DNA of 64,000 bases from Dehalogenimonas formicexedens. Its GTDB lineage: Bacteria; Chloroflexota; Dehalococcoidia; Dehalococcoidales; Dehalococcoidaceae. The notes beneath the pieces were generated by a model. That model saw only the letters and a program-made list of their open reading frames with translations. It had not been told where the DNA came from and ran no database searches. The DNA lies in NCBI RefSeq assembly GCF_001953175.1, contig NZ_CP018258.1:1392210-1456209 (forward strand), read 5' to 3'. A program made the translations under genes and the position numbers. The stretch's first letter is position 1; each line of letters begins with the position of its first letter. Of the stretch, positions 1 through 64,000 are shown piece after piece.

Positions 1-918
1 GTTCACCAGCATAATTTTATGCTCATTTTTGCCATATTCGCTGGCCTCAATATGGCGCCGTTGGCTCAACTCACCGAAAGTTGGATCATCCCTTCACTCA
101 TCATTGCCATGTCTTTGTCTTTAAGTCATATCGATATAACTAAAGATCTGCTACTACCTAGAAAGATACTCAAAGCGACCAGTATGGGTTTGTTGCTCAA
201 TTTTATTCTGTTAGGTGGCCTCAATATCATATTGGGTCACCTATTTACGGATGATAAGTATTTAATTGCTGGTTTAGTCGTTTTAGCTGGTGCTCCCCCA
301 TCACTTTTAATCACACCTTGCACGTATAACATCAAGGGCGATGTATCCTTCTCATTTTTAAGTGCTATTGCGTGTTATTTCTTATCCATCTTGATCTTAC
401 CGTTATTAATATATGTTTTTCTTGGTAGCACCTATTGGGGAGTAGATCTATTCAATGTAATATTTCAAATTGTCGTTTTACCGCTCATATTGTCACGTAT
501 TATCAGAAATATAAAACAATCTAGACTTATACAACCATATAACGGCCATATCATAAATTGGTGTATTGCCATCGTTTGTTTTACCCTAGTAGGATTAAAT
601 CATGAATTACTTACTACGTACTCAAACAACCTTTTAATTGCGTTTATCGTTGCTGCGGCCACAATATTTCTTCTTGGGGAATTGATTTATCGTACTAGTA
701 GGTTATTAATAATTCCAACGCCAACTGCCATCAGTTATATGCTTCTTGGTTCAATGAAAAAATGGGCTGGAGCGAGTACCATCGCATACGTAATATTGGG
801 CCCAAAAGCTTCCGTACCTGCGATTGCTGCTTTAATCGTAGGTTTTCTTTACTATTTATTCCTTTCGATACGTTTTCATAAGAACATTGGGATTGAAACC
901 AAGATTTTCGAAAAATAG
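1..918 (+). CDS. BASS-type (bile acid:Na+ symporter-like) transporter, 5' end probably outside window
   Basis: Multi-pass membrane protein of about 300 residues in the window, made almost entirely of hydrophobic helices joined by short basic loops. The layout, the conserved GAPPS stretch near residue 90 and the overall length fit the bile acid:sodium symporter/ACR3-like superfamily, whose members move organic anions or arsenite. The substrate cannot be read from the sequence. The first ATG in the window is at 19, but the frame is open back to base 1 and family members usually have another 15-25 N-terminal residues, so the gene probably starts upstream. It converges on rdhB and is separated from it by a shared hairpin. 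Base composition is AT-rich, like the rest of the first 15 kb. Confidence 0.6.
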   Translation, partial: VHQHNFMLIFAIFAGLNMAPLAQLTESWIIPSLIIAMSLSLSHIDITKDLLLPRKILKATSMGLLLNFILLGGLNIILGHLFTDDKYLIAGLVVLAGAPPSLLITPCTYNIKGDVSFSFLSAIACYFLSILILPLLIYVFLGSTYWGVDLFNVIFQIVVLPLILSRIIRNIKQSRLIQPYNGHIINWCIAIVCFTLVGLNHELLTTYSNNLLIAFIVAAATIFLLGELIYRTSRLLIIPTPTAISYMLLGSMKKWAGASTIAYVILGPKASVPAIAALIVGFLYYLFLSIRFHKNIGIETKIFEK

Positions 919-960
919 ATAAAGGTCCTCTGCGCCCTAATCGCAAGAGGACCTTTATCT
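917..960. terminator. Bidirectional hairpin terminator between convergent genes
   Basis: A 14-bp perfect inverted repeat (917-930 pairs with 947-960) with an inner TGCG/CGCA extension lies between the transporter stop codon and the rdhB stop codon. There is no long T-run, but the stem is strong and the convergent setting suits a terminator for both directions. Confidence 0.7.
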
Positions 961-970
961 TAGATGAAGC

Positions 971-1240
971 TTATGCTCTTTTGTTTTGTAGCAATGAACG
1001 CACAGTCGGAACTGCGATTATGGCAGCCCCTGCTCCAAAAATAAGACCTACAATCCATGCCCCTTGGGCTCTTTCAACTGCCAAATCAAACGTAATCACA
1101 ACTCCAATCGCTGTTAATGCTGCTGCTATTGCAACGAGAATGTGATGCCACCAAAATACATGATATTTTCTATTTGCCAAAAGCATTAAACCTACCAGAA
1201 CTGTAAAGACGATTCCCCCTAAAAATACTATCAGGCTCAT
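971..1240 (-). CDS. rdhB: RdhB, reductive dehalogenase membrane anchor
   Basis: Small hydrophobic protein of 89 residues with about three transmembrane segments and a WWHH motif after the first helix. It follows an rdhA gene directly (26 bp between them), which is how RdhB anchors are recognised: they tether the Tat-exported RdhA to the outer face of the cytoplasmic membrane. The reading frame is open further upstream, but the ATG at 1240 has a good AAAGGA ribosome-binding site and starts exactly at the first helix, so it is preferred. The upstream frame would run into rdhA coding sequence. Confidence 0.85.
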   Translation of the reverse strand: MSLIVFLGGIVFTVLVGLMLLANRKYHVFWWHHILVAIAAALTAIGVVITFDLAVERAQGAWIVGLIFGAGAAIIAVPTVRSLLQNKRA

Positions 1241-1266
1241 ATACTTTCCTTTCAATTTTTGTTTAA

Positions 1267-2715
1267 CTAAGTTCGCCAGGGTGCCCAGTCCGCAGGTGTG
1301 TGCCAAGGTTGCCATTTGTCGGCATTTTCACCCCTAGGATACTTACCATAAGTAATATCTGCCACCTTGACCATCATCGGAGCAAGCATCGGTATACTAG
1401 CTAATACGCGACCAATATCGTGAGTTGGAGTGTTTGGTGAACTCCATGGACAGACACTGACACAGAATTGACAGCCGAATGCCGTTCTTTGTTTCATACA
1501 TTGAAACCCATCATATTCCCACTTATAGGCACCGTTAATCAAAGATGGTTCTGGATCTTTTCCGATAACTTGTGATACGCAATTGGCTGAGCACCGACCG
1601 CATACTTTGCAAAATTCTCGCAAACCAAAATTTATCGGCTTGTCAGGGACGAGTGGTGCGTTCGTTGCAACAACTATAGTCCGTAATCCAGCACCCCAAG
1701 GTGCAATAGCTAGACCGGATCGCCCAGCCTCAGCTAACCCCGCTCTAATTGCAAAAGGAGTCTCACAACAATCCTCATCTGCAATGATCATGCCATAGGC
1801 GTCGTAACCCAAGCCTCGGATAGTAGACTCCATGTATTTGGAATAGACATCTTGATCACTGCAAGTTGTTGCTGTTGATGCATTGGCAAGGGGGCCCACC
1901 CCAGCACGGTGGGTTGGTAAACTTGTGAAAATGCCCATTACAATTGCATATTTGTAGGGATAGGGCCAAGCCACAGGTCTGCCAGGATCTATCCAACCTT
2001 TGGGACGGTAACCACGTAAGGTGCCTGAAGTTGCAGCAACTTTGTAAAGAAACGGTTTCATTTTATCGTCAATTGCACAGACACGAATTTGATCTACACC
2101 AAACCAGTGCGCCACACCTTTTAACTTCACAGTCATCTCTTCGGCAGAAATTTCAACCTTCGCCGCATTAATTGGGAGTTTAATCCAATTCTTCTCTGCG
2201 GTGTTAACATGCCAATGATCCGAGGCTTGGACTATCGCTGTCCCGAAACGGTAGTCTTGCAATTCCTCTGGTGTCATGTTGGCTATCCATTCATTACGAG
2301 AGGTAACCGCCTCCTGCGCAATTTTACCCCATTCCCCGGACCAGTCTTGATTCGTTGCAGCATTACCTACAGCCTGAAAACCGTCTTGTCGCCCGTCGGT
2401 AAAGGGTTGGTATTGACCGTTCACTTTTGTTGATCCCAAAGCAAGCTCATTAGGTACTATTTCAGTTGTACCCAGCGAATTCGCAGTGTCATCTATCTCT
2501 TTGACCCACCAAGGATATTCGGTTGGATACTGGGGCAAATAGGGATCTTTAAGACGGCTATTGAAGAGCATTCCTTCATTAGTTCCTGGCAGTTCTTTAA
2601 TTGCAGCTACGGCAGCCAAGGAAGCGAAACCGATACCTGACCCACCCGTAATCTTCAAGAAGTCTCTACGACTATAACCTCTCTCTTTTTCATTCAATTT
2701 GTGTTTGACGAGCAT
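1267..2715 (-). CDS. rdhA: RdhA, corrinoid/Fe-S reductive dehalogenase homologue with Tat signal
   Basis: Catalytic subunit of a respiratory reductive dehalogenase, 482 residues, a normal length. A Tat signal with SRRDFLK (Arg16-Arg17) is followed by a hydrophobic stretch and then the mature domain. The C-terminal third has two [4Fe-4S] motifs: CxxCxxCxxxC (CKVCGRCSANC, followed by Val rather than the usual Pro) and C-x8-CxxCxxxCP. The PDKPIxFGLREFC stretch just before the first cluster is typical of the family. There is no DxHxxG motif, as is usual for RdhA, which binds the corrinoid base-off by other contacts. It is transcribed with rdhB. An AAAGGA site precedes the ATG. The halogenated substrate cannot be predicted. 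Confidence 0.93.
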   Translation of the reverse strand: MLVKHKLNEKERGYSRRDFLKITGGSGIGFASLAAVAAIKELPGTNEGMLFNSRLKDPYLPQYPTEYPWWVKEIDDTANSLGTTEIVPNELALGSTKVNGQYQPFTDGRQDGFQAVGNAATNQDWSGEWGKIAQEAVTSRNEWIANMTPEELQDYRFGTAIVQASDHWHVNTAEKNWIKLPINAAKVEISAEEMTVKLKGVAHWFGVDQIRVCAIDDKMKPFLYKVAATSGTLRGYRPKGWIDPGRPVAWPYPYKYAIVMGIFTSLPTHRAGVGPLANASTATTCSDQDVYSKYMESTIRGLGYDAYGMIIADEDCCETPFAIRAGLAEAGRSGLAIAPWGAGLRTIVVATNAPLVPDKPINFGLREFCKVCGRCSANCVSQVIGKDPEPSLINGAYKWEYDGFQCMKQRTAFGCQFCVSVCPWSSPNTPTHDIGRVLASIPMLAPMMVKVADITYGKYPRGENADKWQPWHTPADWAPWRT

Positions 2716-2926
2716 AACATAATTCCTTTCAATACAATTTTTCGGTCTCTGTTGTCCATTTCTTATGACTTTCCGAAGATCAATTGTTTATCAAAAAACT
2801 CTTTCCTCCTTTCGCATAAGGAACACTTCAACCACCCATGTTTAAATAACTCCTACTTTTCGTTTGGTTGTAGTGTTATTTTATAAATGGTATCTTCAGT
2901 TTCGCTTTTGTGACTTCCATTTGATT

Positions 2927-4720
2927 TCACCTCTCGCTTGTTTGACTTTGGTTAAATAAGTCTTCTATTAAATACTTACCTATTTCGTTAATACATAGGG
3001 GTTGTGATTGACGGCTCCTGTCCCGATATACCGTAATTCCCTTCAGACCCCACTCCCAGGCCATCATAAAGACCCGGGCGATATCTTCACGGCTGGCACT
3101 CTTGGGGAAGTTCACCGTCTTACTTACGGCATTATCGATATGCCGCTGGAACGCCGCCTGGATACGGACATGCCATTCAGGCGAAACACGGTGGGCGGTA
3201 ACAAAGATTTTCCGAACGTCTTCCGGCACTTCTTTCCGGCTGTGCAGGTGGTTAGAGGTCACTAGTTGCTCTATAAGCTCACGGGAGTAAAAGCCGCGCT
3301 CCCGGGCGATTCGTTCAAAATAAGGGTTGATCTCGAGGAGATTTTCGCCATCGAGGATGTTTCTCACAAAAACCGCGGCGAAGATAGGTTCGATGCCTGA
3401 CGAGACCCCGGCGATAATGGAGATGGTTCCGGTCGGGGCGATGGTAGTGCAGGAGGCGTTCCTCATGGGGAGGCCGCGTTTTTCATAGATACTACCGGAC
3501 CAGGCGGGGAAGACCCCCCTTTCGAGAGCGAGGTTGTAAGAGGCTTCCTTGGCGCGTTCGGAGATAAACTCCATTATTTCCTCAGCCATTGTGATAGCTT
3601 TGGTCGAGTTGTAAGATACACCCAGCTGGATGAGCATATCGGCAAAGCCCATGACGCCAAGGCCGATCTTCCTTGTTAGTCTGGTTGTGCGTTCGATCAC
3701 CGGGACAGGGAACTTGTTGACGTCGATGACGTTATCCAAGAAGCGGACAGCGATCGGGATCAACCGCGCCAACTTATTAAAATCAATGGAGAGGGTGCCA
3801 CCCTTCTCTTTAAGCATGGCGGCGAGATTGATGGAGCCGAGGTTGCAGGACTCGTAGGGGAGTAAAGCCTGCTCTCCACAGCCGGTGATTGTTTCTAACC
3901 GGCCCAAGCTGGGCGTGGGATTATCGCGGTTGATGCGGTCTATAAAGACGAGACCGGGGTCGCCGGTGCTCCAGGCCTGGTCGACGATACGCTTAAACAC
4001 GGCAGAGGCATTGAGACTACCGACGGCTCGACCGGTGTTGGGGTCGATGAGGCAGTAATCGTCGCCGGATCTGACTTTATCCATGAAGTCATCGGTTACC
4101 GAAACAGAATTATAGAAATTGGTTAGAAGGCTCGGGTTGCTCTTGGCATTGATGAAATGGAGAATATCGGGATGGGATACGCTCATAACAACCGAGTTGC
4201 AGCCACGCCTGACTCCGCCTTGGCGGATGTAGTCCGCAGCTCCGGCAAAGACGTGGATTAGAGCCACCGGACCACCGGCGGCATCAAAGTGTTCACCGAC
4301 GGCGCTGCCCGTGGGTCTAATATGCGACACGTTGAAGCCGATGCCCCCACCGCTTTTATGGATCATTGCAGTATATTTCACAGCATCGAAGGTCTCTTCC
4401 AAGGAATCTGGCACCGGGAGCACGAAGCACGATGAAAGCTGCCCAGTCTCGGTGCCGGCGTTAAGAAGGGTGGGGGAGTTGGGCAGGAATTCAAGAGAAG
4501 CCATAGCCCGGTAGAATTCATCGGCGATGGTATCGACTTCAACTTCCGGGCGATATTGTTTCTCGGCTTGGGCGACAAATCGGGCGACGCGGCGGAACAT
4601 TTGCTCCGGTGTCTCAGTGATCCGGCCATTGCGATCACGCCTAAGATAACGTTTCTCCAGCACTCGGAGAGCGTTGGGGGTGAGGGCTGATTCAATTTCT
4701 CTGGTTATTTCAAGGACCAT
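2927..4720 (-). CDS. nrdJ: Class II (adenosylcobalamin-dependent) ribonucleotide reductase, probably truncated at the C-terminus
   Basis: Reduces ribonucleotides to deoxyribonucleotides using a B12-derived radical. The 597 residues contain the radical-reductase barrel, with FLPNSPTLLNAG, SSCFVLPV (first redox Cys), ESCNLGSINL (second redox Cys) and the APTGTISI loop. Three things are odd. The radical-site motif normally read as N-x-C-x-E is T-G-C-G-E here, so the conserved Asn is Thr. The C-terminal tail has one Cys rather than the expected pair and no zinc-ribbon end. The base composition changes from GC-rich to AT-rich at about 3005, inside the last 25 codons, as if the original 3' end were replaced. 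It may be a decaying or auxiliary copy. A structured element lies just upstream of the start. Confidence 0.85.
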   Translation of the reverse strand: MVLEITREIESALTPNALRVLEKRYLRRDRNGRITETPEQMFRRVARFVAQAEKQYRPEVEVDTIADEFYRAMASLEFLPNSPTLLNAGTETGQLSSCFVLPVPDSLEETFDAVKYTAMIHKSGGGIGFNVSHIRPTGSAVGEHFDAAGGPVALIHVFAGAADYIRQGGVRRGCNSVVMSVSHPDILHFINAKSNPSLLTNFYNSVSVTDDFMDKVRSGDDYCLIDPNTGRAVGSLNASAVFKRIVDQAWSTGDPGLVFIDRINRDNPTPSLGRLETITGCGEQALLPYESCNLGSINLAAMLKEKGGTLSIDFNKLARLIPIAVRFLDNVIDVNKFPVPVIERTTRLTRKIGLGVMGFADMLIQLGVSYNSTKAITMAEEIMEFISERAKEASYNLALERGVFPAWSGSIYEKRGLPMRNASCTTIAPTGTISIIAGVSSGIEPIFAAVFVRNILDGENLLEINPYFERIARERGFYSRELIEQLVTSNHLHSRKEVPEDVRKIFVTAHRVSPEWHVRIQAAFQRHIDNAVSKTVNFPKSASREDIARVFMMAWEWGLKGITVYRDRSRQSQPLCINEIGKYLIEDLFNQSQTSER

Positions 4721-4749
4721 TTACTCTCCTTAAATGGGTTTTATATTGA

Positions 4750-4872
4750 GGCAAGCCCCACAGTGAACCCCGATTACACCCAGGGAGCCCACGGGAGGGG
4801 TTTCACAGCCTGTTAGGCCGGGCTGGTCGCAACAACCCGGCGGCCCTGGTTTCCCCCACCATGAGGCTTGCC
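4750..4872 (-). ncRNA. Candidate structured RNA leader of nrdJ
   Basis: GC-rich element about 30 nt upstream of the nrdJ start. It is closed by an 8-bp perfect helix (4865-4872 with 4750-4757) and contains at least two nested stems: 4797-4806 with 4763-4771 (one bulge) and 4836-4841 with 4817-4822. The layout suggests a multi-branched RNA of about 120 nt in the 5' leader. I could not match it to the conserved boxes of the cobalamin riboswitch. An overlapping reading frame (4730-4966) has a TTG start and odd composition and is probably a by-product of the RNA. Confidence 0.4.
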
Positions 4873-4966
4873 AAAGAACGACTTCCTTGAAAGAGACGGC
4901 ACCATCGCTACCCAACTGATGCATCAGAATTGTTGATAAGTTGCGCCCCAAAAGCGCAAACGACAA

Positions 4967-5431
4967 GAATGGCAGAAGTTATAATGAATTCGATCAATAC
5001 ACTGCCTCCTTTTATAACCACCTATTGTCTAGACAACACAATATTACATAGTGAATGTATTCCCGACGGTTACGTGCGATACCGGGATAGTAATTAGGGG
5101 TAATACATTAGTGTCTTAGAGTAAATTCGTTATACCCGAGTAGTATTGGTAATTGTGAATTGGAATGCTGTCCTTTATGTAGTACCTCTTAATGAATTGA
5201 ATAAGTTAAGCGGTTAGTAGTGGTAACCATGGGCACCTTGTGATATTGTATTACCAGGGTTAGCGGCATATTCCAGATGTTGATCGCCTACTCAATCTGG
5301 ATATAAACGGAGAATGCGTTTCGTCCTCCGAGATTGTCTTTTACCTTTGTATCCGATGGAAATTACCGATATTTACCTTATTGGTACATATTGGTACTGG
5401 GTTAATATCGTTAAGGTTGTAGAATGAATGT
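4967..5431. other. AT-rich intergenic region before the sensory operon
   Basis: No convincing gene. Composition falls sharply back to AT-rich after the GC-rich nrdJ segment. The region presumably carries the nrdJ promoter (minus strand) and the promoter of the sensory operon at 5432 (plus strand). The only clear pattern is the paired ATTGGTAC direct repeat near its right end. Confidence 0.4.
5380..5397 (+). promoter_or_regulatory. Tandem ATTGGTAC repeat, possible regulator site
   Basis: Two identical 8-bp copies, ATTGGTAC, start at 5380 and 5390, exactly one helical turn apart and about 35 bp before the first gene of the sensory operon. OmpR-type regulators commonly bind direct repeats with this spacing, and the operon encodes such a regulator, so autoregulation is plausible but unproven. 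Confidence 0.35.
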
Positions 5432-6016
5432 ATGCTAGAGATTGCTCAGTCTAATACTCCATACAATAGACAATTCCAAGCCCTTCTTGAAGAGGTCCAC
5501 TCGTATGATCGCACTGAGTTAATGTCGTTATTAGATAAGGCTCTGTCTGCATGGCAAAACGATGAGATGTTGCCATCTCAACTATTTTCAATAATGAATT
5601 CGATTGATAAAAGTGTAGATAAAGTTATCCAAACGTATCGCAATGCACAGCCAGTATTTATATGTTCTTTCTCGCCGATCATCACAATGGGGGCCTTGCT
5701 GAGTAAAGTATTTTTAAAAGTAAGACTGTTTGATGTTAGGCTGATTAATATCACCTCTCCAACCGATCTAGGCTTGTTGATCAAGACAATCTCCTCAAAC
5801 GCCCCATTAGCTGTCATATTTAGTTTTTCGCTGTTTCATTTTATCGAAATGGTTAGTGCTGGCATAAAAGACTTACTATCACTTAAGACCACTTATTACG
5901 CCGGTGGAGTGGCATTTAACCTAAAACCGGAAATGAAGCACCTACTACCGGGAGTGGTGTTCCCATTAGATTTATTCAACTTAGTTGATTTATTGGAGAT
6001 TCAAGTCAATGAATAA
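5432..6016 (+). CDS. B12-binding-domain-like protein without the His ligand, sensory operon
   Basis: 194 residues with two parts. Residues 1-70 form a helical region resembling the cap of corrinoid-binding proteins. Residues 75-190 look like a Rossmann-type B12-binding domain: strand (PVFICSFSP), helix, strand (VRLINI), helix, strand (LAVIFSFSL), helix, then YYAGGVAFN, which matches the GGxAFN loop of cobalamin-binding domains. The DxHxxG motif that supplies the lower cobalt ligand is replaced by SPIITMG, so any corrinoid would be bound base-on or not at all. The histidine kinase start overlaps this stop by 8 bp, so the products are probably partners. Family assignment rests on pattern only. 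Confidence 0.5.
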   Translation: MLEIAQSNTPYNRQFQALLEEVHSYDRTELMSLLDKALSAWQNDEMLPSQLFSIMNSIDKSVDKVIQTYRNAQPVFICSFSPIITMGALLSKVFLKVRLFDVRLINITSPTDLGLLIKTISSNAPLAVIFSFSLFHFIEMVSAGIKDLLSLKTTYYAGGVAFNLKPEMKHLLPGVVFPLDLFNLVDLLEIQVNE

Positions 6017-7802
6017 TAAAATCGGTATCATATCTTGTTCATTCATACTTAAGCATGTTAAATCTGTGTTACTGAATAACGATGGATTCAAAATATACCC
6101 TTTAGTACCAGCCTGTCTGTTCAAGGTATCCCCAACTTTACTCCGACATGTCTTCGATCAAGCAGCTATCGAAAATCGGGTCTCGCTTGTGGCTTATGGA
6201 TATTGCCACAAGGATTTACCTGCAATATTTGATGAATATAAAGATCATGTTGTTAAAATCCCAGGCGATAATTGTTGGGAAATGCTATTAGGTATTAATA
6301 CTTTCCGAGAATATGTCAATGAGGGAAGTTGGCTTCTAAGGACTGCAGTTTGTAACGAATGGCGTGGCGAAACCTTTATTGCTTACGGATCTCTTAACCC
6401 AAGCTTCAACCTAGTAAAAGGCTGTAACACACAAAAAATTACAGCTTGTAGGTTTGAACCTGAGAAACCACGTGATTCTGAAGTTTACTCTTTCGCACAA
6501 GCCTTTGATACTCCTCCTCAAGTTGTTGAGTGTAACTTAACGCATTTTAAAGCTTTGATTCAGCAGGGAATCAATGATGCGCATAAATTAGCTCTTGACA
6601 GTTTTGTCGTAAAAACATCTCCCAAATCACAGAAAATAGACAAAACTATGCCAAGTGAAATATGCGATATTGGATTCCAATATGATATCTATTCTAAATA
6701 TATTACTTTTATTAGTCCAAAAGTTACCCAACTATTGGGTTTTACCCCTTCGGAATTTATGAAATACTTTATCAATGATCCTGAACACTATTATTACTTC
6801 GATAGTGATACTCAAACACAACTTATCTCGCAAAGATACACATTCGTTTCTAATTGTATCTCCAAAGGCATGCAGTATCCACTATCGATTGAATACAGAG
6901 CAAAAAGAAAAGATGGAGAAATTATATGGATCAAAGAACATATATATCCCCGGTATAATGATGATGGCAGTGTCAGTAACCGTTTTGAAGGAAAGCTAGA
7001 AGATATTTCACACTGGAAAAGCGTGGAACTTAATTTAAAACACCTGTATGAACAGGAGGCTGCAGCAAAGTCAGCGTTACAGAATGAAATTGATAAGCGT
7101 GTAGAATTCACTCGGGCTTTGGTCCATGAATTGAAAACCCCTCTAACTCCAATATTACTGGCAAGCGATACACTTGCCAATAATATTTGCGAGAAACAAT
7201 GGCTTCCGTTAATTGAGTGTATCAATAAAGGAGCCACCGATTTGAGTGGCAGGATTGATGAAATCCTTGATTTAGCTCGAGGTGAAGTCGGTATATTGAG
7301 GGTAGATTGTTCGCCTTTTAGTATAAATGATTTGATCTCAGAAATAGTGCACTCTTTTGCACTGCGGGCTAAGAATAATAACCAGCGTCTATTACAAAGA
7401 CTAGATAAAACTATTCCCTTTGCAATGGCAGATAGCAAACGAATAAAACAGGTCTTGATGAATCTTATCGATAATGCCATCAAATATTCTGGTGAACGAA
7501 CAACTATCACCTTGAGTACCAGTATGTTGAATGAAAAGTTGGCTGTAATGGTACAAGATGATGGACCAGGCATTCCTGAGGAAAGACAACCGGATCTTTT
7601 TATTCCATATAAATGTACAAATAAACTCAGTGGTCTCGGAATAGGACTCGCACTTTCTAAAAAGATTGTCGAGCTCCATGAGGGAAAGATTTGGGTGGTT
7701 AATAATCAAAGCGGTGGCTGTGCATTTTATTTTACCCTTCCAGTCATGGTTACACCCAATGCTCAAAAGGCTACGTGTGAAAGTATTAATTATCGAGGAT
7801 GA
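6009..7802 (+). CDS. Cytoplasmic hybrid sensor: DUF1638-like domain, PAS, histidine kinase
   Basis: 597 residues and no transmembrane segment, so a soluble sensor. Residues 1-180 resemble DUF1638, with IGIISCSF at the start, a YGYC stretch, IPGDNCWEMLLG and a following GSWLL segment. That family is found near corrinoid-dependent methyltransferase genes. A PAS domain with PAC tail lies at about 225-345. The HisKA helix follows, with His373 in VHELKTP, then HATPase with NLIDNAIKYSG, DDGPGIP and GLGIGLALS. The ATG at 6009 is preferred to one 24 bp upstream because it overlaps the previous stop and starts at the domain boundary. With its neighbours it probably senses a corrinoid or redox cue and controls rdh genes. 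Confidence 0.8.
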   Translation: MNNKIGIISCSFILKHVKSVLLNNDGFKIYPLVPACLFKVSPTLLRHVFDQAAIENRVSLVAYGYCHKDLPAIFDEYKDHVVKIPGDNCWEMLLGINTFREYVNEGSWLLRTAVCNEWRGETFIAYGSLNPSFNLVKGCNTQKITACRFEPEKPRDSEVYSFAQAFDTPPQVVECNLTHFKALIQQGINDAHKLALDSFVVKTSPKSQKIDKTMPSEICDIGFQYDIYSKYITFISPKVTQLLGFTPSEFMKYFINDPEHYYYFDSDTQTQLISQRYTFVSNCISKGMQYPLSIEYRAKRKDGEIIWIKEHIYPRYNDDGSVSNRFEGKLEDISHWKSVELNLKHLYEQEAAAKSALQNEIDKRVEFTRALVHELKTPLTPILLASDTLANNICEKQWLPLIECINKGATDLSGRIDEILDLARGEVGILRVDCSPFSINDLISEIVHSFALRAKNNNQRLLQRLDKTIPFAMADSKRIKQVLMNLIDNAIKYSGERTTITLSTSMLNEKLAVMVQDDGPGIPEERQPDLFIPYKCTNKLSGLGIGLALSKKIVELHEGKIWVVNNQSGGCAFYFTLPVMVTPNAQKATCESINYRG

Positions 7803-8469
7803 CCAGCAAATTATCGATACGGTCTCACTAGTATTAAGGTTAGTTTGGCCGGATGTCGCTTTATTTTCAACCCCTTATGGTAAAAAGGGGATTGAATTGG
7901 TTGAGAGACATATGCCTGATTCAATTCTTCTTGATCTTGGTCTCCCAGATATCGACGGATATGAGGTATTAAAACAAATACGTGCCTTTACGAGTATCCC
8001 GGTAATTGTAATTACAGTGCGAGATGAAGAGATATCATTGATTAAAGCTTTCGAGATGAATGCGGATGACTATCTCATCAAACCTTTTAGACAAATGGAA
8101 TTGATAGCAAGACTAAAATCTGCGATGAAAAAACGTTCTTTTTTTGAAGAGGATCTCACGATATCATGCAACAATATCCACTATGGTTCTTCCATCAATG
8201 AGGTTTACATTGGGAATATCAAGCGGGAACTGACCTCTACGGAAGGTAGGTTGTTGTACCACCTGCTAAAAAAGGCGGGAAAGATCATAACCAAGGTTGA
8301 GCTTGCTGAAATGATTTGGGGTGAATTCATTCCAGGTTCCTCAGAAAATATTAAAAATTATATATGCCGTTTACGGAAAAAAATTGAAGATGATCCCAAT
8401 AACCCCAAAATTATTGTCAGTCGCAGGGGCATAGGATACACTATCCCTCTATCACGTAATTTCACCTAA
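7777..8469 (+). CDS. OmpR/PhoB-family response regulator
   Basis: 230 residues. The receiver domain (about 1-115) has the acidic pair Glu7-Asp8-Asp9, the phospho-acceptor Asp53 in LLDLGLPD, a conserved Thr in ITVRDE and Lys in LIKPF. A winged-helix DNA-binding domain (about 130-228) ends in SRRGIGYTI. The GTG at 7777 gives the classic MKVLIIEDD start with AAAAGG six bases upstream. An ATG at 7759 is also in frame. Either way it overlaps the end of the kinase gene, so the two are translationally coupled and form a cognate pair. Likely targets are the neighbouring rdh promoters, by inference from position. Confidence 0.9.
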   Translation: MKVLIIEDDQQIIDTVSLVLRLVWPDVALFSTPYGKKGIELVERHMPDSILLDLGLPDIDGYEVLKQIRAFTSIPVIVITVRDEEISLIKAFEMNADDYLIKPFRQMELIARLKSAMKKRSFFEEDLTISCNNIHYGSSINEVYIGNIKRELTSTEGRLLYHLLKKAGKIITKVELAEMIWGEFIPGSSENIKNYICRLRKKIEDDPNNPKIIVSRRGIGYTIPLSRNFT

Positions 8470-8856
8470 TGTCCTTATACGACTTCGATAATCGCCAGTT
8501 ATAAAAATTCTTTTATCGACACCCTTCTCTCTTCACCAGCCAAACATTTACCCTGCTCGAGTTTGGAATCGCGTAAGGGGTGGTGAAGTTCGGAGAAACT
8601 TAGCTCAGCACCGACCGGAATTTATTTGCAGATGCCTTTCGCTCCACGCATACTTGGAGCAGTCTTGGGTACTTCGTCAACCGGTACAATTTTCATCGAG
8701 TTGTCTCACTTCGAGAATTGTCTCAATTTTAGTTTTTGGCTAAGTTAAGTGCAATCTGCCATAAAAAATAGGGTGTTTTTCCGAGGTGGAAGGTAACAAC
8801 AGATATAGAACGAGATACTCTCTGTCTGTTCTGTGAAGAGCCAAATTAGGATTTTT

Positions 8857-8882
8857 CGTGTTTCCGGGAGAGTCCGACTCTC
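8857..8882 (+). repeat. Left direct repeat (copy A) of the 6-kb rdh module, tRNA/tmRNA 3'-end-like
   Basis: 26-bp sequence containing AGTCCGACTCTC preceded by CGTGTTTCCGG. It matches the copy at 14968-14993 at 24 of 26 positions in the same orientation. The GGGAG...TCCGACT...CTC layout resembles the T-arm of a tRNA or tmRNA. A terminator-like hairpin follows (8906-8912 with 8924-8930, then TTTTC). Confidence 0.6.
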
Positions 8883-8960
8883 TGAGGAGGACGAAGCTAA
8901 CAACAGACCGGGAGCATTCTGCCCTCGGTCTTTTCGTTTCTTAACCACTCCAGGATATAA

Positions 8961-8983
8961 CGTGTTTCAGGCAGAGTCTGACC
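8961..8983 (+). repeat. Degenerate repeat copy B
   Basis: Starts CGTGTTTCAGG and continues GCAGAGTCTGAC. It lies 104 bp after copy A, the same arrangement as copies C and D (about 102 bp apart) at the other end of the module, which suggests that a two-copy block was duplicated. Confidence 0.5.
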
Positions 8984-8999
8984 GATTCATACTATATTA

Positions 9000-9030
9000 G
9001 AAAGGAGACAGCCTTTGGCTGTCTCCTTTC
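9000..9030. terminator. Strong hairpin terminator
   Basis: A 14-bp perfect stem (9000-9013 with 9017-9030) and a 3-nt TTT loop, followed by TTAACCTT. It closes the repeat block on the plus strand and lies 26 bp beyond the stop of the minus-strand zinc-ribbon gene, so it can serve both. Confidence 0.8.
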
Positions 9031-9055
9031 TTAACCTTGTTAGTTATCACTTTGA

Positions 9056-9232
9056 TCAATAACGCCTGCCTCGGCGTCTCAACTGTTCAGCCTTAGCTAC
9101 TTCTATCGAGATGGTTTTGCCGGAATAACCCATATAACCACACTGTATACAGGCTGAATAACAACCATACTCATCACTACCATCAAACAAGTCACCGGTA
9201 CGACATCTAGGGCAGCTCTTGAGATTGATCAT
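9056..9232 (-). CDS. Small zinc-ribbon protein (58 aa)
   Basis: 58 residues starting MINLKSCPRC. Two CxxC pairs (Cys7/Cys10 and Cys28/Cys31) should bind one zinc or iron as a rubredoxin- or ribbon-like fold, and the C-terminal tail is very basic (RRRGRRY). A strong GAGGTGAT ribosome-binding site six bases upstream of the ATG, a clean stop and a terminator downstream support it as a real gene. Function is unknown; the basic tail would suit nucleic-acid contact. It faces away from the XRE-rdhA genes. Confidence 0.75.
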   Translation of the reverse strand: MINLKSCPRCRTGDLFDGSDEYGCYSACIQCGYMGYSGKTISIEVAKAEQLRRRGRRY

Positions 9233-9504
9233 TAAATCACCTCACACGTGCATTTTTAAACACAATTCCATCCCGAGGTATGTCCGAGGGCAGTAACTCA
9301 AGTCACAGACTGACGTTTCATTAAACCCGTTCATCCCCTCTCACATTTAGCCACCCCAATCGGTTCCAGATGTCTAACTCTCCGATAAGCCCAGGATTTA
9401 ATAACAGTCCCAAATGCTGTTAGCCTGTTACACTAAATAACCATCTAGTTGGTGTTATAAGTTCAAGTGAAAGATCAACCTCGATCTATTTATCCACAAG
9501 GGTA
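9233..9504. other. Intergenic region upstream of the XRE gene
   Basis: About 270 bp with no gene supported on either strand. It contains the promoter of the minus-strand zinc-ribbon gene. A loose inverted repeat around 9430-9465 (GTTACACTAA... with ...GTTGGTGTTAT) is the only other pattern seen. Confidence 0.35.
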
Positions 9505-9539
9505 TTGACAATATAGGATTCTTCCTATATTATATAGGA
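9505..9539 (+). promoter_or_regulatory. Promoter with palindromic operator of the XRE-rdhA unit
   Basis: A perfect -35 TTGACA at 9505-9510 is followed by a TATTAT-like -10 near 9528. Between and over them lies a perfect inverted repeat ATATAGGA-N4-TCCTATAT (9511-9518 with 9523-9530) and a third half-site ATATAGGA at 9532-9539. An operator covering its own promoter 20 bp before an XRE gene is the usual autorepression layout. Confidence 0.7.
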
Positions 9540-9557
9540 TGTAGATTATATTTTGTT

Positions 9558-9806
9558 ATGAATAATAATACCTCCCTGGAGCAGTCGATCGTAAAAAGAT
9601 TATCAGAGTACAGGCGCCTAAGTGGCGTCACTCAGGAAGAATTAGCTACCCGCATTGGTACAAAACAACCCGTTATATCCGAGTTCGAACGTATGATGAA
9701 TCCCCCCACATTGGGATTTATCGAAAGAGTCGCGAACGCACTTGGGGTTGAAATCAAAATCAGGATACAACCTGGCCATACTGATGACATATATGGAGGT
9801 TCCTAG
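9558..9806 (+). CDS. XRE-family HTH transcriptional regulator
   Basis: 82 residues. The Cro/CI-type helix-turn-helix covers about residues 13-68, with TQEELATRIGTKQPVISEFE as the helix pair that contacts DNA. Length and fold fit the small XRE repressors often paired with toxins, but no toxin gene is adjacent. Instead it lies 23 bp upstream of an rdhA, so the likely role is repression of its own operon through the palindrome at 9511-9539. The inducing signal is unknown. Confidence 0.88.
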   Translation: MNNNTSLEQSIVKRLSEYRRLSGVTQEELATRIGTKQPVISEFERMMNPPTLGFIERVANALGVEIKIRIQPGHTDDIYGGS

Positions 9807-9829
9807 TTTTAGCTCGCTAAGGGGTCAAT

Positions 9830-11206
9830 ATGGATAAATATCATTCTCCGATCAGTAACAAGGATCTCATGCAGAGCCTTTCTTCGTCCCAGAAAGGCCA
9901 AGGAGAGGCTAACGAATTTCGCGATTTAGATGAGATGTTGAATGCTTCGGAGTTAAATAAGCCATGGTTTGTTAAAGAAACTGACGTCCCTACTGTAGAA
10001 ATTGATTTGAAACTACACAGCCCTTACCCTCAGTCAGCCAACGTATATGATATTAATGCGTTTTTCAGATATCTAGATAATCCCAAAATGGAAGCTGAGA
10101 TCATCAGCAATAGCAAACTCCGTGAAAGAGATGGTATTGTACGCCAATTGCCAGGGAACTCTTTACGTGATATCTCTCTCGTTAAGACCCTAATCTCCGA
10201 TTATTATTACGACCTGCCTTCTCCAGTCGGAGGATTTCGTTCAATCCCGTCTCCAAAAGATTATGGGGTACCACGTTGGGAAGGCACACCGGAAGATAAT
10301 GCCAAGATGATCCGAACGGTGGCGAAAGCCACCGGCTGTTCTTACGTAGGGTTTCTCGACCTAAGTGACACCAGATTAGGTCCTGTGACAAACTTATTTT
10401 ACTCCGAAATGGCTGTAAAATTTGAGGACGGAATCGAAGATTATAAGCTTCAAGGACTGAATACAATCTGCTACCCCCGTAACTGTAGATATTTGATCGT
10501 CCTTGTTCCACAAATGAAGAGCATTTATAAGAGATTCGGTAACTTCACGACACTCGCAACAGCGGGGCAAGACTCGACAGACAAGGTCCTACATTTAGCA
10601 AAAATGATGAATTTCTTGCATGGTATTGGATACCTTGGATTCGAAATAAGATCACCTCTGCCTCCTTTGGAGATAATGACCGGGATCGGAGAATATAACC
10701 GAACCCACGGACCCCCTATCACCCCGGCTTTTGGCAACGAATGTTTGTCTGGTACTTTTAGTATTCTCACTGACTTGCCTTTAGCACCGAGCAGACCGAT
10801 TGATATGGGGATCTTGAAATACTGTGAAAATTGCCTAAAATGTGCGATTGCTTGCCCGTCTGGTGCGATTGATAATGACAAATTACCAAGTTGGGAAATT
10901 AATACTGGACCCTGGAATGCATCCAATGATCACAAAGGATATAAAAATAATTCCTTTAAATGCATGGAATTCATCGTCAACCATATTGCAACTGGATTCC
11001 GGCCAAGATTGATGGGCCATTGCATGAACTGCGTGTATTCTTGTCCATTTACAAAAGCCAAAATGCTTGATAACCGCCTCAAAGCGTTGCCTAACACCGT
11101 ACCGTTGAGGATAGATCGAGAGAATACCCGACATTTTTGGGAAATTGACATGCCGGAATTTGGAATGATGTCGATCCTTAATCCACCGGAAATAGATAAA
11201 CCATAA
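9830..11206 (+). CDS. RdhA homologue with a decayed Tat signal and no RdhB
   Basis: 458 residues, clearly RdhA: PWFVKETDVPTVEIDLKL at the start of the mature domain, then two cluster motifs, CENCLKCAIACP and C-x20-CMNCVYSCP. Aligned with the RdhA at 11434, the N-termini match around the signal (SNKDLMQS against SRRDFMKS, and FRDLDEML against FHDLDEMM). The twin arginines have become Asn-Lys and the hydrophobic core has become polar. No anchor gene follows. The protein should therefore stay in the cytoplasm, either as a non-respiratory corrinoid enzyme or as a decaying paralogue; intact cofactor motifs argue against simple decay. The ATG has an AAGGGG site upstream. Confidence 0.88.
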   Translation: MDKYHSPISNKDLMQSLSSSQKGQGEANEFRDLDEMLNASELNKPWFVKETDVPTVEIDLKLHSPYPQSANVYDINAFFRYLDNPKMEAEIISNSKLRERDGIVRQLPGNSLRDISLVKTLISDYYYDLPSPVGGFRSIPSPKDYGVPRWEGTPEDNAKMIRTVAKATGCSYVGFLDLSDTRLGPVTNLFYSEMAVKFEDGIEDYKLQGLNTICYPRNCRYLIVLVPQMKSIYKRFGNFTTLATAGQDSTDKVLHLAKMMNFLHGIGYLGFEIRSPLPPLEIMTGIGEYNRTHGPPITPAFGNECLSGTFSILTDLPLAPSRPIDMGILKYCENCLKCAIACPSGAIDNDKLPSWEINTGPWNASNDHKGYKNNSFKCMEFIVNHIATGFRPRLMGHCMNCVYSCPFTKAKMLDNRLKALPNTVPLRIDRENTRHFWEIDMPEFGMMSILNPPEIDKP

Positions 11207-11286
11207 CGTTGGGAAAGAGGAGGTGATTCAATACATTTCACAATAGAAAATCAAAATAGATAACAACAATTTCCCAGCTAAAACGG

Positions 11287-11314
11287 ACTGACGGCTCCTG
11301 GCAGAGCCGTCAGT
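11287..11314 (+). terminator. Hairpin after the Tat-less rdhA
   Basis: An 11-bp perfect stem (11287-11297 with 11304-11314) and a 6-nt loop, 80 bp after the rdhA stop. There is no T-run, so it may be a weak terminator or an mRNA-stabilising hairpin separating the XRE-rdhA unit from the next rdhAB pair. Confidence 0.55.
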
Positions 11315-11433
11315 TAAGGAAGGAAAAGTACTGCGTCTTACAACAGTGTCTTGTCGCCTCCCTGTGTTCATTCTAGTAAACAAGGGTCACAGAGTCAAGG
11401 AACCAACAAAAATCAAAACATAAAAGAGGTAAT

Positions 11434-12882
11434 ATGAAATCGCATTCCACAATGAGTCGCCGAGATTTTATGAAATCTATAGGTTTAGGTTCTGCAGCCA
11501 TAGCTGGCATGAGCGCAAGTGCTCCACTTTTCCATGATCTCGACGAAATGATGAGCATAAGTGCTGCCGAAACTTTTAACTCCACTACATCCATGCAAAA
11601 ACGTCCTTGGTGGGTTAAAGAGGTTGACATTCCTACAGTAGAAATCGACTTGAAACTGCGCACCCCCTATGCGGGCCATCTATCTGTTGGTTTGTCTCCT
11701 CTATATGTTTCTAAAGAGGAGATTGCTGCCATCCTGGCTTCTCAACAGAACAATGCCATTGAAGGAGCTAAAAACAACCGGCCAGGTTTTACATTGCGTG
11801 ATCAAGTTGGAGCCTGGGCTTCTTTGGATAGAGGACAAACAGGATATCTAAAATATCCGCCTGAAGGTTTTCGAACAATAAAAGTTACTCATGAAACCTT
11901 AGGTGTACCGAAGTGGGAAGGCTCCGAAACGGAAAACGCATTCATGATTCGAACTTTCCTGCGGCAATTTGGTGCAGGGGCAATTGGCTATGCAAGAGTG
12001 GATGATAACAGCGTCGGACCGCGTAAACCCCTTTTTAACACTCATGTAAGATTGGAGAACAACCCAGATTACAAGTATGACGCTAATGGTACATTCGTCA
12101 TGCCAGAAAAGTGCAAGTATGCCATCGTGATTTACGATAGAAGTCCCCGAGATCCTAACAACTATCGTCGTACCGTCAACAGCCCTCAAGCCTTTGTATC
12201 AAATATGGAGAAATGTGAGTATGGTCATAAGCTTCAAAACTTCCTTTGGGGTTTAGGCTACCAATCTTATTGGTTTGAAGATGGCACAACAAGCAAATTC
12301 ACAGGGACTCCGACGAATGTTTGGGGTATCCTCTCAGGCATAGGCGAATACAACCGAATTCACAATCCGGTCTCGCAACCCGAAGGTGAGACCGGTAATT
12401 TTGCCAGTATTCTCTTCACAGATTTGCCTCTACCTACTACTAAACCGATAGACTTTGGAGCTTTAGAATTCTGTAAAACCTGCGGTATTTGCGCCGACGT
12501 TTGCCCAGCCGGAGCAATTCCTACAGTAGAAGAGTATAGAGAGCCAACTTGGGATCGAGCAACTGGTCCCTGGAGTGCTTCCAATGACCATAAAGGATAT
12601 CCTAATAAATCCATTGAATGCGTAAAGTGGTATTTTTCTAATGCAGTTACAGCCTTCGCTCCTGCCTCTCGCCCAGTTGGTGTGTGTCGTCGATGTTCCA
12701 GCCATTGTGTCTTTAGTAAAGATCATAAAGCTTGGATTCATGAAGTAGTTAAGGGTGTAGTGTCCACTACTCCTGTGATGAACAGCTTCTTTACTAAAAT
12801 GGATACGCTATCCGGTTACAGTGACGTCATCTCAGATGAAGGCAGGGCTGAATATTGGCACCAGTACCTGCCCGCTATTTAA
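11434..12882 (+). CDS. rdhA: RdhA, Tat-exported reductive dehalogenase homologue
   Basis: 482 residues. The Tat signal has SRRDFMK (Arg9-Arg10) and a hydrophobic stretch IGLGSAAIAGMSAS. The mature domain starts with PWWVKEVDIPTVEIDLKL. Cluster motifs are CKTCGICADVCP and a second, more spread C-x21-CxxCxxxC followed by Val. The KPIDFGALEFC stretch before cluster one is typical. A GAGGT site lies six bases before the ATG. rdhB follows 18 bp downstream, so this is a complete respiratory pair. It is a close paralogue of the Tat-less RdhA just upstream, and the two probably arose by tandem duplication. Confidence 0.93.
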   Translation: MKSHSTMSRRDFMKSIGLGSAAIAGMSASAPLFHDLDEMMSISAAETFNSTTSMQKRPWWVKEVDIPTVEIDLKLRTPYAGHLSVGLSPLYVSKEEIAAILASQQNNAIEGAKNNRPGFTLRDQVGAWASLDRGQTGYLKYPPEGFRTIKVTHETLGVPKWEGSETENAFMIRTFLRQFGAGAIGYARVDDNSVGPRKPLFNTHVRLENNPDYKYDANGTFVMPEKCKYAIVIYDRSPRDPNNYRRTVNSPQAFVSNMEKCEYGHKLQNFLWGLGYQSYWFEDGTTSKFTGTPTNVWGILSGIGEYNRIHNPVSQPEGETGNFASILFTDLPLPTTKPIDFGALEFCKTCGICADVCPAGAIPTVEEYREPTWDRATGPWSASNDHKGYPNKSIECVKWYFSNAVTAFAPASRPVGVCRRCSSHCVFSKDHKAWIHEVVKGVVSTTPVMNSFFTKMDTLSGYSDVISDEGRAEYWHQYLPAI

Positions 12883-12900
12883 AATGAGAGAGGAAAAAAC

Positions 12901-13128
12901 ATGAAATTAAATATTGACTTTAAATGGTATCAATGGCTTTTTGGAGTGATTTCTCTTATTCTGGCATTTTTCTTGACTCATGAAATATTTGCTACCCTAG
13001 CAGAATCTCAGCCTGGCACTGTCAAGGTACTTTCCTTGCTTATAGGAATCCCATTGATTATCTTCCTGTATCTGACCTTTGGTTTAAGGTCAGCCCTAAA
13101 AAAATCCAAATCTAGTGTGACGGATTAG
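12901..13128 (+). CDS. rdhB: RdhB membrane anchor
   Basis: 75 residues with two clear hydrophobic helices (about 12-32 and 42-62) and a basic C-terminal tail. It lies 18 bp after rdhA with a GAGAGGA ribosome-binding site. It is shorter than the rdhB at 971 and has little sequence in common with it, as expected for this fast-evolving family. It should hold its RdhA on the outer side of the membrane. Confidence 0.82.
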   Translation: MKLNIDFKWYQWLFGVISLILAFFLTHEIFATLAESQPGTVKVLSLLIGIPLIIFLYLTFGLRSALKKSKSSVTD

Positions 13129-13144
13129 TAACAGATAACCTATG

Positions 13145-13179
13145 GCCAATGGAGGGGCTTCTTCAGCCTCTCCATTGGC
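13145..13179 (+). terminator. Terminator of the rdhAB operon
   Basis: A 14-bp stem with one G-U pair (13145-13158 with 13166-13179) and a 7-nt loop, 16 bp after the rdhB stop and followed by TTATT. Confidence 0.8.
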
Positions 13180-13215
13180 TTATTGGACAAACAATCTAGG
13201 CGGGCCGAGTCCCCG

Positions 13216-13247
13216 GGGAATTCTGACTCCCAGTCCAAGTAACAACA
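13216..13247 (+). repeat. Degenerate repeat copy E
   Basis: GGAATTCTGACTCCC followed at the usual distance by TAACAACA. This is the same order of pieces as in the repeat copies near 8857 and 14868, but more diverged. It marks another old junction just downstream of the rdhAB operon. Confidence 0.4.
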
Positions 13248-13322
13248 TCTGCCGTTGTGACCTGAACAATCTGTTAGAATGTTGAATTAATCTTTTTATT
13301 TGAAGGTAGCCCCTCAAAACAA

Positions 13323-13347
13323 GCAAGAGGGATCGGGGCCCTCTTGC
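13323..13347 (-). terminator. Terminator of the minus-strand flavoprotein operon
   Basis: A 9-bp perfect stem (13339-13347 with 13323-13331) and a 7-nt loop. On the minus strand it is followed by TTGTTTT. It lies 26 bp past the stop of the gene at 13373. Confidence 0.7.
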
Positions 13348-13372
13348 ATGACCAGTTGGCTCCTGCAAGTTC

Positions 13373-13792
13373 CTAAGCCATTAGCTTCCCCTTATCCTGC
13401 GGTGACTGGGAATATACGGCATCCACTTTAACCGTGCCGACTCCACTAATAGTCACCCCCATAGCTTCTTTGAGAGCCTTAGCGAATGTATCAAACACTG
13501 GCCCAGAAGTTAGGTATTTCTGAAAGGTGCCTTTAACCTGGTAAGTGGTGAATGGTTGAGCAACCGGCAATTTCATTGCCACAATCGCCACCTTTTTTGT
13601 TTCCTCGAGATTCTTGAATGTCCTTGTGGTGCGGCCGTACAAGTCGGCGAAAGCAAGCGTTTCGTCGTCAATTGCTGTCATACTCGTTTTGGGGGTGACA
13701 TTGAGTTCACCAGCACGGCTTATCGTTGCCACCATCTTGGGGACTCCGGGATCTTGAAACAGTCCAATAACCTCTTTTGACATCTTGGCCAT
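13373..13792 (-). CDS. Pyridoxamine 5'-phosphate oxidase-like flavin-binding protein
   Basis: 139 residues of a split-barrel FMN-binding fold: VATISRAGELNVTPKTS, then DDETLAFADLYGRTTRTFKNLEE, the usual strand-turn-strand order of PNPOx-like proteins. These proteins bind FMN or F420 and carry out small redox reactions; the substrate is unknown. AAGGAG lies seven bases before the ATG. It is downstream of, and probably co-transcribed with, the small membrane protein at 13811 (18 bp between them). Confidence 0.8.
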   Translation of the reverse strand: MAKMSKEVIGLFQDPGVPKMVATISRAGELNVTPKTSMTAIDDETLAFADLYGRTTRTFKNLEETKKVAIVAMKLPVAQPFTTYQVKGTFQKYLTSGPVFDTFAKALKEAMGVTISGVGTVKVDAVYSQSPQDKGKLMA

Positions 13793-13810
13793 AACAATTC
13801 TCCTTCTTGA

Positions 13811-13978
13811 TTAGTCCAATAATGAGATGATAGCGAGAGTCATCGCCGTGAGACCCAGCAATAGGTGCACCCAAAAAAGCTTGGCGGTAATGAAACCTTT
13901 CAACGGATTGTGAACTGTTTTGAGAGTAAAACCACAGATGCCAGCCGCCAAAATGAATATGAACGCCCAAGTCGCCAT
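13811..13978 (-). CDS. Small two-helix membrane protein
   Basis: 55 residues with two hydrophobic helices (about 3-20 and 33-53) separated by a basic loop. Not recognised beyond that. The ATG at 13978 is preferred over an in-frame upstream start because it has a perfect AAGGAGG site and begins at the first helix. It probably forms an operon with the flavin-binding protein and could anchor it or act as an electron-transfer partner, but this is speculation. It is divergent from the Crp/Fnr regulator. Confidence 0.7.
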   Translation of the reverse strand: MATWAFIFILAAGICGFTLKTVHNPLKGFITAKLFWVHLLLGLTAMTLAIISLLD

Positions 13979-14102
13979 GAACGATCCCTCCTTTCGTGTT
14001 TTGGTCCATTTTGGCATCATAATGTGAGCGAAGTCGGTAAAATAGTTTACAAACTTGATGCTATGGCTTGCTGTAAAATAGGCGAGTTACGTGGAGGAAT
14101 AG

Positions 14103-14843
14103 ATGACGTACTTGAACTGTATGGCGGATATGTGGCTATTTGAATCTCTGGAAGAGCGAGAAAAGGGAGAAATCCGTAAACTTTTTCGACGGTCAGAATA
14201 TCTTAAGGACGAATACCTGTTTATCGAAGGTGAACCGGCTAACTCTGTGTTCATTGTGACTAAAGGCAGGGTGAAACTGATAAAGACCTCGGAGTATGGT
14301 AAGGAAATTGTCCTTGGGTATTTGACCGCCAATCAATTGTTTGGGGAAGAAGTTCTCTTCGATGATTCGTTACGCACCTTTGGTGCCGTTGCCGAGGAGG
14401 ACTCTCGGCTATGTTCCTGTTATAAGAGTGATTTTGAGGGATTCCTTACGCAGAATAGCCAACTATCGCTAAAAGTGATTAAAACCCTGGGAGACAAGAT
14501 TAGGCGGATAACCGAGCAACTGGCCGACGTCGCTATTTATGACACCCGCTCCAGCCTTTGTCGCACATTAGCTCGGCTTGCCACGGAACACGGCCAGGAA
14601 ACCCTAGATGGGATGAAACTGAACTTCAGGTTGACTCATGATGATCTTGGCGCCTTGGTTGGGGCCTCCCGGGTCATGGTTACAAACGTTATGAAGTCAC
14701 TTAAACTTGCCGGCATTGTGAAGGTCGATTTCGATCACAAGTTGGTGGTAAGTAAATGGTTTTTAAGTGAACCTTTGTCAAAAGAAACCCTCCCTATTAA
14801 GGGTCACACTGCGAGCTGCGATTGTTTCCAGAGGACTCAATAA
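14103..14843 (+). CDS. Crp/Fnr-family transcriptional regulator
   Basis: 246 residues. A cyclic-nucleotide-binding-type beta-roll (about 10-125) contains GEPANSVFIVTKGRVKL. A dimerisation helix follows, then a winged helix at about 150-225 with LTHDDLGALVGASRVMVTNV. There is no N-terminal Cys cluster, so it is not a classical Fnr. Three cysteines (CSCYK in the beta-roll end and CDC near the C-terminus) could be redox-active. GGAGGAATAG precedes the ATG. It is divergently transcribed from the flavoprotein pair, a likely target, and a Crp-type operator lies upstream of the heliorhodopsin gene. Confidence 0.9.
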   Translation: MTYLNCMADMWLFESLEEREKGEIRKLFRRSEYLKDEYLFIEGEPANSVFIVTKGRVKLIKTSEYGKEIVLGYLTANQLFGEEVLFDDSLRTFGAVAEEDSRLCSCYKSDFEGFLTQNSQLSLKVIKTLGDKIRRITEQLADVAIYDTRSSLCRTLARLATEHGQETLDGMKLNFRLTHDDLGALVGASRVMVTNVMKSLKLAGIVKVDFDHKLVVSKWFLSEPLSKETLPIKGHTASCDCFQRTQ

Positions 14844-14867
14844 TTGGATGCTTTTGCATTAAAGGAA

Positions 14868-14889
14868 TTTCAGGCGGAGTTAGACTCCT
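14868..14889 (+). repeat. Degenerate repeat copy C
   Basis: ATTTCAGGCGGAGTTAGACT plus two bases, followed by TTAACAACA at 14904-14912. It corresponds to copy B by its TTTCAGGC and to copy A by the order of the following pieces. It lies 102 bp before copy D. Confidence 0.5.
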
Positions 14890-14967
14890 AGAGGACTATG
14901 CATTAACAACAAACCGAAGGTTGTAGACTCTCGGTCCGTTTCATTAACAGCCAACCCAGGACCTCCC

Positions 14968-15007
14968 GTGTTTCCGGTATAGTCCGACTCTCCCCCGTCT
15001 CCACCAG
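14968..15007 (+). repeat. Right direct repeat (copy D) ending in a tRNA/tmRNA-like 3' end with CCA
   Basis: The first 26 bp match copy A at 8857 at 24 positions. The sequence then continues to CCCCGTCTCCACCA, which looks like the acceptor strand, discriminator and CCA of a tRNA or tmRNA. T-loop-like TCCGACT is at 14984-14990, with one extra base before the acceptor. No body or 5' half is present upstream (the crp gene occupies that space), so this is a gene end, not an intact RNA gene. Confidence 0.55.
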
Positions 15008-15018
15008 AAACACAGCCG

Positions 15019-15051
15019 AGCCTTTGGGAGATGATCCCAGAGGCTCGTTTT
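15019..15051 (+). terminator. Terminator after the tRNA/tmRNA-like end
   Basis: A 12-bp stem with one U-G pair (15019-15030 with 15036-15047) and a 5-nt loop, followed by GTTTTC. Its place just after a CCA end is what is expected for a stable-RNA terminator. Confidence 0.75.
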
Positions 15052-15080
15052 CATGCGAATCTTCGAATCTTTCGGGAGTT

Positions 15081-15296
15081 CTATCTATATGCAGTTTTCA
15101 ATTCTTGGACCAGCAAGTCACGCTTTTGTTTATCGATCATAATTGTTTTCAAAGCCTTCAATGTGGTAGGACAATCCTTGTAGGTTATTCCCAGGAATTC
15201 GTGTATGGCCTGATCAATTTGTTTTTTGTTGTGAGTACTGATCGTTATACCCGCATCTTTAAATATCTCTTGTATATGACGGAAATAACACGACAT
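15081..15296 (-). CDS. Small conserved-looking protein of unknown function
   Basis: 71 residues, mostly alpha-helical, starting MSCYFRHIQEIFKDAGI. An AGGAG site upstream of the ATG at 15296 supports this start over one 33 bp further up. Composition and charge pattern are those of a real soluble protein. I do not recognise a family. It follows the DUF2177 gene on the same strand by 72 bp. Confidence 0.65.
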   Translation of the reverse strand: MSCYFRHIQEIFKDAGITISTHNKKQIDQAIHEFLGITYKDCPTTLKALKTIMIDKQKRDLLVQELKTAYR

Positions 15297-15367
15297 AGGC
15301 CGCTCCTGAAAGTTTCTGAAAGTCCACAAAATCCTCTATCTAGAAAAGAAAACCCCACGCTATTACA

Positions 15368-15775
15368 CTACTTCAAAGCATTGCCGACTAAATAACCTAC
15401 AACTGATACTATTCCACTGATAAACATCCCCCAGCCTAGATCTGAGACGACAATAGTTAGAGGCCAGTTCTTCAAAGTCGCAAAATTACTTAGATCATAG
15501 GTTGCGTAGGCAACCAGACCAAAAAGAATTCCAAGACCAACCGCCTGGGCTATTGAACTGTTGTTAACTGCCGGGACGATCACAAACACCATCAAACCAA
15601 TAACGTAAAGGAGGTAAAATAGAATTGCCGGAGCCATGTTAAAGGAATCTCTAAGTAAACCGCCAAGATGGGTTCTGTAAAAGTTCTTGGAAATAACCCC
15701 TAGCCAAAGCGCATCGATTCCCAGAAAAACGATCAGAGTGATCACATAAACCAGAGCTAATTTAAAGAAACTCAT
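15368..15775 (-). CDS. DUF2177 family membrane protein
   Basis: 135 residues with four hydrophobic helices. The order DALWLGVISKNFY, then an AYATYDLSNFATLKNWP segment, then a VVSDLGWGM segment is diagnostic of DUF2177. GGAGATTAT precedes the ATG. Function is not established. As I recall, the family turns up with DUF1295 proteins, photolyases and fatty-acid-modifying enzymes in light- or singlet-oxygen-response clusters of other bacteria. Here it is the fourth gene of the heliorhodopsin operon, 30 bp after DUF1295. Confidence 0.85.
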   Translation of the reverse strand: MSFFKLALVYVITLIVFLGIDALWLGVISKNFYRTHLGGLLRDSFNMAPAILFYLLYVIGLMVFVIVPAVNNSSIAQAVGLGILFGLVAYATYDLSNFATLKNWPLTIVVSDLGWGMFISGIVSVVGYLVGNALK

Positions 15776-15805
15776 ATAATCTCCGCTAGAAAAGTTTTTT
15801 CAGCG

Positions 15806-16588
15806 TTAAACAGGCTTTTTAGGGAGCATCGGGATAAAAACGCTGGTCCGTTTGGCATAGTCTTGAAAACCGGGATTCTGCTTCATTGACTTTTCAAGCA
15901 AGGGAATTCCTGAGACAAATAGTATTAACCCCGTGATCGTCAAAGGACCTATGACAGTCCACCAGGCGCCTGACAAATTAAGCGCAACAATGAAAATGCC
16001 CCACCATTGGATTACCTCGCCAAAATAGTTGGGGTGACGGGAATAACGCCACAAGCCTCGATCAAGAATTTTGCCCCTGTTGGATTTATCGGATAAGAAG
16101 CAATCCAGCTGCTTATCTGCGGTGGCTTCAAAAAAGAATCCTGTTCCCCAGATAGCAGTTCCTACAAAGTCAAGCCATCCCAGAGAGCCAGTTGATGCGA
16201 CCATAATGTACACCACAGGCATTGAGATCAACCACATGAAAAACCCCTGGAGAATGAAGATTTGCAAATAACTTCTGATTAAAAAACTTGAGCCCCATTC
16301 CTCGCGCCATTTTTGGTATCGAGGATCTTCTCCCTTGCCACGGTTCCGGCGATAAATGCGTTTCGCCAGCCTGAAACCCCAGATCATCACCAAGCTAAGG
16401 ACGAGAATTTGCCGTAAAGCAAAATCGTTAGTCATTAAAAAGGTAGTGACAGCGACTAATATGAAGCCAGGTCCCCAAGCGATATCTGCGATCGAATTAT
16501 CCTTGAGTCTAAGAGCGACAAAAAATAATGCGCTCATGTAAATAAGGATAATCGCCCCGGATAGGATTATGACCTCAGAAGTATCCAT
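15806..16588 (-). CDS. DUF1295 family membrane protein (steroid 5-alpha-reductase/ICMT-like)
   Basis: 260 residues with about six helices. The C-terminal signature [21 protein letters not shown], seen here around residue 185, is that of the DUF1295/isoprenylcysteine methyltransferase-like superfamily, which uses NADPH or SAM on lipid or isoprenoid substrates at the membrane. The exact reaction is unknown. It lies 14 bp after the DegV gene and 30 bp before DUF2177 on the same strand, so it belongs to the heliorhodopsin operon. Confidence 0.85.
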
Positions 16589-16602
16589 AACAGATTTTTC
16601 CC

Positions 16603-17436
16603 TCAGGTCCTAATGCCAACCAGAAGAACACCCGGACCACCATGAACACCCAATCCAGCGCCCATTTGTGAAATGGCTATCTTTTCTTCGGGAACAAATT
16701 CACTAATGCACTCCTTCAGCCGGGCTGCATCGTTGGGCACTTCGCTGTGAACGATACTTAGCTCTTTTACTGGCATGTTATTGTTCACGAAGTCAATGAT
16801 GCGCTTCATACCCTGGGTAACAGTACGAACGAAGCCGGCGCGGGTAATTTCACCGGAATGAAAAGTTAGAAGCGGCATGACGCTCAGGAAATGAGCCGCC
16901 GAGGCGATGGTTTTATTAACCCGCCCGCTTCTGGCGAGGTATTTCATAGTCTTGAACATTCCCAGCATTTTGATTTCGGCTATGGCTTTATTGGTTTCTG
17001 CGATTACCTCTGCAAGGCTTCCGCCGCATTTAGCTTTACGGGCGGCTGCAAGCACGACCAGCCCCAGACCCGCAGAATTAAATTTGGAGTCCATTACCTC
17101 TATCGAACAACTTTTAGCCAACGATTTTTTGGCCAAACACGCAGAGTTATAGGTTCCACTGATCTTCGATGAAATATGGATGGATAGGATACCATCCGAA
17201 TTGCAACAACATTCGTTGTAGACAGCAACGAAATCTTCGGGATTCGGCTGTGATGTGGCCGGATGCATATCTAAAGTGGTCAGCAGGCGATACAATTCAA
17301 CAGGGTCGATATCTACTCCATCGCGGTAAGTCTTGTCGCCGAACCGCACGTAGATTGGGACAACCCTGATGTCCAATGCGTCGGCTACCGATTTAGGAAT
17401 GTCCGAGGTACTGTCGGTGATAATTTTTACCGCCAT
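16603..17436 (-). CDS. DegV family fatty-acid-binding protein
   Basis: 277 residues from the ATG at 17436, which has a GAGAGG site and gives the family start [12 protein letters not shown]. Further signatures are [25 protein letters not shown] and [12 protein letters not shown]. DegV proteins bind a fatty acid between two domains and can present it to a fatty-acid kinase. Second gene of the heliorhodopsin operon, 35 bp after heliorhodopsin. The long in-frame extension to 17622 overlaps heliorhodopsin and is not used. Confidence 0.9.
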
Positions 17437-17471
17437 TGAGTATCCTCTCTTAGTTTCCAAGCATAACGCAG

Positions 17472-18239
17472 TTATGCCGGCATCAGGACCGGGAAGAACA
17501 CTTGCCAGGCTAACAGTGCCTTCGCGGTAAGACTGAGGATGATATAGGCCCGTTCGCCGAATAGGTAATCCCTCCAGGGTCCAATCTTTTTGTACTGCAA
17601 AATCATGTTGACGGCAAAACAATTAAAGAAGATGAATAGCGAGATGATAATACCGTAGACAAAACCGGGGGGCGAGACATTCAGTCCTGGTGCCCAGACA
17701 TAAACCAAAATGGCAAGCCAGGGAATAATTCCGGCAAAACTGCCGAACCAAAATGGTAGAAGGTTCCCATTCCCCGGTTTTTCGTATTTTTCCTGAACGG
17801 CGCCAAAAAGTATCATGGCTGCGTTTACGCCGAATATCGCCATCAGCGCCGCGATGTCACTGATGCCGGTGAGTTGCGATATGAGTACGATCATGATCGA
17901 CGAGCTGAAAAAATACTCGATCCACCGGCCGTAATTGCGGCTCTGGAGGAGGTTGCGCTTATACCACGGGAACACTGGCGGCGAGGCAATGATCAAAAGA
18001 GCCGCAGCGGAAATGAACAAGAAGGCAAAAACGCCCCAGCCAGTGGGAATATCAAACAGGTTCCTGAGTTCCGGGGCGGTTCCGGGCGGGCCGCTTATAA
18101 AGGTGGAGGTAACGGGTAAAGAGAACCCATTGGTTAAAAACGCGATGGCTAACGCCTGCACTGCCAGGATAAGGCCCACGACGACGTTCAAGACGCGCAA
18201 TCGTTTGATTTTGCCCTCTGTCACCGGATCGATTACCAT
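17472..18239 (-). CDS. Heliorhodopsin (retinal-binding photoreceptor-like protein)
   Basis: 255 residues with seven hydrophobic helices. Helix 3 carries GRWIEYFFSSS with Glu108, and helix 7 carries LSLTAKALLAWQ with Lys240, which match the Schiff-base counterion and retinal-binding lysine of heliorhodopsins. The FGVNAAMILFG segment is also typical of this family and not of type-1 pumps. The N-terminus is expected inside the cell, opposite to other rhodopsins. No carotenoid or retinal gene is in the window, so retinal would come from elsewhere. AGGAGGG lies just before the ATG. First gene of an operon with DegV, DUF1295 and DUF2177. Confidence 0.9.
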   Translation of the reverse strand: MVIDPVTEGKIKRLRVLNVVVGLILAVQALAIAFLTNGFSLPVTSTFISGPPGTAPELRNLFDIPTGWGVFAFLFISAAALLIIASPPVFPWYKRNLLQSRNYGRWIEYFFSSSIMIVLISQLTGISDIAALMAIFGVNAAMILFGAVQEKYEKPGNGNLLPFWFGSFAGIIPWLAILVYVWAPGLNVSPPGFVYGIIISLFIFFNCFAVNMILQYKKIGPWRDYLFGERAYIILSLTAKALLAWQVFFPVLMPA

Positions 18240-18393
18240 AATCCCTCCTTCTGATTTATTTGTATTCTATTGCGTATTCGCATCAAGTTTATATCTATCA
18301 ATACACTATCGAACCGTACACCGGCCAGGGCGCTTTGACACTTCAGATGCTACCAATTCGGGTGAAATGGGCTTTCCACCATAGCCTACCCGC

Positions 18394-18405
18394 ATTTTAT
18401 ACATA
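18394..18405 (-). promoter_or_regulatory. Second -10-like repeat upstream of heliorhodopsin
   Basis: 12-bp sequence identical to 18511-18522, reading TATGTATAAAAT on the minus strand. A TGAACA-like -35 lies 18 bp upstream. It may be a second, nearer promoter of the operon, leaving a leader of about 150 nt. The rest of 18240-18589 contains no gene. Confidence 0.35.
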
Positions 18406-18510
18406 TCGTATAACGCCCGTGTTCATCATTGCTATCGAACAGGTCTCTAACGCGGCATTTGGGCAATTTTTCAGATTGATTATGACGTCACCTCAAGATC
18501 TGTTTGAAGT

Positions 18511-18553
18511 ATTTTATACATAGCCACTTAAGCCCACAGTGACCCAGATCACA
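18511..18553 (-). promoter_or_regulatory. Promoter of the heliorhodopsin operon with a Crp/Fnr-type operator
   Basis: On the minus strand, TGTGATCTGGGTCACT (18538-18553) matches the Crp consensus TGTGA-N6-TCACA at nine of ten positions. TATAAAAT (18511-18518) follows as the -10. The operator centre is about 40 bp upstream of the inferred start site, the position of class II Crp activation. The leader to the ATG would be about 265 nt. A Crp/Fnr gene is encoded 4 kb away. Confidence 0.55.
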
Positions 18554-18589
18554 TTTGACGAAAAATAATCAATCGGTACCTAGCTCGTT

Positions 18590-19465
18590 TCAACTCAGAT
18601 CAACTTCCCGCAAGGTTGCGTCGGGGGCAAAGGCTAAACCGACTACGCTGGGGCCTGTATGGGCACCAAGCACCAATGAAATGGTGAATTTCGGCATCCA
18701 GTCACACTTAGAAATCTTGTCCAGAGCGTTTTTAAGCATGTCAGCCCCATCCGGATTTTGAGCATATACAATTTGGGCCCGAAGTTTGGTTCCGGCCGGG
18801 TATCGGCCCGTCACCAGGCTCACCAAATTCTCGATTGCGTTGTTAAAGGTCCTGGCCTGACCCATTTGGACATATTTCCCATGTACTTTTTCAACCCCAA
18901 TTATCGGTTTGATATTCAAGAGTGAAGCCATCAGACCCTTGATGTGACTGATACGCCCGCCATGAATCAAATAGCGCAGTTCCTTAAGCGTAAATAGAGT
19001 GTCCGTTGCGTCACCAATTCGTTTCATAATCGATAACACCTGTTCAATAGGTTGCCCGACCTTAACAGCACGGGCAGCCGCTATCGCCTGCCAGCCGGAG
19101 GCCACGGAAAGTGTCTTGGTATCGAAGTGAGTGATCTTAGCATTGGGTACCAAACCGGCGGCGACACGGGCTGCATCATAGGTGCCGCTGAGGCCGGATG
19201 ACATGTGAATCGAGAGGATATCCGGATCTTTGGAGGCTATTGCTTTGTATGTCTCGGCAATTAATCCCGGGGAAGGTTGTGAGGTCACTGGAAACTCGGA
19301 ATTCTCACTTAACATCGAATAAAACTGAACGCGGTCGATGTCCACTCCTTCTCTATAGGTTTTTCCCTTAAAGGTAACACTCAGGGGCACCTGGTGGATG
19401 CCCATCTCCGACATGGTTTCCGGGGTCATGTTCAAATCGACTCCGCTATCCACGACAATCTTCAT
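18590..19465 (-). CDS. DegV family fatty-acid-binding protein
   Basis: 291 residues with the full set of DegV signatures: IVVDSGVDL start, SQPSPGL, ILSIHMSSGLSGTYDAAR and GAHTGPSVVGLAF. Full length. GGAGATG precedes the ATG. It lies 61 bp after the DHA2 efflux gene on the same strand and upstream of the heliorhodopsin operon, whose promoter region starts just past its stop. Presumed role is binding a fatty acid for a fatty-acid kinase or sensing membrane lipid. Confidence 0.9.
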   Translation of the reverse strand: MKIVVDSGVDLNMTPETMSEMGIHQVPLSVTFKGKTYREGVDIDRVQFYSMLSENSEFPVTSQPSPGLIAETYKAIASKDPDILSIHMSSGLSGTYDAARVAAGLVPNAKITHFDTKTLSVASGWQAIAAARAVKVGQPIEQVLSIMKRIGDATDTLFTLKELRYLIHGGRISHIKGLMASLLNIKPIIGVEKVHGKYVQMGQARTFNNAIENLVSLVTGRYPAGTKLRAQIVYAQNPDGADMLKNALDKISKCDWMPKFTISLVLGAHTGPSVVGLAFAPDATLREVDLS

Positions 19466-19526
19466 AATTCATCTCCAAATTCGATTATTACTCTCAAAAA
19501 GATACCGCTATTCGTGTTAATCAAAT

Positions 19527-21161
19527 TTATCTTTTCAGGTAATCTGGATCACCTGGTATAAAGCCTTTTGTTTCAACGAGAAATGGGCCTTCCGCGACGT
19601 TGCCGGCACCGGCGTTTGATATTTTCGGGAATTGGCCAGGGTTTTTGATAAATAAGGCCGCCACTGCTCCAATGAAACAGAAGATCGCGGCTACGACCAT
19701 CGCCGCGTTCAAGGCGTTGGCAAACTCGCTGATAAACATTTGGCCTACGGCAGCCTGGACCGTTTCCGGTACGCCGCTTCCATTCAGCACGCCCATCCCT
19801 CCGGCACTCAGGCTTCCGTCATTAATGGCATTGATGATGCTTGTTTTTATTGATTCCGGTATGCCGGCCGTGTTGGTCAGCGCCGAAATCAGCCCGCTAG
19901 CAAGTCGTGCTTGTAATACTGCTCCCAGCACTGCAATCCCGAGCAAGCTGCCGACCTGTCGCATGGTCGTCATAATTCCGCTCGCGGCCCCCGACTGCTC
20001 AACTTTAGCTGCCGCCATCATCACCGTGTTCACCGGAGCCATAATAAGCCCCATCCCCACGCCCGCGAATATCAAAGGTATAATCAAAGACTGCCAAGTC
20101 GTATTGATGGAAAGGTGTGCCATAAAAAAGATGGCGAGCGATATGATCAACATGCCGGAAGCCAGTATCCAGCGTACGCCGTTACGTTCCGCCATCCTGC
20201 CTGCCATTGGAGCAATGAATACGACGACGGCCGACATGGGCAGGAGGACCAGGCCAGTTTTCACCGCGCTGAACCCGAGTACAATCTGGAAGTAAAGAAC
20301 CAAAAGGAAAAGAATTCCGATAAGTCCGAACATCAGAAGCGCGCTCACGACGTTTCCAGCAGCGAAGTTAACGTTCTTGAACAGCTGCAGCTGGATGAGT
20401 GGGAATTGACTGCGCCTTTCGATAAAGAAAAACATCATCAGCCCTAACACGAAAACTCCGAAAGAACCAAGGATAACCGGTGAACTCCAGCCGAAGCGCT
20501 GGCCTTCTATCAGCGCGAAGGTCAGACCTGCCATGCCCGCTGTGGCGCTTCCGACTCCCGGCCAATCTATATGCCGGATTGCCGCAGGATCGGTTGACTC
20601 ATTGATAATAATCCAGCCGGCGATTATGGCGATTACCCCCAACGGAATATTAACAAGGAAGATGTAGCCCCAGGAGAATTTATCGACCAGAAGCCCGCCG
20701 ATGATCGGCCCCATGGCGCTGGCAGCCCCGGAAACCGCGCCCCAAACCCCCATTGCCGGCCCCCGCCCTCCGTCTTTGAAGGCTACATTCAATATTGAAA
20801 GCGTGGCGGGCATCATCGCGGCTCCACCGAAAGCCTGAAGAGCTCGGCTGGTTACCAGCATCTGGATGTTCTGGGATAGGCCACAGGCAAAGGAAGCCGT
20901 GGTAAAAAGTATCAGCCCACCAATGAACAGCCGCTTGCGCCCAAAAATGTCACCAAAGCGTCCCATGGTAATCAAGCTGACGGCAAAAACCAGAATGTAA
21001 ATATTGACAACCCATTCCGCATCTACGAGAGAGGCTTCAAGGCTGTTCATAATGCTCGGCAAAGCTATGTTTACGATGGTGACATCGAGGTTGATCATGA
21101 AAAGCGCGATTGCCAGGATACCCAGCACCAACCATTTGCTATGAGAGGTGGATTTAGGCAT
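19527..21161 (-). CDS. DHA2-family (EmrB/QacA-type) MFS efflux transporter
   Basis: About 544 residues with 14 predicted helices. DHA2 signatures include LDVTIVNIALPSI in helix 1, GRFGDIFGRKRLF (motif A) after helix 2 and a GPIIGGLLVDKFSWGYIFLVN segment (motif C and following). It exports drugs or other amphipathic compounds against a proton gradient. The second ATG (21161) is at better spacing from GGAGGGG than the first (21167). It overlaps the upstream marR gene, so the two are coupled and the MarR protein probably represses it. Confidence 0.92.
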   Translation of the reverse strand: MPKSTSHSKWLVLGILAIALFMINLDVTIVNIALPSIMNSLEASLVDAEWVVNIYILVFAVSLITMGRFGDIFGRKRLFIGGLILFTTASFACGLSQNIQMLVTSRALQAFGGAAMMPATLSILNVAFKDGGRGPAMGVWGAVSGAASAMGPIIGGLLVDKFSWGYIFLVNIPLGVIAIIAGWIIINESTDPAAIRHIDWPGVGSATAGMAGLTFALIEGQRFGWSSPVILGSFGVFVLGLMMFFFIERRSQFPLIQLQLFKNVNFAAGNVVSALLMFGLIGILFLLVLYFQIVLGFSAVKTGLVLLPMSAVVVFIAPMAGRMAERNGVRWILASGMLIISLAIFFMAHLSINTTWQSLIIPLIFAGVGMGLIMAPVNTVMMAAAKVEQSGAASGIMTTMRQVGSLLGIAVLGAVLQARLASGLISALTNTAGIPESIKTSIINAINDGSLSAGGMGVLNGSGVPETVQAAVGQMFISEFANALNAAMVVAAIFCFIGAVAALFIKNPGQFPKISNAGAGNVAEGPFLVETKGFIPGDPDYLKR

Positions 21162-21624
21162 CGGCATCCCCTCCGCGTGTCAGTTCCTGTGTTATATCGA
21201 TTACCTGTGACAGGGCTTTAACGAGGGCCTCAGCCCGCCCCGCTCCCAGATTATTCAACTTGTCCGCGATGTGGTCCCGGACAGCCCGGCGATATCCGGC
21301 CAGGATCGACCGGCCTTGATCCGTGATTTTGATACTGATCCGCCTCCGGTCATTGATATCACTGCTTCGAGAAACGGCGTTTTCGCTCTCCAGCCTGTCG
21401 ATGAATTGGGTCATCTGCGGTCTGGTCAATGACAGTCTTCCGGCAAGTTCCGAAGCCGGAAGTGGGCCGTTCAAAGCGAGCAGATTCAAAATCGCCAGGT
21501 TGTGGTGAACAATTTTCCGGCCCGGCAGATTTACCAGGTCACGATGCAGCAGATGCAACGCGTGATAGGCGCTATCGGCGATCTCATCGGCGATGTCCCG
21601 TTGATTTATTATTGAATCATTCAT
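21154..21624 (-). CDS. MarR family transcriptional regulator
   Basis: 156 residues. The winged helix has LPASELAGRLSLTRPQMTQFIDRLE followed by the wing SRSSDINDRRRISIKIT, the most typical part of MarR proteins. The gene overlaps the start of the efflux transporter. There is no ribosome-binding site; a TATAAT box ends six bases before the ATG, so the mRNA is probably leaderless. The MarR protein is the likely repressor of the pair. Confidence 0.9.
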   Translation of the reverse strand: MNDSIINQRDIADEIADSAYHALHLLHRDLVNLPGRKIVHHNLAILNLLALNGPLPASELAGRLSLTRPQMTQFIDRLESENAVSRSSDINDRRRISIKITDQGRSILAGYRRAVRDHIADKLNNLGAGRAEALVKALSQVIDITQELTRGGDADA

Positions 21625-21630
21625 TTTTTA

Positions 21631-21636
21631 ATTATA
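21631..21636 (-). promoter_or_regulatory. -10 box of a leaderless marR transcript
   Basis: Perfect TATAAT on the minus strand with its end six bases from the ATG at 21624, so transcription should start at or next to the start codon. The -35 is weak. Confidence 0.55.
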
Positions 21637-21943
21637 TCAATATCGCAGATAAATTTGTAGGAGCCGAGTATCGGCGTAATTCTGAGTGCATTCGGATAAG
21701 GGGGGGGAAATCGGAAAGACGCTTTTTGGTTGGTTACCGATTGCCTGAACTGCAGGCTCGCCTTCGTTGCCCGGCTGGTATGAAGTGGCTTGAAGGGTTT
21801 AACATGAATAAATGGACGTGTGAAAAAAAGGTCATCGCATCAATGGGATCATCGGTGTCAACAGCCGCTCATAAAAACCGAGGTTCCCCCACAAAGGTTA
21901 TTTCTCCATGCGCGCGTCTTAAAAGACACAGAAAGGCGGCAAC
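21637..21943. other. Intergenic region between marR and the methyltransferase
   Basis: About 300 bp between divergent genes. Apart from the marR -10 and the ribosome-binding site of the plus-strand gene I see nothing: no hairpin of note and no supported small gene. A run of eight G lies near 21702. Confidence 0.4.
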
Positions 21944-22612
21944 ATGAACCGCACGTCAAATAGAAATATCTCCAGGGTATTACGCACGAGAGATGAAGCG
22001 ATTTCAAACTATAACAGCTTGAGCCGGTGGTATGACCTGCTCGAGGGTGGCTTCGAAAAGAAAATACTGGAGGCAGCCATAGCAATACTGGATCCCAAGC
22101 CGGGAGAAACCGTCCTCGAAATCGGCAGCGGAACCGGCAATTCTCTTGTATTAATCGCAAAGTGTGTCGGCGAACATGGCAAGGTTTACGGTCTGGACCT
22201 TTCACCGAAAATGCTCGAGCGGGCTCAGCGGAAACTTATCGCCCAAGGCTTGATCGAGCGGGTTTCACTCTTAAGGGGTGATGCGACAAAGTTGCCCCGC
22301 CCATCGGAATCGGTCGACGGCATCTTTATGAGTTTTACGCTCGAACTCTTCGACACCCCAGAAATACCTGTGGTACTGGCTGAATGCCGCAGGGTGCTAA
22401 AACCAACCGGAAGAATCTGTGTCGCGGCCATGGCCAGGGACGGAAGCCTGATGGTAAAACTCTATGAGTGGGTGCATGGCACTTTCCCAAAATACCTGGA
22501 TTGCCGGCCGATTTACTTCAACGATTCTTTAATCTCCGCGGGATTTGAACTCACAGGATCTCAAACGGTTAGAATGTGGGGCTTGCCGGTAACGATATCA
22601 ACGGCGGCTTGA
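21944..22612 (+). CDS. Class I SAM-dependent methyltransferase (UbiE-like)
   Basis: 222 residues. Motif I VLEIGSGTGNSLV, the acidic end of strand 2 (VYGLDLSPKML) and motif II/III (RGDATKLP, then RVLKPTGRICVAA) mark a Rossmann-type methyltransferase of the UbiE/COQ5-like group. The N-terminal YNSLSRWYDLLEGGFE stretch is common in enzymes acting on lipids or quinones. Substrate not determinable. AAAGGCGG lies upstream of the ATG. It stands alone. Confidence 0.85.
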   Translation: MNRTSNRNISRVLRTRDEAISNYNSLSRWYDLLEGGFEKKILEAAIAILDPKPGETVLEIGSGTGNSLVLIAKCVGEHGKVYGLDLSPKMLERAQRKLIAQGLIERVSLLRGDATKLPRPSESVDGIFMSFTLELFDTPEIPVVLAECRRVLKPTGRICVAAMARDGSLMVKLYEWVHGTFPKYLDCRPIYFNDSLISAGFELTGSQTVRMWGLPVTISTAA

Positions 22613-22725
22613 ACAGTTCCGATCCGAATGTCTCTGTTGGTTCAATGTGAACCTGTCTCCACACGGCATCACGAAGATCGGCCACCACTCGTCAGCGATA
22701 CCGCTTAAATAAAAACCCTCGAAGG

Positions 22726-24501
22726 TTACTTAAGCAGCACCGAATCATAACACGAGGTCACGTTGCTCAAAGCCAGCAGACCAACCAGCTTTTCGGGTTC
22801 TCCCCGTTCAACGATCGGTAGATGGCTGATTTTGTGCTCGGTCATTTTGTGGAAGGCCGAATAAAGCGTTTCGTCAGGGTGACCTAGAATAAGCTTCCTG
22901 GTCATCACATCCCGGATAAGAGTTTGAGGCCATTTGTCCTCGTGGACCTTGGCAATGTCCCTGGTGGTGATAATACCGGTAAGAACGCCTGAGTCCACCA
23001 CGGGCACGGCTTCGATCTTGTGCGCATTCATCCATGCCATCAGATCCGCCAGGTCAAGACCGGATGACATAGTCAACGGCCTCGTGGTCATGGTGTCAAC
23101 GACGCGTATTTTATGCAGCAGAGGCACCCCGTATTCGGAACGGTGGGCGGGCGAATCTGCCCTGGTGTTGACCTGTTTTTCATAGATGAAACTTTTCTCG
23201 CTAACCACGTAGGCGATGACCACCGACACCATGCTCGGGATCAGCAGATTATAGTTCCCGGTCATTTCACTGACCATGATCATGATCGCCAACGGCGCCT
23301 TGGCGATACCCCCGAACAGCGTCATCATGCCAAGGACGATGAAGGGTCCGGGGTCAGCCGGGACAATTCCTCCGGCGCCGCGTAAAAGCGTCCAGGTAGC
23401 GCCTCCAACCATTCCCCCTATCACCAGCCCCGGCGCGAACACCCCGCCGCTTCCCCCGGAACCGACAGAAAGTCCGGTGGCGACGATTTTTGCGAATATG
23501 ACCGCGATGATAATCCCCAGGGGCAGGGCGGCGGTATCGTTATTGATGGCCAACTGGACCCAGCCGTAGCCCATGCCCAATATCTGGGGCAAAAACATGC
23601 CGATAACGCCTACCGCCAAACCGCCGGCCGCTGGTTTGATCCACCGCGGAACGTTCCACGCCTTGAACCGATCTCTTATTCTGTAGAAGGATCGCCCATA
23701 AAGTATGCCGAACAGACCGCAGACCAGTCCCAGGATGGCGTAACCGAGCAGTTCCTGGGGCTTGTTAAAAGCAAAGGTGGAGTTGATGTTGAATATCGGA
23801 TCCCAACCGTGCCAGGAGGCGAATATGCTGTAACCGACGATGGATGAGATAAATGAGGGCAACAACGCCTCGAACTCAAAGTCCCGCTTATACAAGATCT
23901 CTGTGCTTATCAGGGCTCCCCCTAAAGGGGCTTTGAAGATGGCGCCGATGCCGGCGCCGATACCGACTGCCAGGGCGATACGCCGGTCATGGGAATTGAG
24001 CCTGAAAATATCGGCGATGGTGGAGCCGAACCCGGCGCCTATCAAAGCCACCGGGCCTTCGCGGCCGGCGCTGCCCCCGGAGCCGATGGTTATCGCGGAT
24101 GCCAGCAATTTGATGGGCGCGATGCGCCGGCGGATAAAGCCTTCTTTGTTGTGGAAAGCGTTAATGGCGGCATCAGTGCCGTGTCCTTCTGCTTCAGGGG
24201 CGAACTTGAAGACAATCCAGCCGCTGATCAGGCCGCCAACGGTACAAACGACAGGTATCATCCAGCGCCGGGCGATATCGCTCACCACCGTAGCGCCTTC
24301 GCCCGCGGGCGAAGGGGGAATAAAACCGGCGCCTTTTTCGAGAAACAACCAGGTGGCCCAGTTGATGGCCATATAAAAAATAATCGAACCGACACCGGCT
24401 ACGATTCCGATGAGTATAGCGATGACAAGCCATTTGCGAAGATAACCGCGGCCGATGAAGGTCGAAATCCCGAGCAGTTGTTTCTTTATGTGAACAGACA
24501 T
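22726..24501 (-). CDS. ClC-family chloride channel/antiporter with two CBS domains
   Basis: 591 residues. The membrane part (1-440) has the selectivity-filter motifs GSGGSAGREGP and GSGGSGGVFAPG, where GREGP holds the gating Glu. A pair of CBS domains (about 455-590) follows, recognisable by VVDTMTTRPLTM and VRDVMTRKLIL-type starts; such domains sense adenine nucleotides. It moves chloride across the cytoplasmic membrane, probably in exchange for protons. Full length, no oddities. Confidence 0.93.
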   Translation of the reverse strand: MSVHIKKQLLGISTFIGRGYLRKWLVIAILIGIVAGVGSIIFYMAINWATWLFLEKGAGFIPPSPAGEGATVVSDIARRWMIPVVCTVGGLISGWIVFKFAPEAEGHGTDAAINAFHNKEGFIRRRIAPIKLLASAITIGSGGSAGREGPVALIGAGFGSTIADIFRLNSHDRRIALAVGIGAGIGAIFKAPLGGALISTEILYKRDFEFEALLPSFISSIVGYSIFASWHGWDPIFNINSTFAFNKPQELLGYAILGLVCGLFGILYGRSFYRIRDRFKAWNVPRWIKPAAGGLAVGVIGMFLPQILGMGYGWVQLAINNDTAALPLGIIIAVIFAKIVATGLSVGSGGSGGVFAPGLVIGGMVGGATWTLLRGAGGIVPADPGPFIVLGMMTLFGGIAKAPLAIMIMVSEMTGNYNLLIPSMVSVVIAYVVSEKSFIYEKQVNTRADSPAHRSEYGVPLLHKIRVVDTMTTRPLTMSSGLDLADLMAWMNAHKIEAVPVVDSGVLTGIITTRDIAKVHEDKWPQTLIRDVMTRKLILGHPDETLYSAFHKMTEHKISHLPIVERGEPEKLVGLLALSNVTSCYDSVLLK

Positions 24502-24863
24502 CGTACCAACAAAACAATACGTAACCCGAGAAAACCCTGGAGAAAATCCTTGGTCGTAACAATTTGACCCGCGTGCGATGGGCCAGTTGCCCAGATATTA
24601 GCCCAATTTTGGGTCATCTTCAAACTCAACCAGGCAACTATTTTCAGGACATATTCAGCAATATATTCCCATTTACGGCGAGTTTTGATCTTTTCCTTCA
24701 AGACAAATTTAAATTCATAATCGTAAACGGGACGTTCTTCTACCATTGCAGGCCGACGCCAATTACCTGGAAGGCATAAACCGAACAATACCACCTGAAA
24801 AGTGTGGTATAATGCTCAGCCGTTTACGGATCGCCCAATATAAATACTCAAAGGGTGTTAGCT
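24502..24863. other. Intergenic region between divergent ClC and YqhA genes
   Basis: About 360 bp without a supported gene. It contains short inverted repeats, including TACCAC/GTGGTA around 24789-24809 that overlaps the promoter of the YqhA-like gene. Short frames on both strands here have no ribosome-binding sites. Confidence 0.4.
24808..24813 (+). promoter_or_regulatory. Extended -10 promoter of the YqhA-like gene
   Basis: TGTGGTATAATG: a perfect TATAAT with an upstream TG, which can replace a -35 element. The inferred start leaves a leader of about 45 nt to the GTG at 24864. Confidence 0.55.
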
Positions 24864-25319
24864 GTGAAATCGATTCTGGAAAAAACCAAGTTTTTAACCC
24901 TTATCGGTGTTGTATCGACACTTGTGGCCTCGGCGAGCGCGTTCGTTTGGGGACTGTACAAATCGGGAGAAATCGTCATCAGTTTCCTCACTGCTTCAGA
25001 TGCCGATACCGCCGCGTCGGTATCCCTGATCGAGATAATGGATATATTCCTGATCGCAATTGTACTGCTGATCTTCGCCCTGGGCATTTACGAACTTTTC
25101 ATCGGCAAGCTCAACCTGCCGGAATGGCTCATCATCCACAACCTGCATGACCTTAAGGTGAAATTGAGCAGCGTCGTTATTATGGTTATGGGCATCGTAT
25201 TCTTGAAACACCTGGTACAATGGCAGGACCCCCAGGGCACACTCTTCTTTGGCCTTGGAGTCGCCGTTGTTGCCACCGTATTAGTCGCCTTTGGCTATTT
25301 CGGGAGTAAAACCGACTGA
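24864..25319 (+). CDS. YqhA family (UPF0114) membrane protein
   Basis: About 151 residues with four helices. The LIEIMDIFLIAIVLLIFALG segment and GIYELFIGKLNLPEWL followed by HDLKVKLSSVVIMVMG are the conserved core of the YqhA/UPF0114 family. Function unknown; the family may form small channels. The GTG at 24864 is eight bases from AAGGG and is preferred to the GTG at 24855. Confidence 0.85.
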   Translation: MKSILEKTKFLTLIGVVSTLVASASAFVWGLYKSGEIVISFLTASDADTAASVSLIEIMDIFLIAIVLLIFALGIYELFIGKLNLPEWLIIHNLHDLKVKLSSVVIMVMGIVFLKHLVQWQDPQGTLFFGLGVAVVATVLVAFGYFGSKTD

Positions 25320-25414
25320 CGATCACAGAGCCAATTTTAATGCCATTTTCCGGTCTCCTTAAACTTCCCGCGGAAACGCAATATAATACGCCAACATCTT
25401 TAGGGTAAGATCCG

Positions 25415-27211
25415 GTGAAAGCTCTCAACCTCGTACTAAGCTACGCTCGTAAGTATCGATTCGTCCTCTCCGTCACCATCTTTGCTATGCTCTGTTTGGT
25501 GGCGGTTCAGCTTGCCATACCCTGGACGATCAAGAGCCTGCTGTCGTTGTTTTCAGGTCCCGCGATCACCCCCGACACACTGGGCATCATCGGCCGCATC
25601 ACTTTGTTCGTATTGGGTATTTACCTGGCCCGAGCGGGTCTGGAGTTCTTGCGTTCCTACTATGCCCATGTGGCTGGATGGGGCGTCGTCGCCGACCTTC
25701 GAAAGCATATCTACGAGAGGATGCAACGTTTTTCGCTGCGGTTCTTCCAGGACAAGCAAACCGGCCAACTGATGTCCCGGGTAATCAACGATACAGACCA
25801 GTTCGAAGACCTTATCGCGCATGCCATTCCGGATATTTTCGTGAGTTTTGTGACGCTAGTGGGTGTTTGTGCCGTCCTCGCCTATATCAACTGGCAGCTC
25901 GCTTTGCTGGCTTTGATCCCGATTCCTTTCATCGTTATCCTGATGCGCCTTTACGCGCGGTACGTGAGACCCGCCTTCCGCGAACGCCAGAAAGAACTGG
26001 GAAATTTGAACGCCATCCTGGCGGACAACCTTTCCGGCATCAGGGAAATCAAGGCCTTCACCCGCGAGGACGAAGAAAACGAAAAGTTCGGCCACCAGGC
26101 GGAAAGATACCGGCAGTTGTCGCTCAAGGCAATCGGCATGATGTCCGCCTTCCAGCCTGTTATCGCCTTTTTCTCTTCGCTGGGACTGGTGATCGTTATC
26201 TATTTCGGCGGCCACCTGGCCTTTAACCAGAGTCTCTCCATCCCCGACCTGGTGGCTTTTGTGTTATATCTCGACCTGCTGTACCAGCCGGTGAGAACGC
26301 TCTCGGGTTCCTGGGAACAGATTCAACGGGCACTGGCGGGAGCCGACCGTGTGGCAGAATTGCTTGAAGAAACCCCCGAACCCCAACAAAAACAAGCGGC
26401 TGTTTCGCTAAATGGAAAGGCATCAGGCGCTATTGTTTTTCACAAGGTCTGTTTTGAATACAAACCCGGACAGCCAGTATTGGAAAACATCAACCTGGAA
26501 ATCCCCGCCCGGAAAGTTATCGCCCTCGTCGGCCCCAGCGGCGTGGGGAAGTCCACTCTGGTCAGCCTCATCCCCCGGTTTTACGACCCCACGGATGGGA
26601 CCGTGACCCTGGACGGGAAAGACATCGGCGATATTGACCTGCAGAGCCTTCGCAAACAAATGAGCGTTGTATTACAGGATGTCTTTCTCTTTTACGGCAG
26701 CATCCGCGAGAACATTCTTTTTGGTAGACCGGATGCAACCGAAGCCGACCTCGTAGCTGCGGCCAGGGTGGCCAACGCGCATGATTTCATCATGTCCATG
26801 CCGGAGGGGTATCATACACTCATCGGCGAGAGGGGATTGAAACTTTCTGGCGGTCAAAAACAAAGAATTTCAATTGCCAGGGCGGTGCTTCGGGACGCCC
26901 CGGTACTCATCCTCGACGAGGCGACCTCAGCAGTCGATACCGAAACCGAACTCCTGATCCAGCAAGCCCTGGAGCGACTTATCGCCGGTCGGACCACGAT
27001 TATCATTGCTCACCGTCTTTCCACTATCAGAAATGCCGACAAGATCGTTGTCCTGGATGGGAAGCGGATTGCCGAAACCGGGAATCACGATGAACTGATG
27101 AAAAAGAAAGGCCTTTATCACAAGCTTTACACCATCCAGAATAAGTTAAGTGAAAGCGCCCTTCTGTATCAGAACGAACCCGATGATCACATTAACGTCG
27201 AAATCATCTAA
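25415..27211 (+). CDS. ABC exporter, fused permease and ATPase (MsbA/LmrA type)
   Basis: 598 residues. Six transmembrane helices in residues 1-320, then the ATPase with Walker A GPSGVGKST, the Q-loop, signature LSGGQ, Walker B VLILDEATSAVD and switch His in IIAHRLST. As a half-transporter it should work as a homodimer and export lipid or drug-like molecules. It starts with GTG. The nitroreductase gene follows 15 bp downstream, so they are probably one operon. Confidence 0.93.
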   Translation: MKALNLVLSYARKYRFVLSVTIFAMLCLVAVQLAIPWTIKSLLSLFSGPAITPDTLGIIGRITLFVLGIYLARAGLEFLRSYYAHVAGWGVVADLRKHIYERMQRFSLRFFQDKQTGQLMSRVINDTDQFEDLIAHAIPDIFVSFVTLVGVCAVLAYINWQLALLALIPIPFIVILMRLYARYVRPAFRERQKELGNLNAILADNLSGIREIKAFTREDEENEKFGHQAERYRQLSLKAIGMMSAFQPVIAFFSSLGLVIVIYFGGHLAFNQSLSIPDLVAFVLYLDLLYQPVRTLSGSWEQIQRALAGADRVAELLEETPEPQQKQAAVSLNGKASGAIVFHKVCFEYKPGQPVLENINLEIPARKVIALVGPSGVGKSTLVSLIPRFYDPTDGTVTLDGKDIGDIDLQSLRKQMSVVLQDVFLFYGSIRENILFGRPDATEADLVAAARVANAHDFIMSMPEGYHTLIGERGLKLSGGQKQRISIARAVLRDAPVLILDEATSAVDTETELLIQQALERLIAGRTTIIIAHRLSTIRNADKIVVLDGKRIAETGNHDELMKKKGLYHKLYTIQNKLSESALLYQNEPDDHINVEII

Positions 27212-27226
27212 CGCGTTGGAGGCACA

Positions 27227-27994
27227 ATGAATGATACACTCAAAGTAATCCTTAACCGCCGTTCGGTCCGAGCTTACAGCGGCAGACCTGTCACCCGCGA
27301 GGAAAAAGATCAGATTCTGGCGGCGACGTTGCGCGCGCCTACTGCTGGCAACCTGATGCTTTACTCGATCATCGAGGTCGAAGATCAAAAACTGAAGGAT
27401 CGGCTGGCGGTAACCTGCGACAACCAGCCGTTCATCGCCAGGGCCCCTTACGTGCTCTTGTTCCTCGCCGACTACCAGAGATGGATGGATTACTTCCAGA
27501 TCTGCGGCGTTTCATCGAAAGCGGCGGACCTCGGCGTCCCCGAACGAAAACCTGGGACCGGCGACCTTCTGCTAGCCTGCTGCGACGCGCTGATAGCCGC
27601 TCAAACGGCGGTCATCGCGGCGGAATCGATGGGTATCGGTTCGTGTTACATAGGCGATATCCTTGAGCGATACGAAATCCACCGGGAACTGTTCGATTTG
27701 CCCCCCTTCACCCTCCCCATCACGATGTTATGCTTCGGTTACCCGGCATCGACGGCTAAAAGATTGACCACCCGGTACGACAAAGAAATGATCGTCCACT
27801 CCAACAGGTATAAGCGCCTTGATAAGAGCGGTCTGGAAAAAGGTTTCGCCGCCTTGGAAAACGATTTTCGGGCAGGACATCGTGCCCACGATTACGCCAA
27901 TGCCGGTCAAGCTACCTATTTCCGGAAATTCGCGTCCGATTTCGCCGTTGAACTGAACCGGTCGGTCAGTGAGATGATCAACAACTGGGAGTAG
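27227..27994 (+). CDS. Nitroreductase family protein
   Basis: 255 residues of the FMN-dependent nitroreductase fold: NRRSVRAYSGRPVTREE at the N-terminus (FMN phosphate contacts), APTAGNLMLYSII, and AAESMGIGSCYIGDILE further on. The family reduces nitro or quinone compounds, or modifies flavins or cofactors, with NAD(P)H. The C-terminal 60 residues are a family-specific tail. GGAGG lies upstream. It is coupled to the ABC exporter. Confidence 0.9.
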   Translation: MNDTLKVILNRRSVRAYSGRPVTREEKDQILAATLRAPTAGNLMLYSIIEVEDQKLKDRLAVTCDNQPFIARAPYVLLFLADYQRWMDYFQICGVSSKAADLGVPERKPGTGDLLLACCDALIAAQTAVIAAESMGIGSCYIGDILERYEIHRELFDLPPFTLPITMLCFGYPASTAKRLTTRYDKEMIVHSNRYKRLDKSGLEKGFAALENDFRAGHRAHDYANAGQATYFRKFASDFAVELNRSVSEMINNWE

Positions 27995-28050
27995 GCACCA
28001 ATTTCGATTTGTCGGGGCTAGTATTGTGGCATTCTCAAAGCGGAATCCGG

Positions 28051-28848
28051 TTATTTTGCCAGTCTAGACTCGAAATAGCCGGCGACTTTATCGATATAGG
28101 CTAACGGGTCGCGATCGTACGCCCGGCTGTGGTAGGCGCCGGTCACTTCCCACAAGCTAATATCGTTCACGTTAGCCCTGGAATAAAGATCGAGGGTGTC
28201 CTGATAACTGACTAGGTCGTCAAATTCCTCATGAATCAAAAAGATCGGCGAGTCGATCCTGGACACGAAATCGATCGGATCCTGTTCCTCATACCTGTAT
28301 GAATATTTGACGATCTGCCTCATGGTGGAATAGAAGGCCTTTAACAGAGGAACCGGGATGTGGCTCTCTCGAGCCTGATTAACGACCATAGTTTGAACCG
28401 TAGGGAAACATCCGTCCAGAACCACGGCACCCACCCGGTTGCCGGCGGAGTAGATGCACACACCGGCGGCTCCCGAACAAAACCCCATAAGCCCGATCGA
28501 ACCATTATCGAACCCCCTGCCGGCCAGGTAGTCTACCGCACCGCCGATATCGGATGGCTCGTATTTTAGGGATACCCCTTTGCCCCCGCTTTCCCCTCTC
28601 CCGCTCAGGTCGAAAAGAAGGAGGTTGAACCCGGATTTGGCAAGGTCGCGGGCTATTCCCATTGTATTGGCGACATCGTCTACCCGGTTTTGAAACCCGC
28701 CGTGTACGATAACGATGACCGCGCCGTTCCAACCCGGAAAGAACCATCCCTTTAAATCGATCCCGTCGCGAGAAGGAAAGGACACATTCTGGTAGTCCGG
28801 AGCGATCAGAGCCGGGTCAGCCGTAAGAGGCAACCGGGGAACGGTCAT
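28051..28848 (-). CDS. Alpha/beta hydrolase, N-terminal anchor missing from the standard start
   Basis: 265 residues. The oxyanion segment VIVHGGFQN, the nucleophile elbow LMGFCSGAAG (Cys-Ser at the elbow), and HEEFDDLV and AYHSRAY (acid and His) place it among BAAT/dienelactone-type alpha/beta hydrolases. The ATG at 28848 has no ribosome-binding site. The same frame continues 39 codons upstream and encodes a basic then hydrophobic stretch (RKIFKRLLK, then FLVGFLTLSVIG) that looks like a membrane anchor. It contains no ATG, GTG or TTG before the stop. An ATT at 28965 follows AGAGGG and is a possible start. Confidence 0.8.
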   Translation of the reverse strand: MTVPRLPLTADPALIAPDYQNVSFPSRDGIDLKGWFFPGWNGAVIVIVHGGFQNRVDDVANTMGIARDLAKSGFNLLLFDLSGRGESGGKGVSLKYEPSDIGGAVDYLAGRGFDNGSIGLMGFCSGAAGVCIYSAGNRVGAVVLDGCFPTVQTMVVNQARESHIPVPLLKAFYSTMRQIVKYSYRYEEQDPIDFVSRIDSPIFLIHEEFDDLVSYQDTLDLYSRANVNDISLWEVTGAYHSRAYDRDPLAYIDKVAGYFESRLAK

Positions 28849-29023
28849 TATTGCGATTGAACCGATAACCGAGAGCGTCAGGAATCCAACGAGAAAGGCG
28901 CCTGAAATTTTCAGGAGTCGTTTGAAAATCTTCCGGGTGGGATTTATACCCCATCGAAGTTTAATATATCACTGCCCTCTGCCGGTTAAAACATATCGAT
29001 AGTCAAAAGGAGGCAATTCATCT

Positions 29024-29542
29024 ATGATGATGGGAACTCGAACGCAAGGAAGGGCATATATGGAGACGCTTGGCAGGAGACAATTGCTTGATTCTTTCGT
29101 GAATGTGCCGGATCAGCTACATTCCGTTTTGGAATCCATTGATCCCGAAATCGTAAAGTGGGTACCCGCGCCCGGTGAATGGAGCATCAGGCAGGTGATA
29201 TTCCATGTGGCGGATGGCGAGGCCAACTATTACATCAGATTTCGTAAAGCCATCGCCGAACCGGGCGGCGCCGTAGTAGCCTTCGATCAAAACAGGTGGG
29301 CGGATTCTCTGGACTACCCCGGACGCAGCGTAGAGGAATCCTTGAATCTGTTTCGAATGCTGAGATCATTAAGCTACGAGCTTATGGCTCAGCTTCCTGA
29401 CTCGGCCTGGGCAAACACCGTCGAGCATTCCGAAAGAGGCACCCTGACCCTCGAAAACCTGTTGGCGGGCGCCGAAGGTCATGTTCGGGAGCACCTGAAA
29501 CAGATTGAGGATAACGTTAAACGGTTTAAATCGAAAGGGTAG
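29024..29542 (+). CDS. DinB superfamily protein
   Basis: 172 residues of a four-helix bundle. WVPAPGEWSIRQVIFHVADGEANYY holds the first conserved His of the DinB/YfiT metal site, and EGHVREHLKQI near the C-terminus holds the other two. The family includes thiol-dependent metalloenzymes (thiol S-transferase-like). Specific role unknown. AAAGGAGG lies ten bases upstream of the first of three adjacent ATG codons. Confidence 0.85.
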   Translation: MMMGTRTQGRAYMETLGRRQLLDSFVNVPDQLHSVLESIDPEIVKWVPAPGEWSIRQVIFHVADGEANYYIRFRKAIAEPGGAVVAFDQNRWADSLDYPGRSVEESLNLFRMLRSLSYELMAQLPDSAWANTVEHSERGTLTLENLLAGAEGHVREHLKQIEDNVKRFKSKG

Positions 29543-29564
29543 TTGTTGCCAAAACCACCCAGGC

Positions 29565-30665
29565 TTACCTGGACTCCAGCCAGCGGCTTTTCAATTGACC
29601 GCAGCCGGCCCCGATATCAGCACCCCGGGAGACGCGGAGCATTGCCCGGACCCCGCCGGATATCAACCGCTTCTGAAAAGCCCGCGCAGTATCGAGTGAC
29701 GGCGGGTGAAACCCGTTTGCCGATGTTTCATTACAGGGAATCAGATTTACCGGGAAACCGCCTTTACCCAGCAGTTCAATGAGTTCGTCGGCGTCTTTCG
29801 GCGAATCGTTGACTTGATCAAAAAGGGCGTATTCAATGTAAACATGCCTTCCTGTTTTTCCAGAGTACTCCCGGCAAACAGGCATCAATTCCCCTACCGG
29901 ATATTTCCGGGCGAGGGGAACCAAACGCCGGCGCAGTTCATCATTGGCCGCGTGCAGCGAAAGGGCTAACTGGCATTGAACATCGTCCTGAGCCAGTTTG
30001 AGGATTTCCGGCGCCATTCCCGAGGTTGAAAGCGTAATCTGCCGGATGCCCATGTTCAGTCCTTTGGGGGAATTCAAAATCGTGATCGACCGTCGCACAT
30101 TGTCGTAGTTGGCAAGTGGTTCGCCCATCCCCATGAACACCACGTTGGTCAGCCTTCTTTGAGGATTAGCCTCATCCGGAGCAGTTTCCCGTTCCATAAG
30201 TCGGAGGAAATACAGGACCTGGGCGACGATCTCCCCCGGGCTTAAATTCCGTTCAAAGCCCTGCTGGCCCGTGGCGCAGAATGCGCACCCTACCGGGCAA
30301 CCGACCTGGCTGGAAACGCAGATCGTGCGCCGGTCTCTGCCGCTGCCCTGGTTCTTGAAGAACATCAAAGCCGTTTCGATCGTCTTCCCGTCCGCCAGGC
30401 GGAATAGGACCTTCCTTGTCAGGGAATCCGCTGAAACTCGCTCTTCCAGAGGTTCAATGGTGGTGATCTCCGCAAATCTTTCCAGCTTTTCAATCAACGA
30501 AGGGCGAATGCCGTTCATCAAGCCGAAATCCGTCTCGAAACGGCGATAGATCCACTTCCATAGATCGCTCGCTCCGGACGCCGGCTCACTTAAACCACGG
30601 ACGAATTCCACCAGTTGGTCGAAGGTCAAGTTGGAAAGATTTTCTTTATGCGGGCTGTCGCGCAT
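29565..30665 (-). CDS. rlmN: 23S rRNA (adenine-2503-C2)-methyltransferase RlmN
   Basis: 366 residues. A radical-SAM CxxxCxxC motif (CPVGCAFC) follows RRTICVSSQVG, MGMGEPLANYD is the RlmN signature, and the methyl-carrying Cys lies in GADIGAGCGQL at the C-terminus. It methylates A2503 of 23S rRNA and A37 of some tRNAs. Length normal. It is convergent with the DinB gene and stands alone. Confidence 0.95.
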   Translation of the reverse strand: MRDSPHKENLSNLTFDQLVEFVRGLSEPASGASDLWKWIYRRFETDFGLMNGIRPSLIEKLERFAEITTIEPLEERVSADSLTRKVLFRLADGKTIETALMFFKNQGSGRDRRTICVSSQVGCPVGCAFCATGQQGFERNLSPGEIVAQVLYFLRLMERETAPDEANPQRRLTNVVFMGMGEPLANYDNVRRSITILNSPKGLNMGIRQITLSTSGMAPEILKLAQDDVQCQLALSLHAANDELRRRLVPLARKYPVGELMPVCREYSGKTGRHVYIEYALFDQVNDSPKDADELIELLGKGGFPVNLIPCNETSANGFHPPSLDTARAFQKRLISGGVRAMLRVSRGADIGAGCGQLKSRWLESR

Positions 30666-30742
30666 GGGCGTATTTTAGTCTAACTTTATATTTATGTAAA
30701 CCGTATTGCCCGAAATCGCCATCCATAGTAAACTCTGAATTT

Positions 30743-31255
30743 ATGAACAGGGATGTTTCGATCAGACTCGCCAAAACCGATGATTTACAGGCTATTAACG
30801 AGATCTACAACCACTATGTCCTGGCCTCGACATGCACCTACCAGGAAAAAACCGAAACTATCGAAGCCAGGAAGAAATGGTTTGAGCACCACGCCCCGGA
30901 AACCTATCCGGTCGTAGTCGCCGAACAGGCAGGGGCAGTGGTGGGGTGGGGCTCACTTTCACCCTATCACACGCGTTACGCCTACCGTTTTACCGTGGAA
31001 AATTCAGTCTACATCCATCACGAATATCTAAGGCAGGGCATCGGCACGGCAATCCTTAAAGATCTCATCGACCGCGCCCGCAAGATCGGGTACCACGCGA
31101 TTATCGCCGCCATCGACGGCAGCCAGGCCTCCAGCATCGACCTTCACAGGAAGTTCGGATTCACTGAAGTCGGTCATTTCCATGAAGTCGGATTTAAATT
31201 CGGGACCTGGCTCGATGTCGTTTACCTTGAGTTCATGCCGGGCGGCCAACCGTGA
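30743..31255 (+). CDS. GNAT acetyltransferase, phosphinothricin-acetyltransferase-like
   Basis: 170 residues. SIRLAKTDDLQAINEIYNHYV is the typical start of the Pat/Bar-like group, and the acetyl-CoA loop is in EYLRQGIGTAILKDLI. The IIAAIDGSQASSIDLHRKFGF segment also fits. It N-acetylates small amines or amino-acid analogues. It is coupled to the next gene by a 4-bp overlap. No clear ribosome-binding site, so possibly leaderless. Confidence 0.88.
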   Translation: MNRDVSIRLAKTDDLQAINEIYNHYVLASTCTYQEKTETIEARKKWFEHHAPETYPVVVAEQAGAVVGWGSLSPYHTRYAYRFTVENSVYIHHEYLRQGIGTAILKDLIDRARKIGYHAIIAAIDGSQASSIDLHRKFGFTEVGHFHEVGFKFGTWLDVVYLEFMPGGQP

Positions 31256-31452
31256 GCGACGTCAACCGGTCCGATCTCAAGCCCGGAACCAGGGTTTCGA
31301 TCGTTCAGAAGGCCGACCAGAAATCCGGCAAACTTACCGAGGGCGTCGTCCAGGATATCTTGACGTCGTCGCCTACCCATCCCCACGGCATCAAGGTGCG
31401 CCTGGTGAGCGGCGAGGTAGGGCGGGTCCAGTCAATCAGAAAGCCGGTTTAG
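31252..31452 (+). CDS. YwbE family protein (DUF2196)
   Basis: 66 residues, GTG start overlapping the previous stop (GTGA). The GTRVSIVQKADQKSGKLTEG and HPHGIKVRL stretches are the hallmark of the YwbE family, a small beta-barrel of unknown function. Its stop overlaps the stop of the convergent M42 peptidase gene by 4 bp. Confidence 0.88.
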   Translation: MSDVNRSDLKPGTRVSIVQKADQKSGKLTEGVVQDILTSSPTHPHGIKVRLVSGEVGRVQSIRKPV

Positions 31453-32522
31453 TCGCACAGGCCGGCGACTGTCGCTTCATCGAGTCTCCGTACCAGCGCG
31501 GTCACCAGCTTGCTCGTCATGTCATAATCTTTGCGCCTGATGATCGAGTTGTGACTATGCGCGTGCCTGGTCGGGATGGCGATCACCACCGTCGGCACCC
31601 CGCTTTTGTGCAGATGGATGGCCCCGCCGTCGTATCCGCCAAATTCCAGGGTATCGAGCTGCAACGGGATATCCATCTGTCTGGCGGTTTCCATGACCAG
31701 ATCCCGGAGCTTCAGGTTCGGTATCATCCGGGTATCATAAACCAGGAGGTTAGGTCCGCCCCCCAACTTGGTAATTGACTCATCCGGCTTAATGCCCGGG
31801 ACGTCGCCGATGGGACCGATATCGAGGATTATCGCCACATCCGGATTAACCATCTCGGCGCTGGTGGTGGCGCCGCGCAACCCCACTTCCTCCTGGACCG
31901 TCCCGACGCCGTAAACCGCGTTGGGGTGCTTCCCGCCGGCTAATGATTCCATCACCGAAATAAGCAGGGCGCAACCCACTCGGTCGTCGAAGGCCTTGGC
32001 CATGTATGTGGGTTCTTTTACGGATAACACAGTGAAATCGGTTATCGGGACTATAGGGTCGCCCACCCGAACCCCGGCGGCTTCGACCTCTTCCTTCGAG
32101 GTGGCCCCGATGTCGATGAACATTTCCTTTTTATCGGGTGTGGTGTTCCGGTCTTTATCGCGCAGCAAATGGGGCGGCGGTGTCCCAATGACCCCGACCA
32201 CGGGTCCTGACGACGTCTGTATCATCACCCGTTGCGCTGGCAAGTGCTGATTCGGCCAACCGCCCAGCGGGACGAATTTGATGAAACCTTCTCTGGTGAT
32301 CATTTTCACCATAAAGCCGATCTCATCCATGTGAGCGGCTATCAGGATCCGGGGACTCGCCGATGACCCCTTCTGGACTCCGATCACGCTGCCGAGCCGG
32401 TCGCGGGACACCTCGCCCAGGGCGGCAAACCGGCGCTCCAGGATCAGCCTGACCTCTCTCTCGTAGCCGGAAACGCCACTAGCCTCGGTCAGTTCTTTGA
32501 GAAGCCCCTCGATATCGTCCAT
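31449..32522 (-). CDS. M42 family glutamyl aminopeptidase
   Basis: 357 residues. Dinuclear metal ligands are visible in order: His in AAHMDEIGFMV, Asp in KAFDDRVGC, the catalytic Glu pair in VQEEVGLRGA, Asp in ILDIG, and His in RHAHSHNS. M42 enzymes form tetrahedral cytoplasmic complexes that trim peptides. Full length. It follows pheA on the same strand, with a terminator between them. Confidence 0.93.
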   Translation of the reverse strand: MDDIEGLLKELTEASGVSGYEREVRLILERRFAALGEVSRDRLGSVIGVQKGSSASPRILIAAHMDEIGFMVKMITREGFIKFVPLGGWPNQHLPAQRVMIQTSSGPVVGVIGTPPPHLLRDKDRNTTPDKKEMFIDIGATSKEEVEAAGVRVGDPIVPITDFTVLSVKEPTYMAKAFDDRVGCALLISVMESLAGGKHPNAVYGVGTVQEEVGLRGATTSAEMVNPDVAIILDIGPIGDVPGIKPDESITKLGGGPNLLVYDTRMIPNLKLRDLVMETARQMDIPLQLDTLEFGGYDGGAIHLHKSGVPTVVIAIPTRHAHSHNSIIRRKDYDMTSKLVTALVRRLDEATVAGLCD

Positions 32523-32551
32523 GGTTTTTTTCCCTCTTTCTTTAAAAGCGA

Positions 32552-32573
32552 GCGCCGTCCCGTTGGACGGCGC
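32552..32573 (-). terminator. Terminator after pheA
   Basis: A 9-bp GC-rich stem (32565-32573 with 32552-32560) with a 4-nt loop. On the minus strand it is followed by a CTTTTAAAG tract, between the pheA stop and the start of the M42 gene. Confidence 0.65.
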
Positions 32574-32595
32574 CTTACCCGCTTCCTATTCAGGT

Positions 32596-33435
32596 CTACT
32601 GCTCTTCGACTTTTTCGTCTCTCCTGTAAGTCCCCAGCACCTTGATCATGCTGGTCACTTTTTCGAGCTCTTTGAGTGCCCGCTGGGTTGCCGGCGCGTT
32701 AAGACCTTTTTCAAAATCGAGATAAAAATAATACTCCCACACCCTGCCCGTGACCATGGGACGGCTTTCGATCTTGGACAGGTTGATACCCTCGTCATTG
32801 AAGCATTTCAGGACCAGATACAATGCGCCGGGGATGTTCTTGGCCCGGACTACCAGAGAAGTCTTATCGGCGTCAAGGTCATAGGGGGTATCGGGGCGGG
32901 CGATTATCAGGAAACGGGTGTAGTTGCGTTTCTCGGTTTCGATGTCTTTGGCCAGGATCTTCATGCCGTAAATCTCGGCCGCTAGAGAAGACCCGATTGC
33001 GGCGGCGGTATGCAGTTCCTGCCCCTTTATCAACCTCACCGCCGCTGCGGTATCCTCAGATTCGATGCGCTGCATCTTGGGATGCTTCTCCAGGAAATCT
33101 TCGGATTGGTTCATCGCCATCGGATGGGTATAGACTTCCGTTATGTTTTCGATCTTGGTACCCGGCAGGGCGATCAGGTTCAGGACGATGCGTAAGTACT
33201 CCTCGCCGACAATGCGCGCGTCATATTTCAGTAAAAAGTCGTAGTTTTCGAGGAACGACCCGTAAACGGAATTTTCGATAGCCACGACGCCATAATCAGT
33301 AACTCCTTTATGGACGTCTTCAAATACCTGCTTGAACGTTTCGCTTTCTATGATCTCGGAGTCGCCGGGGAATTTCTTTCGGGCGACGATATCATGGAAT
33401 GAACCGCGGGCGCCCTGGATGGAGATTTTGATCAT
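32596..33435 (-). CDS. pheA: Prephenate dehydratase
   Basis: 279 residues from the ATG at 33435, which follows a perfect GGAGG. The catalytic domain (1-185) starts ISIQGARGSFHD and contains the NYTRF motif with the catalytic Thr. A regulatory ACT domain (about 195-270) has GALYLVLKCF and ESRP, the phenylalanine-binding elements. It converts prephenate to phenylpyruvate and is feedback-inhibited by phenylalanine. It is monofunctional; no chorismate mutase domain is present. Confidence 0.94.
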   Translation of the reverse strand: MIKISIQGARGSFHDIVARKKFPGDSEIIESETFKQVFEDVHKGVTDYGVVAIENSVYGSFLENYDFLLKYDARIVGEEYLRIVLNLIALPGTKIENITEVYTHPMAMNQSEDFLEKHPKMQRIESEDTAAAVRLIKGQELHTAAAIGSSLAAEIYGMKILAKDIETEKRNYTRFLIIARPDTPYDLDADKTSLVVRAKNIPGALYLVLKCFNDEGINLSKIESRPMVTGRVWEYYFYLDFEKGLNAPATQRALKELEKVTSMIKVLGTYRRDEKVEEQ

Positions 33436-33562
33436 TTGACGCCTCCTTGAAGTTTTGAATGAGTGATTTCTTACTATGATAACGGCAAAAGGATTCGGTG
33501 GCAATAGATTTTACACAGGATTAAGCTTATCGGGCTTTGGCGCCGGGAAACTGCGGTCCTGA

Positions 33563-33868
33563 TTAAACCTTTACCTCATAATGCTGCGATGTCTGGTCAA
33601 AATGAGAAAGGAGCTGCCTGGCCTTGGGCGGCACCACCGCCGCCTCATAGTCCTCGCCGGCAAACTCCTTAACCGCATCGAGATCGTCAAAGGTCATGAT
33701 TGTAATAAACTCGGTCTCGTCTCCAGAATCCCGCCGGAGAAGACGAATCCCCTGGTAACCCTTGATGTACCGGTTGGCGATTCTGGTGAAGATCTCTTCC
33801 TTCAGAAGTTCTTCGTATTGATCGTCTTTGCCGGGAGCAGCCCAACCGTGCCATATCCTGACAATCAT
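33563..33868 (-). CDS. Antibiotic biosynthesis monooxygenase-like (ABM/dimeric barrel) protein
   Basis: 101 residues with the ferredoxin-like alpha/beta pattern of the dimeric alpha-beta barrel superfamily: IVRIWHGWAAPGKDDQYEELL, then GYQGIRLLRR and TEFITIMTFDDLDAVKEFAG. Such proteins can be small oxygenases or heme or lipid handlers; no catalytic residue can be assigned. It follows the YkgJ-like gene by 15 bp on the same strand. Confidence 0.75.
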   Translation of the reverse strand: MIVRIWHGWAAPGKDDQYEELLKEEIFTRIANRYIKGYQGIRLLRRDSGDETEFITIMTFDDLDAVKEFAGEDYEAAVVPPKARQLLSHFDQTSQHYEVKV

Positions 33869-33883
33869 GCGGATATTTCCAGA

Positions 33884-34465
33884 CTACTTCAAAGCCGGCG
33901 CCTGCAGGTACCTGATCACTTTACTTGCCAGCACCATCACCGCGTAGGAACATTGAGAGACGCTGTGTACCATTTTCTGGCCGATCTCGTTGACCGCTAT
34001 CGGCCACAGGCGGCAAACTTGCGGCCGGATGTTGTAGATGGTGCAGTGTCCGTTCTTCGGGTTCCACCACAAACAGGGACGCATCTTCTTCATGGACCAT
34101 TCTTGACCATCGAATATAAAAAGATCCTCAGTTTTCTGCTTCAGCGCCCGGCTGATGCGCTCCGTGTCTTCTTTAGTCACGACGATCTTATTCGTCTGCG
34201 AGCAGCACCAGCCGCAATGCATGCAGTATTCACCCAGTTTTTTCATGATGCCGCGCGATTCTTCGCCGATAACATCCACCAGCCTGACCAGTTCCACTAT
34301 CTCTTCATCCGTCATCGTTTCGAATGCGGCATTGTTGGCGCGCAGTACAGCGACGACCCGGGAAATATAACGGTCGTATTTCACTCCGAGCTTCTCGCGC
34401 TTGGTCTCAACCATCGCCTTGACCTCGGCGAGTTCTTTCGCTTGCTTTTCGGTTAAATCAGGCAT
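33884..34465 (-). CDS. YkgJ family cysteine-cluster protein
   Basis: 193 residues. The cysteine cluster is spread as CMHCGWCC, then RPCLWW, then HCTIYNIRPQVCRLWP, the signature of the YkgJ/UPF0153 zinc- or iron-binding family. A helical N-terminal half of about 90 residues precedes it. Function unknown, cytoplasmic. Likely the first gene of a two-gene operon with the ABM-like protein. Confidence 0.85.
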   Translation of the reverse strand: MPDLTEKQAKELAEVKAMVETKREKLGVKYDRYISRVVAVLRANNAAFETMTDEEIVELVRLVDVIGEESRGIMKKLGEYCMHCGWCCSQTNKIVVTKEDTERISRALKQKTEDLFIFDGQEWSMKKMRPCLWWNPKNGHCTIYNIRPQVCRLWPIAVNEIGQKMVHSVSQCSYAVMVLASKVIRYLQAPALK

Positions 34466-34582
34466 GTTTTTCCCGCGATTTTACGTTTGGTTTAGCTGGT
34501 TCTCCGTCACTTTAGTTCCTTTCCGAGCCGCTGTCAACGAATAGAATTTGAAAGAACGGAGGGTAAGTGCTTTAATCAGCAT

Positions 34583-35071
34583 ATGAACTGGCTGGATATT
34601 GTCATCATCGTGATCCTGGCTATCCAGGTTATCACCGGGTTCGCCCAGGGGTTTATCAAAGCTCTCGCCGGGTTGGTCGGGCTGATCGTCGGTATCTTCC
34701 TGGCAGGGCGTTTCTATGAAAATCTGGCCGGCAGTCTTCTCAGTTTCATCTCCAATACCGATGTCGCCAATGTGGCGGCTTTCGTGCTCATTCTCATCGT
34801 GGTTTGGGCCATTTTCTCAATCGTCGCATCGTTGTTGACCAAACTGGTCAATGTCGCTTTTCTCGGATTGCTCAATCGCCTTTTAGGCGCGGTTTTCGGA
34901 CTGTTCATGGGCGCCTTGTTCGTCGGCGCGGCTTTAGCCATCTGGGCTCGTTACTTCGGCACTGACTCTTTGTCTAACTCCGTGATGGCCACATTTCTTC
35001 TCGATAAATTCCCGTTTGTTTTAAGCCTGCTGCCTTCGCAGTTCGATTCGATCAAAGACTTCTTTAAATAG
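34583..35071 (+). CDS. CvpA family membrane protein
   Basis: 162 residues with four helices. WLDIVIIVILAIQVITGFAQGF and GLVGLIVGIFLAG followed by ILIVVWAIFSIVA match the CvpA family, which is linked to colicin V production and envelope stress. Length normal. Stands alone between divergent and following genes. Confidence 0.85.
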   Translation: MNWLDIVIIVILAIQVITGFAQGFIKALAGLVGLIVGIFLAGRFYENLAGSLLSFISNTDVANVAAFVLILIVVWAIFSIVASLLTKLVNVAFLGLLNRLLGAVFGLFMGALFVGAALAIWARYFGTDSLSNSVMATFLLDKFPFVLSLLPSQFDSIKDFFK

Positions 35072-35119
35072 CTCCGGTTTTAGCCGGATCTTGCCGGTCA
35101 CCGTTTATCTAAGATGCTA

Positions 35120-35148
35120 TTGACAGCGTCATATAGGACGCTTAAACT
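35120..35148 (+). promoter_or_regulatory. Promoter of the zinc-ribbon/LemA/M48 cluster
   Basis: Perfect TTGACA (35120-35125), 17-bp spacer, and TAAACT (35143-35148). The inferred start lies about five bases before the ATG at 35160, giving a nearly leaderless mRNA and supporting that start. Confidence 0.55.
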
Positions 35149-35159
35149 TGACGCAAGTT

Positions 35160-35579
35160 ATGAATTGTCCCAAAGACAGCAGCCCGATGATCGTGGTCGA
35201 ACACGAGCAGATCGCCCTGGATTACTGTCCCACCTGCCACGGCGTCTGGTTTGACCGCGGCGAATTGGAACTGGTCACCGAGCGTACTTGCGGCCCCCAG
35301 GCAGATCTCTGCGTCGCCGACATTTTGACGCGCCCGGACGCTTCGACGTCGGAAGAAAACCGCCGCTGCCCCATCTGCAACCGTAAAATGCTGAAGAAAA
35401 ACGTCGGCGCCTCCCCGTCCGTGCTGATCGACGCCTGCGACAGGGGTGACGGCATCTGGTTCGACGGCGGAGAATTGCACCAGATGCTCTCGCAGGTGAA
35501 ACCGGCCGCCGGCAGCCCGGTTGACTCCGGGATGCTCGCATTTCTGAAAGACACCTTAAAAGCTGACATCGGAAAATAA
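35160..35579 (+). CDS. TFIIB-type zinc-ribbon protein with two zinc sites
   Basis: 139 residues. Two similar units, each with CPxC-type pairs: MNCPKD...DYCPTCHGVWFDRGELE and RRCPICNRKML...DACDRGDGIWFDGGELHQ. The C-x2-C...GxWFDxGE layout is that of zf-TFIIB domain proteins of unknown function. The ATG at 35160 fits both the promoter spacing and the first ribbon. It lies 12 bp before lemA. Confidence 0.82.
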   Translation: MNCPKDSSPMIVVEHEQIALDYCPTCHGVWFDRGELELVTERTCGPQADLCVADILTRPDASTSEENRRCPICNRKMLKKNVGASPSVLIDACDRGDGIWFDGGELHQMLSQVKPAAGSPVDSGMLAFLKDTLKADIGK

Positions 35580-35591
35580 AGGAGGAGCTGA

Positions 35592-36155
35592 ATGATAGCA
35601 CTGATCATCATCCTGGCCGTCATCGTCATCCTGTTCCTGATCTTCATCGGCATCTACAACGGCTTGGTCGGCCTGCGGAACCAGGTCAAGAACGCCTGGG
35701 CCCAGATCGACGTCCAATTGAAACGGCGGTACGACCTTATCCCCAACCTGGTCGAGACGGTCAAAGGCTACGCCAAGCATGAGCGTGAGGTCTTTGAAAA
35801 CGTCACCAAGGCTCGCAATATGGCGCAGCAGGTTGCCTCCGCCGGCCCGGCCACCCGCGCCCAGGCTGAAGGCGAATTGACCGCGGTTCTCGGGCGGCTG
35901 CTGGCCGTGGCTGAGGCCTATCCTGAGCTGAAGGCCAACCAGAACTTCCTTGCTCTGCAGGAAGAACTGACCTCGACCGAAAACAAGATCTCCTTCTCCC
36001 GCCAGTTCTACAACGACTCCGTTTTGAACTACAACAACAAGATCCAGATGTTTCCATCCAACATCATCGCCGGCATGTTCGGTTTCACCGTGAGCGAGTT
36101 CTTCGAAGTCAAGGTCGAAGCCGAGCGCATCGCCCCCAAGGTTTCCTTCACCTAA
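35592..36155 (+). CDS. lemA: LemA family protein
   Basis: 187 residues: an N-terminal membrane helix (1-25), then a coiled-coil helical domain with [25 protein letters not shown], the LemA signature, and [18 protein letters not shown]-type end. AAAGGAGG precedes the ATG. It is often found next to M48/HtpX peptidases, as here, and is thought to act with them at the membrane. Confidence 0.95.
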
Positions 36156-36174
36156 AAAATACAGCCAGCTGAAT

Positions 36175-36203
36175 CGACGGGGCGCGTCATTCGCGCCCCG
36201 TCG
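36175..36203 (+). terminator. GC-rich hairpin between lemA and the M48 gene
   Basis: A 12-bp perfect stem (36175-36186 with 36192-36203) with a 5-nt loop and no T-run. It probably attenuates or stabilises the mRNA rather than ending it fully. Confidence 0.55.
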
Positions 36204-36233
36204 TAAGCGTAGAGACGGTTTTATCGTAACACT

Positions 36234-37442
36234 ATGTGGGAACAGATAAGCACCAACCGCACCCGCTCCATCATCTTGGTCGTTTTCATGGGAGCGGTGC
36301 TCATCGGAGTTGGCTTCGCCCTCGGCGACTATTTCTTCGGAACCCCTTACGGCGGTATCGCCATTGCTGCTGTCGTGTGGATCATCATGACGCTGGTGGC
36401 CTATTTCCAGGGAGACAGCATCCTGCTGGCCACCGCGGGCGCCAGAAAGATCGAGAAGAAAGACCATCCCCGGCTCTTCAACGTCGTCGAAGAAATGACT
36501 ATCGCCTGTGGCTTGGCCAAAATGCCCGATGTCTACATCATCGACGACCCGGCATTGAATGCCTTCGCCACCGGACGTGACCAGAACCATGCCGCCGTGG
36601 CGATTACCTCGGGACTATTGCAGAAACTCAACCGGGACGAGCTCCAGGGCGTCATCGCCCATGAAATGTCCCATGTCAAAAACCGCGATGTTCTGCTGAT
36701 GTCCATGGCCGCTGTCCTTCTCGGAACCGTCGTCATCCTGTCCTACTATTTCAGCCGGATGATCTTTTTCACCGGCGGCCGGGGATCCCGGCGTTCAAAC
36801 GATTCCGGGGGCGGCGGCGGCGCCATTATCGCCATCGTCGGTATCCTCTTCATCATCCTAGCTCCCATCTTCGCCCAGCTTTTGTACTTTGCCCTGTCGC
36901 GCCGCCGGGAATACCTGGCGGACGCCTCCGCCGCCCTCTATACCCGGTATCCGGAAGGCCTGGCTTCAGCCCTGGAAAAACTGGCGGCTTCGACCAACCC
37001 TGTTGCCAAGGCCAACCAGGCCACAGCGCCGATGTATATCGTGAACCCCTTCAGGGAAAAAGGGCGGGCGGCCACCGATTTGACCGGCACCCACCCGCCC
37101 ATCTCCGAGCGGATCCGCATCCTCCGGCAGATGGGCCATAGCGCCTCCCTCAAGGCTTATGAAGAAGCCTACGAAAAAACGGCGCATTCTCATGTATTGC
37201 CTCACTCAGCCCTGGCCAGCTCGACCGCTGCCGTCGATGCCAGAGCCCCTTCACCCGAAGGCGCCGTCGAAGAACCCGATCTGACCGCCCGCACCCGCGA
37301 AACCCAGAATATGCTCTTCGGCATGGCTAATTACCGCAGGATCGATTGCTCCAACTGCGGCACCACCCTCCGCCTGCCGCCGAATTTCACCGCCCCGGCG
37401 GTAAGGTGCCCGCATTGCGGCACCATCAACGCGGTAAAGTAA
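36234..37442 (+). CDS. M48 family (HtpX-like) membrane metallopeptidase with C-terminal zinc ribbon
   Basis: 402 residues. Two N-terminal helices, catalytic HEMSH (HExxH) near residue 143, two further helices, then the third zinc ligand Glu in REYLADASAA. Residues 365-400 add an extra CSNCG...CPHCG zinc ribbon that plain HtpX lacks. It degrades damaged membrane proteins. Genetic linkage with lemA suggests the two act together. Confidence 0.93.
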   Translation: MWEQISTNRTRSIILVVFMGAVLIGVGFALGDYFFGTPYGGIAIAAVVWIIMTLVAYFQGDSILLATAGARKIEKKDHPRLFNVVEEMTIACGLAKMPDVYIIDDPALNAFATGRDQNHAAVAITSGLLQKLNRDELQGVIAHEMSHVKNRDVLLMSMAAVLLGTVVILSYYFSRMIFFTGGRGSRRSNDSGGGGGAIIAIVGILFIILAPIFAQLLYFALSRRREYLADASAALYTRYPEGLASALEKLAASTNPVAKANQATAPMYIVNPFREKGRAATDLTGTHPPISERIRILRQMGHSASLKAYEEAYEKTAHSHVLPHSALASSTAAVDARAPSPEGAVEEPDLTARTRETQNMLFGMANYRRIDCSNCGTTLRLPPNFTAPAVRCPHCGTINAVK

Positions 37443-37501
37443 ACGCCCCCCTTTACCAGACAGGGTGGCTCGGGTTATTTGTGTTGGCCGTGGATTTCCC
37501 G

Positions 37502-37507
37502 TATAAT
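37502..37507 (+). promoter_or_regulatory. -10 box of the DEAD-box helicase gene with long leader
   Basis: Perfect TATAAT with a weak TTGTGT -35 at 16 bp. The inferred leader of about 175 nt to the ATG at 37691 is long, as in cold-responsive helicase genes, but I see no specific RNA motif. Confidence 0.45.
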
Positions 37508-37690
37508 TATGTCAATTGGTAGGTTTTTCGTTTATCGTACAGTTCAATACCCGGCTTCAATCCAACAGGAATCACCCCGGTTCCATTCTTAACGACTCTT
37601 CAAAAGACAACACTGGTTGCTTCTTTTTGCCGTTGAATATGGCGCGCTTCGCAATTTCCCACCAATGCAAAATAAATCATTAGGACTATC

Positions 37691-38944
37691 ATGACTTTCG
37701 AACAATTCAATCTTCACCCCGCCATCATGGATGGCATCAGGTCCGTCGGTTACTCCGAACCCACCCCTATCCAGGCTCAGGCTATACCCCCCGCTCTTGA
37801 AGGGCGTGACCTTATAGGCCTGGCCCAAACCGGCACCGGTAAAACGGCGGCGTTTGTCCTGCCTATGCTGCAAAAACTGTTACGCGGACCCCGCGGCAAG
37901 CTCCGGGGGTTGATCATTTCACCCACCCGGGAACTCGCCGAGCAGATCTATGAGTCCATCAAAGGGCTGTCTCAGCACACCGGCATCCGCAGCATGGCCA
38001 TCTACGGCGGCGTCGGCATGGATCCCCAGAAGAGCAAGCTGCGCACCGGAATGGACATCGTCGTCGCCTGCCCTGGGCGGCTGCTCGACCATGTTTGGCA
38101 GGGGACTATTGATTTCACCGACGTCGAGATGCTGGTCATCGACGAAGCCGACAGGATGTTTGATATGGGCTTTCTGCCCGATATCCGCAAGATCCTGAAA
38201 TGCCTGATGCATGAGCGCCAGACCCTTCTTTTCTCCGCCACCATGCCGGATGACGTCCGCAAACTGGTGCGCGATGTGCTCAATGACCCCGTTACCGTTC
38301 AGATCGGCCAGGTAGCCCCGGCCAACACGGTGACCCATGCCTTGTACCCCGTGCGGCAGGACCTGAAAACCTCGCTGCTGAAAACTTTGCTGAAACAGAC
38401 CGATATGGATTCGGTGCTGGTATTCACCCGCACCAAGCACCGCACCGAACGGGTCGCCTTGGCGCTGGCCCAATCCGGCCTGAAGGTCGCCTCCATTCAA
38501 GGCAATCTCTCCCAGTACCGCCGCCAGGCCGCTCTCGACGGTTTCAAGGACGGCACTTTCAAGGTGCTGGTGGCGACCGATATCGCCTCCCGCGGCATCG
38601 ACGTCTCGGACGTCTCTCACGTCATCAACTACGACATGCCCGATACTGCCGACACCTACATCCACCGCATTGGACGGACCGGTAGGATCGGTAAAACCGG
38701 CGATGCCTTCACCTTCGTCTGCGCTGAGGACGAACCGATGGTGAAGTCGATCGAAAAGGTGCTCAAGTCACCCATCGAGCGGCGCAGCGTCGATGGTTTC
38801 AAGTACGATGCTCCCGAGCCGGTGAAAACCGCTCCGCCACACCAGCCCCGGCATACCCGGCCGCAAAATCCGGCCTCGGGATCGGATCACAACCGGCGCC
38901 GTACGCCGGCTTTCCACCGCAGGCTGAGCCCGCAATCGATTTAG
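37691..38944 (+). CDS. DEAD-box ATP-dependent RNA helicase (RhlE-like)
   Basis: 417 residues with all helicase motifs in order: Q-motif (GYSEPTPIQAQAIP), I AQTGTGKT, Ia PTRELAEQ, II DEAD, III SAT, IV VFTRTK, V ATDIASRGIDV, VI HRIGRTGR. A basic, proline-rich tail of about 40 residues follows. It remodels RNA in ribosome assembly or mRNA decay. Stands alone with a terminator behind it. Confidence 0.95.
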   Translation: MTFEQFNLHPAIMDGIRSVGYSEPTPIQAQAIPPALEGRDLIGLAQTGTGKTAAFVLPMLQKLLRGPRGKLRGLIISPTRELAEQIYESIKGLSQHTGIRSMAIYGGVGMDPQKSKLRTGMDIVVACPGRLLDHVWQGTIDFTDVEMLVIDEADRMFDMGFLPDIRKILKCLMHERQTLLFSATMPDDVRKLVRDVLNDPVTVQIGQVAPANTVTHALYPVRQDLKTSLLKTLLKQTDMDSVLVFTRTKHRTERVALALAQSGLKVASIQGNLSQYRRQAALDGFKDGTFKVLVATDIASRGIDVSDVSHVINYDMPDTADTYIHRIGRTGRIGKTGDAFTFVCAEDEPMVKSIEKVLKSPIERRSVDGFKYDAPEPVKTAPPHQPRHTRPQNPASGSDHNRRRTPAFHRRLSPQSI

Positions 38945-38972
38945 CTCCGGAATCTACGCCTGAGCAGAGTAA

Positions 38973-38995
38973 AAGCCCACCGTTGAGGTGGGCTT
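38973..38995 (+). terminator. Terminator of the helicase gene
   Basis: A 9-bp stem (38973-38981 with 38987-38995) with a GTTGA loop, followed by AATTGTT, 28 bp past the stop. Confidence 0.7.
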
Positions 38996-39093
38996 AATTG
39001 TTCCTAAAATAATCGTAGCCAACAGCCGGGAGATACGCTATACTGGCGTCGTCATCGCCTCATATCGACCTTATCTGAAAAAGGAGCGCCGCC

Positions 39094-39936
39094 GTGGTCA
39101 TCAAGATAGTCACCGATTCCACCGCCGACGTGCCCCCGGAACTAGCCGCTGAGCTCGGTATCACCTCGGTGCCCCTGTACGTCCAATTCGGAGGGCAATC
39201 TTATCGGGACCGCGTCGACATCACCGAGGATGAGTTTTATTCCCGCCTGCAATCCGATTCGGTCCACCCTACCACCGCCCAGCCCTCGCCACAGGATTTT
39301 GCCAGGGTTTATGACGAACTCGCCGCTGGTGCGGACGGGATTTTATCGATCCACATTTCTGAGAAGATGAGCGGCACCATCAGTTCCGCCCGCCAGGGCG
39401 CCAAAATGATGAAAAATCCTGTCCCGGTGGAAGTGGTAGACTCCAAGATGACGTCGATGGCACAGGGACTGGTGGTCGTAGCCGCCGCCCGTCTTGCCAA
39501 AACCGGAAAGGACCTGAAATCGCTGGCCGAGTCGGCCCGCGGCTTTGTCGGCGACATTCACCTGCTGGTTCTGTTCGATACTCTGAAATACATTGCCCGC
39601 GGCGGACGCATCGGCCGGGCTAAAGCTCTTCTGGGCTCCATCCTTAACGTCAAGCCCCTGCTCGGCATCAAGGACGGCGAGTTCATCCCCGTCGGCCAGG
39701 TCAGGAGCCGGGCAAAGGGCATCGAAAGGTTATTTGAACTGGCGAAGGAAGCCGGCCACAACATCGCCGAAGCCACCGTAATTCATTCAACCACGCCGGA
39801 TGAAGCCAAATCCCTGGCTGATCGCATCGCTGAATTCGTCTCGCCGGACAGGATCTATATCGGCCGTTTCGGGCCGGTGCTGGGGGTGCACGGCGGACCC
39901 GGCGTCCTGGCGGTGGCATTCAGGCTCAAAAGCTGA
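39094..39936 (+). CDS. DegV family fatty-acid-binding protein
   Basis: 280 residues, GTG start after AAGGAG. It has the signatures IKIVTDSTADVP, AQPSPQDF, ILSIHISEKMSGTISSAR and [13 protein letters not shown]. Third DegV gene in the window and closest in sequence to the one at 16603. It lies directly upstream of a marR-DHA2 pair, mirroring the cluster at 18590-21624. Confidence 0.92.
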   Translation: MVIKIVTDSTADVPPELAAELGITSVPLYVQFGGQSYRDRVDITEDEFYSRLQSDSVHPTTAQPSPQDFARVYDELAAGADGILSIHISEKMSGTISSARQGAKMMKNPVPVEVVDSKMTSMAQGLVVVAAARLAKTGKDLKSLAESARGFVGDIHLLVLFDTLKYIARGGRIGRAKALLGSILNVKPLLGIKDGEFIPVGQVRSRAKGIERLFELAKEAGHNIAEATVIHSTTPDEAKSLADRIAEFVSPDRIYIGRFGPVLGVHGGPGVLAVAFRLKS

Positions 39937-39951
39937 CTCTGATCCCAACTT

Positions 39952-39997
39952 TTGACAGGTTATTAATTAAGGTGCTAATATATTTAGCACCTTAATT
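39952..39997 (+). promoter_or_regulatory. marR promoter with a long perfect palindromic operator
   Basis: Perfect -35 TTGACA (39952-39957), 18-bp spacer, then TAATAT (39976-39981). A perfect 14-bp inverted repeat (39965-39978 with 39984-39997, 5-bp spacer) covers spacer, -10 and start region. It ends eight bases before the marR ATG. This is the expected place for an autorepressing MarR dimer site. Confidence 0.8.
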
Positions 39998-40005
39998 TTA
40001 TTTAT

Positions 40006-40455
40006 ATGACCGATCGCAAACAACAAGTCGGGCAGCTCATGGAAAAGCTGCATTCGTTAAAACGCCTGATGAACCCGGACACCCAGTGTCCCGGCGAAGA
40101 ACCGCTCGCTCATTCCCAGTGGCTGGCGCTTATTCTTATCAGCCGCCAGGAAGGTATCGGCATCAAGGAACTGGCCGCCCAACTGGGCATTTCTTCCAGC
40201 GCGGCAACTCAACTGGTCGACGGCCTGGTTGCCAAAGGTGTGATCCTTCGTCAAACGTCTCCCGACGACCGCCGCGCCCTCCGCCTGAGCCTGCCTGAAG
40301 AAAGCCGCCAGAAAATTGAAGCCATGAAAGTCCAGCGCCTGGAGCGCTTTTGCGCCGTCTTCAGTTCCCTCGATGACGATGAATTCAGGACACTCATCGG
40401 GCTTTTAGATAAGGTAGTCACCAATTCCCAGACCAAATTGAAAGAGGTAGTATGA
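40006..40455 (+). CDS. MarR family transcriptional regulator
   Basis: 149 residues. The winged helix has GIKELAAQLGISSSAATQLVDGL and the wing RQTSPDDRRALRLSL. The stop overlaps the start of the efflux gene by 4 bp (ATGA), so they form one operon. The leader is so short that the palindrome sits next to the ATG. It probably represses itself and the transporter until a small ligand binds. Confidence 0.92.
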   Translation: MTDRKQQVGQLMEKLHSLKRLMNPDTQCPGEEPLAHSQWLALILISRQEGIGIKELAAQLGISSSAATQLVDGLVAKGVILRQTSPDDRRALRLSLPEESRQKIEAMKVQRLERFCAVFSSLDDDEFRTLIGLLDKVVTNSQTKLKEVV

Positions 40456-42122
40456 CCCACAAGCAAAACACCCCCCTCATCCTGGCGGGCGTCATGTTGT
40501 CCATGATCCTGGCGTCGCTCGACCAGACCATCGTCGCCACCGCCATGCCCCGCATCGTCGAAGAGTTCCAGGGACTGTCCCACCTTTCCTGGGTCTTCAC
40601 TTCCTACATGCTGGCGACCGCCGTCACCGTGCCCATCTACGGCAAACTGACCGATATGTTCGGCCGCCGGAACCTGCTGCTGCTGGCCGTTCTGATATTC
40701 CTGGCCGGTTCGATGCTCTCGGGCATAGCGCAAAACATGACCCAGCTCATCTATTTCCGTGCCATTCAGGGCGTGGGCTCCGGCGCCATCATGGTCAACG
40801 CTTTCTCAGTTATCGGAGATCTGTTCCCGCCGGCTCAGCGCGGTAAAGTCCAGGGACTTTTCGGCGCCGTCTTCGGCATCACCTCGGTGGCCGGCCCGCT
40901 ATTGGGTGGCTGGCTGACCGACAACTTCTCATGGCGCTGGATATTCTACGTCAACGTCCCCGTCGGCATCGCCGCTCTGGCGGTCATCTTCGCCGGCATG
41001 GTGCCCAAGATCAATAACCCGCACGAGGTCAAGAACCGTTCGATCGATTATATTGGCGCGATCCTCCTGACCGCCACTCTGGTACCGCTGCTCCTTGCCC
41101 TTACATGGGGCGGCAGCCAGTATGCTTGGGGTTCGGTTGAAATCGTCGGCTTATTAATCATGGCTTTTGTAGCCTTGATAGCTTTCACCTGGCGCGAGAC
41201 AAAGGCTAAAGACCCCGTGATCTCGCTCAGCCTTTTCAAAAACCGGGTGTTCACCGTTTCCATCATCGCCACCTTCTTGGCCTCACTCGGTATGTTCGGT
41301 TCCATTTTGTTCATCCCTGTCTTTGCCCAGGGTGTTGCCGGATTCTCTGCGACGAACTCAGGCCTGATCCTGATGCCAATGATGATTTCCATTGTTGTCG
41401 GTTCGATGACCGCAGGCCAGATCATGTCGCGTACCGGCAACTACAAAATCATGGCTATCGCCGGTATGGCCATCGCTACCACAGGCATGCTGCTCTTCTC
41501 ACAGATCAACGAAACCACCACTCAGGTCTCGCTTATCCTCCGCATGATCGTCATGGGCATCGGCCTCGGCTTCACGATGCCGGTGTTCACCGTGGCGGTT
41601 CAAAACGCCTTTGCCCATGCTAAACTCGGTCAGGTTACCGCCGGAATTCAATTATTCCGAACGGTCGGCGCCACCGTCGGCGGCGCGGTCCTTGGCGGCG
41701 TCATGAATGCCCAGCTCGCCTCGCGACTCACCAATATCCAGAACGACCCGTTCATAGTCATGGCCAAGCAGGCTAACCCGAATTTGCCGGTCAATATCGA
41801 CGGCAATACCATTCAGACTTTTTTGAGCAACATCGGACAAGCCCAGATCCGGGCAGGGTTTGAACAGGCTCCGGCGGCTGTCCGCGATGCCCTGACGAAC
41901 GCCTTCAACAACTTCCTGGAAATCTTGAAGACAGCCTACAGCGACTCCATAGACAGGGTCTTCATCATCGGAGCTGTCCTGATGGCCGTGTCGGTTATCG
42001 TCACCATCTTCCTGCCACAGATCGCCCTGCGCAAGAGCCATCACCCCATGCCCGAAGAGTTGGGTGTCGAGCTTGAGACCTCCCTGGGGCAATCCGACAA
42101 GAGGCACGAACCGGAGTTGTAG
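40452..42122 (+). CDS. DHA2-family (EmrB/QacA-type) MFS efflux transporter
   Basis: 556 residues, 14 helices. LDQTIVATAMPRIVEEF in helix 1, GKLTDMFGRRNLLLLA (motif A) and GPLLGGWLTDNFSWRWIFYVN (motif C and following) are all present. A large loop lies between helices 13 and 14 (about residues 430-500). It is a paralogue of the transporter at 19527. It should export amphipathic compounds using the proton gradient. Confidence 0.93.
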   Translation: MTHKQNTPLILAGVMLSMILASLDQTIVATAMPRIVEEFQGLSHLSWVFTSYMLATAVTVPIYGKLTDMFGRRNLLLLAVLIFLAGSMLSGIAQNMTQLIYFRAIQGVGSGAIMVNAFSVIGDLFPPAQRGKVQGLFGAVFGITSVAGPLLGGWLTDNFSWRWIFYVNVPVGIAALAVIFAGMVPKINNPHEVKNRSIDYIGAILLTATLVPLLLALTWGGSQYAWGSVEIVGLLIMAFVALIAFTWRETKAKDPVISLSLFKNRVFTVSIIATFLASLGMFGSILFIPVFAQGVAGFSATNSGLILMPMMISIVVGSMTAGQIMSRTGNYKIMAIAGMAIATTGMLLFSQINETTTQVSLILRMIVMGIGLGFTMPVFTVAVQNAFAHAKLGQVTAGIQLFRTVGATVGGAVLGGVMNAQLASRLTNIQNDPFIVMAKQANPNLPVNIDGNTIQTFLSNIGQAQIRAGFEQAPAAVRDALTNAFNNFLEILKTAYSDSIDRVFIIGAVLMAVSVIVTIFLPQIALRKSHHPMPEELGVELETSLGQSDKRHEPEL

Positions 42123-42141
42123 CTTCTTTCTACCGACGCAA

Positions 42142-42169
42142 AAAGGGCGTCCCTTGAGGGACGCCCTTT
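42142..42169. terminator. Bidirectional terminator
   Basis: A 12-bp perfect stem (42142-42153 with 42158-42169) with a 4-nt loop, followed by CCTTTTAG on the plus strand and preceded by an A-run that gives a T-run on the minus strand. It lies between the convergent efflux and thioredoxin genes. Confidence 0.85.
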
Positions 42170-42196
42170 CCTTTTAGTTGAAGAGGCGCTTGTTGA

Positions 42197-42439
42197 TCAG
42201 ACCCGATTCGCTTTCAATAGCCGTATCAACTCTTTCTTGTCGGGAACCCTGCCGGAAACGATGACCTTCTCGTTCACTACCAGGCCCGGCGTCATGGTGA
42301 TGGGGTAAGTCATGATGTCCTGGAGTTCGGAGACCTTGGTGATCTCGGCATCGACGCCGAGTTCGTTAACCGCTTCACGGGTGACGGCCTCCAGGGTTTT
42401 GCACTTGGCACAGCCTGTCCCAAGGATCTTGATCTGCAT
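42197..42439 (-). CDS. Small thioredoxin-fold protein with CxxC (TM0996/MTH895 type)
   Basis: 80 residues, MQIKILGTGCAKCKTLEAV start, CAKC redox motif, cis-Pro in TMTPGLVVNEKVI. This is the redox-active small thioredoxin family that is often next to COG0701 permeases. The second ATG (42439) is chosen for its distance from the AAGGAG site; the first (42445) is too close. Last gene of the permease operon. It is probably the electron donor or metal(loid)-handling partner of the permease. Confidence 0.88.
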   Translation of the reverse strand: MQIKILGTGCAKCKTLEAVTREAVNELGVDAEITKVSELQDIMTYPITMTPGLVVNEKVIVSGRVPDKKELIRLLKANRV

Positions 42440-42450
42440 TGCCATTCTCC

Positions 42451-43545
42451 TTACAGGATATAGTTGAACAGGTACCCGGTGACTATTATACCGGTCGCCA
42501 CGACGCCGATGAATATCGCCAGCAGCCTGGGCTTGAGCACCTTACGCAGGATGACCATCTCCGGCAGCGACAGGCCGACCACCGCCATCATAAAGGCTAG
42601 GGAGGTTCCCAAAGCAGCGCCTTTCTCCATCAGGGCCTGGACGATGGGCACCACGCCGGCGGCATTGGAATACACCGGTACTCCGATAAGCACCGCGGCC
42701 GGCACGCTCCACCAGGCGTTTTTGCCCATGAACGAAGCCAGGAAGTCCTGGGGCACATAGCCGTGGATGAAAGCCCCCACCGCAATACCACCCAGGAGAT
42801 AAGGCCAGACCTTGCCGACAATATCCCGCACCGCCTGGAGGCCGTACTGCGCCCTCTCCTCAAAAGTGAGGGTCTCGCCCGGTATGGCGTTTGCGCCCGT
42901 TGCGCGGCGCTGCCGCACCCAGTCTTCGATGTAGCGTTCCAGGCTGAGCTTACCGATGACCCAGCCGGCGGTGATGGCGATAACCAGTCCGGAACCGATG
43001 TACAGCAGGGCGATCTTCCAGCCGAAGAGGCCGTAGAGAAGGACCAGCGCCACTTCGTTGATCATCGGCGAGGCAATCAGGAAAGACAGGGTGACGCCCA
43101 GCGGGATGCCGGCCTCGACGAAACCGATGAAAAGAGGGCAGGCTGAACAGGAACAGAACGGGGTGACGATACCCAGCCCGGCTGCCATGGTATTGCCCAC
43201 CAGTTCGCGTTTGCCGGCAAGAAAGGCCCGGGTGCGTTCCGGGCTGAAGAAGGAACGTACGATGCCGATCCCGAAAATGATGAGCACCAGGAGCATCAGC
43301 ACCTTGGGGGCGTCGTAGAGGAAAAAAGCCACGGCGCTGCCGAACCGGCTTGTTTCATCCAGCCTGAACAGATCGAAGGTGACGAAGTCGGCGGCCGGTT
43401 TCAACCAGTAGTAAATCAAAATCCAGGCAACCAGCCCAAGCCCCAACCACCAGGCCAGTCGCCCTGGCCGGGCCGCCCGGACCGGCGCCGGTGAGTTACC
43501 GGGACCGCAGTCGCAGCCTATATCGCACTTTTCTTCGTGAGCCAT
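42451..43545 (-). CDS. COG0701 permease (DUF318/ArsP-like), full length
   Basis: 364 residues with about eight helices and a cysteine-rich N-terminus (CDIGCDCG). The two repeated halves contain GIVTPFCSCSACPLFIGF and VPVYSNAAGVVPIV-type segments. The Cys-Ser-Cys-Ser-Ala-Cys in the first half is characteristic of this permease family, whose ArsP members export trivalent organoarsenicals. The substrate here is not known. Followed by the thioredoxin gene after 11 bp. Confidence 0.88.
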   Translation of the reverse strand: MAHEEKCDIGCDCGPGNSPAPVRAARPGRLAWWLGLGLVAWILIYYWLKPAADFVTFDLFRLDETSRFGSAVAFFLYDAPKVLMLLVLIIFGIGIVRSFFSPERTRAFLAGKRELVGNTMAAGLGIVTPFCSCSACPLFIGFVEAGIPLGVTLSFLIASPMINEVALVLLYGLFGWKIALLYIGSGLVIAITAGWVIGKLSLERYIEDWVRQRRATGANAIPGETLTFEERAQYGLQAVRDIVGKVWPYLLGGIAVGAFIHGYVPQDFLASFMGKNAWWSVPAAVLIGVPVYSNAAGVVPIVQALMEKGAALGTSLAFMMAVVGLSLPEMVILRKVLKPRLLAIFIGVVATGIIVTGYLFNYIL

Positions 43546-43558
43546 GAGGTCATTGCTT

Positions 43559-44143
43559 TCATGATGCGGGTTGCTTGATCCCGCCCGGCGGCTGCTTTTT
43601 GGGTTCCTTGGCCGGCGCCACCTCGTAAACCTCGAAGTGCTTGCCTTTCAGGTAACGCTCCATGATGAAACCGATGCCGATAAACAGCGGCAGTGTAATT
43701 AGTGTCCGTACCAGGGTAAACTGGATGCCCAGGTAACCGATCTCGATGCCCAGCATCGGGATCTTCATCGAAGAGAAAGCCCCAAGGTAGATGAACAGGT
43801 TGCGTACGCTGATGCCTTTTTTCCACAGGACATAAGCCACCGGAAAAGCGCCGTACAGCGGGCCGGCCTGGAGCATGGCCAGCAGGACGACCAGGGCGAT
43901 GCCTTTGACGCCGGACTCATGGCCGATATGCTTCTGGACTTGTTCCTTGGGCAGCCAGACATCGAACAGTCCGACGACAATGAAGATGAACGGCACGAAA
44001 GAGATCATTTCTATCAGCGACACCCGGAAATTGGTGAACACCGTCTTCCCGGGATCGAAACCGATGGCGAACGATGCGGCGGTCACGAGGAGGAAAGCCG
44101 CCACCCAAAGCCAGGCCTGGTACTTCTTAAAAAGTATCGTCAC
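43559..44143 (-). CDS. Half-size COG0701-like permease subunit
   Basis: 194 residues with five helices and a basic, proline-rich tail. The segment VKGIALVVLLAMLQAGPLYGAFPVAYVLWKKG corresponds to the second half of a COG0701 permease. The metal-binding-type cysteines are absent. It overlaps the previous half-size gene by 4 bp, so the two products likely form one split transporter. Confidence 0.78.
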   Translation of the reverse strand: MTILFKKYQAWLWVAAFLLVTAASFAIGFDPGKTVFTNFRVSLIEMISFVPFIFIVVGLFDVWLPKEQVQKHIGHESGVKGIALVVLLAMLQAGPLYGAFPVAYVLWKKGISVRNLFIYLGAFSSMKIPMLGIEIGYLGIQFTLVRTLITLPLFIGIGFIMERYLKGKHFEVYEVAPAKEPKKQPPGGIKQPAS

Positions 44144-44622
44144 AAGATGACTCCGATCAGAAGACCGATGGCGATGGCAGCAAAGAAATTAAGCACGTTG
44201 CGTATGACGGCCGCCTGCCTCCCCAGGTACTTGATCTCCAAAGGCAGCGTGACCACGCCCACCATCATCAATGTTGTCATGAAAGTTCCCACCACGGCGT
44301 AGCTGGCCCCCTGCTGCAGCAACCCGGCGGCGATCGGGTAAGAGATAAAAGCAGGTATGAGTGTGATTGAGCCGACCACGGCGGCGATGGCAAAACCCAG
44401 CAGCCCGGACCCCGCCCCCAGGTAATGCTGGATATCATCGGGCGAGATCAGATAAAGGACAACGGAAACGATGATCAGGATGTTCAAAAAGGGCAGCAGC
44501 ATGCGTGAAAACATCTGCCAGCCGCGTTTGAAACCGGCGATGGTCTTCTGCCGGTCCATGGCGAAGGACAGCGCCGACAGAATCAAGGCGACGGAGATGA
44601 AGATAATGGCGTTATTGCTCAT
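44140..44622 (-). CDS. Half-size COG0701-like permease subunit
   Basis: 160 residues with four to five helices from the ATG at 44622. GSITLIPAFISYPIAAGLLQQGASYAVVG matches the first half of the same permease family. The start lies 11 bp inside the end of the upstream selenoprotein-like gene, so translation is coupled. The upstream in-frame extension to 44685 runs through that gene and is not used. Pairs with the next gene. Confidence 0.78.
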   Translation of the reverse strand: MSNNAIIFISVALILSALSFAMDRQKTIAGFKRGWQMFSRMLLPFLNILIIVSVVLYLISPDDIQHYLGAGSGLLGFAIAAVVGSITLIPAFISYPIAAGLLQQGASYAVVGTFMTTLMMVGVVTLPLEIKYLGRQAAVIRNVLNFFAAIAIGLLIGVIL

Positions 44623-44926
44623 TAGCCATCGCTGTTTCAACGGATTTGGTGATTTTGTCCGGGACCTCGGTACTGTGAGAAACAACTTTACCGCCCAGGG
44701 TCACCATGGGAAGAACCCGGAGGCCCCGGGCATTGAACAGATCAATCGCCTCGCGGTAGTTTTCTTCGGATCCATCGATACCTTCGATATCGACAATTGT
44801 TGGCGTGGTTCCGAAAGCCTTATTCAACTGTTTCGAAATGGCGTCAATCGTCGACGACGATTGTCCCACCGGGTTTCAACAGCCCCTTCGGGGTAAGAAA
44901 ATAAGAGCCGTCTCTTGAGCCGTCAT
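44612..44926 (-). CDS. Thioredoxin-fold selenoprotein candidate (Cys-Sec motif, in-frame TGA)
   Basis: Reading from the ATG at 44926, which has a strong GGGAGG site five bases away, gives ALIFLPRRGC, then TGA (44876-44878), then NPVGQSSSTIDAISKQL to a normal stop: 104 residues with codon 17 as TGA. The product is a complete thioredoxin-like fold: strand, Cys-Sec at the helix start, and cis-Pro in LRVLPMVTLGG. Without the first 19 codons the protein would begin inside helix 1 and have no redox residue. A SECIS-like hairpin starts 12 nt after the TGA. First gene of the permease operon. If TGA is a true stop, translation would restart at GTG 44869, which has poor spacing. Confidence 0.75.
44845..44863 (-). 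promoter_or_regulatory. Candidate bacterial SECIS hairpin
   Basis: On the minus strand an 8-bp perfect stem CAATCGTC/GACGATTG with loop GTC, starting 12 nt after the in-frame TGA. Loop start is about 20 nt from the TGA and its first base is G, which fits bacterial SECIS elements that recruit SelB. Confidence 0.6.
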
Positions 44927-45008
44927 TCAGCCTCCCTGAGATGATTATTCATATCGGAAACGAAACACTATTTTGTAAAAAGAGTTGCGGAACTATCTCT
45001 ATATGCGC

Positions 45009-45036
45009 ATTTTAGCATATTGACCGGACATTTCAA
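45009..45036 (-). promoter_or_regulatory. Promoter of the selenoprotein/permease operon
   Basis: On the minus strand TTGAAA (45031-45036), 16-bp spacer and TAAAAT (45009-45014). An inverted repeat ATATGC-N8-GCATAT (45001-45006 with 45015-45020) overlaps the -10 and is a possible repressor site. The inferred leader is about 75 nt. Confidence 0.5.
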
Positions 45037-45114
45037 AGGCGAATAGAGCCCTATCGGAGAAAAAACGTATTGACAATTGAACCGGGTAAAAAACAAAAGG
45101 GCGCGATGGTGGAA

Positions 45115-45828
45115 CTAAAATCCCAGCATCTGATCCAATCCCGGGCTGCCGCTTCTGCCGGGGTATTTTTTCAGCCGGGCGAGGGCTTTCTTGGTATCCG
45201 ATGCAACTCGGGCTTTATCGGTGTGCTTGAGGCGGTACTTGAACAGCCAGTAAGTGAACTCCCGCATCTCCGACAGCTTCAGCGACCGGCTGGTGCGCTC
45301 GCCCCGGTCGCGCCGGAACATTTTCAACAGTTCACCCCGAGGCTGGTCATATATCCGGACAAAACTCTCTTCGATGGTGTCGAATTCCTTGATCACCAGT
45401 GACCGCTGGTCCTTGCGGACCTCTTCCTGGACAGCCAGTATCAGCGCCTCCTCCACGGTAATGCCGTAGAAATAGTTCAGGTGCTGCTGGTAGCGGATAT
45501 CCCCCATAAGCCGGCGCATTTCCTCAGGCGAGACTTCGAACGGCGCCCTGGATTCGAATAAAAGCGACACCCGTTCCTTTTCCGGAATGAGGTCCCTGGC
45601 GGTCTCTGTCAGGCGTTCGGCAAGGAGCAGGAAATCAAGGGCTTCGCCTTCGATAAGGTATCGGTAAACTCGGCCGTCGACACATTCTTCGTCGGCTTGC
45701 CACATCCCGATGGTCTCCAGGAGCGCCAGGTACCAGCGCGCTCCGGCTTCTATCGCCGAGCGCAAGTGCTGGATAGCCCGCGCCGAACTCTCTGTCAGCT
45801 CCGTCGTACCGCAGGTCTCTTCAACCAT
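45115..45828 (-). CDS. Conserved-looking hypothetical protein downstream of secA
   Basis: 237 residues, soluble, largely alpha-helical, acidic N-terminal half and basic C-terminal tail (about KKALARLKKYPGR). No family recognised. It begins five bases after the secA stop on the same strand, so it is co-transcribed. Codon use is like that of its neighbours. Possibly a lineage-specific protein. Confidence 0.75.
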   Translation of the reverse strand: MVEETCGTTELTESSARAIQHLRSAIEAGARWYLALLETIGMWQADEECVDGRVYRYLIEGEALDFLLLAERLTETARDLIPEKERVSLLFESRAPFEVSPEEMRRLMGDIRYQQHLNYFYGITVEEALILAVQEEVRKDQRSLVIKEFDTIEESFVRIYDQPRGELLKMFRRDRGERTSRSLKLSEMREFTYWLFKYRLKHTDKARVASDTKKALARLKKYPGRSGSPGLDQMLGF

Positions 45829-45833
45829 TTATC

Positions 45834-48800
45834 CTACGCCCCGCAGCACTTCTTGTATTTTTTCCCGCTGCCGCACGGGCATGGATCATTCCGGCCGACC
45901 TTATGGCCCTCAGCGTCCTTGGCGGCATGAGTTACGTTCGAACCCGCCGTGGCTGCCTGCATCGGCGATGAGGCGTTAGGCGTGAGGGCTGATTGCGCCG
46001 AACCTGCGGCTGCCCCGACGGCCAACGGTGCCTGCCTAGCCTGGATTCTCTGGGGAGAGGCGCCCGCGGGCTGCCCCTGTCTCACCACCTGGACCTTGAA
46101 AATGGTGTGGACCACATCATGCTTGATGCCTTCAAGGAGGTCTTCAAATGCCCGGTAGCCTTCGTTCTTGTAGGCATCGACGGCCTTGACCTGCCGCAGC
46201 GTCTGCCAGCCGGCCTCGAGACGCAAGTGTTCCACAAAAGTCAGGTGCTCGATCCACAGGGTATCGATAACCCGGAGCATCAGATGGCGCTCTATCTGGC
46301 GCAGTACTTCGGGGGGGATCTCTTGCTCTTTTTTAGCGTACTGCTCCTCAGACCAGCACTTCAGCCGCTCCGCGACCTCGTCTGCGGACAGTCTCTGGAT
46401 CTCCTCTGCGGTGAGGTCCGGCGGTAGGGACATGAAGGCGGCGATGTCGGCAAGAAGCCCGGCGGTATCCCAGTCCTGGTAATCCAGGCCGGCCAGACGG
46501 TCGGCGACAATGGCGTCGATTGTCTCCTTGACCATATCCAAGATATTGGTTTTCAGATCCGCCCCGGAGAGTATTTTCTTGCGCTCCCCGTAAATGATCT
46601 CGCGGTGCTTGTTGACCACGTCGTCGTATTCGACCAGGTTCTTGCGGATATCGAAGTTGAAGCCTTCGACCCGCTTCTGGGCGTTTTCGATGGACTTGGA
46701 GATCATCGAGTTTTCGATCGGCGTATTTTCGTCGAAGCCCAGGCGCTCCATCAGCCCCCGGACCATGTCGCCGCCGAACCGCCGCATGATATCGTCTTCT
46801 AGCGACACGAAGAAGCGGGATGACCCTGGGTCTCCCTGGCGGCCGGAACGGCCGCGTAGCTGGTTGTCGATGCGGCGTGCCTCATGGCGCTCCGTGCCGA
46901 TGACGTGCAGGCCGCCGGCCTTGACCACGGCGACGTAGCGCTCCAGCCACTCGTTGAAGCGCTTCTTTTCCTTGTCCAGGACCGACTGGCAGCGCCCGGT
47001 GTCAATGCGGCACTCAACCTTCTTGGGGTTGGCCGGCAATTCCTTCTCCATGTCGCCGACCCACTTGCCGTAGACCGTCATGTAGTGTTCGGCGACGGCT
47101 TTCAGGGTCCGCTCCAGTTCATCGATCTCAGCGAGCTTGCCGCTTGTAACAGCCATCGCCGGATCGTTTTTTACTTCCTGGATGTATTCCAGCCTCTTGG
47201 TATTGATAAGCCCCTGGAGCCGGGTGATTTCGGCTTCCTCGGTTTCGATGCCTTTCTCGAACTCGGTGAGTTTCTCCCTGTCGACCGCCGATTTGGCGAA
47301 TTCTTCGCCCAGGTAAGTTTTCAGGTCTCCCATCGGGTCGTAAGTATCGAGACGGCCGCCGAGGATGATGTCGACGCCGCGGCCTGCCATGTTGGTTGCC
47401 ACGGTCACCGCTCCCGGTTTGCCGGCTTCAGCGACGATGGCGGCTTCCCGTTCATGCTTCTTAGCGTTCAAAACCTCGTTGGGGATGCCTTTTTTCCGGA
47501 GCATCTCGGATATGAGATCGGAGTTTTCGATGGATACCGTGCCCAGGAGCACCGGGCGTCCGGCGGCCCGCATCTCCTCGACCTCACGGACGACAGCCTT
47601 GAATTTGGCGTCAACATCCTTGTAAATCTGGTCGGTCTGGTCGTCGCGGATCATCGGCCGGTTGGTGGGAATGGCTACCACTTCCAGCTTGTAGATACGG
47701 GCAAATTCTTCGGCCTCGGTGAGCGCCGTGCCGGTCATGCCCGCCAGTTTGTCGTACATGCGGAAGTAGTTCTGGATGGTGATGGAGGCGTAGGTCTTGG
47801 ATTCCTCGCGGACCTTGACCCCTTCCTTGGCCTCGATAGCCTGGTGCAAGCCTTCGGAGTAGCGGCGGCCGACCATCTTGCGGCCGGTAAACTCATCGAC
47901 GATGACGATGCCGATCTGCCCGTCCGGGTCGCGATCGACCACGTACTGCCGGTCTCGGAGATAAAACTCCTTGGCCGAGAGGGCGTTCCTTAGCTGGCGC
48001 ATGAGGTGAGAGTTCTGCGGGTCATAGAGGTTGTCGGTCTTCATCAGACCTTCGCGTTTGAGCAGGCCTTCGATCTTGGACCAGCCGTCCTCGGTGGGTT
48101 CGGCCTGGCGTTCCTTGATTTTAACCTCATAATCGGTTTCGGGCTTGAGCTTCTGAACCAGCCGGGCGAAGGTCTGGTAAAGCTTCCCGGCTTCAACGTC
48201 CGGCGCCGAAATGATCAGAGGCGTCCGGGCTTCGTCGATGAGCAGGTTATCGACTTCGTCGACAATGGAGAAGTAGGGTCCTTCAGGCCGCTGGACGCAC
48301 TGCTTGAGGTCGATAACCATGTTGTCGCGGAGATAGTCGAAGCCGAACTCCGCCGAGGTGCCGTAGGTGATATCGGCATCGTAGGCTTCCTTGCGCGGCA
48401 CCGGCTTGTAATGCTTCCAGGGATCGTTTTCCTTACCGGAATTGTAGTTTGGGTCGAACAGACGGGAAGGTTGGTGCTCATCAGGCGTCTGCATCGGGTA
48501 GATGGACGCCACGGAAACGCCCAGCGCGTGATAAACCGGTCCCATCCAGTAGGCGTCGCGGCGGGCCAGGTAATCGTTCTGAGTGATAAGGTGGGCGCCC
48601 CGGCCCAAGAGAGAATTCAGGTAGAGCGGCAGGGTGGCGACGAGAGTCTTGCCTTCGCCGGTCTTCATCTCGGCAATATGACCCTCGTGCAGGACCGAAC
48701 CGCCGATGATCTGGACATCGTAATGCCTGAGGCCCAGTGTCCTTCTCGATGCCTCGCGAACCGCGGCAAAAGCTTCGGGCAGCACGCCCTCAAAGCATGA

Positions 48801-49073
48801 GTTCTCCAGTACGATGATCTTGTCCTTGAGCTTGTTGCGGTCTTCCGGGCTGACGGTAACCGCCAGTTGCTCCCGGAGATTGTCGATATCGCCCTTGAGT
48901 TCGGCGTACTCCTCCGCCACCCTGGCCTTGAATTCGGCGGTCTTAGCCTTGAGTGCCTCATCGCTTAGCTTGACGAATTCGGGTTCGAGAGCGTTAACCT
49001 GGGCAACTAGCGGCTGTAGACGTTTGATCTCTTTCTCATTGGAATCCACCATTTTACCGAACCATTTGAACAT
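45834..49073 (-). CDS. secA: Protein translocase ATPase SecA
   Basis: 1079 residues, longer than usual (about 850-900). Walker A in EMKTGEGKTLVATLP, Walker B-type DEVDNLLIDEARTPL, helicase motif RGRSGRQGDPGSSRFF, and a C-terminal SEC-C zinc motif CPCGSGKKYKKCCG. It drives preproteins through SecYEG. The extra length is mainly a charged, helical insertion of roughly 120 residues between DIILGG and GGLHVIGTERHE in the second nucleotide-binding fold. Confidence 0.97.
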   Translation of the reverse strand: MFKWFGKMVDSNEKEIKRLQPLVAQVNALEPEFVKLSDEALKAKTAEFKARVAEEYAELKGDIDNLREQLAVTVSPEDRNKLKDKIIVLENSCFEGVLPEAFAAVREASRRTLGLRHYDVQIIGGSVLHEGHIAEMKTGEGKTLVATLPLYLNSLLGRGAHLITQNDYLARRDAYWMGPVYHALGVSVASIYPMQTPDEHQPSRLFDPNYNSGKENDPWKHYKPVPRKEAYDADITYGTSAEFGFDYLRDNMVIDLKQCVQRPEGPYFSIVDEVDNLLIDEARTPLIISAPDVEAGKLYQTFARLVQKLKPETDYEVKIKERQAEPTEDGWSKIEGLLKREGLMKTDNLYDPQNSHLMRQLRNALSAKEFYLRDRQYVVDRDPDGQIGIVIVDEFTGRKMVGRRYSEGLHQAIEAKEGVKVREESKTYASITIQNYFRMYDKLAGMTGTALTEAEEFARIYKLEVVAIPTNRPMIRDDQTDQIYKDVDAKFKAVVREVEEMRAAGRPVLLGTVSIENSDLISEMLRKKGIPNEVLNAKKHEREAAIVAEAGKPGAVTVATNMAGRGVDIILGGRLDTYDPMGDLKTYLGEEFAKSAVDREKLTEFEKGIETEEAEITRLQGLINTKRLEYIQEVKNDPAMAVTSGKLAEIDELERTLKAVAEHYMTVYGKWVGDMEKELPANPKKVECRIDTGRCQSVLDKEKKRFNEWLERYVAVVKAGGLHVIGTERHEARRIDNQLRGRSGRQGDPGSSRFFVSLEDDIMRRFGGDMVRGLMERLGFDENTPIENSMISKSIENAQKRVEGFNFDIRKNLVEYDDVVNKHREIIYGERKKILSGADLKTNILDMVKETIDAIVADRLAGLDYQDWDTAGLLADIAAFMSLPPDLTAEEIQRLSADEVAERLKCWSEEQYAKKEQEIPPEVLRQIERHLMLRVIDTLWIEHLTFVEHLRLEAGWQTLRQVKAVDAYKNEGYRAFEDLLEGIKHDVVHTIFKVQVVRQGQPAGASPQRIQARQAPLAVGAAAGSAQSALTPNASSPMQAATAGSNVTHAAKDAEGHKVGRNDPCPCGSGKKYKKCCGA

Positions 49074-49278
49074 CTAACTGACCCCTTTTTAAGCCCTGAA
49101 CGGGCGGTATTATTCTATATAACGCGCGAAGGCGTTCTTTGTATTGTACCATATCGAGGAAAAACGGTCGGCGAGTACAAACACATGATTCGACCGGACA
49201 GACAAACCAATAGCCACCGCATGACAAGACCGCCTTCCGCTGTAAGAAGGCCGCCGTTGCCGGAATGAGGCGAGGAAA

Positions 49279-49659
49279 CTAAACCGTTTTTGGTGATCTG
49301 AGGGCGAACCAGAAGATCAAGCTGTACACCACCGCAGCCGAAAACAATACCGGATTGTAGATGCCGCTGGGGTTTACCGTGAAGCTATCGATAAAAGCAA
49401 TCAATGTTATGACGGCTAGTATCGCACCGGCGACAAGATTGACCGTCCGGTTGGTGTTACCTTTGAGGACCATGGAAAGAACCACAAAGAGGAGAACCAC
49501 CAGGGAATAACCGATGAGATCTTCGGCACGAACCAACGAGAGATTATTGTAGTTTTCTGCGGTCTCGCCCCTGGCCAACGCCGCGTAAGCCAGGACTGCC
49601 AGCAATCCCACAATCCAAAGAACTGTGTTGCGGAGGTAACCAGAACTGAGTTTTTCCAC
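49279..49659 (-). CDS. Four-helix membrane protein of unknown function
   Basis: 126 residues with about four hydrophobic helices. The GTG at 49659 is eight bases from GGAGG and is followed directly by the first helix. A strong promoter lies just upstream. A longer in-frame version to 49851 would overlap hisA on the other strand and is rejected. No family recognised. Confidence 0.65.
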   Translation of the reverse strand: MEKLSSGYLRNTVLWIVGLLAVLAYAALARGETAENYNNLSLVRAEDLIGYSLVVLLFVVLSMVLKGNTNRTVNLVAGAILAVITLIAFIDSFTVNPSGIYNPVLFSAAVVYSLIFWFALRSPKTV

Positions 49660-49690
49660 GGTCAATACCTCCAAAGTGTATTTGGAGAAA

Positions 49691-49719
49691 ATTATTGGCG
49701 CGGCTACCAGGCATGTCAA
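49691..49719 (-). promoter_or_regulatory. Promoter of the membrane protein gene
   Basis: On the minus strand TTGACA (49714-49719), 17-bp spacer, AATAAT (49691-49696). It gives a leader of about 25 nt to the GTG and fixes the start choice. Confidence 0.65.
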
Positions 49720-49781
49720 TAGATACGAGAAGAATATTTTACCTCGCTTACATTGATTAGCCCCGCAATCTGCCGCAATGG

Positions 49782-49787
49782 TATAAT
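49782..49787 (+). promoter_or_regulatory. Extended -10 promoter of hisA
   Basis: TGGTATAAT with no good -35, as in extended -10 promoters. The start site would be about 17 nt before the hisA ATG. Confidence 0.45.
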
Positions 49788-49810
49788 GCCATTCATTGTC
49801 AAAATCCGGC

Positions 49811-50545
49811 ATGAGAGAGCCAAACATCGAAATAATTCCCGCCATAGACATTCGCGGCGGCCGCTGCGTCCGGTTGGTGCAGGGTGATTACTCCCGCGAG
49901 ACCGTCTATTCCGATAACCCCCTGGAGATGGCCCTCAAGTGGCAATCGATGGGCGCGTCCCGGCTGCATATCGTCGACCTTGACGGCGCCGCCTCCGGGG
50001 AAATGGTCAATTTCAACGTCATCAGCCAGATCGCTGCCGCCACGCAGGTTCCGGTGCAGATCGGAGGCGGTATCCGCGACATCGAGCGCGTGAAAAAGCT
50101 GCTTTCGGCGGGTATCGACCGTGTGATCCTCGGCACCGCCGCCGTCGAAAACCCGGCGTTTGTTCAGGAAGCCTGCGGCAAATACCCGGAATCCGTTATC
50201 GTCAGCCTGGATGCCCGCGAGGGCAAAATGGCGGTCAAGGGCTGGCAAGAAGAAACCGACCTGCCGGTGCTCTCGTTCGCCCGGCAAATGATGGCGCGGG
50301 GAGTGCGGCGTTTCGTCTTTACCGATATTTCCCGCGACGGCATGCTGACCGAGCCCAATTTCACCGCCCTGTTCGAACTTATCCAGGCCATCAGAGCGCC
50401 GGTCATCGCCTCCGGCGGCATCGCTTCAATCAGCCACCTGCAGATCCTTAAACTCATCGGGGCTGAGGCGGCGATACTCGGCAAGTCCATTTATTCAGGC
50501 GCGATCGATCTCAGGCAAGCGCTGAAGACGATAGACAAATCGTAA
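49811..50545 (+). CDS. hisA: HisA, phosphoribosylformimino-5-aminoimidazole carboxamide ribotide isomerase
   Basis: 244 residues of the TIM barrel. IIPAIDIRGGRCVRLVQGDY holds the first catalytic Asp, VQIGGGIRD the first phosphate loop, VFTDISRDGML the second catalytic Asp and VIASGGIAS the second phosphate loop. It catalyses the fourth step of histidine synthesis. The ATG at 49811 gives the family start. hisI follows 70 bp downstream, presumably the end of a split his operon. Confidence 0.95.
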   Translation: MREPNIEIIPAIDIRGGRCVRLVQGDYSRETVYSDNPLEMALKWQSMGASRLHIVDLDGAASGEMVNFNVISQIAAATQVPVQIGGGIRDIERVKKLLSAGIDRVILGTAAVENPAFVQEACGKYPESVIVSLDAREGKMAVKGWQEETDLPVLSFARQMMARGVRRFVFTDISRDGMLTEPNFTALFELIQAIRAPVIASGGIASISHLQILKLIGAEAAILGKSIYSGAIDLRQALKTIDKS

Positions 50546-50615
50546 TTTCTAATATCTAAATCCTAAATAAATTCAAATATTCAATTTTAAAATCCAAAAG
50601 AGGAGAGGAAGTTTC

Positions 50616-50966
50616 ATGGCAGTCAAGGGCAAAGGGTTAAAACTGGATGACAAGGGGCTGGTGGCGGCCATCGTGCAGGACGCCAAGACCGGCCAGGTGC
50701 TGATGCTGGGTTACATGAACAAGGAATCCGCCAAACTGACCCTGGAGACCGGCAGCGTCTGGTTCTACAGCCGCTCCCGCCAGGAACTCTGGAACAAGGG
50801 CGCCACTTCCGGCAACAAACTCATCGTCAAGGAATTGTGGCTGGACTGCGATAACGACGCCATCCTGGTCAAGGCCGAGCCGATGGGTCCCACCTGCCAC
50901 ACCGGCGAGACCAGTTGCTTCTTCGAACCCCTCACCATGGAATACGTCGCCGCCACCAAAGATTAA
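50616..50966 (+). CDS. hisI: HisI, phosphoribosyl-AMP cyclohydrolase
   Basis: 116 residues. [38 protein letters not shown] holds the substrate site. Zinc and metal ligands lie in DCDNDAIL and in [12 protein letters not shown]. It catalyses the third step of histidine synthesis. Monofunctional; no HisE domain is fused. GAGAGGA lies upstream of the ATG. Confidence 0.95.
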
Positions 50967-50984
50967 ACCGGTCAAGCATTGAAC

Positions 50985-51019
50985 AAACGGCCCCGCCACG
51001 ATTTGTGGCGGGGCCGTTT
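50985..51019. terminator. Strong bidirectional terminator
   Basis: A 15-bp perfect stem (50985-50999 with 51005-51019) and a 5-nt loop, followed by TCATTTTC. It lies between convergent hisI and the DUF1385 gene. Confidence 0.9.
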
Positions 51020-51039
51020 TCATTTTCTCAGTGAAGCCG

Positions 51040-51999
51040 CTAAGTCAGCGGCTCGGCGTCTGTTACCGGCATGGGTTCGATAGGTGACTCAACAGGTACC
51101 GGCGCCGGGTAAAGCTCCGCTTCCATCTCCGGATGGTCGATAACGATTGCCTTCTTCAGCGCGGCGATGCCGACCTCCAGTTGCGCCAGCTCGGGAACCC
51201 GTGTCGTCAATGACTGCAGCCAGAGGCCCGGTCGAGTCAGGGCTTTGACCAGGGCGTTATCGCCATGGCCGGCGGCGAATCTGGTAAATTCATACGACAG
51301 GCCGGCGATCACCGGCAGTAACAGTATTCTGGATAAAATCATTATCCACAGGGCTGGTTTGCCGATGAGGCTGAAGACGAAGATGGCGATGACCATCACC
51401 GCCAGCAGGAAGCTGGTGCCGCAGCGGGTGTGGGCGGTGGAAAATTCCCGCACAGAAAGGGGATCCAGCTTTACGCCGTGCTCAAAAGCGTTGATCGACT
51501 GGTGCTCCGCGCCGTGATAGGCAAACATCCGCTTGATATCCGGCATTCTGCCGACTAACTTCAGGTATCCTATGAATAGGATCATCCGTATCAGGCCTTC
51601 GACAAGGTTGAACAGGACCGCCGATTCCAGCCAGCGGTTGAAAATGCTGGTGACCAGCAGCGGCGTTAAAACGAAGATGGCGATCGACGCCGCCAGCGAA
51701 AAGCCGACGAACCCCCAGAGCAGCCACGGCGAAACTTTCTCGGTCTCTTCTTCCTGCATCGCCACCTCGGCCGAGCGCATCAGTGTCTGCATGCCGAGAA
51801 ACATCGCCTCGAGGAGCACGATGACGCCGCGGGTGAAAGGTAACTGCCGCAGTTTGCCGGTATAAATGCTGGGCAGTGGCTGCGACTCGACGAGTATGTC
51901 GCCCTGGGGCCTTCTGACCGCCGTCACCAGCGATTTCTGGCCGCGGATCATTACGCCCTCGATGATCGCCTGCCCGCCGTAATAAAATTTCTGAGCCAT
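51040..51999 (-). CDS. DUF1385 family membrane protein
   Basis: 319 residues. YYGGQAIIEGVMIRG at the start and AYHGAEHQSINAFEHG with HTRCGTSFLL in the middle are the DUF1385 signature. Four to five helices, and a C-terminal tail rich in Pro and Glu. Function unknown. It commonly lies between the rpmE/rpmA group and prfA in related genomes, and here follows rpmE after a terminator. Confidence 0.9.
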   Translation of the reverse strand: MAQKFYYGGQAIIEGVMIRGQKSLVTAVRRPQGDILVESQPLPSIYTGKLRQLPFTRGVIVLLEAMFLGMQTLMRSAEVAMQEEETEKVSPWLLWGFVGFSLAASIAIFVLTPLLVTSIFNRWLESAVLFNLVEGLIRMILFIGYLKLVGRMPDIKRMFAYHGAEHQSINAFEHGVKLDPLSVREFSTAHTRCGTSFLLAVMVIAIFVFSLIGKPALWIMILSRILLLPVIAGLSYEFTRFAAGHGDNALVKALTRPGLWLQSLTTRVPELAQLEVGIAALKKAIVIDHPEMEAELYPAPVPVESPIEPMPVTDAEPLT

Positions 52000-52034
52000 G
52001 TCGTGAATCCTACTCCAATAAAATATCGGGTAAC

Positions 52035-52065
52035 AAAAAAGGAGCGGTTTTCAGCCGCCCCTTTT
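52035..52065 (-). terminator. Intrinsic terminator after rpmE
   Basis: On the minus strand an 11-bp stem with one G-U pair (52055-52065 with 52037-52047), 7-nt loop, ending in a T6 run. It should end most transcripts of the L21-L27-L31 operon before the DUF1385 gene. Confidence 0.85.
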
Positions 52066-52082
52066 CAATCGGTCGCGAGTTA

Positions 52083-52292
52083 TTATTTGTCCTTGATGTT
52101 GTAGCGCTGCTTGAAGCGGTCAACCCGGCCGGCGGTGTCGACCATGCGCTTTTCACCGGTGTAAAACGGATGGCATTTGTTGCAAAGCTCCACTTTGATG
52201 GTGGGCGAGGTCGAGCCCAGCATGAAAGTGTTGCCGCAGGAACAGGTCACTTTGGCATCAGGAAAATACTTGGGGTGCAGTTTTTCTTTCAT
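52083..52292 (-). CDS. rpmE: 50S ribosomal protein L31 (zinc-binding type)
   Basis: 69 residues. MKEKLHPKYFPDAKVTCSCGNTF with a later ELCNKCHPFYTGEK: the cysteines (two plus CxxC) mark the zinc-containing form of L31. It is seven bases from rpmA in the same direction. Confidence 0.97.
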   Translation of the reverse strand: MKEKLHPKYFPDAKVTCSCGNTFMLGSTSPTIKVELCNKCHPFYTGEKRMVDTAGRVDRFKQRYNIKDK

Positions 52293-52298
52293 AGTCCG

Positions 52299-52553
52299 TT
52301 AGGCCGTCTTGACGGTAGCCATCCTCCTGCTGTTAGCCGTCGGCTTGAACTCCACCACTCCGTCCGCTAAAGCGAACAGGGTATGGTCTCTGCCGATACC
52401 TACATTTTCACCCGCCTTGATGGGGGTGCCGCGCTGGCGCACGATAATGGTCCCGGCCAGGACCCTCTCGCCGGAATACCGCTTGACGCCCAGCATCTTG
52501 GGTTTTGAATCTCGTCCGTTGCGACTTGAACCGCCGCCTTTCTTATGAGCCAT
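52299..52553 (-). CDS. rpmA: 50S ribosomal protein L27
   Basis: 84 residues, [19 protein letters not shown] start and [10 protein letters not shown] core. There is no N-terminal extension of the kind cleaved in Firmicutes, so the A-site tail starts right after Met. Second gene of the L21-L27-L31 operon. Confidence 0.97.
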
Positions 52554-52571
52554 TTAATCTGTTCTCCTCAA

Positions 52572-52895
52572 TTATTTGGGGGCAATGATATTTTCGATCT
52601 TCAACCGGGTGAAAACGGCTCGGCCACCGACGCGGGTGTGGGCGCGGGTCTTGGCCTTGAACCTGAGTCCGCGAACTTTCTCGCCCAGCCCCGTTCCCTC
52701 TGACTTGGCTACAACCTTGGCGCCTTCGATGACCGGTTTACCGGTCACGTTGTTGGAGCCGTCGGAAAAGAACAGCACGCGGTCCAATTCGACCGTGGCG
52801 CCGTCCTCGACGTTCAAATGGTCAACATCGAGAGATTGCCCCTCGGTTACCTTATATTGCTTGCCACCGGATTCAACTATCGCGTAAATGGTCAC
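52572..52895 (-). CDS. rplU: 50S ribosomal protein L21, start codon uncertain (GTG or ATT)
   Basis: About 106 residues: YAIVESGGKQYKV at the N-terminus and RGLRFKAKTRAHTRVGGRA near the end. L21 normally begins Met-Tyr-Ala-Ile. Here the Met position is an ATT codon (52887-52889), seven bases after GGAGG. The GTG two codons upstream (52895) is only one base from GGAGG, which is too close for normal initiation. I give the GTG as the conservative start and regard ATT as more likely. First gene of the operon. Confidence 0.92.
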   Translation of the reverse strand: MTIYAIVESGGKQYKVTEGQSLDVDHLNVEDGATVELDRVLFFSDGSNNVTGKPVIEGAKVVAKSEGTGLGEKVRGLRFKAKTRAHTRVGGRAVFTRLKIENIIAPK

Positions 52896-52968
52896 ACCTC
52901 CAGATAAAAACAACTTGCCATTATACCAATCCGAGACCTCTGGCGCAACCCCCGGTACCTCAGGCAAC

Positions 52969-54318
52969 CTAATGTCGGCTACTGGTGCTCTCGAGGCTGC
53001 AGGTCGAAGGTGCGGGTAATCTAAACAGATAGTACACTCCAGACAGACCGGCCACGAGTGAGGCGGTGATGATCGCCAGTTTGGCAGAGTCGATCATCCA
53101 TGACTCGGTGAAAGCCAGGCCTGTGATGAACACTGACATGGTGAAGCCTACCCCGCCAAGGATACCGGCGCCAATAATGTGTCTCCACTGGCAGGACGCC
53201 GGCTTAGTTATCCAGCCCAGCTTACTGATGAGGAAAGTCAACCCGATAATGCCTACCGGTTTGCCGATCAACAACCCGATGACGACTCCCAGTGCCGTTG
53301 GCTGTATCAGATCGATCTCACCGCCGAGGGCCACGCCTGCATTGGCCAGGGCGAATAATGGCATGATGAAAAAGGCGCTTATGGGAAGAAGCGCGTGCTC
53401 CAGACGGACCAGCGGGTTCTGGACGCTCTCATAGGCGTCACTCATTTTCTCTACCGCTTCCTGTTGTTGGTGAGTCAGCAGAATGTTTTTGCGCTGGGAC
53501 TCACCGCTTCCGAATACGTCAAGTTCCAACTTGCAGGTGTCGACAAACTCCTGGGAGGAGATCTTCTGCTTCACCGGTATTGTCAATGCCAGGATAACAC
53601 CGGCTATTGTGGCGTGTATTCCAGACTGGAAGATCAGATACCACAGCACCAGGCCAAGCGCCAGGTATGGTGTCAGCTTCTTGACACCGCCCGCGTTCAG
53701 GGCGATCAGACCTCCAATGACCAAACCCGCCCACCCCAGGCTTGACCAGTCGAGCGTCCCTGAGTAGGCAACGGCAATAATAAGGATAGCGCCAAGGTCG
53801 TCAATAACCGCCAGCGAAACCAGGAATACTTTCAACGCCATCGGCACTCGCTTGCCCAAAAGCATTAAAAAACCCAGGGCAAAAGCGATATCGGTTGCCA
53901 TGGGTATACCGAAACCCCGATATTCGCCTCCTTGAGCGGTGTTGATAGCCAGATATATTAATGCCGGGGCAATCATGCCCCCCAGTGCTGCCACCGCCGG
54001 GAAAGCAGCCTTAGCAGGTGAGGATAACTCGCCTACCATCAGTTCGCGTTTAATTTCTAGGCCGATAAGCAGGAAAAACAAGGCCATCAGTCCGTCATTG
54101 ATCCAGTGAGCCAGCGACAGTTCCAGGTGAAAACTGCCAATAATAACGCCGGCTTCGGTATGCAACGCGTCGAAATAATGGGTAGCCCATGGTGAATTGG
54201 CCACGACCATCGCGACCGCCGCCGCGCCGAAAAGTAAAACACCTCCGGCTGATTCCTGCCTGAGGAAACGCTCGATCGCGGTCACAAACTTGGAATTACT
54301 TATTGATAATCGCATCAT
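52969..54318 (-). CDS. nhaA: NhaA family Na+/H+ antiporter
   Basis: 449 residues with about 12 helices. The ion-binding Asp pair is in LAVIDDLGAI, and LIGLEIKRELMVGEL after helix 3 is typical of NhaA. It exchanges sodium for protons across the membrane. A soluble loop of about 55 residues between the halves (about 255-310) is longer than in E. coli NhaA but common in other phyla. Confidence 0.94.
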   Translation of the reverse strand: MMRLSISNSKFVTAIERFLRQESAGGVLLFGAAAVAMVVANSPWATHYFDALHTEAGVIIGSFHLELSLAHWINDGLMALFFLLIGLEIKRELMVGELSSPAKAAFPAVAALGGMIAPALIYLAINTAQGGEYRGFGIPMATDIAFALGFLMLLGKRVPMALKVFLVSLAVIDDLGAILIIAVAYSGTLDWSSLGWAGLVIGGLIALNAGGVKKLTPYLALGLVLWYLIFQSGIHATIAGVILALTIPVKQKISSQEFVDTCKLELDVFGSGESQRKNILLTHQQQEAVEKMSDAYESVQNPLVRLEHALLPISAFFIMPLFALANAGVALGGEIDLIQPTALGVVIGLLIGKPVGIIGLTFLISKLGWITKPASCQWRHIIGAGILGGVGFTMSVFITGLAFTESWMIDSAKLAIITASLVAGLSGVYYLFRLPAPSTCSLESTSSRH

Positions 54319-54423
54319 GCCAACTCAATAGTCTACGAGCGGCCATTTTACGGCATACCGCCTTTTCCCGTCTAGCGGCGGTCCGTTTTACCCCCTCCCC
54401 CCGCCCGTGTTACACTTCCCGCC

Positions 54424-54936
54424 ATGACCTGCCTGGCTAAAAAAGAACTCCTGGTTCTGATCAACGGCGAGCCGTCGCTGCTGACCGGTTATCTGTGCCT
54501 CGCTGACCAGGTTCAACCTAATGGTATCGACCTGACCCTGAAAGAGATCTGCGCCATCGAGGGGCTGGGCATCATTCCTGTCGATAACGCCGATCGCCGG
54601 CTATCAAATCTCCAACACCTGCCTTTCGACAACGATCATCGAATCCACCTCAAACCGGGTAATTACCTGATCACTTACAATGAGATCGTGAGCCTGCCCA
54701 AAGATGTCATGGCGCTCGGAAGGACGAGGTCCAGCTTGCTGCGCTGCGGTGCTGCCATCCATACCGCCGTCTGGGACGCGGGGTATTCGGGTCGATCGCA
54801 GTCGTTGTTCGTGGTCTACAACAAGGATGGTATCATCCTCGAGAAGAACGCGCGCCTGCTGCAGTTGGTCTTCTTCCGTCTTGGTGCGGAGACCGAAGGC
54901 TACTCCGGCATTTACCAGAACGAGAATACCCGTTAG
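54424..54936 (+). CDS. dUTPase/dCTP-deaminase superfamily protein, dUTPase-like
   Basis: 170 residues. GRTRSSLLRCGAAIHTAVWDAGYSGRS matches motifs 2-3 of the superfamily. The Glu that makes dCTP deaminases deaminate is absent, whereas the Asp in the position used by dUTPases (WDAGY) is present. It therefore more likely hydrolyses dUTP to dUMP and protects DNA from uracil, as in archaeal-type dUTPases. No clear ribosome-binding site. Confidence 0.75.
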   Translation: MTCLAKKELLVLINGEPSLLTGYLCLADQVQPNGIDLTLKEICAIEGLGIIPVDNADRRLSNLQHLPFDNDHRIHLKPGNYLITYNEIVSLPKDVMALGRTRSSLLRCGAAIHTAVWDAGYSGRSQSLFVVYNKDGIILEKNARLLQLVFFRLGAETEGYSGIYQNENTR

Positions 54937-55004
54937 TTGTTCTGAAGCGACTTGATCTCGCCGTCTTCCTCGAAGCCCGCGGCACGGCGGGCCAGGTCCA
55001 CCCT

Positions 55005-55124
55005 TCAACCCTTCCCCTGTTTGCACCAGTCCTCGCATTGCTGTGCCAGCGCCTCTTCAAGGTAGGCGAACCCGCATTCTTCGCAGATGAAGTAGTTCTT
55101 ACCGTTTTGGCTGATCTGCTTCAT
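55005..55124 (-). CDS. Tiny zinc-ribbon protein (39 aa)
   Basis: 39 residues: MKQISQNGKNYFICEECGFAY, then a helix with CEDWC. Cys14, Cys17, Cys31 and Cys35 would form one zinc site. It starts five bases after the stop of the membrane protein gene at 55130, so probably translated from the same mRNA. Related small proteins with this CEECG...C pattern occur in many bacteria; function unknown. Confidence 0.6.
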   Translation of the reverse strand: MKQISQNGKNYFICEECGFAYLEEALAQQCEDWCKQGKG

Positions 55125-55129
55125 GTCAT

Positions 55130-56011
55130 TTACTTATGAAGAGTCCAGACCCAACTAACCGAATTCGAACGGTATTCTGCTTTCAATGTGCCATAAGAGA
55201 ATGTCCCGGTCATTGGGTAAGATGCCCCGTCGTTCGTGTGTGCCTCACCCGTGAACACCCCGTTTGTGATCTTACCGAACAGCACCGGGCCAAGTACGTC
55301 TCCCGCCCCGTCGATTTGCACGCTGGCAGGCCCACTATTCGACATCGGGCTGCCTCCCATCTGGGAATAAATCGTAAATGTCTGGGTTCCGGTATATGTC
55401 GAGGCGCCCCCGGGATCGGTCGATTGCGTTGTCCCCGAACCGAAGATCGTGTCTATCAAATTATATTGCTGATTCAGGTAATACAGTCCGAAACCGAACA
55501 CTCCGAGCATGACCAGGGTCATAATAAATCCCGCTGGTCCTCGATGTGCCGAAGCAGCAGACATCTTCCCGTAGGCTGGTCTGGCAGCCGGTGATTTCTT
55601 TCCAGCTACCGAAGGTTGGCCGCCTTGTGCGGCTTCTTGCCCGCCCCCGCCATCGTTGTCTTCAGGCTGATCCTGTGTTGGTTTTGGAGTGACGACAACT
55701 GTGACCGTCGCCTGAGAAGTCTTGAACGTGCCCGTCGTTGTCCCCTGAACGCCTATCATGTAGCTGCCGGGAGGCGTTGCCGCGGAGACCACCACATGGA
55801 GCATGGCCGCTCCGCTGCCGGGAACAACATTCGGCGCAACCTCGGCGACAATACCCGCCCCACCCCAATCTGTCGCCACCCCAAGCTGTACCGGCTGCGC
55901 CTGTCCTTGCGCCTCGACTGTTATCGGGATTGAGGCGGAACCGCCGGGTGAAAGCGCGACCACCGGGCTGCCGGCGCGGACAGTGAAATCGAACTCCCAA
56001 TTACCCTTCAT
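55130..56011 (-). CDS. Membrane protein with Ig-like N-terminal domain
   Basis: 293 residues from the ATG at 56011 (AGAGGC site upstream). Residues 1-105 form a beta-rich domain with the pattern of an NEW3-like or COG1470-type Ig fold (GSASIPITVEAQ, then LHVVVSAATPPGSYMIGV). A low-complexity Gly/Gln/Pro linker follows, one membrane helix (about 160-180), then a beta-rich C-terminal domain. No signal peptide. Function unknown. Confidence 0.7.
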   Translation of the reverse strand: MKGNWEFDFTVRAGSPVVALSPGGSASIPITVEAQGQAQPVQLGVATDWGGAGIVAEVAPNVVPGSGAAMLHVVVSAATPPGSYMIGVQGTTTGTFKTSQATVTVVVTPKPTQDQPEDNDGGGGQEAAQGGQPSVAGKKSPAARPAYGKMSAASAHRGPAGFIMTLVMLGVFGFGLYYLNQQYNLIDTIFGSGTTQSTDPGGASTYTGTQTFTIYSQMGGSPMSNSGPASVQIDGAGDVLGPVLFGKITNGVFTGEAHTNDGASYPMTGTFSYGTLKAEYRSNSVSWVWTLHK

Positions 56012-56197
56012 ATCAGCCTCTTCTGGCGATGAGTTCAAGGAGGGCGGGTCGTTGGCGAAATGCTATTCTTTAGATGTTTAATTGTCAATAAATCTGATTA
56101 ACCATTTCCCCGGCGAAATCCGGAATTCATAGCGGGAGGCAAGCCCCGAACGCTATAATGCAATTCGAATTGATTACAGACTACTGGAGCTCGAATA

Positions 56198-56878
56198 ATG
56201 GATAAATCAAGATTCGTCATCATGCATAACACCATCAGTTTGGATGGCTCATTCACGGGTTTCGACGTGAATATGAGTCTCCATTATGAGATAGCGGGTA
56301 GTTATAAAACTGAAGCAACCGTAATTGGCTCCGACACGATAGTAACCGGAATAGAGATGTACGGCGGCGTTCCTGAGGAAAAAGAACAGGACCTCGTGAA
56401 GCCGAGCCGGAACCGCGATTTACCGTATTGGATAGTGGTAGACACCCAGGGTAAAACGAAAGGCATGCTTCATGCTTGCAGGTCATTCGAATTTTGCAGA
56501 GACATCATTGTACTGATATCCGAAAAAACGGATATGGATTTTGTTCGGTACCTTGAAGCAAGGAACTACGATTTTTTGGTTTGTGGAAAGGATCATGTTG
56601 ATTTCCATACCGCGTTTGAACGGCTCGATTCCAATTACGGACTCAGGAGATTTTTGATCGACTCGGGACCGACATTGAATGGAGTCTTAATTACTGAGGG
56701 ATTGGTTGATGAGATCAGCCTGGTAATCTCACCTGTTTTGGTGGGGGAAAATTCTACACAAAGATTCCTTAACCAGCTTAATCGGGAAAATCATCCTCTT
56801 CCTTTGAAATTGTTACAATGTGAACGGTTGAAAGAGGACCTTATACTGTTAAAATACCAGGTAATGAAACCAGTTTAA
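56198..56878 (+). CDS. RibD C-terminal-domain reductase (dihydrofolate-reductase fold)
   Basis: 226 residues. MHNTISLDGSFTGFDVNM at the N-terminus and LIDSGPTLNGVLITEGLVDEISLVISPVL near the C-terminus are typical of stand-alone RibD_C proteins, which reduce ribosylamino-pyrimidines or related substrates with NADPH. No deaminase domain. The precise substrate is uncertain. It lies 16 bp before the aminotransferase gene. Confidence 0.85.
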   Translation: MDKSRFVIMHNTISLDGSFTGFDVNMSLHYEIAGSYKTEATVIGSDTIVTGIEMYGGVPEEKEQDLVKPSRNRDLPYWIVVDTQGKTKGMLHACRSFEFCRDIIVLISEKTDMDFVRYLEARNYDFLVCGKDHVDFHTAFERLDSNYGLRRFLIDSGPTLNGVLITEGLVDEISLVISPVLVGENSTQRFLNQLNRENHPLPLKLLQCERLKEDLILLKYQVMKPV

Positions 56879-56894
56879 AGCATATAATATCTGT

Positions 56895-58103
56895 ATGAAA
56901 TACAATTTCGATCGTATTATCGAGCGCTCCAACACCGGCTCCGTCAAATGGGATTTGCGCAAGGAAATCTTCGGCACTGAAGACGTCATCCCAATGTGGG
57001 TTGCCGACATGGACTTCGAAGTAGCCGAGCCCATCACCACCGCCCTCCGGGAACGCACCGGGCATCTGATTTATGGTTATACCTACCCCGAATCATCTCT
57101 CATCAAAGCCGTCATCAACCGCCTGCAGCGCAAATACAATTGGAAGGTCGAACCGGACTGGCTGGTTTTCACTCCCGGCGTCATCCCGGCCATCGCCGCC
57201 GCCCTGAAGGCGTTTACCCATCCCGGTGATGCCGTGGTCATCAACGACCCGGTCTACCACCCCTTCTGGTCCTTGGTTGCGGGCGCGGGCTGCCGGGTCG
57301 CCGATAGTCCGCTCCGGTTCGAAGGCGGGCATTACTCTATGGACTGCGAAAATCTAAAGGCCAGGTTCAACCCGCCCCACCCCGGCTTCATGGCTCCGCC
57401 GCAGCCAAAGCTGATGATCTTATGTAATCCCCACAACCCCGTAGGGCGGGTATACTCGCCGGACGAACTGAGAAAGGTCGGCGAGATCGCCATCAACTCG
57501 GGAGCGATCGTTATTTCAGATGAGGTCCACTGTGAACTCCTCTTTGACGGCAACAAGCACACTCCTTTTGCCACTCTTTCGGAAGAATTGGCCCGGAACT
57601 CCATCACCTGCATGTCGGCTTCCAAGACATTCAATCTGGCTGGCCTCGCTGCCTCGGTCATCATCATCCCCAATCCCAAACTCCGCGCCGATTTCCAGGC
57701 AGCCCGATCCGGTATCATGCCTCAGCCTGACACGATGGCCCTCACCGCCCTCGAAGCCGCCTTCCGCGACGGCGACGACTGGCTGGCACAGCTTTCAGCT
57801 TACTTGCAGGGTAACTTGGATTTCCTGGTAGATTTCTTCGGGAAGCGGATCCCCAAGATCAGAGTAGTGCGCCCTGAAGGCACCTACCTGGTCTGGTTGG
57901 ACTGCCGGGGATTGGGAATGGATTCAAAACAACTGCGGGATTTCTTTATCATCAGGGCAAAAGTTGGTCTCGACGAGGGTTACAGATTTGGGCCGGCAGG
58001 CGAGGGGTTTATGAGAATGAATATCGCTAGTCCGAGGTCTCTATTACAAGAAGCGTTGAATCGAATCGAACAAGCGACCACTGAATCCGGATGGGTCCTC
58101 TAG
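56895..58103 (+). CDS. MalY/PatB family PLP-dependent cystathionine beta-lyase/aminotransferase
   Basis: 402 residues of fold type I. MWVADMDFEVAEPITTALRER is the family start, NPHNPVGRVYSPDEL the substrate-anchoring Asn region, ISDEVHCEL the Asp that holds PLP, and SASKTFNLAGL the Schiff-base Lys. It likely splits cystathionine or cysteine S-conjugates. Its stop overlaps that of the convergent lipid-kinase gene by 4 bp. Confidence 0.92.
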   Translation: MKYNFDRIIERSNTGSVKWDLRKEIFGTEDVIPMWVADMDFEVAEPITTALRERTGHLIYGYTYPESSLIKAVINRLQRKYNWKVEPDWLVFTPGVIPAIAAALKAFTHPGDAVVINDPVYHPFWSLVAGAGCRVADSPLRFEGGHYSMDCENLKARFNPPHPGFMAPPQPKLMILCNPHNPVGRVYSPDELRKVGEIAINSGAIVISDEVHCELLFDGNKHTPFATLSEELARNSITCMSASKTFNLAGLAASVIIIPNPKLRADFQAARSGIMPQPDTMALTALEAAFRDGDDWLAQLSAYLQGNLDFLVDFFGKRIPKIRVVRPEGTYLVWLDCRGLGMDSKQLRDFFIIRAKVGLDEGYRFGPAGEGFMRMNIASPRSLLQEALNRIEQATTESGWVL

Positions 58104-59017
58104 ACAATCACACTCAACGCCCCGGGCAATAACGAAAACCTGAACGCCCCCTCCCCGATGATCTCCCCGTCAGCCTGCAGAAGCAGGCGCTCGACGGATG
58201 ACAGGTCCACCTTTGATGCCCGCTCAACCTTGACCTTGGGGTGGGTGACGTGCGTGCCCTTGTAAACGCGCGGGAACGCTTGGACGAGCTCAAACTTTCC
58301 GATATCGCCGATGGTCAGGACTTCGAATAACTGGTCGGCAAGGTGGGCGTCGGGGGCTACTTTCATTCCGCCGCCGAAATACTTGCCGTTGGCAACTATC
58401 ACCGAGAGAACTTTCTTGTGTCTCTCATCGGTTTCGTCGAGTTTTATCTTGATGCGCTTGTTCCGGTAGGCCACCAGAGTCTTGAAAACGCCGACAACAT
58501 AAGAAACCGGCCCCCGGAATATCTTCGGCAGTTTTCGGCGGGTTTCGGTGGCTTCGGCATCGAACCCCACACCGGCGGCGTTCACGAAATACCTTTTGCC
58601 GGAAGTGCCGTTGATCCCCCACTCGATAACACCGACATCTACCTTAATCCGTTTGTCGGAAAGGAGATGATGGCAGGCCCGGTCGGGGTTGCGGGGAATG
58701 CCGAGCGACCGCACAAAATCGGACCCGGTGCCGGTATTCACCACTCCCAGGGCGACCTGGTGGTCCGGGACGGAAAGCAAGCCGTTGACAACCTCATTGA
58801 TCGTGCCGTCGCCGCCAACCGCCACGATGTAACGATAATGTTGTTTGGTTGCTTCCCGGGCTAATTCGATGGCATGGCCGACTCTCTCGGTGAAGACGAC
58901 ATCGTATTTGATGCCGAGCTTCTCGAGCTGTTGCTTGATGTGCGGCCAATGCTTGGCGGAGGCGCCGCATCCCGCGACAGGATTGACGATAACTTTGGCG
59001 ACAGCCTTTTGGGGCAT
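58100..59017 (-). CDS. Diacylglycerol/sphingosine kinase-like lipid kinase (YegS/DagK type)
   Basis: 305 residues. VIVNPVAGCGAS, VVAVGGDGTINEVVNGL (the GGDGT nucleotide site) and TGTGSDFVRSLGIP are the signatures of the catalytic domain. It phosphorylates a membrane lipid, probably diacylglycerol, to recycle phospholipid. The ATG at 59017 is preferred to the GTG next to it by spacing from AAGGAG. Confidence 0.93.
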   Translation of the reverse strand: MPQKAVAKVIVNPVAGCGASAKHWPHIKQQLEKLGIKYDVVFTERVGHAIELAREATKQHYRYIVAVGGDGTINEVVNGLLSVPDHQVALGVVNTGTGSDFVRSLGIPRNPDRACHHLLSDKRIKVDVGVIEWGINGTSGKRYFVNAAGVGFDAEATETRRKLPKIFRGPVSYVVGVFKTLVAYRNKRIKIKLDETDERHKKVLSVIVANGKYFGGGMKVAPDAHLADQLFEVLTIGDIGKFELVQAFPRVYKGTHVTHPKVKVERASKVDLSSVERLLLQADGEIIGEGAFRFSLLPGALSVIV

Positions 59018-59164
59018 CACCGCTCCTTTTTGGAATATTCCATTTTACCACAGCATGTCGAGGCTCCTGACATTATGACAATTTGCCCGTTACTATTATC
59101 GAACAAGCCTTTTCGGGGCTGTGGTATAGTAAATCGAAATCTGTCGCGCATTCCCGAGAGGCCG

Positions 59165-59680
59165 ATGCAAAAACGAGACTCGCTGAAAGAAAAAGAGAAT
59201 AAGCTCGCCGGTCTCTTCGACGAATACTATGACCGCATCGTCCGCTACGCCTACGCCCGCATCGGCGACCAGCGGGATTCCGAGGACATCGCCTCCGAGG
59301 TATTCGTCAAAGCTCTGAAATCCCTCGGTTCCTTCGAAGAACGGGGGTTGCCGATGGGCGCCTGGCTGTTCAAAATAGCCCACAACCTGGTCGTCGATTA
59401 CCATCGTAAAAACAGCCATGTGAAAAAGGTAGAGTTGGAGAAGGTCGAAATAGAATCGGATAGCGACCCGGTACTCGACACCGAAAGAAAGCTACAGATG
59501 GAAATGGTGCGCCAGGCGATGGCAGACCTCACCGAAGATCAACGGGAGGTCATCCAATTGAGGTTCTTCGGCGGGTTGTCCTCAGCGGAAACGGCGGCCC
59601 TGATGGACAAGAGTGACGGAGCGGTCCGCGAAGCCCAGTCCGCCGCGCTTAAAAAACTCAGGATCAAACTGACCAGATGA
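59165..59680 (+). CDS. ECF-type RNA polymerase sigma factor
   Basis: 171 residues: sigma region 2 at about 10-80 (LFDEYYDRIVRYAYARIGDQ, then EDIASEVFVKALKSL) and region 4 at about 110-168 (LTEDQREVIQLRFFGGLSSAETAALM). The ATG at 59165 has GAGAGG upstream. A longer frame to 58874 overlaps the lipid kinase on the other strand and is rejected. The next gene overlaps by 4 bp and is the likely anti-sigma factor. Confidence 0.93.
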   Translation: MQKRDSLKEKENKLAGLFDEYYDRIVRYAYARIGDQRDSEDIASEVFVKALKSLGSFEERGLPMGAWLFKIAHNLVVDYHRKNSHVKKVELEKVEIESDSDPVLDTERKLQMEMVRQAMADLTEDQREVIQLRFFGGLSSAETAALMDKSDGAVREAQSAALKKLRIKLTR

Positions 59681-60528
59681 ATAAAGACATGAAAACCATG
59701 GATTTTAATACTGTCCTGGACCAATGCGTCGACCGGCTGAGTCGCGGGGCGACCCTCGAATCATGCCTGGCCGATTATCCCGAATACTCCGCGGAGCTCA
59801 AACCCGCCCTGGAAGCAGCCGCCGGTCTTTCCCTCGTTACCCGTATCAAGGTGCCGGACGCATCCCGGAGAGAGGCCCGAAAGCGCCTGCTTGAAGCCCT
59901 CGACAAGCGCCGCAAGACCTCGTTTTGGGCTTGGATTGCCGCCAAGGCCCCGGCATGGGGTACTGTGGTCAGCATTTTCCTTGTGGTTGTGATTGGATTG
60001 GTGGGACTGAACACCGCCGCGCCCGGCTCGATCCCGACGATAGTCGCTACAAACCCGGCCGGTACCCCCTCCGCAAGCAACAATTTCCGTTTCCTGGTCA
60101 GCGACGCGCCCAATGATATCGCCGATTTCACGAGTCTTGTCGTAACCGTCGACCACGTGGCGCTGCTCAAAACCAGTGGAGGGGATGCCTGGGTCACCTT
60201 CACCCCGGAAGTGGCGGATTTTGACCTGGTGCAGCTTCCCGGTGACATCACCCAGCAGCTCTGGCAGGGTGTTGTCCCGGACGGCCAGTACACCAAGGTT
60301 GAGATTTATGTCAAGAATATCGCCGGCACCCTCAAGGACGGTCAGACCGCTGAAGTCAAACTGCCCAGTGGCAAACTCCAGGTATCCCTCCCATTCGTCG
60401 TCGGCAGCGATAAGGTCACTTCGTTCACCTTTGACATCACCGCCAATAAGACCGGCCAGGGTTCGGGCAAATATATTCTCAATCCCCAGGCTGGCCAGAG
60501 CGGCGCCGTTTACGAACCGAAGAACTGA
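59677..60528 (+). CDS. Probable membrane anti-sigma factor with external DUF4382 domain
   Basis: 283 residues: a helical cytoplasmic domain (1-85) with CLADYPEYSAELKPALEAA, a pattern common in anti-sigma partners of this ECF group, then one membrane helix (about 93-115). An external beta-rich domain (about 128-275) follows with FLVSDAPNDIADFTSLVVTVDHVAL, a DUF4382 signature. It starts inside the sigma stop (ATGA). It presumably holds the sigma factor at the membrane until a signal at the outer domain frees it. Confidence 0.82.
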   Translation: MNKDMKTMDFNTVLDQCVDRLSRGATLESCLADYPEYSAELKPALEAAAGLSLVTRIKVPDASRREARKRLLEALDKRRKTSFWAWIAAKAPAWGTVVSIFLVVVIGLVGLNTAAPGSIPTIVATNPAGTPSASNNFRFLVSDAPNDIADFTSLVVTVDHVALLKTSGGDAWVTFTPEVADFDLVQLPGDITQQLWQGVVPDGQYTKVEIYVKNIAGTLKDGQTAEVKLPSGKLQVSLPFVVGSDKVTSFTFDITANKTGQGSGKYILNPQAGQSGAVYEPKN

Positions 60529-60563
60529 ACCCCGACCCGGGATAACTCACCCCGGCCGGGTGT

Positions 60564-60734
60564 TTAACCCCACCAGTGCCCTGTCAATACCCTGAACGCC
60601 GCGCCGATGATGAACAGGATCAGGAAAATCCAGAAAAGGACGACGGCGAGTCCGGTTATCGCCGCGGCGATGCCGCCGAAGCCGAAAATCGCGGCAATGA
60701 TCGCCAGGATGAACAGTAATACGACCAGCCCCAT
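60564..60734 (-). CDS. DUF1328 family small membrane protein
   Basis: 56 residues, almost all hydrophobic, with FILAIIAAIFGFGGIAAAI and a second helix, the DUF1328/YtjA pattern. A GGAGGAG site precedes the ATG at 60734. Function unknown; members are often stress-induced. Convergent with the anti-sigma gene. Confidence 0.85.
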   Translation of the reverse strand: MGLVVLLFILAIIAAIFGFGGIAAAITGLAVVLFWIFLILFIIGAAFRVLTGHWWG

Positions 60735-60787
60735 AAGAATCTCCTCCCTTTTGAATTCACGCAGAACGTTAAGCCAGACCGGCGACT

Positions 60788-60952
60788 CTATTGCTCCCTG
60801 ACGGGAGTTTCGCAGAACTCTTTCAACTGTTCCTCGCTCATGCTGCCGGCGATTTTGGCCGCCTGCCTGCTGTAGCCAGCCGGGGTTTTCCCTTTTTTTA
60901 TGGACTCGGCAATGCACATGACTTTTTGTTGTTTTTTTGACGTGCTCGGCAT
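60788..60952 (-). CDS. DUF3008-like small protein
   Basis: 54 residues, MPSTSKKQQKVMCIAESIKK start then a KTPAGYSRQAAKIAGSMS segment, which matches the small DUF3008 family of unknown function. A GGGTGATGG site lies upstream of the ATG at 60952. It precedes the DUF1328 gene by 53 bp, and the two may form a stress-related pair. Confidence 0.75.
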   Translation of the reverse strand: MPSTSKKQQKVMCIAESIKKGKTPAGYSRQAAKIAGSMSEEQLKEFCETPVREQ

Positions 60953-61213
60953 GCAACCATCACCCCCCATCCTGCCTCTTCATATTTAAGCCTATGCCGT
61001 TCAATCTTATAATCCGTAAATCTACTCATCATTAAGAAATGTGTTGCGCATTTTTTGGCGGATTTCTACGTAAATGCTTACGAATACCCACGATTTTCCG
61101 GATTGTATTCGCGCCAGACAGTCTCTGGTACGATCGTAATAAAGGATCCGGCCTGACAAAATCCCCGGTGTCACGTTTCTATCAACGGAACCACTCGAAA
61201 AGGAGAACGGAAA

Positions 61214-62608
61214 ATGAAAACTGGATTGTTGGCAAAACTGGCAGCTTTCATCGCGATTTCTGCGATAGTGCTGTCGGGTTGCGCTCAACTTGGAAACCCC
61301 GGCTCTGACGATCAGACCACCGGGGCCACCACCGGACGCCTTGAAGTCCGCGTCACCGATGCCCCGCCTGAAAAGAAAGTCACCGCCGTGAACGTCACCG
61401 TCGCCTCGGTCGAGATCAACAAAAGCGGCGGCGAAACCGGCGAGAACGGTTGGCAGACGCTGTCTTTAACCGGAGCCAGCACCTTCGACCTGCTCAAAGT
61501 TCAAGGTTTGGAACAACTGTTGGCTACCGCCGACCTCACCCCCGGCACCTATAACCAGATCCGCATGGAGGTTACTAAAGTCGCCGTCTCCTACGAAGGC
61601 GAACAGCAGCCCGTCGAAGCTAAGCTGCCCTCCGGCAAGCTGAAGTTCATCCAGGGATTTGAGATAGCCGCCGGCAAGACTAGCGTCCTGTTGTTCGACT
61701 TCGATGCCGCCAAATCCATCCACACCGCCGGCAACTCGGGTCAGGTCATATTCCAACCGGTCATCAAGCTCAACGCAACCTTTGACCCCGGCAGCCTGGG
61801 CATCACCACCGCCAGCCTGCCCAACGGCATGGTCGGTATTCCTTATACCGCCGCCCTGGGCGCTATGGGCGGACAGATACCCTATACCTGGAGCGTCACC
61901 GGCGCCTTGCCCGCGGGTCTGACTCTCAATACCGCCACCGGCGTCATTTCCGGCACTCCGACCACGGCGGGCGACGCTACTTTCACCGTAAAGGTTGAAG
62001 ACAGCTTCGCCATCAAGAAGACGGCTGAAAAATCGTTCACTATCAGCATCGCCGCCGCCGACGCCATCCAGATCGTGAATACCAGCCTTCTTGATGGAAC
62101 CGCCGGCAGCGTCTACACCGCCACTCTGACCGCGCTGGGCGGCCTCGCACCACTGACCTGGGCGGTTAGCGCCGGCACCCTACCTGCTGGGCTCACCCTC
62201 GCTCCCGATACTGGCGTCATCTCTGGCACCCCCACCGCATCGGGTGATTTCCCAGTTACAGTGACCGTGACCGATGCTTCTACGCCAACAGGCAAGACAG
62301 ATTCCCAGGTTCTCGCCATCCATATCGCTGCGGCGCCTGCCCTTCAGATCACCACGACCACCCTGGCTAACGGCACCCTGGGCGCCCCTTACAGCGCGAC
62401 CGTCGCAGCCACCGGCGGTGTCGCGCCCCTGACCTTCGCCGTCACCGCAGGAACTCTTCCGGCTGGGCTTACCCTCAATCCGGCAACCGGTCTAATCTCC
62501 GGAACGCCGACCGCGGCGGGCGATTCTGCGTTCACCGTCACCGTAACCGACAGCGCCACCCCGACTCATCTCACATATGCACAGGCGCTTGCCATCCACA
62601 TCGCTTAA
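61214..62608 (+). CDS. Lipoprotein with DUF4382 domain and three Ig-like (He_PIG) repeats
   Basis: 464 residues. A lipoprotein signal peptide ends in LSGC (Cys23). DUF4382 follows at about 43-190 (LEVRVTDAPPEKKVTAVNVTV) and then three tandem Ig-like repeats of 85-90 residues (about 195-280, 285-372, 375-464), each with LPAGLTL-N-x2-TGVISGTPT-type cores. It should sit on the outer face of the membrane and may bind another surface component. It shares DUF4382 with the anti-sigma factor 700 bp upstream. AAAAGGAG precedes the ATG. Confidence 0.88.
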   Translation: MKTGLLAKLAAFIAISAIVLSGCAQLGNPGSDDQTTGATTGRLEVRVTDAPPEKKVTAVNVTVASVEINKSGGETGENGWQTLSLTGASTFDLLKVQGLEQLLATADLTPGTYNQIRMEVTKVAVSYEGEQQPVEAKLPSGKLKFIQGFEIAAGKTSVLLFDFDAAKSIHTAGNSGQVIFQPVIKLNATFDPGSLGITTASLPNGMVGIPYTAALGAMGGQIPYTWSVTGALPAGLTLNTATGVISGTPTTAGDATFTVKVEDSFAIKKTAEKSFTISIAAADAIQIVNTSLLDGTAGSVYTATLTALGGLAPLTWAVSAGTLPAGLTLAPDTGVISGTPTASGDFPVTVTVTDASTPTGKTDSQVLAIHIAAAPALQITTTTLANGTLGAPYSATVAATGGVAPLTFAVTAGTLPAGLTLNPATGLISGTPTAAGDSAFTVTVTDSATPTHLTYAQALAIHIA

Positions 62609-62633
62609 TTTGCGGTTATTGTCATCGGGATAG

Positions 62634-62661
62634 AAAAAGGGAGCCTCCGGGCTCCCTTTTT
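62634..62661 (+). terminator. Intrinsic terminator of the lipoprotein gene
   Basis: A 12-bp perfect stem (62634-62645 with 62650-62661), 4-nt loop, right arm ending in T5, 25 bp past the stop. Confidence 0.9.
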
Positions 62662-62842
62662 CGTTGCCTCTTCATGGTCAAACCCCGCCGTTCGGCCAGT
62701 CTAATAACCCGGCATGCGGCGGTTATCCGCAGGGCTTTAACCGGAGTATATTATCGTTAAATTATTGACACTGATTTGAAAAGCCCTGTAATATTTCGGT
62801 GATTGGCGAAATACCGAAAATAACCAGCAAAGAGAGGTGGAA

Positions 62843-63319
62843 ATGGAACAGATCTGGGCGCCCTGGCGGATGCAGCTGATCGAAGGCCCCAAAAACGATG
62901 GCTGCATCTTCTGCGATCTGCCACTTGAAGGCGACGATAGAAAGAAACTGATCCTGCACCGCGGCAAGGATGCCTTCGTCATCATGAACGCCTATCCCTA
63001 CACCGCCGGGCACTTGATGGTGGCCCCGTTCAGGCACGTTTCCCGTCTGGCAGACCTGACTACGGGCGAAAAAGCAGAGATCATGGAACTGGTTGCCCGG
63101 TGCGAGACCGTGTTGACGGAGGCAATGGGTCCCGAAGGGTTCAACGTCGGCTTCAACCTGGGGAAAGCGGCTGGAGCCGGAGTGGAAAAACACCTCCACT
63201 GTCATATCGTTCCCCGCTGGGTCGGTGACACCAATTTCATGCCGGTTCTCGGCGAAACCCGGGTCATCAACGAAGCCCTCGATAAGACGTATGAAAAATT
63301 GAAGGAGTATTTCAAATGA
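62843..63319 (+). CDS. HIT family hydrolase (AP4A-type)
   Basis: 158 residues. The histidine triad HLHCHIVPRW is near residue 120. An N-terminal zinc site CIFC pairs with His residues further on, as in the branch of HIT proteins that split diadenosine polyphosphates. The ATG at 62843 follows GAGAGG. The next gene starts inside its stop. Confidence 0.92.
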   Translation: MEQIWAPWRMQLIEGPKNDGCIFCDLPLEGDDRKKLILHRGKDAFVIMNAYPYTAGHLMVAPFRHVSRLADLTTGEKAEIMELVARCETVLTEAMGPEGFNVGFNLGKAAGAGVEKHLHCHIVPRWVGDTNFMPVLGETRVINEALDKTYEKLKEYFK

Positions 63320-63567
63320 CCGACTCTGACATCCAGATCCTTAAAGACCTGGTCCCATTCCTCATCCCGGTATTCATTATCCAGGTTGTCCTGTGGGTGG
63401 TAGCCCTGGTCGACCTCGCCAAGCGTGAAAAGGTCAAGGGCGGCAGCAAGGTAGTATGGGTACTGGTGATCATCTTGCTTGAAATCCTCGGCCCGATCAT
63501 CTACCTCGTCTGGGGCCGCCATGTAGAAGACAAGGAGAGTGCCAATGGCTCCGGCGATAAAGACTGA
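63316..63567 (+). CDS. PLDc_N domain membrane protein (YxlE-like)
   Basis: 83 residues with two helices: LVPFLIPVFIIQVVLWVVAL and VWVLVIILLEILGPIIYLVWGR, the classic phospholipase-D N-terminal domain without the catalytic part. It overlaps the HIT stop by 4 bp and the ABC ATPase start by 23 bp. The order PLDc_N protein then ABC ATPase resembles yxlE-yxlF of Bacillus, so it is likely a subunit or regulator of that transporter. Confidence 0.88.
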   Translation: MTDSDIQILKDLVPFLIPVFIIQVVLWVVALVDLAKREKVKGGSKVVWVLVIILLEILGPIIYLVWGRHVEDKESANGSGDKD

Positions 63568-64000
63568 AAAACTGACCAAGCGTTTCGGCGACATTGTCGC
63601 CGTCGACCGGCTCGATCTTACAGTCGATGAGCGCGCCGTCTTCGGTTTCCTCGGGCCCAACGGCGCCGGCAAGACCACTACAGTCAAGATGCTGACTGGA
63701 TTATCAGCGCCGACCGAAGGCAAGGCTTTCATCTGCGGCCAGGAAGTCACCCAGGGGTCGGTCGAAGTCCGCAAGAATTTCGGTTTTCTGCCGGACGTCC
63801 CCGCCTTTTACGATTGGATGACCGGAGAGGAATACCTGCGCTTCGCCGGCGAGCTTTACGGCATGACCAGCGGCGCCATCGGTAAACGCGCCGCTGAACT
63901 TCTTGAACTTGTTGAACTCAAAAAAGCCTCAAAGCGCAAGGTGGGCGGTTATTCCCGCGGCATGAAACAGCGCCTCGGCATCGCCCAGGCAATGCTCAAC
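63545..64000 (+). CDS. ABC transporter ATP-binding protein, cut by the window end
   Basis: The first 152 codons are present. LTKRFGDIVAVDRLDLTV, Walker A GPNGAGKTTT, a Q-loop in FGFLPDVPAFYDWMTGEEYL, and YSRGMKQRLGIAQAML as signature region. The type is that of ABC-2/NatA-like exporters. It starts inside the PLDc_N gene. The Walker B part lies beyond the window; a permease gene would be expected next. Confidence 0.93.
   Translation, partial: MAPAIKTEKLTKRFGDIVAVDRLDLTVDERAVFGFLGPNGAGKTTTVKMLTGLSAPTEGKAFICGQEVTQGSVEVRKNFGFLPDVPAFYDWMTGEEYLRFAGELYGMTSGAIGKRAAELLELVELKKASKRKVGGYSRGMKQRLGIAQAMLN

Follow-up and report, generated by a model that had tools for sequence, protein, structure and literature searches.

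The window, by which we mean the whole 64,000-nucleotide stretch of DNA analysed, carries on its minus strand a short gene interrupted by an in-frame UGA and followed by three permease genes and a gene for a small thioredoxin-like protein. The features of the locus, with the basis for each in brackets, are as follows.

45009..45036, minus strand: possible sigma-70 promoter, TTGAAA-16-TAAAAT, with an extended -10 (consensus scan alone)
44932..44937, minus strand: ribosome-binding site GGGAGG 5' of the ATG (direct reading of the sequence)
44612..44926, minus strand: selenoprotein gene, 104 aa, Sec as residue 17, stop TAA (translation with UGA as Sec, and homologues)
44876..44878, minus strand: in-frame UGA, codon 17, very probably read as selenocysteine (one alignment column in 9 of 9 copies)
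44845..44863, minus strand: SECIS hairpin CAAUCGUC-GUC-GACGAUUG, 8 bp (stem identical in 9 of 9 copies, energy, rarity in the genome)
44140..44622, minus strand: half-length ArsP_1 permease, 160 aa (Pfam ArsP_1; 160-aa orthologues in five relatives)
43559..44143, minus strand: second half-length ArsP_1 permease (Pfam ArsP_1, orthologues)
42451..43545, minus strand: ArsP_1 permease, 364 aa (Pfam ArsP_1; a close orthologue in L014 and distant ones elsewhere)
42197..42445, minus strand: MTH895/ArsE-type thioredoxin-like protein (TIGR00412, over the cut-off)

Purine-rich sites are also found 5' of the ATG in the homologues. As for the promoter, the sigma-70 consensus scan returned one match where 0.5 were expected by chance. 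When UGA is translated as Sec, 44926-44612 (minus strand) encodes MTAQETALIFLPRRGCUNPVGQSSSTIDAISKQLNKAFGTTPTIVDIEGIDGSEENYREAIDLFNARGLRVLPMVTLGGKVVSHSTEVPDKITKSVETAMANEQ, with a single in-frame UGA and a C16-U17 pair; standard table 11 yields at this locus a GTG-started ORF of 85 aa. The last codons of the selenoprotein frame contain the ATG (44622) of the first permease. A 181-aa form of this permease with a TTG start was rejected in favor of the 160-aa start at 44622, which is common to the homologues.

The hairpin, CAATCGTC-GTC-GACGATTG as DNA, begins 12 nt 3' of the UGA. Its stem is formed by 44863-44856 and 44852-44845, and its loop (44855-44853, minus strand) opens with G-U, 20 nt after the UGA. 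The hairpin alone has an energy of -8.1 kcal/mol, and the 66-nt fold around it gave z = -2.5 against shuffles. The bacterial SECIS model (PMC13188914) specifies a loop of 3-9 nt with G in the first two positions, a stem of 4-16 bp, a spacing of 16-37 nt and an energy criterion, which we applied as a threshold of <= -7.5 kcal/mol. All of these are satisfied (loop GUC or GGA, 8 bp, 20 nt, -8.1 kcal/mol). Comparable hairpins occurred at only 0.4% of the 4349 UGA triplets in the sequence examined from the window genome. Within the window, 44876-44878 is the only hairpin-bearing UGA with both an in-frame upstream ATG and at least 80 open codons beyond, and the window genome holds two exact UGA-hairpin sites of this kind, both within the selenoprotein family. 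A search with Rfam RF00031 was uninformative, as there was no match in any control genome.

A homologue is encoded in each of the eight genomes of the genus, inferred to be Dehalogenimonas, that we examined; the window genome has two copies, making nine in total, and every copy has exactly one internal UGA, always in the same alignment column. CAAUCGUC-NNN-GACGAUUG is identical in all nine, the only exceptions being two bases of the window copy's loop. The codons CAA, TCG, TCG, ACG and ATT of the hairpin stretch are each used in 9 of 9 copies, with no synonymous change in the stem; invariant residues elsewhere in the family mostly use two or three codons, and the other family proteins show an identity of only 37-67% with the first sequence of the alignment. 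The window copy has the sole replacement in the hairpin stretch, E to S, which alters only the two free loop bases and leaves the stem and the first loop G intact. Conservation of the hairpin exceeds what the protein sequence demands. We made no covariation test because the stem is invariant. With a SECIS that hardly varies across diverged proteins, the family lends itself well to testing the rules for bacterial SECIS elements.

The genes for the selenocysteine machinery, selC (the tRNA-Sec, identified with ARAGORN), selD, selA and selB, are consecutive in the window genome. SelD has an in-frame UGA of its own in the catalytic loop (MSNKRLTEYSAYSGUAAK) and requires readthrough; at least one established selenoprotein therefore uses the machinery. 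In the selD gene (L002 6736-7779; G000:C1:2056735-2057778), where Sec lies in SGUAAK, the standard ORF call starts too late, at a TTG 3' of the UGA. It has been reported that selCDAB and a Sec-containing formate dehydrogenase occur in all analysed Dehalogenimonas genomes (PMC13390414) and that the selenoproteins of D. alkenigignens include selenophosphate synthase and formate dehydrogenase (PMC4918011). In both papers, words beginning with "arsen" are absent.

Could the UGA be a true stop, leaving either a pseudogene or an 85-aa protein made from the downstream GTG? The table 11 ORF and the standing of the window copy as the most divergent of the family speak for this. Against it, nine copies retain this UGA, their frame is intact both before and after it, the hairpin is fixed, the codons 5' of the UGA encode a conserved strand, and the Sec machinery is present. 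Moreover, the downstream GTG is found at its place only in the two copies of the window genome (the window copy and L011), and the other seven have no start codon there. We regard the absence of recoding as very improbable. That a general suppressor or an altered genetic code puts a different amino acid at the UGA would also be compatible with a frame open through it, but can be almost wholly dismissed. UGA is the terminal stop of two homologues (L004 and L010), so that it also serves as a stop in these genomes; in addition, tRNA-Sec, selA, selB and selD are encoded, and the readthrough site coincides with the SECIS hairpin.

The recoding signal, the Sec machinery and the conservation are thus shown computationally. 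The presence of Sec in the protein is inferred, as there are no proteomics or 75Se data; nevertheless, we consider decoding of UGA 17 as selenocysteine very likely, and close to certain. SelB and Sec-tRNA would decode the UGA, guided by the hairpin at 44863-44845. A preliminary description, made from sequence alone, had already proposed that the UGA is read as selenocysteine, citing a GGGAGG site and ATG upstream, Cys16-TGA17 in the joined product, and a perfect 8-bp hairpin with a G-starting loop 12 nt after the TGA. All three held on direct reading or translation, and the proposal itself is supported by the sel genes, all four of which it had suggested looking for, by the UGA aligned in 9 of 9 copies, and by agreement of the region, as it had advised checking, with the published SECIS model. 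Its expectation that gene callers would give a truncated 85-aa protein is borne out by table 11. It had named two kinds of homologue that would refute it: none of the homologues ends at the TGA, and 7 of 9 cannot start at the downstream GTG. Its Cys-Sec pair held only in part, the Cys being directly before Sec in seven copies and at -4 in the other two (L010 and L011). Finally, it had asked for homologues with Cys or Sec at the TGA; all nine carry UGA, and neither 400 Chloroflexota genomes nor GTDB-wide pattern scans yielded a version with Cys.

Besides Sec, the invariant positions of the family are a Pro near the N terminus, the Pro at +2, a GQSS.TI stretch, and a loop LP with the Gly that follows. 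Nothing outside the genus came near the family scores in the 400 Chloroflexota genomes, where the weak matches were mostly fragments. Among the longer ones, G002 and a match within G039 proved to be ArsD, and G309, directly before an ArsA-like gene, resembles ArsD. Sec in the ArsD of G066 and G039 was also rejected, the UGA there being the normal stop. Two GTDB-wide pattern scans, with the single protein and then with the alignment, found no relative; this negative is weak because near relatives of the window genome were possibly left out and the patterns were short. The plasmid collection gave no family match. By name or by Sec motif, we could match the family to none of the 119 prokaryotic selenoprotein families in the 2026 catalogue (PMC13188914), and no selenoprotein model of NCBIfam (June 2026 release) matched it over the cut-off, the only hit being TsoC with one member (E 0.074, 13 vs 45 bits). 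We found no description of the family in the literature searched, subscription journals and RefSeq annotation being outside its scope. The family is so far known from this genus alone, and we file it as a new selenoprotein family, one that standard annotation would truncate or drop. Its hosts are organohalide-respiring bacteria, of interest for the clean-up of chlorinated solvents. The family tree is unresolved save for one pair, and the window copy (44612-44926) forms by far its longest branch.

The fold class is likewise shown computationally. AlphaFold2 gave a thioredoxin-like model (pLDDT 84.6, pTM 0.75), which supports the thioredoxin-like fold first proposed. The best Foldseek matches in the PDB were a glutaredoxin, ArsD (3ktb, 3mwh and 3kgk) and 1xg8, which we take to be DUF1462, with E of 0.001-0.006; the ArsD structures were tied with other thioredoxin folds, and VIA-align (Z up to 7.7) also left many thioredoxin-fold proteins tied. 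At the sequence level, genuine ArsD proteins were among the best matches outside the family. Pfam ArsD (PF06953) matched 5 of 9 members, all below the curated cut-off (best 8.8e-4, 20.0 vs 27 bits). A profile-profile comparison with 15 ArsD sequences gave a probability of 87.7% and E of 3.4e-6 (one pair compared), with the Sec column on Cys18 of ArsD. Of the As(III) site of ArsD, Cys12, Cys13 and Cys18, the family retains just the Cys18 column, occupied by Sec, and has no Cys12-Cys13 pair. Because neither the cut-off nor the Cys12-Cys13 pair is met, we do not claim membership of ArsD. The family resembles ArsD (PF06953, NF033727) in its size and ars-operon location, in a reactive residue that aligns with Cys18 and precedes a Gly/Ser/Asn-Pro step, in the LP loop with the following Gly, and in a predicted thioredoxin-like fold, although other thioredoxin folds match it equally well. 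It differs in the residues and score just given and in coexisting with true ArsD in two genomes, the only two of the eight in which an ArsD gene was found, where ArsA adjoins it.

Thioredoxin_3 matched five of the nine members below its curated cut-off (best E 2.7e-5; best score 24.5 vs 24.8 bits, over the C-terminal half only), some members matching it as well as or better than ArsD. With Thioredoxin_3/MTH895-ArsE (PF13192, TIGR00412, including the selenoproteins Sec.1 and Sec.2), the family shares the thioredoxin-like fold and the cis-Pro half; a member lies in the same cluster as the selenoprotein, and Sec forms of PF13192 have been catalogued. The motif differs, however: instead of CxU or UxC, the family has U-x-P, and its Cys lies at -1 or -4. 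DUF1462 (PF07315, 1xg8) has a similar fold and is weakly similar in sequence to two members along almost their entire length, but the family stays below its cut-off (18.9 vs 25 bits), and DUF1462 is not known to contain Sec.

In every one of the seven other genomes, the selenoprotein gene comes immediately after a gene for ACR3 arsenite efflux (scoring above the cut-off of TIGR00832), with less than 100 bp between the two matches. These loci also encode ArsR, two half-length ArsP_1 permeases, a 342-364-aa ArsP_1 permease and an MTH895/ArsE-type thioredoxin, in combinations that vary by locus, with ArsD and ArsA at two of them. In the window genome the selenoprotein gene heads the permease and ArsE part of the set, without a linked ACR3. 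This genomic linkage is shown, and corrects the preliminary description, which had spoken of a permease operon: the counterpart in the relatives is an arsenic-resistance operon. That description was also incomplete, missing both the arsenic context and the resemblance to ArsD. The SAO and Tso selenoprotein systems (SaoE, TsoC, TsoR) similarly group selenoprotein genes with transporters, and SaoE is the best NCBIfam match of the 364-aa permease, below the cut-off (139 vs 325 bits); however, no SAO or Tso model matches the family over its cut-off, and the family occurs in an ACR3-type ars context. The two consecutive half-length ArsP_1 permeases are kept as a pair (window 43559-44622, L013, L014, L016, L018 and L019), and it is possible that they work as a split transporter. 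It is equally only a possibility that the long branch of the window copy reflects a change of function after departure from the ACR3 operon.

On balance, though by no wide margin, we favor the view that the gene encodes a small thioredoxin-fold selenoprotein that handles arsenic in ars operons. This role is inferred, there being no arsenic-binding or expression data. Besides the conserved LP loop, the product has an N-terminal Cys/Sec site, at which the Cys thiolate and the Sec selenolate would capture a trivalent arsenical, either arsenite or an organoarsenical. The protein would then hand this arsenical on to the efflux permeases, in the way that ArsD delivers arsenite to ArsA. That it binds arsenic, that it supplies the permeases and that it is remotely related to ArsD are all inferences. 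In their favor are the ACR3 gene immediately before it in all seven other genomes, the proximity of ArsR, ArsP_1, the ArsE-type thioredoxin, ArsD and ArsA, and the ArsD matches from Pfam, the profile-profile comparison, Foldseek and the search outside the family. Against them, similarity to ArsD is under every curated cut-off and its Cys12-Cys13 pair is not conserved; ArsA, the partner of ArsD, was seen at no more than two loci; the Cys close to Sec has no fixed position; ACR3 is unlinked to either copy in the window genome, where one copy stands apart from arsenic genes; and Thioredoxin_3 competes with ArsD as the nearest match of some members.

Alternatively, the selenoprotein may be a thiol-disulfide reductase of the glutaredoxin or thioredoxin type, which keeps the permeases or other partners reduced without carrying arsenic. 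This remains possible. The fold with its LP loop, the weak Thioredoxin_3 matches, a single weak glutaredoxin match (to the window protein), and the fact that redox proteins make up most known selenoproteins (PMC13188914) are in line with it. The lack of a conserved CxxC, CxxU or UxxC motif, the strict linkage to ACR3 and the presence in the cluster of a separate ArsE-type thioredoxin are not. An arsenate reductase in place of ArsC is a less likely alternative, which we consider improbable. The gene comes directly after ACR3, a common position of arsC; no PF03960 ArsC is present in any of the eight genomes; and Sec-containing arsenate reductases have been catalogued (PMC13188914). However, Pfam and NCBIfam scans revealed no similarity to ArsC families (no PF03960 match among the nine members), the family has no invariant Arg, and PF01451 proteins, which include thioredoxin-coupled ArsC, are encoded in seven of the eight genomes, away from the selenoprotein locus.

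If the arsenic-handling reading is preferred, a bolder form of it can be entertained, as no more than a possibility: a selenium-based arsenic chaperone of ArsD ancestry, with Sec in place of an As(III)-binding Cys, that would deliver arsenite or methylarsenite directly to the ACR3 and ArsP permeases with no part played by the ArsA ATPase. If this is true, selenium would coordinate arsenic directly as a step of bacterial resistance. The family would link selenium to arsenic resistance. The chemical antagonism of selenium and arsenic is well known in animals; we found no description of a dedicated selenium-arsenic protein in bacterial ars operons in the literature searched (subscription journals were outside its scope).

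Several further observations were made. The second copy in the window genome (L011 1483-1833; L012 around 7840-8200) has its Cys at -4 and not at -1, and is without adjacent arsenic genes. The sole ACR3 of that genome (L086 6174-7259) stands alone after an rpsT-like gene, with no selenoprotein beside it. At L018 6039-6950 (minus strand), a DUF2703-ArsD fusion protein adjoins ArsA. The dcpA island of D. formicexedens NSZ-14 is reported to start at 1,384,297, delineated by repeats downstream of ssrA (PMC13390414), and the tmRNA at G000:C1:1383942-1384296 ends one base before that start, from which we infer that the window genome is very probably that of this strain. If the genome is that of D. 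formicexedens NSZ-14, positions 1 to about 15050 of the window lie within this published island (1,384,297-1,407,259).
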